This document shows, in pieces, positions 1 through 32,119 of a DNA stretch of 32,119 bases. Origin of the DNA: a virus. Both the position numbers and the translations under genes were made by a program. The stretch's first letter is position 1; the number at the start of each line of letters is the position of its first letter. The notes below the pieces were generated by a model, which searched no databases, was not told where the DNA came from, and worked only from the letters and a program-made list of their open reading frames with translations. The stretch lies in the IMG/VR virus record IMGVR_UViG_3300035199_000201, positions 1-32,119 of that record; one strand, written 5' to 3'.

Positions 1-1
1 A

Positions 2-103
2 TTTGAGAATTACAAACCTTATGGTTCACTAAGAGCATGGGCTGAAGATTCATTCTTAGATGTATTTATTGCAACAGCTTGTGCATGGTGGATGGTGTTA
101 TGA
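2..103 (+). CDS. C-terminal fragment of an unknown protein
   Basis: An open frame enters from the left edge and stops at TGA 101-103, giving 33 visible residues. The visible part ends in a hydrophobic stretch (FLDVFIATACAWWMVL), which could be a membrane segment or a buried C-terminus. The stop overlaps the next start as ATGA, so it is probably co-translated with the gene at 100. No family is recognised, and the start lies outside the window. Confidence 0.5.
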   Translation, partial: FENYKPYGSLRAWAEDSFLDVFIATACAWWMVL

Positions 104-396
104 TTGTTCGCCGATGCGCCCAAGATCACGATGTTGTGCTACACTTGAACAACAAGCCAGAAATGACCAAGACCATTAAACTGGCTAACGGTTCAATGAG
201 TTCACTCACATACCCATCTGCTGCAAAAGATTATTTCTTATGGGTTGATGGCGAGATCACTAAGCGTAGTGATTCATTCCAGACTTGTGAAGAAGAATTT
301 GTCAAAGAGTGCGCTAAAAAACACTCTGATGGTCATGGGCGTATCGACATTGTGAAACATAAATTAGTAAATAATAAGGTAGCGATGCGTGAATGA
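100..396 (+). CDS. hypothetical protein (98 aa)
   Basis: I chose ATG 100 because it forms an ATGA overlap with the upstream gene and its own stop forms an ATGA overlap with the next gene; a TTG 21 bases upstream is also in frame. The product is hydrophilic, with no membrane segment. It carries a beta-rich looking N-terminal half, an aromatic patch (YFLWVDG, residues about 46-52) and three cysteines. It lies between a membrane-like fragment and a set of small membrane proteins, so it may belong to the same late or lysis operon. No family is recognised. Confidence 0.6.
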   Translation: MIVRRCAQDHDVVLHLNNKPEMTKTIKLANGSMSSLTYPSAAKDYFLWVDGEITKRSDSFQTCEEEFVKECAKKHSDGHGRIDIVKHKLVNNKVAMRE

Positions 397-578
397 ACAA
401 AATGGAAAAGCAGATTCTCTCCGGCTACATAGCATTCTTACTCACACTGTTAGCAATTATGAATTATGCCCAGTGCGCTAAAAGACCCGTCAGCGCTGGA
501 GATAACTCTCTCAGTAAAGTTACTGGTGCAGCTAGTGTTCTTCGTGTTCACGATCACCGGGGCTTGGTATGCGCTTAA
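393..578 (+). CDS. small membrane protein, possible lysis accessory (61 aa)
   Basis: Its ATG overlaps the previous stop as ATGA. Residues about 9-25 form one strongly hydrophobic segment (GYIAFLLTLLAIM) followed by a cysteine and a short polar tail, resembling a signal anchor. The residues before the cysteine (YAQ-C) do not match a standard lipobox, so a lipoprotein is not supported. The last third overlaps the gene starting at 466 in another frame by 113 bases. Overlapping small membrane genes beside a holin and endolysin recall phage spanin pairs, but nothing here proves that role. Confidence 0.45.
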   Translation: MNKMEKQILSGYIAFLLTLLAIMNYAQCAKRPVSAGDNSLSKVTGAASVLRVHDHRGLVCA

Positions 579-747
579 TGGAAAGATTGACACCAACGCT
601 AATGACATTCGCCAGATTGAAAAGTCGCTCGTTGAGTACGATAAGATGATGGAAGATCGAGTGTCCAGACTTGAAGGCTATAAAGAGCAAGAATTAGAAG
701 CAGTTAATAAATCACTACTCAGCAAAGTGTTGGGTGGCGGTGAATAA
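466..747 (+). CDS. single-pass membrane protein with coiled coil (93 aa)
   Basis: Residues about 15-38 form a transmembrane helix (LLVQLVFFVFTITGAWYAL). They are followed by a charged, probably helical or coiled-coil region rich in Glu, Lys and Asp up to the C-terminus (GGGE). The gene starts inside the previous small gene in another frame. The layout (N-terminal anchor plus periplasmic or cytoplasmic coiled coil) is seen in i-spanins and in small holin-like proteins. Its neighbours at 780 and 1474 look like a holin and an endolysin, which supports a lysis-cassette role. The exact function is inferred. Confidence 0.6.
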   Translation: MPSALKDPSALEITLSVKLLVQLVFFVFTITGAWYALNGKIDTNANDIRQIEKSLVEYDKMMEDRVSRLEGYKEQELEAVNKSLLSKVLGGGE

Positions 748-779
748 TGTGCGAAATATACTACATTTTGGAGTAAATA

Positions 780-1097
780 ATGGATTGGGTGGCTATTTAC
801 CAAGAGGGTGGCATGGTTCTCGTGGTCGGAATAATGTTCGTCTATTTAGTGGTATCCATGTCAAAGAAGTCGGAATCTCAACAAGAAACATTAGAAAATC
901 TCAAAGTTGAAAACAAAGGTCAGAGCGAAACTCTCGAAAACATGGAAGGCATGATCATCAAATTAATCGGCAGATGGAACGTATCCGATGACAAGCTGGA
1001 TCGGAAATTTGATGCTATGACCAAAGAAATCAATGACTTGGATAATCAAGTATCAGAACTTAAAGGCTCTATGAGCCGAATCAACGGAAGACACTAA
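780..1097 (+). CDS. holin-like protein, BhlA/UviB-type architecture (105 aa)
   Basis: The N-terminus is short (MDWVAIYQEGG) and runs directly into one transmembrane helix (residues about 11-27). A long charged coiled-coil region follows with heptad-like Leu, Ile and Met spacing (ETLENLKVENKG and onward). This is the usual plan of BhlA/UviB-type phage holins, which are about 70-110 residues long. A holin permeabilises the inner membrane at the end of infection, letting the endolysin reach the peptidoglycan. The endolysin-like gene lies about 380 bases downstream. The assignment rests on architecture and context only. Confidence 0.5.
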   Translation: MDWVAIYQEGGMVLVVGIMFVYLVVSMSKKSESQQETLENLKVENKGQSETLENMEGMIIKLIGRWNVSDDKLDRKFDAMTKEINDLDNQVSELKGSMSRINGRH

Positions 1098-1098
1098 T

Positions 1099-1245
1099 AT
1101 GGATAGTTTAAAAGTGACAGGAATAAGTACAAGTTTAGGCTTAGTCTATTGGACAGACTTAATCTCAGGTGTATTGATGTGCGTAATGTTCGCGGTGCAG
1201 ATTTATTATTTATATTTAAAAACCAAAAAGATAAAGGAAAGTTAA
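1099..1245 (+). CDS. small membrane protein (48 aa)
   Basis: A 48-codon frame begins one base after the holin-like gene's stop. The product has one hydrophobic helix at residues about 22-40 (ISGVLMCVMFAVQIYYLYL) and a strongly basic tail (KTKKIKES), so the tail is predicted to face the cytoplasm. It ends one base before the next ATG, with AGGAAAG immediately upstream of that start. It may be a second holin or an antiholin, since phages often carry paired small membrane proteins here. No family is recognised. Confidence 0.55.
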   Translation: MDSLKVTGISTSLGLVYWTDLISGVLMCVMFAVQIYYLYLKTKKIKES

Positions 1246-1246
1246 A

Positions 1247-1474
1247 ATGGACTTTAAAGCAATGCTCATGGAAATGGCTGAAGATCAAGCCGAAAAGATG
1301 CAAGAAGAAGCTATGAATCACATTGACTCAGATGAGTTTAGTGTGATGCTGGCCACCAAGATCAATGAAAGAGTGAATCTGCCATGGATCAATGAAGACA
1401 AAGAACAAGAGTTATTCGAGAAAGTGACTGATGTAGTCTGCGATATGCTGGTTGGGTTTTTCCAGAAGAAATAA
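1247..1474 (+). CDS. small acidic hypothetical protein (75 aa)
   Basis: The start has a good AGGAAAG ribosome-binding sequence 6-12 bases upstream. The product is acidic and methionine-rich at the N-terminus (MDFKAMLMEMAEDQAEKMQEE) and is probably all-helical, with a hydrophobic last helix (residues about 58-72). Its stop overlaps the next start as TAATG, so translation of the endolysin-like gene is likely coupled to it. No family is recognised. Confidence 0.65.
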   Translation: MDFKAMLMEMAEDQAEKMQEEAMNHIDSDEFSVMLATKINERVNLPWINEDKEQELFEKVTDVVCDMLVGFFQKK

Positions 1475-1962
1475 TGCTTGATAAGAAGCAAATGCGTAGC
1501 ATCATCAATGATGTGCTACAGAAGCTGGGTGAAGATTATTGCTCGCCAGAAGCACAGGATCTAGTGTACAACACTGGTCTGGTAGAATCTAAGTATATCT
1601 ACTTGATGCAAAAGGGCGGTAATAATATTGCCCGTGGTGTATTTCAATGTGAACCATTCACAGCGATTGACATTATTAATAACTATCTGAAGTATCGCGA
1701 GAATTTGATGAAAAAGGTTGCGGAAGTATGTATGCTCGATTGGAGTTATTTCACTGCACCTAACGAAGATGATTGGCGCTATATCTTAACCACCAACATA
1801 GCTGCACAGATCGTATTCTGTCGCATTCACTGGCGGCGGGTCCCGAAGGCGCTCCCACGCACATTGGAGCAACAGGCTCGACAATGGAAAAAGCACTACA
1901 ACACTGCCAAAGGCGCTGGCACACCAGAGAAATTCATGGAGATAGTATCCAAGTATGGATGA
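1474..1962 (+). CDS. endolysin-like peptidoglycan hydrolase (162 aa)
   Basis: The protein has the pattern of small phage lysozyme or transglycosylase-like proteins. An N-terminal helical region is followed by T-G-L-V-E-S-K-Y (residues 34-41), where Glu38 is the likely catalytic acid. Then come a Gln at 46, Gly-rich NNIARGVFQCEPFT (about residues 50-63) and a D-I-I-N-N-Y-L segment. The motif order ES...Q...G.FQ.EP.T.DI..NYL is typical of a family often annotated as phage muramidase. It follows holin-like genes, supporting a lysis role. It has no signal peptide, so export would depend on the holin. I infer activity from motif and context. Confidence 0.55.
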   Translation: MLDKKQMRSIINDVLQKLGEDYCSPEAQDLVYNTGLVESKYIYLMQKGGNNIARGVFQCEPFTAIDIINNYLKYRENLMKKVAEVCMLDWSYFTAPNEDDWRYILTTNIAAQIVFCRIHWRRVPKALPRTLEQQARQWKKHYNTAKGAGTPEKFMEIVSKYG

Positions 1963-2143
1963 CGCACAAAAGATTGAAAATCTCATTGAAGTGATGCAGC
2001 AACTGAAAGAGTTGGAAAAGGGGTTGCAAAACGTACATAAACCAGACGTAGTTATCATCGGACTCATACTGGCGCTGATCCACGGTACTAAGATCCCCGA
2101 TGTCACCATTTTAACAACTAGTAGAGACATGGCATACGCATGA
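1955..2143 (+). CDS. small protein with hydrophobic segment (62 aa)
   Basis: It overlaps the end of the endolysin-like gene by 8 bases and the start of the next gene as ATGA, so it sits inside a translationally coupled operon. The first half is a charged helix (IENLIEVMQQLKELEKGL) and the middle is hydrophobic (VVIIGLILALIHG, residues about 32-44). It could be a membrane-associated lysis accessory or a small structural subunit. No family is recognised. Confidence 0.55.
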   Translation: MDDAQKIENLIEVMQQLKELEKGLQNVHKPDVVIIGLILALIHGTKIPDVTILTTSRDMAYA

Positions 2144-3129
2144 GTTCATTAGCTGAAAGTTATTGTAATATAACCACGGATCTGCAAGCAATCGCGGACG
2201 TTGCAGTATTTGATCGTAAACGAGTACTGCCAAACAACTGGGTTGCGTCAGGCACTACTTCGTTATATTATCTTCATAACGCTGGTTTTTGCTCCGCAAT
2301 TTTCATGGATGGCGCTGAACAAACACCAGTTTCAGACACTCCCAACGCTATGGGGGAATGGGAGTACCAAAGCGCATCTGACCGTTTGGACTTATTCATT
2401 GGTGGATCAAGTGTAGCAGATATGAACTCCCGTAATTTTGAAGAAAGCGAAGATTGGGCCACATTAAAACAGAAAGCAGTTGATGAGAGCGCAGACGAAA
2501 TGCGCAGTTATTTAAATCGCCCTGTCTACCCTATTAAGAATTCTACATACCAAGGCGCAGCTGAACGCAATTATGATTTCATCCTAGTGCGCATCAATGC
2601 CATACTCGCAGTGAGTAATCTGGCCTTACGCACAAACCCGGAGCGCGCAGCGGAGATCCGCGCACTGGCTATCAATGATGAAACAGGACAAGGTTTATTA
2701 GATAAGTTGCGGAGACATGAATATGCGCTCTGGAACGAAACCACTACAAAGAGCGAAAATGGAATTGTTCAGATTGTTACTCAAAATGCAAGTTCCACTG
2801 GTGGTATAACTGACTTAAAAATGCGAGGACCGGTTACCACTGATTATGATGAAGTGCGCGTGGTTATCTCTACTGCCGGCACGGTTGCAGCATCCTACGG
2901 CTCCACCCCCACTGCGAAGTTTGATGCATACGCAAAAAACGCAGATGGATTAAAACAAAATAAACTTATATCTGGAGAAATCATAACTGGTGCATACCAG
3001 ACATTTCTCTATAACTCGCAAATCATTTTTGGACTCGGAGTGTATACGCTTAATGATGAATTCAGTGTCACATTCCGATCCAGTGAAGTAGCCATAGGCA
3101 GTATACGCAGTGGGCAGCTCTATCGCTAA
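2140..3129 (+). CDS. putative neck or head-tail connector protein (329 aa)
   Basis: This is a soluble 329-residue protein. The N-terminal part (residues about 1-75) resembles adaptor-like proteins (ITTDLQAIADV...). A helical middle and a beta-rich C-terminal part (about 205-329) follow. It lies immediately upstream of a tail-terminator-like gene and the tail tube gene, where head-completion and connector proteins are usually encoded. It overlaps both neighbours (ATGA upstream, TAATG downstream), indicating one structural operon. The assignment comes from position rather than a recognised motif. Confidence 0.45.
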   Translation: MSSLAESYCNITTDLQAIADVAVFDRKRVLPNNWVASGTTSLYYLHNAGFCSAIFMDGAEQTPVSDTPNAMGEWEYQSASDRLDLFIGGSSVADMNSRNFEESEDWATLKQKAVDESADEMRSYLNRPVYPIKNSTYQGAAERNYDFILVRINAILAVSNLALRTNPERAAEIRALAINDETGQGLLDKLRRHEYALWNETTTKSENGIVQIVTQNASSTGGITDLKMRGPVTTDYDEVRVVISTAGTVAASYGSTPTAKFDAYAKNADGLKQNKLISGEIITGAYQTFLYNSQIIFGLGVYTLNDEFSVTFRSSEVAIGSIRSGQLYR

Positions 3130-3563
3130 TGGCCATCACTTTCACCAACAATTTAAAGACGAATGTTTTAGATCCGTTGCAAGCGCTGCTTGTGGCAGAA
3201 TTTGCGCAGCCAGTGTACTTCGACCGGGAGTTTATAGAGCGTGGCACTAACTGGTTTAATTTGCGCGTTGTTAGTGATGCGCTTGAAGAAGACATGGCCA
3301 GTGGCCATACTCGCATCTACACTGTAGTGATTCAGTATTACAGGATGGTGGCTGGTGAATTTAAAAAAGATACTCACATTGACGCAGTCAGCGCAGTGAC
3401 TGAGCGACTCAAAAGATTAATTCGTAATAATAGTTCGCATGAGCAATATTTCTTTAATGGTAAACTGGAATCAATTAATTATGAATCGGAGAATGCAGAC
3501 TTGTCACCCGATACACTATTAGTAGAAGCATTGTTCTCTGCCAACGTATTTGAGGTTGTTTGA
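3129..3563 (+). CDS. putative tail terminator protein (144 aa)
   Basis: The length and position, just before a small protein and the tail tube gene, match phage tail terminator or tail completion proteins of the lambda gpU and HK97 gp10 kind. The sequence has an N-terminal helix (LKTNVLDPLQALLVAEF), then alternating beta strands (WFNLRVVSD, TRIYTVVIQYYRM) and a helix with a basic patch (AVTERLKRLIRNN). Such proteins cap the tail tube and fix its length. The start overlaps the previous stop as TAATG. The call is by size, predicted fold and context. Confidence 0.5.
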   Translation: MAITFTNNLKTNVLDPLQALLVAEFAQPVYFDREFIERGTNWFNLRVVSDALEEDMASGHTRIYTVVIQYYRMVAGEFKKDTHIDAVSAVTERLKRLIRNNSSHEQYFFNGKLESINYESENADLSPDTLLVEALFSANVFEVV

Positions 3564-3733
3564 TGAAAGTAAAGAAAAAAGATAAATGTAGCGTAATTCC
3601 AAAGTTTAATTCACACTCTGGTTTCTCGCGGGAACAATGGAACAAATTAAATGAAGGCAAGACTGTGGAAGTAGACGCAATGCCAGAAGTTGCTAAACAG
3701 TTTGTCGATGAAGTCAAAACCAAGGGTAAATAA
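3563..3733 (+). CDS. small basic structural-operon protein (56 aa)
   Basis: A 56-codon frame is coupled to the tail-terminator-like gene by a TGATG overlap, and its stop lies two bases before the tail tube ATG. It has a lysine-rich start (MKVKKKDK), an SREQW motif in the middle and a KTKGK end. Small proteins of this kind occur between the tail completion and tail tube genes in many siphoviruses, but no function is known to me. Operon position and clean spacing support it as a real gene. Confidence 0.6.
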   Translation: MKVKKKDKCSVIPKFNSHSGFSREQWNKLNEGKTVEVDAMPEVAKQFVDEVKTKGK

Positions 3734-3735
3734 TT

Positions 3736-4749
3736 ATGGCAAATAATAACGCAGCACACCAACCTAATGATTTTGGTATTGGTGTCATACACGATACGGC
3801 TACCGGCACACCAGTAGACAATACAACGCAGCTTTTTACTGATAGTGTTAGTCTGCCATCATTTGCGCCAGTTCAAGATTTATCCGCAAAATCGGGTAAG
3901 TTTGTTGCGGATTTTGCTGAGATATATTCATCATCTAAAGATACGCCAATAGAAATCACAGCAACGGGACTCTTAAACGATACTGCGATGACATTTTTAG
4001 AAGGCATATTACATACTGCCGCGTCAGGTGGTAATATATCAGTATCCGACTCATATACTGCGCCAAACCTTTACCACGGCGCAACTACAGCAGCTGCAAC
4101 GAGAACCTATACTGTAAAAGTGATAAGTCCGACCTTAACAGATAATGCTGGTAGTCCAACCACAAGCGATGGCTGCATAGAACTTACGGGCTGTTCTGTT
4201 ACTGCCTTTTCAGTATTCGCTGATAGTGCAACTGATGGAGGGCGTGTCAAATACTCAGTGACTCTGAAAACTGGCTATTCTCCTACATTTTTACATGCTG
4301 CAAATACTGTAACTGCGCCAGTTGTAACAGGATTGCGCACCATACATGATTTTGTTAGCAGAACAATTGCTGGCGTAGCAACGCCAGTAATGCAAAGCTT
4401 TAATTTGAGCATCGAAAACCCAGCTGATTATGTAGGCTGGGACCCAACTAATAATAGACCTTATTCGATAAGTCGCAGTGTTCCAGAAGGGCCGATAGTG
4501 ACTTTATCTAGTGCGGTTAAACTTGACCTTGATACTAAAGGTATACTTGGAAATTTTATGAATGCTTCCGCTCAAACAAGTCTCACCAATACAATCGCAA
4601 ATCACGCCACATATGGTAGCGCTACTGAATTTGGTTTCACTTGCGATAAAGCCATCATTACCGGAATGAGTTTAAACGAACAGGCAGCAATGATGTTTTC
4701 TGTTGATCAAAAACTTTTGTTCGGTACATTTCAAGTTAGAAACACCTAA
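3736..4749 (+). CDS. major tail tube protein (337 aa)
   Basis: The protein is rich in Thr, Ser, Ala and beta-prone segments, with an acidic-neutral N-terminus (MANNNAAHQPNDFGIG) and repeated TVT/TAT strands. This composition is typical of siphovirus tail tube proteins. It is directly followed by a tail assembly chaperone pair with a frameshift signal and then the tape measure gene, which is the conserved order tube - chaperones - tape measure. It would polymerise as hexamer rings around the tape measure. At 337 residues it is larger than a minimal tube protein, so an extra surface domain is possible. Confidence 0.75.
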   Translation: MANNNAAHQPNDFGIGVIHDTATGTPVDNTTQLFTDSVSLPSFAPVQDLSAKSGKFVADFAEIYSSSKDTPIEITATGLLNDTAMTFLEGILHTAASGGNISVSDSYTAPNLYHGATTAAATRTYTVKVISPTLTDNAGSPTTSDGCIELTGCSVTAFSVFADSATDGGRVKYSVTLKTGYSPTFLHAANTVTAPVVTGLRTIHDFVSRTIAGVATPVMQSFNLSIENPADYVGWDPTNNRPYSISRSVPEGPIVTLSSAVKLDLDTKGILGNFMNASAQTSLTNTIANHATYGSATEFGFTCDKAIITGMSLNEQAAMMFSVDQKLLFGTFQVRNT

Positions 4750-5016
4750 ATGACAATCAAAACCGATCACGGCTCATTCGAGATCCGTGATATCACCTTC
4801 GCGCAGCGGCGAGATCTGCATCGCGTTGAAATTCGTGTCGCTCAAGGTAGCGACGAAATCAATCCAGAATCATTTTACGAGCTTTTAGAGTTCGTAAGAG
4901 AAATGGCTTTCGGAGATGAAGAGAAAGTCTTTGAGAAACTGGATGATAATGAAATTGACGCAGTGCTACTTGCAGCGTATAACAAGTATCGCGAAGGTGT
5001 CTCTAAAAAAAAGTAA
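4750..5016 (+). CDS. tail assembly chaperone, short (G-like) form (88 aa)
   Basis: This acidic, helical protein sits between the tail tube and tape measure genes, in the position of lambda gpG. Its end is GTC TCT AAA AAA AAG TAA, so the last codons form the slippery heptamer A AAA AAG at 5007-5013. Most ribosomes would stop at 5016. A fraction slipping back one base enters the next frame and makes a longer GT-like protein. These chaperones coat the tape measure and recruit tube subunits, and are absent from the finished virion. Start and stop abut the flanking genes. Confidence 0.8.
   Translation: MTIKTDHGSFEIRDITFAQRRDLHRVEIRVAQGSDEINPESFYELLEFVREMAFGDEEKVFEKLDDNEIDAVLLAAYNKYREGVSKKK
5007..5013 (+). 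promoter_or_regulatory. -1 programmed ribosomal frameshift site (A AAA AAG)
   Basis: A run of eight A followed by G (5005-5013) carries A AAA AAG in phase with the upstream chaperone gene. A -1 slip leads into GTA ATT AAG and continues through 5414 with no stop codon. The classic slippery heptamer, the conserved gene order and the open second frame together make this a strong case. Confidence 0.88.
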
Positions 5017-5414
5017 TTAAGCACCGCATCGCCGTCTGGATGTCGTTTAAAAATGCGAAACCTAACGGCCTTGAGTTTCCATATACAGCAACATCGCCCA
5101 CTACTGGCGCGCAAGTACTCTACGATGAAGATGAGTTGTGGTGTGAAATAGATCGCATACTGGCTGAAGATAATGAGAATAAATTCACTATCGGCCAGCA
5201 ATGCTATTTTAATCTCATCATCGGTTGCTGTAATCCAGCATACTTCCTTGATTCTGAAGTCATAATGAATCTGGAAGAATTTATGCTAATGAAGCGATTT
5301 AACATCCCCATGGCCAGCGATATAGATAGCGCCATATACGACAGATTAGTCACCTTTTCAGGTATAGATGATGAGTACAATGCGCTAATGAAACAGAAGA
5401 CAAAAAATGGCTAG
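5013..5414 (+). CDS. tail assembly chaperone, frameshifted T-like extension
   Basis: This segment is in the -1 frame relative to the chaperone at 4750. It can be read as an extension from 5013, giving a fusion of about 221 residues; an internal ATG at 5040 is in the same frame but has no clear ribosome-binding site. The extension is acidic with an aromatic and cysteine-containing middle (FTIGQQCYFNLIIGCC). In lambda-like phages the T domain of gpGT contacts the tail tube protein while the G part binds the tape measure. It overlaps the tape measure start by 8 bases. Confidence 0.8.
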   Translation, partial: VIKHRIAVWMSFKNAKPNGLEFPYTATSPTTGAQVLYDEDELWCEIDRILAEDNENKFTIGQQCYFNLIIGCCNPAYFLDSEVIMNLEEFMLMKRFNIPMASDIDSAIYDRLVTFSGIDDEYNALMKQKTKNG

Positions 5415-7644
5415 ATTTATAATTGATATCCAGACTCGTGGATTCACGCAGGCCAAGCGTAATCTGGCTGATGTAACCAAGCAATCCAGAAGCTATTCAC
5501 GCAGTGCAAATAATGCCGGTACAGCTACGGCTGTAATGCGCAAGGAAGTATCGCAGCTGCGCAATAATCTTTTATTATATACATTCGCAATCGGCGGTGT
5601 TATCAGCGCACTTGGAAGTTTCGTCCGGGCTTCATCAGATGCCACGGAAGAACAAGATAAATTCAATATTGTATTCGGTGATTTTGGCAAAGAAGCGCTA
5701 AAATTTGCTGGTCATATACAATCCAGTTTTGGCATAGCGAAATCAGAGATGGTTGGCCTTATGGCCAAGTTACAGGACACGTTTGTACCGCTCGGATTTA
5801 GTCGTGAGCAAGCATCAGAATTATCTATTGCTATGGCGCAATTAGCATTGGATGTTGGATCATTACAGAATAGAATGACCAGTGAAGTAGCTGCACGGTT
5901 CACCAGCGCGATTGTGGGTAACCATGAAGCGGTGCGTGAGCTGGGGATCTCTATCACCGAAGCCACGCTAAAAACCGAAGCAATGCGACTTGGTTTAGCG
6001 GAAGTAGGCGAAGAATTGACTCAGGAGCAGAAACTATTATCTAGAATGAGTTTAATATCCCGCGGTTCTGCTGATGCAGCTAATAACCTGACAATAACCC
6101 AGAAAGAATTTGCGAACCAGTTACGGGGAACGCAGGGACGTTTGAAAACTTTGCGTGAAGAGATTGGCGATATGATCATCCCATTCGCCCAAATTGGTTT
6201 AAGTATGATCAATTTCATGTCTAATACTAGGCGTGCTGGAATCCTTTTAGCCGGCCTCACTTCTGCACTTGTGCTATACACCGCCAGCGCCATTAGGGCC
6301 GCATATGCGCAGTGGGCATTAAATAGGGCCATCACAGGGAATGTGATCATTGCCGGAATCACTGCATTGGCCATGGCTATTGAACTTGCTACATCTGCAT
6401 GGCGCAACTATGGTAAAGAAGCAGAAGAAGTCGCCGATCCAGTAGCGGATTTAGATGCTTTAGTGCGCAAGTTCGCTGATGGCACTCTAGACTTAAGTGA
6501 AGGCACTAACGCAGCAGCGGACGCAGCAGCAAAGTTAAAAGAAAAACTCCAAGAAGAAGCAGAAGCATTGATGAAAAGTGAAACCGCTTATGCTGTGCGG
6601 TTAGCGACTATGTTGGAAGATACTGAGCTTGGTAAAGCGCGTGTGACTGCATACTTGGCCGAAAATAGAATGCTTTCAGCTAATGAGATAGCGACGTTAG
6701 AGCAAATCGACGCAATTCTTGCCAAGCGCGAAGCAGACAAAGAGGCTGAGAAGGCTACAAAAGAACGACTTAAAGCGGAAGAAAAAGCATTTAAAGCAGC
6801 TGCGAAGGTAGAGGAAAAACGCGTTAGTGACAATCTTGCAGCACTCAAAAAACAAGAAGCCGCAAGAGAGAAATTTCTGAAAGACCAGCAAAGCGCAATG
6901 GAAGTTATTTTTCAAGATAACTTTGATTTCCAGATCGGGCTTATAGAGACTCAAGCTGATCGATTCATTGCACTGGAAATGGATCAAGTAGCGGTCAAAG
7001 AATGGGCTGAAGGCGAGAAACTCAAGCTGGCCATGGATCGCTTTGAGCAAGAGAATGAATTGATGTCAATATTTGGTGGCGCTTACAATACATTTATTAA
7101 CTCACTCACCGATACTGCTATGAATGGCGCAGATAGATATGACAGAGTCATGGAAGCTATGCAGAGTAGTGTGATTAAGTTTTTTGCTGATCTAGTGGTT
7201 CAAGCAATTAAAAATGAAATCGCGATGCACGCAGTCAAAAAAGCAAGTGACAGTGCTGCTATTGCGCAATCAGCAGTCACTGGTACAGCTATTGCATCAA
7301 ATATGGCTACTGCTGCTGCAATGATGTCTGTTGCCACAGGCGGAACTGCTGCCATTACTGGTGGTGCAGCGCTTGCAACCACAGTCATTGGCGCACAAAC
7401 ACTTGCCCTTCCCGGTTTCGCTGAAGGTGGCGATTTCATCACTTCCGGCCCGCAGATGATTATGGTGGGAGACAACCCCGGAGGCCGTGAGCATGTCCAA
7501 GTCACGCCAATCGGATCTCCCGGCCCAGATGCGCCAAGTGGTGGTAACATAACTGTGAATATCAATGCTCCACTGATTGATGACACTGTAGTGGATTCGA
7601 TCATACCAGCCATTGAGCGCGCAAAGCGGCTTAACCTTGCATGA
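5407..7644 (+). CDS. tail tape measure protein (745 aa)
   Basis: This is a long, mostly helical protein. It has basic N-terminal coiled coils and hydrophobic segments at residues about 56-75 and 285-325 (ILLAGLTSALVLYTASA; VIIAGITALAMAIELA). A long Lys/Glu/Ala coiled coil lies at about 370-500, with Ala/Gly-rich hydrophobic stretches at about 610-670. The C-terminus contains GFAEGGDFITSGPQMIMVGDN-type sequence, frequent at the end of tape measures. At about 0.15 nm per residue the tail would be roughly 110 nm. It follows the frameshifting chaperone pair, and its stop overlaps the next start as ATGA. Confidence 0.88.
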   Translation: MARFIIDIQTRGFTQAKRNLADVTKQSRSYSRSANNAGTATAVMRKEVSQLRNNLLLYTFAIGGVISALGSFVRASSDATEEQDKFNIVFGDFGKEALKFAGHIQSSFGIAKSEMVGLMAKLQDTFVPLGFSREQASELSIAMAQLALDVGSLQNRMTSEVAARFTSAIVGNHEAVRELGISITEATLKTEAMRLGLAEVGEELTQEQKLLSRMSLISRGSADAANNLTITQKEFANQLRGTQGRLKTLREEIGDMIIPFAQIGLSMINFMSNTRRAGILLAGLTSALVLYTASAIRAAYAQWALNRAITGNVIIAGITALAMAIELATSAWRNYGKEAEEVADPVADLDALVRKFADGTLDLSEGTNAAADAAAKLKEKLQEEAEALMKSETAYAVRLATMLEDTELGKARVTAYLAENRMLSANEIATLEQIDAILAKREADKEAEKATKERLKAEEKAFKAAAKVEEKRVSDNLAALKKQEAAREKFLKDQQSAMEVIFQDNFDFQIGLIETQADRFIALEMDQVAVKEWAEGEKLKLAMDRFEQENELMSIFGGAYNTFINSLTDTAMNGADRYDRVMEAMQSSVIKFFADLVVQAIKNEIAMHAVKKASDSAAIAQSAVTGTAIASNMATAAAMMSVATGGTAAITGGAALATTVIGAQTLALPGFAEGGDFITSGPQMIMVGDNPGGREHVQVTPIGSPGPDAPSGGNITVNINAPLIDDTVVDSIIPAIERAKRLNLA

Positions 7645-9914
7645 GTCTCTCCCTCCCGTCATTTTATTCTGACGCAGCTCGAACTGGCAATATTCAGGAG
7701 AACTGGTTATTCCAGTTATATTATGACGCTAGTAACTTTGTCGGAATTTCTTTTGCTGAAACTGTAGTAGGTAGCGTCAAGTACTATGGCGTAGTCACAT
7801 CAAAGCCCAGCATCCGATCCAGTATTAGTCTCGCAGAATCTACGGCAAAAACTGGTAACGTCACCGTGAAGCTGGCAAACTTCAAATATAATAATGACGA
7901 TTTCAGTGCAGAACTATTCGGGACCAGAAAATATATCAACCGCACCGTAAAAATATATAGCCAGTTGAATGCGAATGTTACGTTATCAAACTGTCTGCAA
8001 ATATACGAAGGACGCTTAATTGATATTAGCCATGACGCAGATTCAATTACGCTGAGTTTATGCGAGCAGCGCCCATGGGATTTTATTTCTATTCCGCAAG
8101 ACAAAAGTACAACACATAAAAAGTATTTCCCCGTGGCTTATGGAGACTTTGTAGCAAATGTTTCATCTACGGGAAGCGAAACATATTGTACGGAGAAAAA
8201 ATTATTTCCGATTCCAGTAGATTATGTAAGTGGAACGCATATCCATACGCTTATGCTTAAACACATGGCTGTAAGTGGGTCATCGGCTACGAGTCCAAAC
8301 CCACACTTTTATGAAAAAAATATTGATAAATTTATTCCATTATACGAATCATCCAGTGTATCTGTCGATGATGAATCTTCGTCTTTCCAAGGCGGTTATG
8401 GGTTAATTAGTTATTGGGTTCTGAAACGTGCTTTAAAATTTAAACCAAATGGGGTTAGCACTGCTGATACTGGAGCATTTACATCAGCTGGAACATTTAT
8501 AACTAATGATGACCAAGATGACGATACTGGTGACTATGCAAGAGAAGTTCAGAGTTATAATTATAACTCTGGCTCTCATGGCACATCACAAACCATCGAA
8601 AGCCTAATAAAGCTTACTATTCCACAAATGGCAGGCAAGTTTACAGCAATCGCAATTCAAATAAGAGCAAGAATACATGGAACTATGGAAACAACCGTCA
8701 CCGGAGGTGGATCTGGTGCAACGGTTACTTGTAAGCTAATTAATACAACATCTGGTGCAAATTCCACTATGATGACAGTTGCGAATGGCACTCCAGATGA
8801 AGCATTTGAAACTGCTTCAGGGCCATCAGATGGTTCAACAAGCACATTTACATCAAATTATCTTGCATCAGAAGATGGATTGTCAGAAATTGAAATAAAA
8901 GCACAATCAATATTCACACGAAACTCATCTTCTACGAGAGCAGAGTTTCAGGCTTTTTTTGATATTACCGATGTCAGAATAATTGGTACACTTGAAATAG
9001 ACGTAGATGAAACATCAAATAAGAATCTACAAAGCGGTACGGATATTATTTATAAAACTGAAAAATTATATACTGGTGGGGATGGACTTACCAGTTCCTT
9101 CACTGGTGGCGGCGGAGTTGCAGAAACTGGACTAGAGATGCACCGAGACCTACTTGCGCGGTTTACGAATTACGATGTAGCTGATAATGCGCTGTATAAC
9201 TGGGATACAACATTCCCAGCAACTGGGTCACTGAATATAGAAGCTGCACGGCTCACCACAGCTTGGAATGTGCGCTGGTGGACTCTGGAGCCAGTAGAAT
9301 TGAAAAAGATTTTAGAGCAGCTGCAAAAAGAATTTTGTTTTATTTTCAAGTGGCGCGCAGATGGGTCTGGTAGCTATTGGTTTATTAAAGATAGTTATGC
9401 ATCTGGTGATGTCACACAAACACTAAATATCCAAGACATCAATAATCTCAACATTAAAAATTCACCATTCTCTGAGCTGCTTACACATATGGAGATTTCA
9501 TATGAAAAGCATCCAGCAGACAATCGCTATTTAAGCAATGTGACCAGCGTAGACTCGACAAATACTCCGCGCACAACATGGAACATCTTATCTAAAGAAA
9601 ATATTGCAGATATTGAATTAGATATGAACGTGAACATGCCCGGTAACGCTAATCCCGGTGGCGGTGATCCAAACGATGGATTTTCGGATTACTACATGAA
9701 TATATTCGGCGATATAAAGAAAATTATTTCATGCAACATTGTTAATCCAGCCAAAGGTTATAACTTAGAAACTGGAGATATTATTAAGTTTAGCGATAGC
9801 GCAGATGAAATGCCCGTTGAACCATTCGGCGATAACTGGGCAGATTACTACATGGTCATAGATTTAAAACGCTCACCGGGAGCAGTGAGCATAACTGCAC
9901 GAGAGGTATCATAA
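7641..9914 (+). CDS. large tail-tip / distal tail protein (757 aa)
   Basis: It follows the tape measure gene and is translationally coupled to it. The N-terminal part (residues about 1-130) reads like a tail hub or distal tail domain (NWLFQLYYD, SSISLAESTAKTGNVTVKLANF, YEGRLIDISHDADSITLSL). The middle is a Ser/Thr/Gly-rich beta region (about 220-470). The C-terminal third contains WTLEPVELKKILEQLQKEF and FIFKWRADGSGSYWFIKDSY, as in tail hub proteins. It probably forms part of the tail tip below the tube. No enzymatic motif is visible. Confidence 0.6.
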   Translation: MSLSLPSFYSDAARTGNIQENWLFQLYYDASNFVGISFAETVVGSVKYYGVVTSKPSIRSSISLAESTAKTGNVTVKLANFKYNNDDFSAELFGTRKYINRTVKIYSQLNANVTLSNCLQIYEGRLIDISHDADSITLSLCEQRPWDFISIPQDKSTTHKKYFPVAYGDFVANVSSTGSETYCTEKKLFPIPVDYVSGTHIHTLMLKHMAVSGSSATSPNPHFYEKNIDKFIPLYESSSVSVDDESSSFQGGYGLISYWVLKRALKFKPNGVSTADTGAFTSAGTFITNDDQDDDTGDYAREVQSYNYNSGSHGTSQTIESLIKLTIPQMAGKFTAIAIQIRARIHGTMETTVTGGGSGATVTCKLINTTSGANSTMMTVANGTPDEAFETASGPSDGSTSTFTSNYLASEDGLSEIEIKAQSIFTRNSSSTRAEFQAFFDITDVRIIGTLEIDVDETSNKNLQSGTDIIYKTEKLYTGGDGLTSSFTGGGGVAETGLEMHRDLLARFTNYDVADNALYNWDTTFPATGSLNIEAARLTTAWNVRWWTLEPVELKKILEQLQKEFCFIFKWRADGSGSYWFIKDSYASGDVTQTLNIQDINNLNIKNSPFSELLTHMEISYEKHPADNRYLSNVTSVDSTNTPRTTWNILSKENIADIELDMNVNMPGNANPGGGDPNDGFSDYYMNIFGDIKKIISCNIVNPAKGYNLETGDIIKFSDSADEMPVEPFGDNWADYYMVIDLKRSPGAVSITAREVS

Positions 9915-11000
9915 ATGAGTTATAATAGAATTAGTACATGCCGCGCATACACTTGCCAGATCGCAAGGCGTATGGCGCTAGGGTGGAATACATCAGCCCA
10001 GATCTCTACTGTTAGAACAGATGCTAGCGCATTTGCGTTGGATGAAGGGCATCTTATGGATTTATTCGATTTAAAGCCGCAACGCTATATTAAAATACCG
10101 AAAGAAACGAAAGAATTCTATATACAGTATGATACTGAAATGGGATCTGAAACACTGGCTGAATCTAATTTTTTTGCGATCATGGGACATAACCTACGAA
10201 CCGCTGATGTGGTCTTTAAAGTACAGACAAGTGATCATAGTACCTTTAACGGTTCCGGCAATACAGTCACTGTTAGTGACGCAGACTACACTGGTCACAC
10301 TAAACTCATTAATGCTGCTGCCCATGGATCGTCCAATGAGTGGATAAATCCGGCGGATAATGGCTGGACATTATTTACATGGACGGATAATACCAGTTCG
10401 AATAATAATCGTTATGTGCGTATTACTTTTAGTGAAGACCTTTCAGCCGGAACAAACTTCGCAAACGATTTGTATCTGGGCGGAATCTGCTATGGGGAAT
10501 ATTTCGATTGGCCAGTAGCTGCGCAAGTTACAGCGCAAACTGGTCTTGAGTTTGATGGTACGAAAGTACTGAGTTCATCTGGTGGCAGCGAATATTCTAA
10601 TTCAACACACTTCGGCGGGCCTATGATGTCGCATACACCATGGATGATGAATTACGCAAGTGATACTAATATAGGCCCTACGGGTGGTAATCCATATTAT
10701 TTCTTTAATCCAATAGGGCGACGAAACTTATCACTGGATTTTAACTATACTGCGGATACTAATTTATTTCCAGAGAATCGATTATCGACAGTTGTGAGCG
10801 AGAGTTATGATTCGGCAGATATAGTAACTCAGTTCTATAGTCGCATACTTGGGCCACATAATCCGGTTCTATTTAGTATAAACAATTCCAGCACTGATGA
10901 AAGTGATTACGGATTTTATAGATTACAAAATGACCTATCGGCAACACAAATTGCATCGCAAACATGGAACTTTAATCTAGATCTCCGCGAAACATGGTAG
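9915..11000 (+). CDS. minor tail / tail-tip protein (361 aa)
   Basis: The ATG is immediately after the previous stop. The protein is rich in Asn, Ser, Thr and aromatic residues, with beta-rich segments and a jelly-roll-like feel in the middle (NNRYVRITFSEDLSAG). The C-terminal region (IASQTWNFNLDLRETW) resembles those of minor tail proteins encoded after the tape measure. It is the last rightward gene before the attachment site, ending at TAG 10998-11000. A role in the tail tip or receptor-facing structure is inferred from position. Confidence 0.5.
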   Translation: MSYNRISTCRAYTCQIARRMALGWNTSAQISTVRTDASAFALDEGHLMDLFDLKPQRYIKIPKETKEFYIQYDTEMGSETLAESNFFAIMGHNLRTADVVFKVQTSDHSTFNGSGNTVTVSDADYTGHTKLINAAAHGSSNEWINPADNGWTLFTWTDNTSSNNNRYVRITFSEDLSAGTNFANDLYLGGICYGEYFDWPVAAQVTAQTGLEFDGTKVLSSSGGSEYSNSTHFGGPMMSHTPWMMNYASDTNIGPTGGNPYYFFNPIGRRNLSLDFNYTADTNLFPENRLSTVVSESYDSADIVTQFYSRILGPHNPVLFSINNSSTDESDYGFYRLQNDLSATQIASQTWNFNLDLRETW

Positions 11001-11004
11001 AATC

Positions 11005-11024
11005 TTGGCTCCGCCTTGGCTCCA
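11005..11024 (+). repeat. left pair of TTGGCTCC repeats (candidate integrase arm sites)
   Basis: Two direct copies of TTGGCTCC start at 11005 and 11016, 11 bp apart, just downstream of the last tail gene. A matching pair with the same orientation and 11-bp spacing lies on the other side of the attachment core at 11197 and 11208. Paired short repeats flanking attP are the usual look of arm-type integrase binding sites. Confidence 0.6.
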
Positions 11025-11080
11025 TTCTCCCTGCATTAAACTGCCTTTCGTTGCCCGATTTGTAATAAAGTAATAGAAAC

Positions 11081-11105
11081 AAAAAACCCCGCAAATCACG
11101 GGGTT
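11081..11105 (-). terminator. intrinsic terminator downstream of the integrase
   Basis: AACCCCG (11085-11091) pairs with CGGGGTT (11099-11105) around a 7-base loop. On the leftward strand the stem is followed by a run of T (the AAAAAA at 11081-11086 on the given strand), the layout of a rho-independent terminator for leftward transcripts that have passed the integrase and attP. On the rightward strand the tail is only weakly T-rich (TTCTTCG), so termination of the tail operon here is less certain. Confidence 0.75.
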
Positions 11106-11124
11106 CTTCGTCGACAAATCAGAG

Positions 11125-11170
11125 TAGCGGAGGAGGGACTCGAACCCCCGACACGTGGATTATGATTCCA
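11125..11170 (-). other. attP: phage attachment site core: 3' half of a tRNA gene
   Basis: Read on the minus strand, this stretch gives an anticodon loop-like ATCATAA (11160-11166), an anticodon-stem 3' side (TCCAC), a 5-base variable loop, a T arm (GGGGG TTCGAGT CCCTC) and an acceptor 3' strand CTCCGCT plus discriminator A. The 5' half needed for a complete tRNA, with acceptor AGCGGAG, is absent nearby, so this is a fragment and not a tRNA gene. Tyrosine integrases often use the 3' end of a tRNA gene as the crossover site, and the integrase gene ends about 50 bp away. The loop suggests a CAU anticodon (Met or Ile2), with moderate certainty. Confidence 0.8.
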
Positions 11171-11196
11171 TGTGCTTCTCGTCGGTAAAAGCCAGT

Positions 11197-11216
11197 TTGG
11201 CTCCACAGTGGCTCCA
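11197..11216 (+). repeat. right pair of TGGCTCCA repeats (candidate integrase arm sites)
   Basis: TTGGCTCCA at 11197-11205 and GTGGCTCCA at 11208-11216 are direct repeats 11 bp apart, between the attachment core and the integrase stop codon. They match the pair at 11005-11024 in sequence, orientation and spacing. Confidence 0.6.
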
Positions 11217-11221
11217 ATGTA

Positions 11222-12379
11222 TCATGCGTTGCCTTCTAGCTCCGTGGTTAATTGTGCGAATGCTTCGTCATTCAGATGCCGCAACGTAGACATTGATGTA
11301 GGCGCATAATGATCCTTCACCATCTCCACTGATTTATCACCAATGGAGTATGCAGCTGCTTTAGCATCATGCGTCTTCTTTTCTGTCAGCTGTGCTTTAA
11401 GCCGGCGTAGATCGTGGTTCGTAAAATTAAGACCAGTAATCTGTTGCACTTCATTCATTTTGCCCCACAGCCAGCGATAAGCATGCGGTATTGGGCGCTC
11501 AAAATTATCCACATCTTTCCACTTTTTAAAGATCTGAACTACTTCTGGATGTAGTGGTGCGCGCTTACGACGTGCCGCAGATCCCTGCTTACCTACCCAT
11601 AGCATAATCTCGCCTTTTTTGAGATCTACATGATGCCATTTGAGTTCCTTGTTACGGTCTTTGTAATTGTAACCAGCAAGTTCCGTAGCGCGAACTCCGA
11701 TCAGCGAATATACCATGACCAGTTCACGATGATATTCGGGCATAGCTTTATTATTAAACAGGCGCTTAATATTAGCGTTAGTCCATTCAAAAACGTCCAG
11801 CGGTTCCAGTTCACTGTTTTTGAATTTATCGCCCATACGGCCCTTTTTAATGGGGTTGGTGGTGATTAAGCCATTGTTGTCTTTTCCGCCGTTCTCAATG
11901 GCAAATTCAAAGGCTATGCGTGCATCACTTAAATAACTGTTGATGCCGCGACGTGTACGTCCCATGGCTTCCCGGTGGGCCTTGTAGATCCCCCAGCCTT
12001 GACGTAGACCAACGGCCATATGACGTTCTAGGCCACGGATCATTTCCACTGGAGTAGACTCTGGGAATATTTCGGTTATTGAATTAAGCACAGCCTTGTA
12101 GCGCCGTACTGTATCATAGTTATCCATATCAACCAGATAGACGCTGCGGAACAGATCAAAAACATCCTTAAGAGTAACGGACTTTTGCTCTTGATAATAT
12201 TCCCTGCGCCAATCTTGATTGGTGCGCTGTAGATACTCAAGGTTATCATAGTAACGAAAAGCGTCTTCTTGCGCTGCTTTTGTCTTGAAGCATTTTTTAG
12301 TGCGCTTGCCGCTCACCGGGTGAATGAAACTCACTTGATGCGGTGATGGCCTCCCTGCGCGATGTGATTTCTTAGCCAT
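11222..12379 (-). CDS. int: tyrosine recombinase integrase (385 aa)
   Basis: This is a phage-type tyrosine integrase that would recombine attP with a host tRNA gene. The N-terminal 60 residues are basic and likely bind the arm sites. A SAM-like core-binding region lies at about residues 68-165 (TLKDVFDLFRSVYL...). The catalytic domain follows at about 195-370. Visible active-site residues are Arg230 in GVRATELAGY, His322 and Arg325 in NHDLRRLK, and Tyr358 in DHYAPTS. The usual second histidine position reads IGDKS, so Lys or Asp replaces His, a known variation. The C-terminus is next to attP. The start overlaps the stop of the upstream histone-like gene by one base, implying one leftward operon. 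Confidence 0.93.
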   Translation of the reverse strand: MAKKSHRAGRPSPHQVSFIHPVSGKRTKKCFKTKAAQEDAFRYYDNLEYLQRTNQDWRREYYQEQKSVTLKDVFDLFRSVYLVDMDNYDTVRRYKAVLNSITEIFPESTPVEMIRGLERHMAVGLRQGWGIYKAHREAMGRTRRGINSYLSDARIAFEFAIENGGKDNNGLITTNPIKKGRMGDKFKNSELEPLDVFEWTNANIKRLFNNKAMPEYHRELVMVYSLIGVRATELAGYNYKDRNKELKWHHVDLKKGEIMLWVGKQGSAARRKRAPLHPEVVQIFKKWKDVDNFERPIPHAYRWLWGKMNEVQQITGLNFTNHDLRRLKAQLTEKKTHDAKAAAYSIGDKSVEMVKDHYAPTSMSTLRHLNDEAFAQLTTELEGNA

Positions 12380-12690
12380 TATGCATTCACCTTCCGCGAT
12401 AGTATAATCGCTTGCTCATGGCAATAATCCTGAGTGGATCTTGCGAAGCGAATAAACTCTGGCTTAATGTTAACGCATTCTTTGCAGCCGGTCTGCGTGG
12501 ATGCGCCATTTACGTTGGGCGCAGCGTGATGCGGCATAACGGTCTTCATACCGTCTTCGCGCACCTTACCAGATAACTGGGTCAGCGCTGATTCTACTAT
12601 GCGATTAATCCCGTCAAATGCGTTGGGATTAACACGCACACCAAGGTCATTTAAGAAGCGCTTGACCTTGCTTTTTTGTATTAGTGTCAT
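12379..12690 (-). CDS. histone-fold-like small protein (103 aa)
   Basis: Residues about 5-55 match the layout of bacterial and archaeal histone-fold proteins. A first helix (KVKRFLNDLG) is followed by the loop RVNPNAF, a long second helix (AFDGINRIVESALTQLSGKV), and the loop-2 signature DGMKTVMPHH, comparable to GRKTVKP-H in bacterial histones. The remaining 45 residues contain CKEC and a later Cys-His that could bind a metal. The start has AAAGGA about 10 bases upstream. The gene lies between the integrase and a conserved phage gene in the leftward operon, so it may bind DNA during integration or lysogeny. The fold call is from pattern only. Confidence 0.6.
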   Translation of the reverse strand: MTLIQKSKVKRFLNDLGVRVNPNAFDGINRIVESALTQLSGKVREDGMKTVMPHHAAPNVNGASTQTGCKECVNIKPEFIRFARSTQDYCHEQAIILSRKVNA

Positions 12691-12716
12691 GTTGTGTTGT
12701 CCTTTTGTTGTTGTGG

Positions 12717-13124
12717 TTAACCGTATTTCAATTCGCCAAAGATTGCATACTGTACAATTGAATCTGCGTCACCAGCGTCAATGTCTCCGATATCGAATGC
12801 TTCACCGGGTTTGAATGTTTGTGATGAGATCCACTTTTCCAAGCCAGCTTTAAATGAGTCTAAATCTAGACGATGAAAAATGTTGTCTTCTTCAAGCCTT
12901 AAGTAGCCACCAAATCCCAGCCATTCGTAAGCGTAACTGATGTCACGTGCTCGAGTAACAGTCTCGCCATATTCTTCCTTCAATTGGTCAGCACCATCGA
13001 GTTTAAGATTATCACCATAGCCCATATAGCTTAAACACCAATAAGTAATGCCGCCCTCGATGGCGGTGCAGATTATATCATTGATGTCTTCTGGTGTTAA
13101 TGTGATTGGTACGTTGATTGTCAT
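12717..13124 (-). CDS. conserved phage protein of unknown function (135 aa)
   Basis: The N-terminus (VPITLTPEDINDIICTAIEGGITYW) is a pattern I have seen in uncharacterised proteins of many phages, where LT-x-x-DI is followed by A-x-EGG-x-x-YW. The protein is acidic and contains many Tyr, Trp and Gly residues. It has a strong AGGAGG ribosome-binding site and is the first gene of the leftward operon, right below the promoter at 13151-13180. It is therefore expressed with the integrase and the histone-like protein. No function is known to me. Confidence 0.75.
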   Translation of the reverse strand: MTINVPITLTPEDINDIICTAIEGGITYWCLSYMGYGDNLKLDGADQLKEEYGETVTRARDISYAYEWLGFGGYLRLEEDNIFHRLDLDSFKAGLEKWISSQTFKPGEAFDIGDIDAGDADSIVQYAIFGELKYG

Positions 13125-13150
13125 GCGTATCCTCCTATTATAGTGCGTGT

Positions 13151-13180
13151 AATATAGGGCAAAACCGGGTAATAAGTCAA
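13151..13180 (-). promoter_or_regulatory. leftward sigma70-type promoter for the integrase operon
   Basis: On the minus strand TTGACT (13175-13180) and TATATT (13151-13156) are separated by 18 bases. An AGGAGG ribosome-binding site and the first leftward gene follow directly. It diverges from the rightward promoter at 13190-13218, so the two share a compact regulatory region. Confidence 0.7.
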
Positions 13181-13189
13181 CATTAGGCG

Positions 13190-13218
13190 TTGCAGATCGT
13201 AAACTTAAATATTAATAT
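13190..13218 (+). promoter_or_regulatory. rightward promoter, likely giving a leaderless mRNA
   Basis: TTGCAG (13190-13195) and TAATAT (13213-13218) are 17 bases apart. The ATG of the HTH gene is at 13227, only 8 bases after the -10 element, so transcription would start at or next to the start codon. There is no Shine-Dalgarno sequence. This leaderless arrangement is known for cI transcribed from lambda pRM. Confidence 0.55.
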
Positions 13219-13226
13219 AGTGTTGC

Positions 13227-13442
13227 ATGAGCTACGAAAATACAACACATAACAAGCGGACACTTAAGCAATTAATGATGGAATATAATCTATCTGTCAG
13301 GATGCTGGCTCGTTATATAAATTGCTCCGCATCACTACTCAGTTTGATGATGAATGGCAAGCGCACATTCAAGTTGAAGCATAAAGATAATATTGCAAAA
13401 GTATTAAATATTAGAGAAGACATCACATGGATAAACCAGTAG
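13227..13442 (+). CDS. Cro/CI-like helix-turn-helix regulator (71 aa)
   Basis: This small HTH protein has a core at residues about 13-50. In it, LKQLMMEYNLSVRMLARYINCSASLLSLMMNGKR matches the XRE-type pattern of a first helix, a helix starting after NLS, and a recognition helix with S-x-S-x-L-S-x-M-x-N-G-K. There is no C-terminal oligomerisation or protease domain, so it is Cro-sized and not a full CI repressor. It diverges from the integrase operon and probably binds in the shared promoter region. No larger CI-like gene is visible, so the lysogeny repressor is either this protein or encoded outside the window. Confidence 0.75.
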   Translation: MSYENTTHNKRTLKQLMMEYNLSVRMLARYINCSASLLSLMMNGKRTFKLKHKDNIAKVLNIREDITWINQ

Positions 13443-13648
13443 GAACTATTCAAGAGTGGCTCACAATTGGCCAGACCGCAGAGTATCTAGGTGTGTCGCT
13501 GCGCGGGGTTAAATCCGCACTTGCGCTTAAAAGATCCGGCGTAGCAAATAATAATTTAGTTACTAAACTATTCGGAGTCAGGACGTTGATTAAACGTAGC
13601 TCTTTAGATGCTTTAGAAAGAATTCACACAAATGATAAATTTATTTAA
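13427..13648 (+). CDS. excisionase / MerR-like DNA-binding protein (73 aa)
   Basis: The N-terminal half reads EWLTIGQTAEYLGVSLRGVKSALALKR, matching the helix-turn-helix-17 (excisionase-like) pattern: a W-L-T-I-x-x-x-A-E-Y-L-G-V-S entry followed by a recognition helix. The C-terminal half (VRTLIKRSSLDALE) corresponds to the usual wing plus helix. It starts 16 bases inside the HTH gene. A role as Xis or as an early regulator is consistent with its place opposite the integrase operon. Confidence 0.65.
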   Translation: MDKPVGTIQEWLTIGQTAEYLGVSLRGVKSALALKRSGVANNNLVTKLFGVRTLIKRSSLDALERIHTNDKFI

Positions 13649-13720
13649 AAACTCCGCAGTGGGCGGCGCGCTGATCATCTCTCTATCCTCCACATCCCCT
13701 ATCGATTGGAGCGTCGCCCT

Positions 13721-13951
13721 ATGATTTATACTATATGTATCCAGAATAAAGAAGAGCGGATACGCTTTGCTGCGAAATTGCAAAAATTATTAGCACTATT
13801 TACTGAATATATACCGGGGAAGCGTCAAGGAATTTATGATGTTGATATCGGTATTAAAGCACAAGTGACTGAAAAAGAATTGGCGAAAATTGATTCGCTA
13901 ATAGAAAGACGTGGTTATCAATGCAGTAAACGCGGAAGCCTACGCGAGTAG
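13721..13951 (+). CDS. hypothetical protein (76 aa)
   Basis: I prefer ATG 13721 to the TTG five codons upstream. The protein is basic, with two short beta segments (MIYTICIQ, IYDVDIGIKA) and helices (EERIRFAAKLQKLLALF; EKELAKIDSLIERRGY). The pattern could suit a small nucleic-acid-binding or regulatory protein, but no family is recognised. The last codons and the stop lie inside a 9-bp hairpin (13935-13956), so translation and RNA folding are linked at its end. Confidence 0.55.
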   Translation: MIYTICIQNKEERIRFAAKLQKLLALFTEYIPGKRQGIYDVDIGIKAQVTEKELAKIDSLIERRGYQCSKRGSLRE

Positions 13952-13956
13952 GCTTC
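13935..13956 (+). promoter_or_regulatory. perfect 9-bp hairpin with GCGA loop over a stop codon
   Basis: GAAGCCTAC (13935-13943) pairs exactly with GTAGGCTTC (13948-13956) around a GCGA tetraloop. The stop codon of the upstream gene (13949-13951) is inside the stem. No T run follows (TACGCTCTTC), so this is not a clear intrinsic terminator. It may act as an RNA processing or attenuation structure between early regulators and the SSB gene. Confidence 0.55.
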
Positions 13957-14013
13957 TACGCTCTTCTGCTCGCCACAATTACGAACAAAAAGACAACTGG
14001 AGAAAATAACACT

Positions 14014-14511
14014 ATGAGTGGACTACTACCAAGTGATTACGAATTACCCGAAAGTGGGAATGGCGGTTTATTCGCAAAGTTCCAACCGGGGGAAAATCGT
14101 TTTCGCATATTAAGCCAACCAGTGTATGGTTACATATACTGGCAAGACAAAACGCCCATACGGGTGAAGTTAGTAAAAGATGTTCCATCTGGCGAAAAAC
14201 CTAAACACTTCTGGCAGATGCCGGTGTGGATGGATAATGAAGTTAAACTGCTGGATTGCGACAAACAATCGGTGCTTAAAGTTCTATTTCGTCTGGACAA
14301 GTCAGCCGATTGGGGAACCCTAACGAACTATGATATTATTGTGAGTCGCGATGGGCAGAATATGGAAACTACATACACTACGAATCCATGTCCTAAAGCC
14401 CCATTGCCAGATAATGTTAAAGAAGCATGGACTGCATTCAAGGACACCTACGATCCAAACGCAGTTTTTGAGGGTGGTCAGGCAAGTACTGAAGACGACC
14501 TACCATTCTAA
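14014..14511 (+). CDS. single-stranded DNA-binding protein-like (165 aa)
   Basis: The C-terminus is acidic and ends DDLPF, matching the DDDIPF-type tail by which SSB proteins recruit replication partners. The N-terminal 110 residues are beta-rich with aromatic residues (FRILSQPVYGYIYWQD, HFWQMPVWMD), as expected for an OB-type fold. GGAGAAAATAACACT precedes the start. It opens the replication and recombination cluster and overlaps the next gene by one base (TAATG). The protein would coat ssDNA during phage replication. Phage SSBs diverge strongly, so the tail and context carry the call. Confidence 0.75.
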   Translation: MSGLLPSDYELPESGNGGLFAKFQPGENRFRILSQPVYGYIYWQDKTPIRVKLVKDVPSGEKPKHFWQMPVWMDNEVKLLDCDKQSVLKVLFRLDKSADWGTLTNYDIIVSRDGQNMETTYTTNPCPKAPLPDNVKEAWTAFKDTYDPNAVFEGGQASTEDDLPF

Positions 14512-14909
14512 TGCCGAATGCTTCAGCACGGAAAGGTTATGCAGGGGAAGCCCAAGTAGTTAGCATATTGCGCGACTTGGGCTTCGATGCCGTCAGGGCC
14601 TATGGCTCTGATGGTCGTGCCTTGGGCGAAGCCAGTGATATAGACGTTAAAGCAACCAAGGGTGATATCACATTACTTATACAAGTTAAGCGGCGTAAAA
14701 AGATCGCTGACTATCTCAAATTCAATAACGCCAACGTGGTTGCTGTGCGCCAAGATCGCGGGCCGTGGGTGTATATGTTGAGTGAAGAAATTTTTAAAGA
14801 TGTTTTTCAAACTGACATGATCATCGAAGAATATTACGAGCCAGATGATTCAATGGCAGATGCGGAAGCTTTAGCATCAGCAGGCTGGGGTACGGACGAG
14901 GATTATTAA
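14511..14909 (+). CDS. Hjc-like Holliday junction resolvase / PD-(D/E)XK nuclease (132 aa)
   Basis: The pattern matches archaeal-type Hjc resolvases and related phage nucleases. It has K-G-Y-x-G-E (residues 8-13, Glu13), G-F-D-A-V-R-A-Y-G-S-D-G (24-35), DID (about 43-45) and a strand plus Q-V-K-R-R-K-K (about 58-64). Glu, Asp and the (Q/E)-x-K triad are the metal-binding and catalytic positions. The acidic C-terminal tail is unusual. It lies directly after the SSB gene, with a TAATG junction on both sides. A role in resolving branched replication or recombination intermediates is likely, though a different nuclease specificity is possible. Confidence 0.7.
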   Translation: MPNASARKGYAGEAQVVSILRDLGFDAVRAYGSDGRALGEASDIDVKATKGDITLLIQVKRRKKIADYLKFNNANVVAVRQDRGPWVYMLSEEIFKDVFQTDMIIEEYYEPDDSMADAEALASAGWGTDEDY

Positions 14910-15127
14910 TGGCTCCAGCATTTAATAAATTATTTATCACGCGGGATCAGAAATGTTTTAATGAAACGGCTATGATTGGTGAAGGTGGCAACTACCTTGA
15001 TCCCGCTGCCCTGTCCGATAGTATTATGCGTGTACTACGAAGATATAAAAACACGCAAACAAACTTAGAGAGTAAAGCAGCGAGAATTAGGATAACTAGG
15101 GAGATATTAGAAGATGTTAGTAAGTAA
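14909..15127 (+). CDS. hypothetical protein (72 aa)
   Basis: The start overlaps the resolvase stop as TAATG. It has an N-terminal polar part and a basic helical C-terminal half (RRYKNTQTNLESKAARIRITREILEDV). No domain is recognised. It overlaps the next gene by 14 bases, so it is embedded in the rightward operon. Confidence 0.6.
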   Translation: MAPAFNKLFITRDQKCFNETAMIGEGGNYLDPAALSDSIMRVLRRYKNTQTNLESKAARIRITREILEDVSK

Positions 15128-15398
15128 CTGTTGCGGAGCGGAATTCCGCGAATTTGAAACGAAGATCTGCGCTTGTTGCAATGAGCATGCGGATGAAATA
15201 GAACAGGATAAACCATCCATCAAAATAGTGGAAATCAAAGAATATAATCATACTGCATATCGGAGTGGTGTGATTTATATGATGGTTAAGAAGTATGGCT
15301 CCAAAGATAATGCAATTTTCGAGATGGAAGCCCGGATAGCCAGTTTGCAAGTTGAAGCAGATGGACTGAGAGAAATGATTACTTGGGAAGATGAATGA
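15114..15398 (+). CDS. zinc-ribbon-like small phage protein (94 aa)
   Basis: The N-terminus holds the cysteine pattern SNCCGAE...KICACCNEHAD (residues about 4-28), which looks like a zinc knuckle. This N-terminal C-C-G-A-E pattern recurs in small phage proteins of unknown function. The rest is a mixed segment and a C-terminal coiled-coil helix (AIFEMEARIASLQVEADGLREM). It overlaps both neighbours. A protein-protein or nucleic-acid-binding role is plausible but unproven. Confidence 0.65.
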   Translation: MLVSNCCGAEFREFETKICACCNEHADEIEQDKPSIKIVEIKEYNHTAYRSGVIYMMVKKYGSKDNAIFEMEARIASLQVEADGLREMITWEDE

Positions 15399-15814
15399 CC
15401 TACGAAGAATTTAACAAATTTAGAGATGACTTTCTTCACCGCGCCGGTTCTCTGAGCGCGAGAAAGTCCGAAGAGTATACAATCTCAAATTTAGACAAAC
15501 TTTACAATTTCAAACATGTAGCTGCGCGGCTTGGTATCACATCCGAGCAAGCGCTAATGACGTATGTATTGAAGCATGTAGACGCGATCTGTAATGATGC
15601 GAAGACAGGATCAATAGTCTCTGATGAGACTGTGGAATCGCGTGCAATGGACATTTGCAACTATATGATTTTATATGCGGCGTTAAAACACATACCACAG
15701 GACACCCATGAAAATGACACTGAACACAGTGGAGCAATCGTTAGCGACTCTAGCGGGGATGCACAGGCTGCTCCAGAACATACAAAATGGAACCAATTAC
15801 AGCAAAAAGCGTAA
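15395..15814 (+). CDS. DUF1599/Nmad1-like protein (139 aa)
   Basis: Residues about 22-100 contain K-S-E-E-Y, then NLDKLYNFKHVAARLG, the stretch TYVLKHVDAICND and a final ESRAMDICNYMILYAAL. This order (KxxxY, NF, LxKH, E...D..NY) matches the DUF1599 family, also named nucleotide modification associated domain 1, common in phages. The domain is helical and related by proposal to nucleotide-metabolism proteins. The C-terminal 35 residues are low-complexity and overlap the following gene by 107 bases. I can see the motif order but cannot score the match. Confidence 0.6.
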   Translation: MTYEEFNKFRDDFLHRAGSLSARKSEEYTISNLDKLYNFKHVAARLGITSEQALMTYVLKHVDAICNDAKTGSIVSDETVESRAMDICNYMILYAALKHIPQDTHENDTEHSGAIVSDSSGDAQAAPEHTKWNQLQQKA

Positions 15815-16193
15815 TATTTCTTACGACATAAATGGCGCTGGCGGTGAAATTGCTGTCGCCAAGTATTTTAAAGTATATCCAGATCTTTCCACAGGGCCAC
15901 ACCGGCGCGGACATGATCTTACGGTGGGTGGATCAACCATTGATGTAAAAGCCACTACATATAATCCCGGCTATCTACAGTGCAAAACATATAAACAAGT
16001 AACTGATGCGGATTGGTATGTACTGGTGCATGCCCATTTCCCAGAGTTCACAATTCTAGGTTGCGCACCGGCAGAAGAATTACTGCAAGATCACAATATT
16101 AAAGATATGGGCTATGGCCCTGTATATCACCTTGAACAATCACAACTTTATTCTATTAAGCAAATGTCTAACGATGCTCTACTACCCTTTTGA
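15708..16193 (+). CDS. PD-(D/E)XK nuclease-like protein (161 aa)
   Basis: The core reads GAGGEIAVAKYF (residues about 43-54, Glu in helix 1), HDLTVGGSTIDVKAT (about 69-83, with Asp and D-V-K as the catalytic pair) and later Q...DADWYVLV (about 96-107). This is the standard order of a restriction-like PD-(D/E)XK fold. The start overlaps the previous gene by 107 bases but has an AGGA sequence at a proper distance, so I keep it. It is followed by another protein of the same superfamily, and a DNA methyltransferase is 600 bases downstream. Substrate unknown. Confidence 0.65.
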   Translation: MKMTLNTVEQSLATLAGMHRLLQNIQNGTNYSKKRNISYDINGAGGEIAVAKYFKVYPDLSTGPHRRGHDLTVGGSTIDVKATTYNPGYLQCKTYKQVTDADWYVLVHAHFPEFTILGCAPAEELLQDHNIKDMGYGPVYHLEQSQLYSIKQMSNDALLPF

Positions 16194-16576
16194 CTATGCA
16201 TAGCATCTCCAAGGGTAAAATTGGTGAACTGGCTGTCAGAAAAAATTTGGTGGAAAGTGGTTATAATATTTATATCCCCGAATGTGATTCAGCGCAAGTT
16301 GATCTCATTGTTGAACTGGAGAGCGGATTAATGAAAAGAGTGCAAATTAAGTCAGTGTTTTCCGACAAAGCCAAAACTTCCATTGAAGTTAACACTAAGA
16401 AATATGTGAACTCAGGACGGGTGGATATAATCGCCGTTTATTATGACGAAATGATCGCCTATGTGCCATACACAAATCAGAAAACATTGCAACTTGCAAT
16501 CTCTACAGCCAAGAATGGACAAACAAAAGACCGTAACTGGTTCTACTCTTATAAACGATTTCCGGAGTTTAGTTGA
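16190..16576 (+). CDS. PDDEXK_5-like endonuclease, candidate homing-type enzyme (128 aa)
   Basis: The protein starts KGKIGELAVRKNLVESGY (Glu13), then has a conserved CDSAQVDLIVEL strand (Asp34) and RVQIKSVF (Gln-x-Lys, about residues 50-55). It continues with VDIIAVYYDEMIAYVP. This is the pattern of the PD-(D/E)XK family Pfam calls PDDEXK_5, which includes a homing endonuclease encoded in a cyanobacterial group I intron (I-Ssp6803I). It is free-standing here. Because this phage carries two ORF-less group I introns in its capsid gene, the enzyme is a candidate for driving their spread in trans. Family assignment is by pattern; the link to the introns is inference. Confidence 0.6.
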   Translation: MTMHSISKGKIGELAVRKNLVESGYNIYIPECDSAQVDLIVELESGLMKRVQIKSVFSDKAKTSIEVNTKKYVNSGRVDIIAVYYDEMIAYVPYTNQKTLQLAISTAKNGQTKDRNWFYSYKRFPEFS

Positions 16577-16791
16577 TGAAACCACACTACACAGGATCTA
16601 TCGCATTTGATAACCACCTAGATAAATGGGCTGATGAGTTGGTACTGGCTTTTGACTACAAAGATTTTGTCAAAGATATGCAAGCATTAATGAGTAAGAG
16701 ACATAATAGCGAAGTGTTCTTTGCGGCTTTTATAGATAAGGATGGACGTGAGCATGATATAACAAAAAAAGTAAGGGAGAGTTGTGGGTGA
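16576..16791 (+). CDS. hypothetical protein (71 aa)
   Basis: I use ATG 16576, which overlaps the previous stop as TGATG; an in-frame TTG lies just before it. The product is a small charged protein with helices (HLDKWADELVLAFDYKDFVKDMQALM) and a KDGREHDITKKVRES end. No family is recognised. Its stop overlaps the GTG start of the methyltransferase gene, so the two may be co-translated. Confidence 0.6.
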   Translation: MKPHYTGSIAFDNHLDKWADELVLAFDYKDFVKDMQALMSKRHNSEVFFAAFIDKDGREHDITKKVRESCG

Positions 16792-17711
16792 TCTATCACG
16801 GTAATGTATTTGATAAGCTACAAGAGATTGACACCGAGTCAGTTCAATGTGTAGTGACCTCGCCTCCATACTGGGGACTCCGTAATTATCAAATGGATGA
16901 TCAACTCGGATTAGAAGATACACCAGAAGCGTTCATAGATAATATGGTCAAAGTATTTAGCGAAATTAAGCGAGTATTGAAAAATGATGGAACGGTTTGG
17001 CTGAACTTGGGGGATAGTTACAATTCGCAAACTGGATCGGGATTTAATACAAATAAAAACGAAGGCCAAAACCATAGAATCAAAGAATTGCAGAAAACGC
17101 AAGGTAGCTTAGTAAAGAAAATAAGTCTTAAACCAAAGAATTTAGTTGGTATCCCATGGCGCGTGGCTTTGGCTTTACAGGCTGATGGATGGTATCTGCG
17201 CCAAGACATTATCTGGCATAAGCCCAATCCCATGCCTGAATCTGTTACTGATAGATGCACTAAATCACATGACTACATTTTCTTACTTAGCAAGTCAGCC
17301 AAGTATTTCTATGATGCAGATGCGATTAGAGAACCAGCACAGGATTGGGGAACAAGAAATAGATCACAATTGCGTGGCGGGACCCAAGATGAGTTGCTCA
17401 AACATCGTGGATTGAAAGATGCAAACTTTGCAGAGATAGGTAAAAACAGACGATCTGTATGGACTATCAATACTCAATCATATAAAGAAGCACATTTCGC
17501 TGTATTTCCACCCAAATTGCCTGAATTATGTATTAAGGCTGGTAGTAGTGAAGGTGATGTGGTGCTTGATCCATTCTTTGGGTCGGGTACAACAGGCTGG
17601 GTGGCGCAAAGACTTGGACGTAAGTGGATTGGAATAGAATTGAATCCAGAATATATAGAGATTGCAAAGCAACGCTTCAACCAACAGGAGTTGTTCATTG
17701 AATGCCAGTAA
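16788..17711 (+). CDS. DNA methyltransferase, beta-class N4-C/N6-A type (307 aa)
   Basis: The catalytic motif TSPPYW is near the N-terminus (residues about 24-29). The AdoMet-binding motif DPFFGSGTTG and GIELNPEYIEIAKQR are near the C-terminus (from about residue 260). This order defines the beta class of amino-methyltransferases, which modify cytosine N4 or adenine N6. A variable target-recognition region lies between. I chose GTG 16788, which has GGGAGA 7 bases upstream and forms a GTGA overlap with the previous stop; a TTG two codons upstream is possible. No matching restriction enzyme is recognisable, so it may protect phage DNA or serve as an orphan enzyme. Confidence 0.88.
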   Translation: MIYHGNVFDKLQEIDTESVQCVVTSPPYWGLRNYQMDDQLGLEDTPEAFIDNMVKVFSEIKRVLKNDGTVWLNLGDSYNSQTGSGFNTNKNEGQNHRIKELQKTQGSLVKKISLKPKNLVGIPWRVALALQADGWYLRQDIIWHKPNPMPESVTDRCTKSHDYIFLLSKSAKYFYDADAIREPAQDWGTRNRSQLRGGTQDELLKHRGLKDANFAEIGKNRRSVWTINTQSYKEAHFAVFPPKLPELCIKAGSSEGDVVLDPFFGSGTTGWVAQRLGRKWIGIELNPEYIEIAKQRFNQQELFIECQ

Positions 17712-17745
17712 GCAGCCAGAAGACAAAGAAAGAATCGCATTCCGC

Positions 17746-17955
17746 ATGGGTGCGCAAACGAAACTTCAGAAGAAAGTACAAGGGTTCAAATCGAAACTCA
17801 TCAAAGCCGCCGGCGGTTACGGTGGATTTATCAAAAAATATAAGCGAGATCCGTTCAGCTGCACCGAAGCCCAAGCGCAGAAGCTGGTGGGACGCAATTC
17901 GCGGTGCTTTTGTGGGTCGGGGCGAAAGGTGAAGAAATGCTGTTTAATAAAATAA
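17746..17955 (+). CDS. SEC-C motif protein (69 aa)
   Basis: The C-terminus reads GRNSRCFCGSGRKVKKCC, a clear SEC-C zinc-binding motif (CxCGSGxKxKKCC), as at the C-terminus of SecA and in many small proteins. The preceding 45 residues are basic (KLQKKVQGFKSKLIKAAGGYGGFIKKYKRD). The start is uncertain: the frame is open back to a TTG at 17662 inside the methyltransferase gene, and ATG 17746 is the first ATG. Another ORF overlaps in a different frame, but the SEC-C motif supports this one. Small SEC-C proteins usually bind nucleic acid or protein partners through zinc. Confidence 0.7.
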   Translation: MGAQTKLQKKVQGFKSKLIKAAGGYGGFIKKYKRDPFSCTEAQAQKLVGRNSRCFCGSGRKVKKCCLIK

Positions 17956-18170
17956 TGGGAGCATGGCGCGGTGACGCACGTCGGGCAGACGAATCTATCA
18001 AGCATTGCACTGACTGTAATAAGTGCTGGGAGATGGTGTCCTACTGCGCTGGTACTTCCGGCGAGAGAAAGAAATGGATTCCGCAGTATTATAATAATTT
18101 TGTGAGCTATGGCAAAAAAAAGCGAACATGCCCAAGATGTATTGCCCAGCAAAATAATCACTACTTATAA
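17937..18170 (+). CDS. zinc-finger small protein (77 aa)
   Basis: ATG 17937 has GGTGAAG just upstream and overlaps the SEC-C gene by 19 bases. The product carries KHCTDCNKCW (residues about 23-32) and CPRC (about 67-70), giving two cysteine pairs that could coordinate one zinc ion. An RKKW...YYNNFVSYGKKKR linker separates them. It resembles small phage zinc-ribbon proteins of unknown function. Several adjacent genes (15114, 17746 and this one) are zinc-binding, which is notable clustering. Confidence 0.65.
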   Translation: MLFNKIMGAWRGDARRADESIKHCTDCNKCWEMVSYCAGTSGERKKWIPQYYNNFVSYGKKKRTCPRCIAQQNNHYL

Positions 18171-18182
18171 AAAAGTGACATT

Positions 18183-18242
18183 ATGAAAGCGGTTGGCTGC
18201 CGGCTGGGCATAAAATTAACAATAACAAGGAGACAACAATGA
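18183..18242 (+). CDS. possible 19-residue leader peptide
   Basis: A tiny frame from ATG 18183 (MKAVGCRLGIKLTITRRQQ) ends with TGA overlapping the next ATG as ATGA. Its last codons contain the AAGGAG ribosome-binding site of the downstream gene, so its translation would pass over that site. No good ribosome-binding site precedes it. It could be a regulatory leader or chance. Confidence 0.2.
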   Translation: MKAVGCRLGIKLTITRRQQ

Positions 18243-18367
18243 CACTATACTATCTGTATGAAATCGCAATCACCGGCATATTCGATGATCTGTTCATCGG
18301 ATTCTGCATCACTATCTATTATTTCTTAAATAAATGGGACAGGCGCAACTACCACGGAGGTGAGTGA
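18239..18367 (+). CDS. small membrane protein (42 aa)
   Basis: A strong AAGGAG lies 7 bases upstream of the ATG. The product has one hydrophobic helix (GIFDDLFIGFCITIYYFL, residues about 13-30) followed by a basic-polar tail (NKWDRRNYHGGE). The stop overlaps the following ATG as TGATG, so the two small membrane proteins are coupled. No family is recognised; its location in the replication cluster argues against a lysis role. Confidence 0.6.
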   Translation: MTLYYLYEIAITGIFDDLFIGFCITIYYFLNKWDRRNYHGGE

Positions 18368-18531
18368 TGTTTATAATCAATGTGGCGGAGTGGTGCGTGG
18401 AAGCACTGGTGCTGGCGATGGCATTCTTCTTTGTCGCAGCGGGAATAGTCTTATTTGCTATGATCATTAGCATAACTAAACAAACCATAGATAGGTGGAT
18501 CAATGAAAAAGAAAAAACAGCACGGTTCTAA
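18367..18531 (+). CDS. small membrane protein (54 aa)
   Basis: This 54-codon frame starts at the previous stop (TGATG), with GGAGGTGAG upstream. It has one long hydrophobic helix (VLAMAFFFVAAGIVLFAMIISI, residues about 15-36) and a charged C-terminal tail (DRWINEKEKTARF). It overlaps the exonuclease gene start by 29 bases. Pairs of coupled small membrane proteins are sometimes superinfection-exclusion or membrane-anchoring factors, but nothing here identifies this one. Confidence 0.6.
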   Translation: MFIINVAEWCVEALVLAMAFFFVAAGIVLFAMIISITKQTIDRWINEKEKTARF

Positions 18532-19159
18532 TTATATATTAAAAGATGGAACCCGCGCAGCAAGCGTTACAACAATTATTAATTCTGAGCTAGGATGGAA
18601 TAAACAGAGTCTGATCAACTGGGCAAAGCGGTTATCATCGCAGGGATTTGACTATGATGAAGAATTGCGGGATGCAGGGAAAATAGGTACTCTGCTGCAT
18701 TCCATGATCGAAGCAGACCAGAAAGACCAGAAAGTAGATACTGGTGATTTCACTATCAACCAGATCAACACTGCGAAAGTAGCGTTTGGCGGCTACATTG
18801 ATTGGGTCAGTAAAGACAGATACACATTTCTGGCCAACGAAATTACACTGGTTAATGAAGATCTGCGCGTGGGTGGTACTATTGACAGTATCGGTAAGAT
18901 GGGCGATGACCTAGTAGTCACAGATTATAAAACATCGAAATACGGCCCCTACAAAGAACATATCATCCAGCTAGGTGCGTACATGTTTATGTACGAAGCT
19001 GCGCAGCCTAATGCCAAGATTGCGTATGGGATGATACTGCGCTTTGGAAAAGAAGATGGGAAGTTCCATCAGCACAAGATTAAGCGTGAGAAACTGGATG
19101 TAGGTGTTAATGTGTTTAAGCATTGTGTCGCGCTTTATCATCTGAAGAAACAAATGTGA
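18503..19159 (+). CDS. RecB-like PD-(D/E)XK exonuclease (218 aa)
   Basis: The motifs of the RecB/Cas4-type nuclease domain are visible. G-T-L-L-H-S-M-I-E (residues about 62-70) supplies the histidine and acidic helix. VGGTIDSIGKMGDDLVVTDYKTSK (about 122-145) supplies the catalytic Asp and the D-Y-K triad, and EHIIQLGAYMFMYE (about 151-164) is the conserved Q-x-x-x-Y helix. Phage proteins of this type process DNA ends for recombination or replication. It sits between small membrane genes and the primase-helicase, to which it is coupled by a GTGA overlap. Confidence 0.82.
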   Translation: MKKKKQHGSNYILKDGTRAASVTTIINSELGWNKQSLINWAKRLSSQGFDYDEELRDAGKIGTLLHSMIEADQKDQKVDTGDFTINQINTAKVAFGGYIDWVSKDRYTFLANEITLVNEDLRVGGTIDSIGKMGDDLVVTDYKTSKYGPYKEHIIQLGAYMFMYEAAQPNAKIAYGMILRFGKEDGKFHQHKIKREKLDVGVNVFKHCVALYHLKKQM

Positions 19160-21036
19160 AAGATCCACGCGACATTTTTCAGACCTTTAATAGCAGCGGT
19201 GGCCGCGCATTATGCCCAGCGGATGCACCGGCGGAGTGTGAACATCCCGATAAAGCAGATATGTGTGTGCAAGTCAATAGTGAATATGCATTCTGCCATC
19301 GCTGCCTCAAAAGATGGTGGTTTGGCGCGGAAAATAAACATAGTGTGAATAATTTCGAATTAACCAATACCAGAGAACCTCTGTTTGAGCGCACAAATCA
19401 TGCGCTGGAAGAAAGTGACTATCTAAAGTGGCGGGATTTATTTATTAAGCATTATCCAGATTTACTTAAAATATTAAAGCTACCTTGGAATGATACCGCA
19501 TTAGATGAAGTGTATGGCGTGGCTGTGCGTAAAGATGATAAAGGCGCTGGCCAACTCATGTTTAAGATAGATGAGACACATGTAAAGATTCATAAAGGGC
19601 CGCAGTTTGGCGCTAATATCAAATGCAAACTGTATCCAAGGGTTGTCCCACAGTGTCATGGTAAACCTCTTCTAGTTGTGGAAGGGGAAAAAGATGCAGT
19701 GAGCGCCAACTGTGCTAATGCCCCAGCAATCACATTCACATCTGGCGCTGGGGCGCTGCCCTCCGACCTATCAATACTGGATGATGAACAAGATCTGGTG
19801 ATCGTATATGATAATGACGCAGTAGGACAGGATGGCGCTAAGAAAGTGGCTGCTGCACTATATAATAAGAAACGGAAGGTCAGGATATTAAACTGGGTGG
19901 ATAAGCCGGATAAATATGACCTGACAGACTTCTTTTGCGATGGGTATAGTAGTGATGACCTTTACCGACTTGTGGATGCTGCGCCAGTGTTTGGGCGCAA
20001 GCCGGAGGACTTTGGCGGGTCCGCGGTGTTTAGTCCTATGGACTTCATGGCCAAATTCAATAATCCACCAGAAGATATATGCGACCAGATGCTATTTGAG
20101 AAAGGCACTGCCGGGATCGCAGCTGCAACCAATGTGGGGAAATCAATCTTTGCTCTCCAGTTCGCAGCCAGTGTGGCCATGGGAGTTCCGTTCCTTGGAC
20201 ACTTCAGAGTTCCCAGAGCTAGAAAAGTATTATATATGCAGTATGAAATGCTGGACGATGTGATCGGGGAACGACTCGCGCTGCAAACCAAGCCGCTGAT
20301 GGAACAATATCCGGTGGAAGCACATTTATTAAATGAGAATCTCCGAGTCAGTGTTAATGGACAGAAAGACCTATTCTCAGACTCATATGATATGGTGGAA
20401 GGGAATCTGCGCCATGGGAATTATGAACTGATCGTTATCGATAATCTCTACTCATCTACTAATGTAGATACAGTATCTAATGATAAGCTGGTGGCGCTGC
20501 TGTCACGCATCACCGCGCTGAAGAATAAGTACAACTGCGCAGTGCTTATGGTGAACCACCACAAGAAACAGAATGAACTGGCTGCGCTGGATCCAGCAAT
20601 GGTCTTTGGTGGGAGCGCATATACTAACTGGCTGGATAATCTGGTACAAATTGCCAGTACGAAAGTATCCGCGGAACTCAAAGTAATTAAGATTACGAAA
20701 GTGCGTATGCGCAGTGATTTGCACTGGATTCCAGCGGGTATGAAATTGCATAATGATGATGAACTATATTTTGAGTTCTTGAGGCCGCTGCCAAAGACCG
20801 AAATGTTCTGGTACACGCAGCAAAAAGAATCAGAGATGGATAAAGTATTAAACGCAGTGAACGGAGATCATTTTGCGGTGGAAGCATTCGCAACTGCGCT
20901 GAATGATGTACTCAATATATCATCTACCCGTAGTTTATATAAATGGCTGGATAAAATGGTTAGCCATGGGCTAATTATTAAATCAGAACGCGGCCAGTAT
21001 GAAAAGATTAAAACTGATTTGGATGACTTTATTTAG
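19156..21036 (+). CDS. DNA primase-helicase (626 aa)
   Basis: I use GTG 19156, which overlaps the exonuclease stop. A zinc-binding primase finger uses cysteines near residues 20, 28, 37, 47 and 50. A TOPRIM-like domain follows, with VVEGEKDA (about 172-179) and VYDNDAVG (about 215-222). A RecA/DnaB-like ATPase domain has Walker A AATNVGKS (about 322-329) and a Walker B strand LIVIDN (about 424). A helical or winged C-terminus follows. The enzyme would unwind DNA and lay primers at the phage fork, like T7 gp4. The stop is directly followed by repeats and a non-coding candidate origin. Confidence 0.85.
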   Translation: MKDPRDIFQTFNSSGGRALCPADAPAECEHPDKADMCVQVNSEYAFCHRCLKRWWFGAENKHSVNNFELTNTREPLFERTNHALEESDYLKWRDLFIKHYPDLLKILKLPWNDTALDEVYGVAVRKDDKGAGQLMFKIDETHVKIHKGPQFGANIKCKLYPRVVPQCHGKPLLVVEGEKDAVSANCANAPAITFTSGAGALPSDLSILDDEQDLVIVYDNDAVGQDGAKKVAAALYNKKRKVRILNWVDKPDKYDLTDFFCDGYSSDDLYRLVDAAPVFGRKPEDFGGSAVFSPMDFMAKFNNPPEDICDQMLFEKGTAGIAAATNVGKSIFALQFAASVAMGVPFLGHFRVPRARKVLYMQYEMLDDVIGERLALQTKPLMEQYPVEAHLLNENLRVSVNGQKDLFSDSYDMVEGNLRHGNYELIVIDNLYSSTNVDTVSNDKLVALLSRITALKNKYNCAVLMVNHHKKQNELAALDPAMVFGGSAYTNWLDNLVQIASTKVSAELKVIKITKVRMRSDLHWIPAGMKLHNDDELYFEFLRPLPKTEMFWYTQQKESEMDKVLNAVNGDHFAVEAFATALNDVLNISSTRSLYKWLDKMVSHGLIIKSERGQYEKIKTDLDDFI

Positions 21037-21044
21037 TGTTGACA
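21036..21044 (+). repeat. GTGTTGACA motif, copy 1
   Basis: GTGTTGACA begins on the last base of the primase-helicase stop codon. The same 9-mer recurs at 21195, and in reverse orientation at 24026-24034 and 24252-24260. It contains the sigma70 -35 consensus TTGACA, but a well-placed -10 is not evident here. Confidence 0.5.
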
Positions 21045-21066
21045 CGAAATTCCCGGTACGCTGAAA

Positions 21067-21169
21067 GTGTAAAAAAGGTAAAAAAGGTAAAAAAACTATT
21101 TTACATGGGGGGTGGGGTGTGCAGTAGTCTTATAGAGAAGAAATTTTACATTTTTTACATATTTTACAC
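21067..21169 (+). repeat. A-rich iteron-like inverted repeats (candidate origin element)
   Basis: The left arm (21067-21092) consists of GTGTAAAAAAG, GTAAAAAAG and GTAAAA units in tandem. The right arm (21144-21169) is the reverse complement with few changes (TTTTACATTTTTTACATATTTTACAC). They are separated by a G-rich spacer containing GGGGGGTGGGG. Tandem GTAAAA units on both sides, directly after the primase-helicase gene, suggest protein-binding iterons and an easily melted region. As RNA the arms could also fold into a long hairpin. Confidence 0.6.
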
Positions 21170-21194
21170 TTACGGTGCGTCGGTGTAAACGGGG

Positions 21195-21208
21195 GTGTTG
21201 ACAAGCTA
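21195..21208 (+). repeat. GTGTTGACAAGCTA, left copy of a 14-bp inverted pair
   Basis: This 14-mer is repeated exactly in inverted orientation at 24021-24034, facing inward across 21.2-24.0 kb. It lies three bases before the ATG at 21211. Confidence 0.65.
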
Positions 21209-21210
21209 AT

Positions 21211-21429
21211 ATGAATTTCTTTGATAAATGCGAGTTTTCACATGATCCCAGTAAAGAATGCGTGTTTGCGCTGGCCAAAGATGGCGATGTAAAATGTAGC
21301 GCAATCATGGGGTGGTGGGAAAATCTTTCAATAAAAAATTTGGATCGATGCTTCGTTAGAATGAAATCAAGAGACAAACTCGCGTTCCGCAACCGACAGT
21401 TGAAAAAAAAATTTTCCGAGCAAAAATAA
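21211..21429 (+). CDS. possible small cysteine-containing protein (72 aa)
   Basis: The reading frame gives a protein-like sequence with four cysteines (CEFSHDPSKEC, KC, RC) and a basic C-terminal tail ending KKKFSEQK. There is no ribosome-binding site upstream; instead GTGTTGACAAGCTA ends three bases before the ATG. This weakens the case for this start. It is the last rightward frame before the non-coding region. Confidence 0.4.
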   Translation: MNFFDKCEFSHDPSKECVFALAKDGDVKCSAIMGWWENLSIKNLDRCFVRMKSRDKLAFRNRQLKKKFSEQK

Positions 21430-21847
21430 TATTAAACGCAGCGCGAAGACCATGAAAATTGGTCATTGAATGTTCAAATTTCGCAAAAAAAGATCCAGAA
21501 AAAACCAGCCAAAAAACACGCAAAAAAACCAGTGAAAAACGCCGCAAATTTGCGCGGGACCTAGTAGCACGCAGCCGCGCGGATTTAGTGCGAATTTCGC
21601 GAAGTTTGGCGCACTGCTGCGCGGCCGGATCCGCGGCGCGGCCAGATCTGCGCGCCGGTTCCTAGGTTTGCTGCGCGGCGGATCTGTGGGTAATTGTTTT
21701 TTACTCTCTATTACTGCGCCGGTGGCCATGAGCTATTTTCAGCTAATTTTCGAAAGATTACCCACCAAAGCAAAAAAACCAGTGATTTAAGCGCGAAATT
21801 TGCGCGCTGCTGCGCGGATCGCTGGCGTAGGCTGGGTAAGTATAGAT
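21430..21847. other. non-coding GC-palindromic region, candidate replication origin
   Basis: About 420 bases contain no convincing gene. The first part is A-rich with several AAAAAAAC runs, and GCAAAAAAACCAGTGA is repeated exactly at 21520 and 21770. The middle is dense in self-complementary GC motifs (GCGCGG, GGCCGG, CCGCGG, GCAAATTTGC), with the motif GCTGCGCGG present three times (near 21614, 21669 and 21807). GTGGGTAAT (21686) has an inverted partner (21757). It sits between the rightward primase-helicase and the leftward gene block, a typical origin position. Short frames crossing it have odd composition and look accidental. Confidence 0.5.
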
Positions 21848-21880
21848 AAAAAAAAAGGCCCCGTTTCCGGGGCCTTTTTT
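21848..21880. terminator. strong bidirectional intrinsic terminator
   Basis: GGCCCCG (21857-21863) pairs with CGGGGCC (21868-21874) around TTTC, with a run of nine A before and six T after, so the stem extends by A-T pairs. It would stop rightward transcripts from the replication operon and leftward transcripts from the block ending at 21898. Confidence 0.9.
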
Positions 21881-21897
21881 GGTGGCGCGTGTTTAGT

Positions 21898-22155
21898 CTA
21901 GTATCTCATCTCTATCAATTTCACCGGCTCTTTTTTAATGTCCTCTATTGTTTCGCCGGTTGCGGCTAGTGATCGCGCAGTATCTTTAATCTGTGTCTTC
22001 ACATAGTCACGCGTTAAATAGCCGCTCATCATCTCTAGTTTTTGAATAGCTGGATATTTTACAAACAAGTAACACATCAGCCACGCGGGGGTTTTTTTCT
22101 CGTCATGCAGCGCCGTCCAATTGTCGGCACTGTGTTTTATGATTTCGATTTTCAT
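21898..22155 (-). CDS. hypothetical protein (85 aa)
   Basis: This is the last gene of a leftward operon, ending just before the bidirectional terminator. The ATG overlaps the stop of the upstream small gene as ATGA, and GAGGAG lies about 10 bases before it. The product is mixed alpha/beta with a middle hydrophobic part (WLMCYLFVKYPAI) and a helical second half (VKTQIKDTARSLAATGETIEDIKKEP). No family is recognised. Confidence 0.6.
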   Translation of the reverse strand: MKIEIIKHSADNWTALHDEKKTPAWLMCYLFVKYPAIQKLEMMSGYLTRDYVKTQIKDTARSLAATGETIEDIKKEPVKLIEMRY

Positions 22156-22271
22156 TTTTCGATCTCCTCTTGGTTTTCTGGAAATTTCTTATCTAGATAC
22201 CAGCGTGTCAAAATGTGAGTGACGGTAAAGTATATCAGATAGAAGAAAAACCAGAATTTATTTTCAGTCAT
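22152..22271 (-). CDS. small membrane protein (39 aa)
   Basis: A 39-codon leftward frame begins one base after the stop of the gene at 22273 and overlaps the next start as ATGA. The product has one hydrophobic helix (FWFFFYLIYFTVTHIL, residues about 6-21) and a charged tail (KKFPENQEEIEK). Coupling on both sides supports it as a real gene of unknown function. Confidence 0.55.
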   Translation of the reverse strand: MTENKFWFFFYLIYFTVTHILTRWYLDKKFPENQEEIEK

Positions 22272-22272
22272 G

Positions 22273-23220
22273 TCAGTGTACCGGAATAACTATTTTAGTA
22301 TTTTTGAACTCATCCAGATTCCCGCAGGCGTGCGGCGTGTCTTTTATGCTGGTACAAGTTCCGCACGGCCCGGGACAAATGAATATTTTTTCACCGGGAA
22401 ACTGTGCGCGCAGTTCGCGCCGCTCGTCTTTGGTGCGTGTATGGCTTTTGGCGTTACCAGATACCGGCGCGCTTATGAATTCGCCGCGATACCATGGTTG
22501 TTTTTTGAGTGAGTTATGGAGCCCCGTACCCGCATAAATTCCACCTCCTGAACCGTTTAATGCGTAGTTAGTTGGGAATTCATAGCCAGAGGCCACCAGA
22601 TCCGCGAAAAAATGCAGTGATTTGCTGTAGCCATATATACGCAGCCTTGGGAATTTTCGCGCCGTATCGAGCCAAAATTTCAACACCTCGACCGAATGAA
22701 AATCGCCATCAACATACAGCCGTAAAGTGACGGTTTTTTGATCGCGAAATTTTGGAGTGTCTAAGATCCGCGCCAACTCTTGGCGGATTAATTCCCGGCC
22801 AAAATGCCCGCGTTCTAGAATTGAATTTTGGAGCCAGCTCCCCACTGCATGCGCTGATCTATACGCACGCAGCGAGTAGCAATGGCCCCATTTATCCGAG
22901 GCTTTTTTCTTGATGTTCCAGCAGTCACCAGCGCCGGGACAGTTCACGCCGGGGAGCGTGGACCAGTTGAGGAATGGGAGTTTGGCATTGCCCACCGTGA
23001 ACAATGAAAAGGGCGGCTTTTTTTCTATGCTACCCAGCCAAGTTTCCAGCCGCGCTGCCATTACATAATATGACAGTTTATTCACGGCCTTGGCTTTGTC
23101 TTGGATCGCATGCAGCGCGCCGAAAATAGCGCGCTGTGTCCAGCTTTGAGCGGCCAGCTGGTCAAAGGTAGTAACCAAAAAAAGCCGGCTCATTGTGTTG
23201 TTTGTTTGTGTTTTGGCCAC
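22273..23220 (-). CDS. cysteine-containing phage protein of unknown function (315 aa)
   Basis: A GTG start has GGAGGG 8 bases upstream. The sequence contains NCPGAGDCW (residues about 93-101), GHCYSLRAYRSA (about 112-123), YVDGDFHSVEVLKFWLDTARKFP (about 168-190), YGYSKSLHF (about 196-204) and a C-terminal CPGPCGTC cluster. This recalls a phage protein family in which N-terminal CPxxC/CY motifs precede a GDF segment and a Y-T/S-K-S segment. I do not know a function. The cysteines could bind a metal or an iron-sulfur cluster. It is the largest gene of the leftward block. Confidence 0.65.
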   Translation of the reverse strand: MAKTQTNNTMSRLFLVTTFDQLAAQSWTQRAIFGALHAIQDKAKAVNKLSYYVMAARLETWLGSIEKKPPFSLFTVGNAKLPFLNWSTLPGVNCPGAGDCWNIKKKASDKWGHCYSLRAYRSAHAVGSWLQNSILERGHFGRELIRQELARILDTPKFRDQKTVTLRLYVDGDFHSVEVLKFWLDTARKFPRLRIYGYSKSLHFFADLVASGYEFPTNYALNGSGGGIYAGTGLHNSLKKQPWYRGEFISAPVSGNAKSHTRTKDERRELRAQFPGEKIFICPGPCGTCTSIKDTPHACGNLDEFKNTKIVIPVH

Positions 23221-23222
23221 GG

Positions 23223-23936
23223 TTACGCCCTCCCATTAATAGATTTACGCGTGCGCCGGATCTCGTCAAGTTCCATCTCGAGATCGTCGCCGCTGTATTC
23301 TTCCCGGATCGCGTCAAGATCCCGCTCTTCAACCTCTAGATGGTTTGGCGCTGTGATGCGGCGACATTTATATTTTTCGTACCCGTCCCCGTCCGGATCT
23401 TGTTCTGTCCAAGTTTCAATCAATACTATATTCGCGGGTACATCTCCGCCATTGATCGATTCGCCGCGCATGATGCCAAACATCCATGCAGGCGGCATGA
23501 TTGCGAGCTGCTCAGGATCCGCGCCGTATGTGTTCACGTCAACTAGTTGCATCACTGCCAGCGCGCCCATTATATAGTCCGCTTCATTTACCAGCGCGCC
23601 GGATTCTTTTCTGGCTTTGAGCGTCTTTTTCACTGCATCAATTGCAGCGCTGCGGAATTCGTCGCGCGGATCTTTTTTGTCCATATGATCAACTATTTGC
23701 TGATCCTTCATGATTTGCTTGATCAAGAGATTCTGTCTGATATCTCGCTCATTGCCTCGATCGCATTCCGCTTTGGCTGTGTCCTGTGCATCATCCAGAT
23801 CTGGCGTAAAATACCCAGTTCCTTCAGCCACGCCGCCAATATAGAATTGTACTTTGTATTCGTCGAAGTTCTCAGGATCCTTTTTGACTGTGGCGCTGTA
23901 CTGGCCGGCTGTGTAATACATTTTAGGTTGTGTCAT
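23223..23936 (-). CDS. hypothetical acidic protein (237 aa)
   Basis: I chose ATG 23936 because AAGGA lies about 9 bases upstream; an in-frame start seven codons earlier lacks this. The protein has an N-terminal beta region (YYTAGQYSATVKK, YKVQFYIGG), an acidic helical middle with many Asp, Lys and Arg, and a charged C-terminal helix (LDAIREEYSGDDLEMELDEIRRTRKS). No catalytic motif is visible. It is the first gene of the leftward operon and would be read from the intergenic region to its right. Confidence 0.6.
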   Translation of the reverse strand: MTQPKMYYTAGQYSATVKKDPENFDEYKVQFYIGGVAEGTGYFTPDLDDAQDTAKAECDRGNERDIRQNLLIKQIMKDQQIVDHMDKKDPRDEFRSAAIDAVKKTLKARKESGALVNEADYIMGALAVMQLVDVNTYGADPEQLAIMPPAWMFGIMRGESINGGDVPANIVLIETWTEQDPDGDGYEKYKCRRITAPNHLEVEERDLDAIREEYSGDDLEMELDEIRRTRKSINGRA

Positions 23937-24020
23937 GGTGTTGTTCCTTTGGCCCATCCGGGCCGGTTGTGTTGTTTATGCTCATATATATATGCATAAT
24001 AGAATTTGGTTGCTGATCTG

Positions 24021-24034
24021 TAGCTTGTCAACAC
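24021..24034 (-). repeat. GTGTTGACAAGCTA, right copy of a 14-bp inverted pair
   Basis: Reading leftward, this is identical over 14 bases to 21195-21208. A candidate -10 (TATTAT) lies 24 bases beyond its TTGACA, too far for simple sigma70 use, so it may be an operator or activator site for the leftward operon. Confidence 0.65.
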
Positions 24035-24097
24035 TTAATCAACAGCCCACAACAGCAATGAAACGAGTGAACAATTCAAAATAGATCCGGGCGGCTC

Positions 24098-24130
24098 CGA
24101 GCCACCGCGGAGCCAGCGCGGAGCCAGCGC
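24098..24130. repeat. three 11-bp tandem repeats (GGAGCCAGCGC)
   Basis: CGAGCCACCGC, GGAGCCAGCGC and GGAGCCAGCGC lie head to tail. The reverse complement contains TGGCTCC, the same core as the repeats beside attP, and the 11-bp period is also the same. It could be a site for a DNA-binding protein shared with attP, or a terminase recognition site. Confidence 0.55.
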
Positions 24131-24286
24131 CGGCGCGGCCTCTCGGAGGACATGCGGAAACCCATTCCACAAACGGCCAAAATACCCCATGCACCAAGGC
24201 CCAGATTCGCGCTTCGGGTATGTGTGTCTTAGAAATTTTCTTGGCGTTTTTTGTCAACACTCCACTATGTAGCTTTTCTGTGACTT

Positions 24287-24613
24287 ATGACTGCCGATTG
24301 GTACACTTTGACCGATGTAGATGCGGAGCGGTTAGAAGAAGCCATTACCCAGAGTGAAGAATACGCAACGAAAATGGCCATCTTTGCATCAGCCTTTATA
24401 GCGCCGGAAATGCGCTATTTACAATTGGCCGCGCACAAGATTTATGATGAGTTAAGCGAGCGCGAGAAACAAGTGTTCGAAATGAAGCTCAAAGGCCATG
24501 AATGCACGCACATCGCCCTAGCGCTGGAGATCAGCCGCAGCAGCGCAAGAGTCTACTGGGCCAGAGCATTAAAAAAGTGCGCAAAGGTCATCATGTCACC
24601 ATCTGAGGTATAA
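24287..24613 (+). CDS. LuxR/sigma-4-like helix-turn-helix protein (108 aa)
   Basis: The C-terminal half (YDELSEREKQVFEMKLKGHECTHIALALEISRSSARVYWARALKKC) matches the helix-turn-helix of LuxR or sigma-70 region 4 proteins. It has the L-S-x-R-E-x-x-V entry, the G-x-x-x-x-x-I-A-x-x-L turn and a recognition helix with S-S-A-R-V-Y. The N-terminal half is helical and hydrophobic. It is the first gene of the late packaging and head operon, so it may regulate late transcription or be part of packaging; a second HTH terminase-like protein follows directly. Confidence 0.6.
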   Translation: MTADWYTLTDVDAERLEEAITQSEEYATKMAIFASAFIAPEMRYLQLAAHKIYDELSEREKQVFEMKLKGHECTHIALALEISRSSARVYWARALKKCAKVIMSPSEV

Positions 24614-24615
24614 GT

Positions 24616-25032
24616 ATGGCAACACCACATAACAAACGTACAGACATAGACAGTGACCAAGTCCGCATGCTCGCGGGTTTTGGTTGCACCATCATCGACA
24701 TTGCAAAATACTTCCAAGTATCTGAGTCAGTAATCCGCAAGCGTTTCCGCGGTGAATATGAAGCTGGTTTGGAGGACGTAAAATTGAAATTGCGCCAGAA
24801 CATTTTGAAAATGTCTTTGGTCGAAAAAAACACCGCCTGCACCATCTTCCTCTGTAAGAATTTTCTTGGTATGAGCGACAAAACAGCCGTTGACTTAACT
24901 GGTAACCTAGAAGCGCTCTTAAAAGAGTGCGGCTTTGAGGACAATCCACTTGATCAAGCAAATAATGAACAGGCAAAAGCTATGGAATCTCTTGGGGTAT
25001 CACCCGACACCACAACAGAGGCTAGTGCATGA
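24616..25032 (+). CDS. terS: terminase small subunit (138 aa)
   Basis: An N-terminal helix-turn-helix (VRMLAGFGCTIIDIAKYFQVSESVIRKRF, residues about 15-43) is followed by a helical oligomerisation region (LKLRQNILKMSLVEKNTACTIFLCKNFLGM). This pattern, especially N-T-A-C-T-I-F-L-C-K-N-F-L-G, is common in phage small terminases. The C-terminus is acidic and flexible, likely contacting the large subunit. It overlaps the large terminase gene by 68 bases. The protein recognises phage DNA for packaging. Confidence 0.85.
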   Translation: MATPHNKRTDIDSDQVRMLAGFGCTIIDIAKYFQVSESVIRKRFRGEYEAGLEDVKLKLRQNILKMSLVEKNTACTIFLCKNFLGMSDKTAVDLTGNLEALLKECGFEDNPLDQANNEQAKAMESLGVSPDTTTEASA

Positions 25033-26292
25033 ATCCCGTGCGCGTTATCGCTGTGTAAACTTCGGCCGTAGGGCCGGTAAATCTTTCTTAGCTGCGCATG
25101 AAATCATGCCGTGGCTCTTAACTCCCAACACTCGCGGCTGGATCGTTGCGCCCAATTATTCATTGGCCCAGAAAGTGGCCAGAGAGGTTAAGCGCATGGT
25201 TATCGTAGATCTCAAGCTACCAGTAACCGCAAAGAAAGAAATCAGCGGAGATCTCTACTTATTACGCCTCGCGGGCCTGAACTCAGAGTTGGTAGTGAAG
25301 TCAGCGGACAGTCCAGACTCCCTCATCGGAGATGGCTGAATGGGGCAACCTATTCATACTTATATACCGGCGTAGACTATCTTATCATTGACGAAATGGC
25401 TTTAATTGCTCGCAGTACATACGAAATGTACTTGCGCCCTACCCTTGCGGACAGGCAGGGCTGGGTACTCTTCTGTTCCACCCCGCGCGGATTCAATTTC
25501 TGGGAAGAGATTGTAAATAAGCGTGGTCAAGATGACAGCTTTCCAGAGTGGGAGAGTTGGACATTCCCATCAACATCCTCGCCGTATTTCAAAGACGACG
25601 TGGAAGAACTCAAAAGGACAATGACCCGTGAAACGTATCTCCAAGAAATCGAAGCCAGCTTCCAATCGTTCTCAGGACGAGTATACAATTTTGATTACCA
25701 CAAGCAAGTGGACGCAAGCGTCGTCTATGACCCCGCCCTGCCAGTTTACGGAGCCATTGATTGGGGCTATCGTAGATCCGCCTTTGGAGTATTCCAAACA
25801 AAGCTGCGTAAATCTGGCTTACCTACCATCTACCAGATAGATGAGATCTGTTTGGAAGACACTAAGACATCTGAGTTAGCTAATCGCATCAATGCGCTGC
25901 CCTATAACTTTGTGCGTTTGTGGGGGGACCCGGCTGGGGCGGGTACTAATTTGCAGAGTGGAATTTCGGATATAGAAGTTTTTCGGAAGCACGGTCTGCG
26001 CGTAGATGTAAAACGAGACAGTATTTCCAGAAACATAGTTTCCGGCGTAGCACATGTCCGGCGCTGGTTCGAGGATGCGCAGGGTGAGACAAGTTTTTTC
26101 ATTAATCCAAGGTGCGAAGTATCCATTCAGAGTTACGAGAACTATCGTTACCCGGAGATCAAGGCAGATCAGCGGGTGCGTGAAGAGCCGTTAAAAGATG
26201 GTCGTTTCGATCATTGTTGTGATATGCTTCGCTACTTTTTAGTTAATTACCATTCTATCAAGAGTCGCAAGGCTGGAATGATAGAATGGTAG
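24965..26292 (+). CDS. terL: terminase large subunit, frame interrupted; candidate translational bypass
   Basis: The packaging motor is encoded in two frames. Part one runs from ATG 24965 to GGC 25334-25336 (124 residues), with Walker A GRRAGKS at residues 34-40, and stops at TGA 25337. Part two is open from upstream of 25372 and carries VDYLIIDE (Walker B), CSTPRGFNFWEE, and nuclease acidic residues in AIDWG, LWGDPAG and RFDHCCDMLRY. Removing the 35 nt from 25337 to 25371 gives SLIGDG-VDYLIIDE, the usual family spacing, and a 430-residue protein. A single -1 slip would instead insert 12 residues before Walker B. Alternatives are a sequencing error or a split gene, but both halves carry intact motifs. 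Confidence 0.85.
25334..25371 (+). promoter_or_regulatory. candidate translational bypass element in terL
   Basis: GGC (25334-25336) is the proposed take-off codon, followed at once by the stop TGA. GAATGGG (25338-25344) pairs with CCTATTC (25349-25355) around a GCAA tetraloop, a 7-bp stem with one G-U pair. After a 13-base A/T-rich linker comes a second GGC (25369-25371), the proposed landing codon. Decoding would resume at GTA 25372. T4 gene 60 has the same parts: identical glycine codons, a stop after take-off, and a tetraloop hairpin in a 50-nt gap. Bypass is inferred, not shown. Confidence 0.55.
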
Positions 26293-26318
26293 ATGTCACC
26301 TATCACACAATAACATAG

Positions 26319-27644
26319 ATGCTAATCCCGAATCTCGCGCAAGAAGTAGTAGTTAACAGTTTAACCGATTCGCTCTCAGCTTTTGAGAACGAGCGCAATC
26401 GTCATAGAGAGTATTTACTTGACTTCTATGAAGGTTACTCAGATCAGTATGTAGAAAAGTATTTTGGCACGGAGAGTTTGCGACAAGTTCCGCTTTTTAC
26501 GCAGAATTTGACCAGAAGAGTAGCAGCGCTCCGTGGGCTTTCGTACAAGCGCCCCCCTCGTGCTTTTGTGGATGCTAAGTATGAAGATTTAGTAAATATG
26601 GCTGGCCTTAATGCCACGCGCCGTCAGTTGGAGCGCTTGACATTCTTACTAGGCACGATGGCATATCATTGCCGTTGGAGTGAGCGCAATCAGCGTGTTG
26701 AGCATGAGGTGCTGCCGTTCTTTGAGCCGTTGTTTCTTGAGTCTGGTGACCCGGAGCCGTTTGGAGTTATGTATCCAATACAGTATCACGGGAATCAGCG
26801 CACTCACGAATTGACGTATGCGGTCTGGACGGAAGACCGTCCCGGCTACGCAGGCCAGCATTATTTGATTGATACTGGTGGCAAGATTACATCGGTGAAC
26901 GATGGTGATATTAATCCGTATGGTCGTATGCCGGTGGTTTTTGTTCACCGGGAGAATCCATGTCGAGATTGGTTTACGGCAGATGCCAGCGACGTAGTGC
27001 GCGCGGATCTCTCATTATCAGTTGGTATGACGGAGGTTGCTCTTTGTCTGCGCCTAGGTGCAATTGGAATCAAGTGGATCAACAATGTTGATAATGAGTC
27101 ACGAGTGGAAATGGGTGTGGACAAAATTTTATATTTGCCAGAAAACAGCCAGATGGGAGTCACAGGCCCAAGCGCAGATCTGAACCAGATTATCCAAAGT
27201 TTACGCTTTATGACTGAAGCTACGCTCCAGAACAATCATATCCGGGTAAAGTTTCTTGATGCAAAGGGCAACAGTCCCAGTGCAGCCAGTTTGAAGTTAC
27301 AGGATATTGAATTAACGGATGAGCGCGCAGCCAGCTTGGAAGACACTTGGCGACCATTTGAAAAAGATAGATTTGATATAGATCGTAGAATTATTGAAGT
27401 GCAGACCGGCACTAAACTTGATCCAGATTACAGCGTGGATTTTGTAGAGCCGGATAACCAGATTATGACTGTACAGGATGAGATCCAGTACTGGCAATGG
27501 CGCTTTGATAACAATCTGGCTACCCCCGAAGATTATTTTAAAGCTACAAACGTAGATTATAACCAATCGCAATTAGATGAATTCCGCTCTATCGAGAATG
27601 AGCGTGAGCCGGTAAATAGACTGCTTAATAGATTACAGAGTTAG
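26319..27644 (+). CDS. portal protein (441 aa)
   Basis: Located directly after the large terminase, it has the length and character of siphovirus portals. It has an N-terminal helical clip region (HREYLLDFYEGYSDQYVEKYFG), NLTRRVAALRGLSYKRPPR, a central beta-rich part (residues about 125-215), a long helix region after VGMTEVALCLRLG, and a C-terminal helical crown (YWQWRFDNNLATPEDYF). It forms the dodecameric ring at one capsid vertex, through which DNA is packaged. No ribosome-binding site is strong. Confidence 0.8.
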   Translation: MLIPNLAQEVVVNSLTDSLSAFENERNRHREYLLDFYEGYSDQYVEKYFGTESLRQVPLFTQNLTRRVAALRGLSYKRPPRAFVDAKYEDLVNMAGLNATRRQLERLTFLLGTMAYHCRWSERNQRVEHEVLPFFEPLFLESGDPEPFGVMYPIQYHGNQRTHELTYAVWTEDRPGYAGQHYLIDTGGKITSVNDGDINPYGRMPVVFVHRENPCRDWFTADASDVVRADLSLSVGMTEVALCLRLGAIGIKWINNVDNESRVEMGVDKILYLPENSQMGVTGPSADLNQIIQSLRFMTEATLQNNHIRVKFLDAKGNSPSAASLKLQDIELTDERAASLEDTWRPFEKDRFDIDRRIIEVQTGTKLDPDYSVDFVEPDNQIMTVQDEIQYWQWRFDNNLATPEDYFKATNVDYNQSQLDEFRSIENEREPVNRLLNRLQS

Positions 27645-27646
27645 CA

Positions 27647-28444
27647 ATGCCCGGCATTGATGACGCAGCTGCATCATACATCGACAGTCTGGACAATTCA
27701 ACAGACGAGTTTTTAAATGATATTGAACAAATGGAAGACCAAGGTTTATCGCCACTGGAGATACTTGCTATTCTCGCTGCGCTGGACGTTACGACCTACG
27801 TTATTGAAGATCTGGGTATGTCTACCGGCATCAACGCCTACATCGCTGCAACTGAAGATATTCTTGATAATATGCCGTTTTCTGGGGCTGCGACCGAAGC
27901 AGAACTCTTGGCTTTACAGAATGTCCAACGCTCCACAATAGTCCAGTATACGGGTCACGTTGGCAGCACGGTTCGCAACGAGATCTCCAAGGGTGTTATA
28001 GCTGGTTCCACCAGAGATGAAATCAAAGGCGCAATTCAGCGTCATGTAGTTACCAGCGATAATTCCATCAAGTTAATCACAGAAACCGCGCTGGCTGATT
28101 ACCAGCAATCCGTGTCGCATGTTATGTCTGCGAATCAGCCGGAGAGTATGAAGTATTTCTATATCGGCCCTATGGATGAGCGCACACGTCCCTTATGTCG
28201 TGAGATCCTTGCCGGCATGCCCTATACTAAGGCGCAAATAGATTCACGTTTTCCGGGTGCGTTTGTTGATCGTGGTGGGCCTCGCTGCCGACATCATTGG
28301 CAGAAAATGTCACCTGACAAGATATTAGTAGACCACCGAAATGAAGCAAAGCGGCGCATTAAAGAGCTAAAAAAAGCAAAACGATACAAGCGTCCACAGA
28401 CCATACAGCAGTACTATGAAAAACGTAAACTTTCTCAATCTTAA
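27647..28444 (+). CDS. MuF-like head morphogenesis protein (265 aa)
   Basis: The C-terminal half has the hallmark of the Mu gpF / SPP1 gp7 family: YIGPMDERTRPLCREILAGMPYT (about residues 172-194) and VDRGGPRCRHHWQKM (about 207-221), with the D-x-R-T-R-P-x-C motif and the following C-x-H. The N-terminal half is helical. It follows the portal gene with only two bases between. These minor head proteins bind the portal and enter the capsid in few copies. A lysine-rich tail (KRRIKELKKAKRYKR) may bind DNA. Confidence 0.85.
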   Translation: MPGIDDAAASYIDSLDNSTDEFLNDIEQMEDQGLSPLEILAILAALDVTTYVIEDLGMSTGINAYIAATEDILDNMPFSGAATEAELLALQNVQRSTIVQYTGHVGSTVRNEISKGVIAGSTRDEIKGAIQRHVVTSDNSIKLITETALADYQQSVSHVMSANQPESMKYFYIGPMDERTRPLCREILAGMPYTKAQIDSRFPGAFVDRGGPRCRHHWQKMSPDKILVDHRNEAKRRIKELKKAKRYKRPQTIQQYYEKRKLSQS

Positions 28445-28973
28445 CAAACTTCTAAAGTTCAAGCAGAACGATGCGCGTATTGGCGGATCTAATCTGGCTA
28501 TGGCGCATAAGAAGCAGATTTTGAAGGGTATAGATGCCCATGGTCATACATTTAATGCATACACGCCAAAGTATGCGAAAGAGAAATCTGGTGGTGAGTA
28601 CGCTGGTCAGATATCATCTAAAGTATCTCCACCCAACTTGACGCTCACTGGCCAGATGCTCAAGGCATTTAAGTTTATTAAAAGCAATGTGATGGGTGAA
28701 ATAAAAATTGAATACGGAATCACAGATTCTGACCAAGCCACAAAGATGATCGCTAATAATTTAGGTCGCTTTGGCAAGCGTCGTATGCCAGATGCCAAGG
28801 GCCGTAAACGAAAAAAAGTAGTGAAGCGTGGTGCATCTAAGCGTGTAGTCGCTGCTAACCAGAAGGTTGGCCCGAATGTGGAAAAAGAAATTGTAAATAT
28901 GTTCGCTGAAGTTATAGGGCGCAACATTAGAGAATTAGATAAACACCAAGTCGTAGTTGTACACAGATTGTAA
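28416..28973 (+). CDS. phage virion morphogenesis / Mu gpG-like protein (185 aa)
   Basis: It begins 29 bases inside the MuF-like gene. The segment AYTPKYAKEKSGGEY...PPNLTLTGQMLKAFKFI (residues about 47-88) matches the Mu G-like virion morphogenesis family, in which Y...Y...K is followed by N-L-T-L-T-G-x-M-L. Later residues are basic (KGRKRKKVVKRGASKR). The family is thought to act in head completion or head-tail joining. The gene order MuF - this protein - scaffold - capsid supports the role. Confidence 0.7.
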   Translation: MKNVNFLNLNKLLKFKQNDARIGGSNLAMAHKKQILKGIDAHGHTFNAYTPKYAKEKSGGEYAGQISSKVSPPNLTLTGQMLKAFKFIKSNVMGEIKIEYGITDSDQATKMIANNLGRFGKRRMPDAKGRKRKKVVKRGASKRVVAANQKVGPNVEKEIVNMFAEVIGRNIRELDKHQVVVVHRL

Positions 28974-28987
28974 CAGGAGACAGACAG

Positions 28988-29518
28988 ATGTCTGAAGAAC
29001 AGAACGCTCAAGTTGAGCAAGCCGCTCCCGCTTTAGAGGAGCAAGTAGCCACCAGCGAAAGTGCGCAAGACGCTGGCGAGCTTATCGCAGATGCGAAGAA
29101 GTACAGAAAACGCGCCCAGCAAAGTGAAACTAGAACCGCAGAGCTTGAAGGTAAGCTCAAAGAGATGGAAGAAACGAAGTTATCCGAGAATGAAGAATGG
29201 AAAACATTGGCAGAAAAACGCGGGGCTGAATTAGCAGAATTAAAAGAATATGCCGACCGTGGTAAAGCGTTGGAAGACGTATTGCGCGCGGAAGCTATGG
29301 AATCACTTACTGAAGAGGATCGAGAGTTTGCGGAAGACCTTTCCACAGAAAAACTACTCAAATTTGCCAAGCGTGTAGCGCCTATCGAGAAAGTTGCTAC
29401 CAATGAAAGTGCTGCATCGCCAGTAGCGCAAATTGAGAAAGATTCTTGGGAGATGTCGCCTGAAGAACGCCGCAAGCACTGGTCGACTATTGTTAAAAAC
29501 TATCAAGCTAAATCTTAA
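28988..29518 (+). CDS. capsid scaffold protein (176 aa)
   Basis: The protein is highly charged and helical, with an acidic N-terminus (EEQNAQVEQAAPALEEQVATSE) and a long coiled coil (residues about 33-85, KKYRKRAQQSETRTAELEGKLKEMEE). A basic C-terminal end (ERRKHWSTIVKNYQAKS) would contact the capsid protein. This composition and the place directly before the major capsid gene match siphovirus scaffolds. AACAGGAGACAGACAG precedes the start. It should be lost after capsid assembly. Confidence 0.8.
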   Translation: MSEEQNAQVEQAAPALEEQVATSESAQDAGELIADAKKYRKRAQQSETRTAELEGKLKEMEETKLSENEEWKTLAEKRGAELAELKEYADRGKALEDVLRAEAMESLTEEDREFAEDLSTEKLLKFAKRVAPIEKVATNESAASPVAQIEKDSWEMSPEERRKHWSTIVKNYQAKS

Positions 29519-29530
29519 TGGAGATTACAA

Positions 29531-30901
29531 ATGGCAAGACATTACACAGGTAATTCGGCAACGACTACCACTGAACAATATTTCATTCCCGAGCTATAGT
29601 AATGGCGTTTCTGTAAGTAATTACAGTCATAATTATCGCGGAAAAAAACTGGAAACCTAAGTGCAGCTGCATAAGGCAATCAGAGGTGAAGGCGCAAGCC
29701 AGCCGCAGAGACTAGGTGGTGAGATAATCCACCCACGACTCCGCGACACCCAAACGGGTGAATAGATAGTCCGATACTCCGTAGAAACGCGGAGAGCGTA
29801 GATAAAGAGCTATGCAATAACAAGTGATGGGCAGATGGAATTTATAAGTACTTCGAGAGATCTACTGTGTTCAGGGGTTTGGTTGACGATTACAGCCCCT
29901 TAGTAAAGGGCAAAGGTTTCGGAGATGTAGTTCATATCCCCGAAATGTCAATTATCACCGCAACTTCTAAAGCAGAAGACGCAGACGTTAGTTATGACGC
30001 AACTGCAACAACCGAAACTCAGCTGGCGCTGAATAAACATGAATATGTCGCAAAATTATTTAGTGACATTTCTATGATTCAGTCCGAAGCAGACCTCATG
30101 GACAAGTATGTCCGTATGTTTGGTGAAGCGCTGGGAAGGAAGTTGGATGCAGACATCTGGGCAGAACTGGATGGTTTAAACCAATCTCAGGCGTTGTCCG
30201 CTGATGACACGCTCACAGCAGCTGTGTTTGAATCAGTATTGGCCACACTTGGAGAAAATGACATTCCGTATATGGACGGTCAATGCTCTATGGTTGTGAA
30301 CCCAACTCTGTTTGCAGACATCCTTAACCCATCCGCTGGTATCGCCCAGTACTTCATCAGAAATGATGCAGTTGGCGAAGGTAACCGGGGATTGAGATCT
30401 GGATTAGTTGGATCGCTTTATGGGATTGACGTGTACATGAGTAACACTGTCAGTACCGCCGGCACAAGTTCAACAATTGCCGGAGCTGTTTTTCACAAGA
30501 CAGCGGGAGCCTGCGCAATTCAGCAAGATGTGAGAGTGCAAAATGAGTACTCGATTGACGCATTAGGTACTAAGGTCGTAGCTCAACAATGGGCGTTTGC
30601 GTAGGCGACTATGCAAATTATTAGCGCGGAATTAAGCGGGAACTCTAAGGCCATTATGGCTATGACAACCCGAACCGAAGGCTACACAAAGTGTGGTCAG
30701 GGGCAGAGCGTAGGAAGTGAAATAATCTTCCCAAGAGGCCGCGCCATCTCACTTAGAGATGAAAAGGTACGCCGATACTCCGTAGAAATGCGGAGATCTG
30801 AGATAAAAAGCTCAGTACAACATTTGGATATGATCTATGGATGCAAAATCATCGACGATTCTGACAACATCAAGGGAGTGAAGTTTACTAACGTGGACTA
30901 G
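29531..30901 (+). CDS. major capsid protein, three exons split by two group I introns (298 aa after splicing)
   Basis: Exon 1 is 29531-29595 (MARHYTGNS ... FIPE plus CT), exon 2 is 29827-30583 (starting A-TGG-GCA-GAT, WADGIYKYFERS) and exon 3 is 30827-30901 (DMIYGCKIIDD, ending FTNVD). Joined, they read FIPE-L-WADGIYKYFERSTVFRGL and GTKVVA-DMIYGCK, giving a continuous HK97-type capsid protein of a normal length. Unspliced RNA stops at once after exon 1 and six codons after exon 2. GGAG lies before the ATG. Exon joins follow group I rules (U before the 5' site, G at the intron end), and the frame is kept at both. In isolation, exon 2 would look like a 245-residue protein. Confidence 0.9.
29596..29826 (+). 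ncRNA. group I intron 1 in the major capsid gene (231 nt, ORF-less)
   Basis: The core has P2 (29611-29616 / 29621-29626), P3 (29637-29642 / 29740-29745), P7 GACTA / TAGTC (29710-29714 / 29767-29771), a P7.1 hairpin (29715-29733) and P8 ACCC / GGGT (29748-29751 / 29756-29759). It is completed by P9 (29777-29794) and P9.1 (29796-29815). The extra hairpin between P7 and P3 is a subgroup IA feature. The guide GGC (29604-29606) pairs with exon-end GCU, giving the U-G pair at the 5' splice site; the last intron base is G. No endonuclease gene is inside. Confidence 0.92.
30584..30826 (+). ncRNA. group I intron 2 in the major capsid gene (243 nt, ORF-less)
   Basis: This intron matches intron 1 helix by helix: P2 GCGTAG / CTATGC (30599-30614), P3 GCGCGG / CCGCGC (30624-30629 / 30739-30744), P7 GCGTA / TACGC (30708-30712 / 30768-30772), P7.1 GGAAG / CTTCC, P8 ATCTC / GAGAT, P9 CTCCG / CGGAG and P9.1 CTGAG / CTCAG. 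The guide GGC (30592-30594) lies 8 bases after the 5' site, as in intron 1. An open frame at 30611-30901 through it is only a shadow joined to exon 3. Confidence 0.9.
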
Positions 30902-30924
30902 TATCACTTCTTAGCATTATCAAT

Positions 30925-30950
30925 GTGGGGGGTGCATTGTCACCCCCCAC
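30925..30950. promoter_or_regulatory. perfect 10-bp hairpin after the capsid gene
   Basis: GTGGGGGGTG (30925-30934) pairs fully with CACCCCCCAC (30941-30950) around CATTGT. No T run follows (GCAATTAATAG), so it is not a standard terminator. It may stabilise the 3' end of capsid mRNA or reduce transcription into the downstream genes, giving more capsid protein than the later structural proteins. Confidence 0.6.
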
Positions 30951-30969
30951 GCAATTAATAGAGGCACAT

Positions 30970-31182
30970 ATGGTAACATACTGGAAAAAACAAAATAGCG
31001 GACTTGTAGAAAGCGTAGATGAATCTACGTTGGCCAAGCATCCCGAAAAACAGGCTGCGCTGGAAGAAAAAGGTTTTATGCGCATTATGAGTAGAGATGA
31101 TTGGGAGCCTTTCAAGGCTACATCCAAAGCAAAAGCTGCTATCAAGAAAGTTGTGAAGAAAGTGTCAAAAAAGAAAAAATAA
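30970..31182 (+). CDS. small basic protein after the capsid gene (70 aa)
   Basis: ATG 30970 has GAGG upstream; a longer start 45 bases before would lie inside the hairpin. The product (MVTYWKKQNSGLVESVDES...) ends in a lysine-rich tail (KAAIKKVVKKVSKKKK), which suggests DNA or RNA binding. Small proteins with this layout often follow the capsid gene in siphoviruses and may be head accessory proteins. Function unknown. Confidence 0.6.
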   Translation: MVTYWKKQNSGLVESVDESTLAKHPEKQAALEEKGFMRIMSRDDWEPFKATSKAKAAIKKVVKKVSKKKK

Positions 31183-31239
31183 TAGCACCGAAAACGATCT
31201 CGTTCACGGTAGCCACCACCTTAGAGAGGAAGAAAAGTC

Positions 31240-31584
31240 ATGGCAAATTTACACGCAAATTCCGTCCAAGAATCACTGAACGCCACCACAGGCGGAGAAT
31301 GGACAGTTAATACTGCGGCTACAGCCGATGCAGTAGACACTGTTACCGATACGGAACATCTATCGTTAAAATCATCCACAGCCACAATTGGAGTCTACGC
31401 AGCAACAGAAATCTATTTTAACTTTGCGGCAACCGCAGTTGATATTGTAGTTCTGAAAGACCTAGTGATCCCCAAGAATACACTCACATTTATTACAGTG
31501 CCTCGTGGACTTGGTAATACAATTTACTTTTCATATCTCTCAACCAGCAGCACTACTGGCGCTGTTAAGACGGTGGAGATTTAA
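31240..31584 (+). CDS. putative head decoration or structural protein (114 aa)
   Basis: A clear GAGAGGAAG lies upstream of the ATG. The protein is Thr/Ala/Ser-rich and probably all-beta (IGVYAATEIYFNFAATAVDIVVLKD, TLTFITVPRGLGNTIYFSYLS), with no charged helices. This composition and the location between the capsid and a fibre-like gene suggest a virion surface protein, such as a decoration protein. No family is recognised. Confidence 0.5.
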   Translation: MANLHANSVQESLNATTGGEWTVNTAATADAVDTVTDTEHLSLKSSTATIGVYAATEIYFNFAATAVDIVVLKDLVIPKNTLTFITVPRGLGNTIYFSYLSTSSTTGAVKTVEI

Positions 31585-32119
31585 ATGCAGAGTTCAATGC
31601 TTAGAGCCATAGTTGAAGACTTCGGTAATGGTGGAACGATTGATGGTGATTTAGTAGTATCTGGTGACTTAACCGTATCTGGTGGTGGTACTTTATCATT
31701 TGATGAAATCTTAGAAGGTACGCAAGTAATAGATGTTACTTCCACAGAAGCATTCCTTGTCCGCAAGAACTCAGATGGTGGGGATATATTCACAGTTGAT
31801 ACTACGAACTCAGATGTAGCAGTAGGTGGTAAGTTTACAATATCTGCCGCCGCATATAACGCAGATGCATTAAGTATCCATCATAGTGCTCATGCCGCAA
31901 ATAGAGGACTTGTTTTAGGACAAGTTTCAGCGGTGAATCATCATATAAGTAACCAAACCGATGCAGACAATGCCGCCGCTCTTACTTTAAATTATCAAGG
32001 ATATGAAGGTGGCACATCTTATTTCAGGGACACGATTATAGCTGACGGTAAAAATAATACAATAGTTTTTGTTGATGGTTCAGCAGGCAATGTCGGAATT
32101 GGAGCGGCTCCCCATGCTT
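31585..32119 (+). CDS. fibre- or spike-like structural protein, N-terminal part
   Basis: The frame starts right after the previous stop and runs off the window edge after 178 codons. The sequence is beta-rich and repetitive: GTIDGDLVVSGDLTVSGGGTLSF, then VTSTEAFLVRKNSDGGDIFTVDTTNSDVAVGG and DGSAGNVGIGAAPHA. The GDLTVSG and SAGNVGIG repeats are typical of trimeric phage fibres and spikes, including those ending in a self-cleaving chaperone domain. Such proteins usually bind the host surface. The C-terminus is outside the window. Confidence 0.65.
   Translation, partial: MQSSMLRAIVEDFGNGGTIDGDLVVSGDLTVSGGGTLSFDEILEGTQVIDVTSTEAFLVRKNSDGGDIFTVDTTNSDVAVGGKFTISAAAYNADALSIHHSAHAANRGLVLGQVSAVNHHISNQTDADNAAALTLNYQGYEGGTSYFRDTIIADGKNNTIVFVDGSAGNVGIGAAPHA

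Follow-up and report, generated by a model that had tools for sequence, protein, structure and literature searches.

A major capsid gene with two insertions

The window (the whole stretch of DNA analysed, 32,119 bp) carries head, tail, replication and integrase genes of a tailed phage. Its major capsid gene (29531-30901) raises the question of how a capsid protein can be made from a gene that cannot be read through: in the unspliced reading, a stop directly follows codon 22, within a first insert, and a second stop lies 6 codons into another. The answer proposed here is that the capsid gene of this uncultured phage is interrupted by two group I introns of 231 and 243 nt, both without an open reading frame (ORF), which belong to separate sublineages of one intron family and whose excision would yield a 298-aa capsid protein. 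On the comparisons described below, we place the probability of this reading at approximately 94%. The exons and introns are as follows.

29531-29595, plus strand: capsid exon 1, 21 codons plus 2 nt, ending GAGCT (spliced ORF; colinear with the uninterrupted gene of contig L001)
29596-29826, plus strand: intron 1, ORF-less group I, 231 nt, ending in G (absent from L001 and 79 other relatives; covariance model 174 bits; covariation)
29827-30583, plus strand: capsid exon 2, 757 nt, ending GTAGCT (spliced ORF; 80 relatives of approximately 78-98% identity)
30584-30826, plus strand: intron 2, ORF-less group I, 243 nt, ending in G (absent from L001 and 79 other relatives; covariance model 180 bits; covariation)
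30827-30901, plus strand: capsid exon 3, 24 codons plus stop (spliced ORF; colinear with L001)

When joined, the exons (65 + 757 + 75 nt) form an ORF of 298 aa with no internal stop. The matches of this protein to Phage_capsid_4 (E-value: 2e-11) and to the phrog_267 major head protein (E-value: 4e-36) cover the greater part of it and span both junctions, and residues 8-286 align over both joins with uninterrupted Pelagibacter phage capsid genes. The spliced RNA would contain CCCGAGCT joined to ATGGGCAG at the first junction and GTCGTAGCT joined to GATATG at the second, and the corresponding junction peptides expected in the protein are FIPELWADGIYK and one spanning KVVA-DMIYG. The first-pass annotation, made from the letters of the window, had predicted that splicing restores one continuous capsid protein, and the open frame and the two matches bear this out. 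Its coordinates and lengths (231 and 243 nt), the spacing of 8 nt from each 5' splice site to its guide GGC, the G that ends each intron and the exons ending in GCU are likewise all present in the sequence.

Intron boundaries and empty sites

Among 2.9 million viral contigs, a scan identified 193 capsid relatives; 80 of them were retained, and both junctions are unbroken in every one of these. The most informative comparison is with L001, whose capsid protein shares 98% amino-acid identity with that of the window. Its DNA is approximately 96% identical over approximately 5 kb (96-99% for the capsid exons) and aligns without gaps to the spliced window sequence, with both sites empty. These empty sites, together with the reading frame, fix the boundaries of both introns; at these boundaries, each 5' exon ends in U and each intron in G. 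The flanks of site 2 are identical in the window and L001. At site 1, L001 has GAA TTG where the window has GAG CTA: three of four bases next to the junction differ, all silently, and these differences give rise to the GCU to which the intron 1 guide pairs. A G at the guide-paired exon position of site 1 is found in 8/8 intron-bearing genes compared to 11/80 uninterrupted genes (p = 1e-6, uncorrected for kinship).

Group I fold and guide-target pairing

The elements of the two introns that define the predicted fold and the exon target are listed below.

29593-29595, plus strand: 5' exon GCU of intron 1, P1 partner of the guide (family-wide covariation test)
29604-29606, plus strand: intron 1 guide (IGS) GGC (family-wide covariation test)
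29637-29642, plus strand: intron 1 P3 5' strand CGCGGA, pairing with 29740-29745 (13-intron covariation)
29710-29714, plus strand: intron 1 P7 5' strand GACTA, pairing with 29767-29771 and forming a pseudoknot with P3 (13-intron covariation)
29740-29745, plus strand: intron 1 P3 3' strand TCCGCG (13-intron covariation)
29767-29771, plus strand: intron 1 P7 3' strand TAGTC (13-intron covariation)
30581-30583, plus strand: 5' exon GCU of intron 2, P1 partner of the guide (family-wide covariation test)
30592-30594, plus strand: intron 2 guide (IGS) GGC (family-wide covariation test)
30625-30629, plus strand: intron 2 P3 5' strand CGCGG, pairing with 30739-30743 (13-intron covariation)
30708-30712, plus strand: intron 2 P7 5' strand GCGTA, pairing with 30768-30772 (13-intron covariation)
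30739-30743, plus strand: intron 2 P3 3' strand CCGCG (13-intron covariation)
30768-30772, plus strand: intron 2 P7 3' strand TACGC (13-intron covariation)

Using an intron-internal motif common to both window introns, 16 other contigs were fetched. For 11 fetched introns with clear ends, removal restores a capsid frame or another long frame. A single P2-P9 fold, including the P3/P7 pseudoknot, fits 13 introns: 99.2% of 598 cells are paired, and 24/46 pairs show double-sided changes (0/500 shuffles as high), while sliding the partner strand by 1-3 columns lowers pairing to 32-39%. P3 is paired in 94.9% of cells (double-sided changes in 5/6 pairs) and P7 in 100% (2/5 pairs). The helix P7.1 between P7 and P3', a trait of subgroup IA, is present, with double-sided changes in 4/5 pairs. 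All core helices are intact in both window introns, whose folding free-energy z-scores are -2.8 and -5.3. The five helices in which the first-pass annotation had reported paired changes (P2, P7, P7.1, P8 and P9.1) were all found, and its central proposal, that one capsid gene holds a pair of homologous group I introns, neither with an ORF, agrees with the fold, the covariation and the empty sites.

A covariance model of the core was built from the 13 introns. Within the window it matches the two introns alone, at 174 and 180 bits, although both are training sequences and these scores are therefore not independent. It has no match in the 80 uninterrupted capsid relatives and has 142 in the remaining fetched loci. 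A general model search had also been put forward as a check, and here the outcome was negative: Rfam RF00028 matches neither intron, nor anything else in the window, even at E ≤ 10. However, RF00028 does match an intron with the same layout at L205:1907-2112 (46.7 bits, E-value: 1e-8, just below the cut-off of 50). As this intron is a member of the well-supported clade of intron 1, the silence of RF00028 on the window introns probably reflects a limit of sensitivity.

The large terminase region of the window also looks split: an ORF ending at the stop at 25339 (24935-25339) is followed in another frame by a terminase ORF (25396-26292) that stays open back to 25192. The family model has no match in this region, and the split has the look of a frameshift, whether genuine or due to a sequencing error, rather than of an intron.

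The pairing of guide and exon was examined across the family in 73 unique introns with a guide of the form GN'C, for which the complementary exon GNU was sought 5-12 nt upstream. It is present for 66/73 introns, compared to 22.6 ± 3.7 with shuffled guides (0/5000). The exon/guide combinations are GGU/GCC (29), GCU/GGC (19), GAU/GUC (11) and GUU/GAC (7), such that all four middle pairs are seen, and the pairing closes with U.G, as in group I introns. The same covariation is visible at homologous site 1, where GCU/GGC in the window and L083 is replaced by GAU/GUC in L146 and by GUU/GAC in L098, L149, L156, L191 and L203. Judged across the family, guide-target covariation pins the predicted 5' splice site and P1 pairing without experiment. 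P1 comprises three base pairs only in both window introns, and inspection of these by eye gave no convincing P10.

Based on these comparisons, which establish the insert boundaries, fold, guide-target pairing and restored reading frame at the level of sequence, we infer that the window introns are spliced. In the transcript, each intron would fold into a group I core (P3-P9), with the guide GGC paired to the last three exon bases GCU (P1) and guanosine bound by P7. Two transesterifications would then excise each intron, ending after its terminal G, and exon joining would produce one 298-aa capsid protein. From the intron family, it is predicted that each intron catalyses its own removal, depends on guanosine and is spliced efficiently during infection; splicing would have to be efficient because a major capsid gene needs bulk expression.

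The short P1 and the silence of RF00028 might instead be taken as signs of degenerate introns that have lost splicing, leaving a capsid gene that is dead or used as three fragments. This is very unlikely: the core helices are all intact, the exons are still open and 96-99% identical to those of L001, and no second capsid gene was seen among those ORFs of the window that were annotated. That the record is a metagenome contig brings up a further explanation, an assembly artefact or chimera, which can scarcely be credited given that dozens of other contigs have capsid frames made whole by removal of family introns, and that homologous site 1 is occupied by another intron sublineage in seven or more further phage contigs.

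An intron family of phage capsid genes

At a threshold of 130 bits there are 80 unique introns, and 69 of these (approximately 86%) lie in or adjoin major capsid exons of at least three capsid families: 58 in the window capsid family, its weak relatives included, 10 in SU10-type capsid genes (PF17236) and one in a PHROG 9953 head protein gene. Some of the remainder have a LAGLIDADG gene as a neighbour or lie within tape-measure-like genes. The search motifs, the first of which came from the window introns, are not biased to any gene, as they lie inside the intron. No family intron was found by the model outside the single intron-bearing locus in 15 whole intron-bearing records.

In the window capsid family, 54 introns were placed at 23 positions (at least 23 being occupied). 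Position changes at least 25 times on the intron tree, compared to a mean of 41.9 in shuffles, every one of which required at least 39. Capsid position is, on this tree, inherited within clades yet has changed many times, and phage capsid genes appear to be the main home of a family whose members have shifted position time and again.

The first-pass annotation considered two introns per capsid gene to be unusual. This holds for the literature, while within the family such multiplicity is recurrent: two introns per gene are common, three occur in L082 and L171, and four in L164, in which the gene without them reads as one open frame of 296 aa over the full capsid protein. By the model, L205 has four and L173 three; automatic splicing was unclean at the N-terminus of L205, and no splice was found for L173, whose locus is cut. 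The N-terminal introns of L164 and L205 are of a type without P2 and with the guide much closer to the core. The SU10-type capsid genes of L136, L147, L150, L152, L163 and L169 contain one to three introns near the N-terminus, some of them set apart by exons of just ten codons or so.

The intron motif had no match in 84,980 bacterial and archaeal genomes and so gives no clue to the host. In cultured phages, most blastn matches of the introns were confined to 25-30 nt of the P9 hairpin, among them matches in introns of Felixounavirus DNA polymerase genes. In L213 (Felixounavirus EC6), a short annotated piece of DNA polymerase has a weak family-model match (28-31 bits) on either side, which suggests a polymerase gene with two introns. 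The Aeromonas jumbo phages PS1 (L209) and ZPAH34 (L211) have introns that score 116 and 114 bits with the family model. In contrast to the capsid introns (approximately 134-211 bits), these are more distant and lie in or between genes of the RNA polymerase region, where, judging from the model, the annotation probably misses an intron.

Origin of the two introns

The two introns are homologous and lie in one gene; GGC is the guide of both, and their GCU targets are similar. The first-pass annotation suggested that one arose as a copy of the other. The intron tree speaks against such a duplication within the gene. Intron 1 falls in a seven-member clade (support 100/99) with introns of L094, L091, L092, L088, L164 and L205, located at capsid positions 98 and 57, and intron 2 lies outside it, near C-terminal introns of L183 and L082 (weak support, 49/93). 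Forcing the two together worsens the tree by 80.9 log-likelihood units (AU p = 0.0004). Over the whole intron, intron 1 is 64% identical to intron 2 but 87% identical to the L094 intron (93% in the core). As the two are not closest relatives, local duplication was rejected and we regard it as highly improbable. From the tree and the AU test, the capsid gene appears to have received two different members of the intron family. Because the introns are absent from 80 relatives, gain in the lineage of the window phage by two separate acquisitions is the simplest history.

Mobility

Neither window intron (231 and 243 nt) contains an endonuclease gene. It is an even bet that the introns move as DNA, either by collaborative homing, in which a free-standing homing endonuclease works in trans, or by simple recombination when phages co-infect a cell. 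In T4-like phages, introns without an ORF are known to home in trans (PMC3984707), and the large degree to which capsid position is conserved within clades (25 changes compared to at least 39 in every shuffle) is as expected of allele transfer. Allele homing, however, leaves ectopic moves between unlike sites unexplained, and the introns themselves are without an endonuclease gene. The window does encode a PDDEXK_5 endonuclease (16190-16576), which occurs in 5/15 intron-bearing and 0/14 intronless records (p = 0.025, noticed post hoc); in the converse search, starting from PDDEXK_5, a family intron was found in 1/19 further long records. The association was thus not upheld, and because of this result we claim no link between PDDEXK_5 and the introns. 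The PDDEXK_5 protein is 57-61% identical in four other intron-bearing phages with far more diverged capsids, and it is possibly a widely exchanged nuclease.

Movement guided by the intron RNA can be put forward tentatively. Abundant capsid mRNA would offer the intron new GNU targets for reverse splicing, with reverse transcription and recombination then returning it to DNA. Capsid transcripts should rank among the most abundant in an infected cell. The pattern fits such movement because the guide follows the target and the introns have no ORF; within one capsid family, 54 introns are spread over 23 positions and have changed position at least 25 times, which points the same way, as do the sites of intron 1 and its relatives in L091, L092 and L094, which share little beyond GCU followed by A across the splice site. 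On the other hand, we noticed no gene for a reverse transcriptase in the window, a guide of three bases places very little constraint on its target, and recombination between phages could give the same pattern. Moves between unlike sites fit reverse splicing, while position conservation within clades fits allele transfer, and both processes may operate. The more specific proposal of capsid-specialised, protein-free introns, spread by RNA-guided reverse splicing with a three-base guide retuned for each site and accumulating up to four per gene at no protein cost, is doubtful. A 2014 review noted no direct evidence for reverse-splicing mobility (PMC3984707).

Relation to known introns and significance

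Group I introns in phage capsid genes are already known (PMC3706429), as are phage genes with several introns (PMC11878797) and a giant virus capsid gene with five (PMC6247863). Mycobacteriophage LittleE has a group I intron in its major capsid gene and BAKA an ORF-less intron in a tail gene, both spliced in infected cells according to RT-PCR (PMC3706429). Like the window introns, these interrupt virion genes, follow an exon with U as its 3' base and end in G, and the 265-bp BAKA insert is without an endonuclease. In contrast, the single LittleE capsid intron has a putative homing endonuclease, and there is no description of a family occupying many positions or reaching four introns in a gene (PMC3706429). 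Lactococcal phage Tuc2009, by its description as cited in PMC3706429, is similar in having a group I intron in a capsid gene. Several group I introns per gene, with splicing shown, occur in Bastillevirinae, but there the four gene clusters include DNA polymerase, ribonucleotide reductase and terminase rather than capsid (a word absent from the main text) and many introns hold homing nuclease genes (PMC11878797). By description, Faustovirus E12 resembles the present family in that five of its twelve introns, of group I, lie in the major capsid gene; it differs in being a giant virus of amoebae and in having GIY-YIG endonucleases in two introns (PMC6247863). In the open-access literature (subscription papers and non-PMC preprints lying outside this scope), we found no account of a capsid-centred family of ORF-less introns with many positions and matching guides.

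Capsid genes serve as markers for uncultured viruses. Annotation would fragment the window capsid gene, and Rfam RF00028 would give no warning. Phage group I introns have been linked mainly to genes of nucleotide and DNA metabolism, a preference that has been called mysterious (PMC12350094); in contrast, the lineage described here is found overwhelmingly in the major capsid gene. Its related ORF-less introns, at many positions and with guides matched to their sites, form a natural data set on how introns reach new sites.
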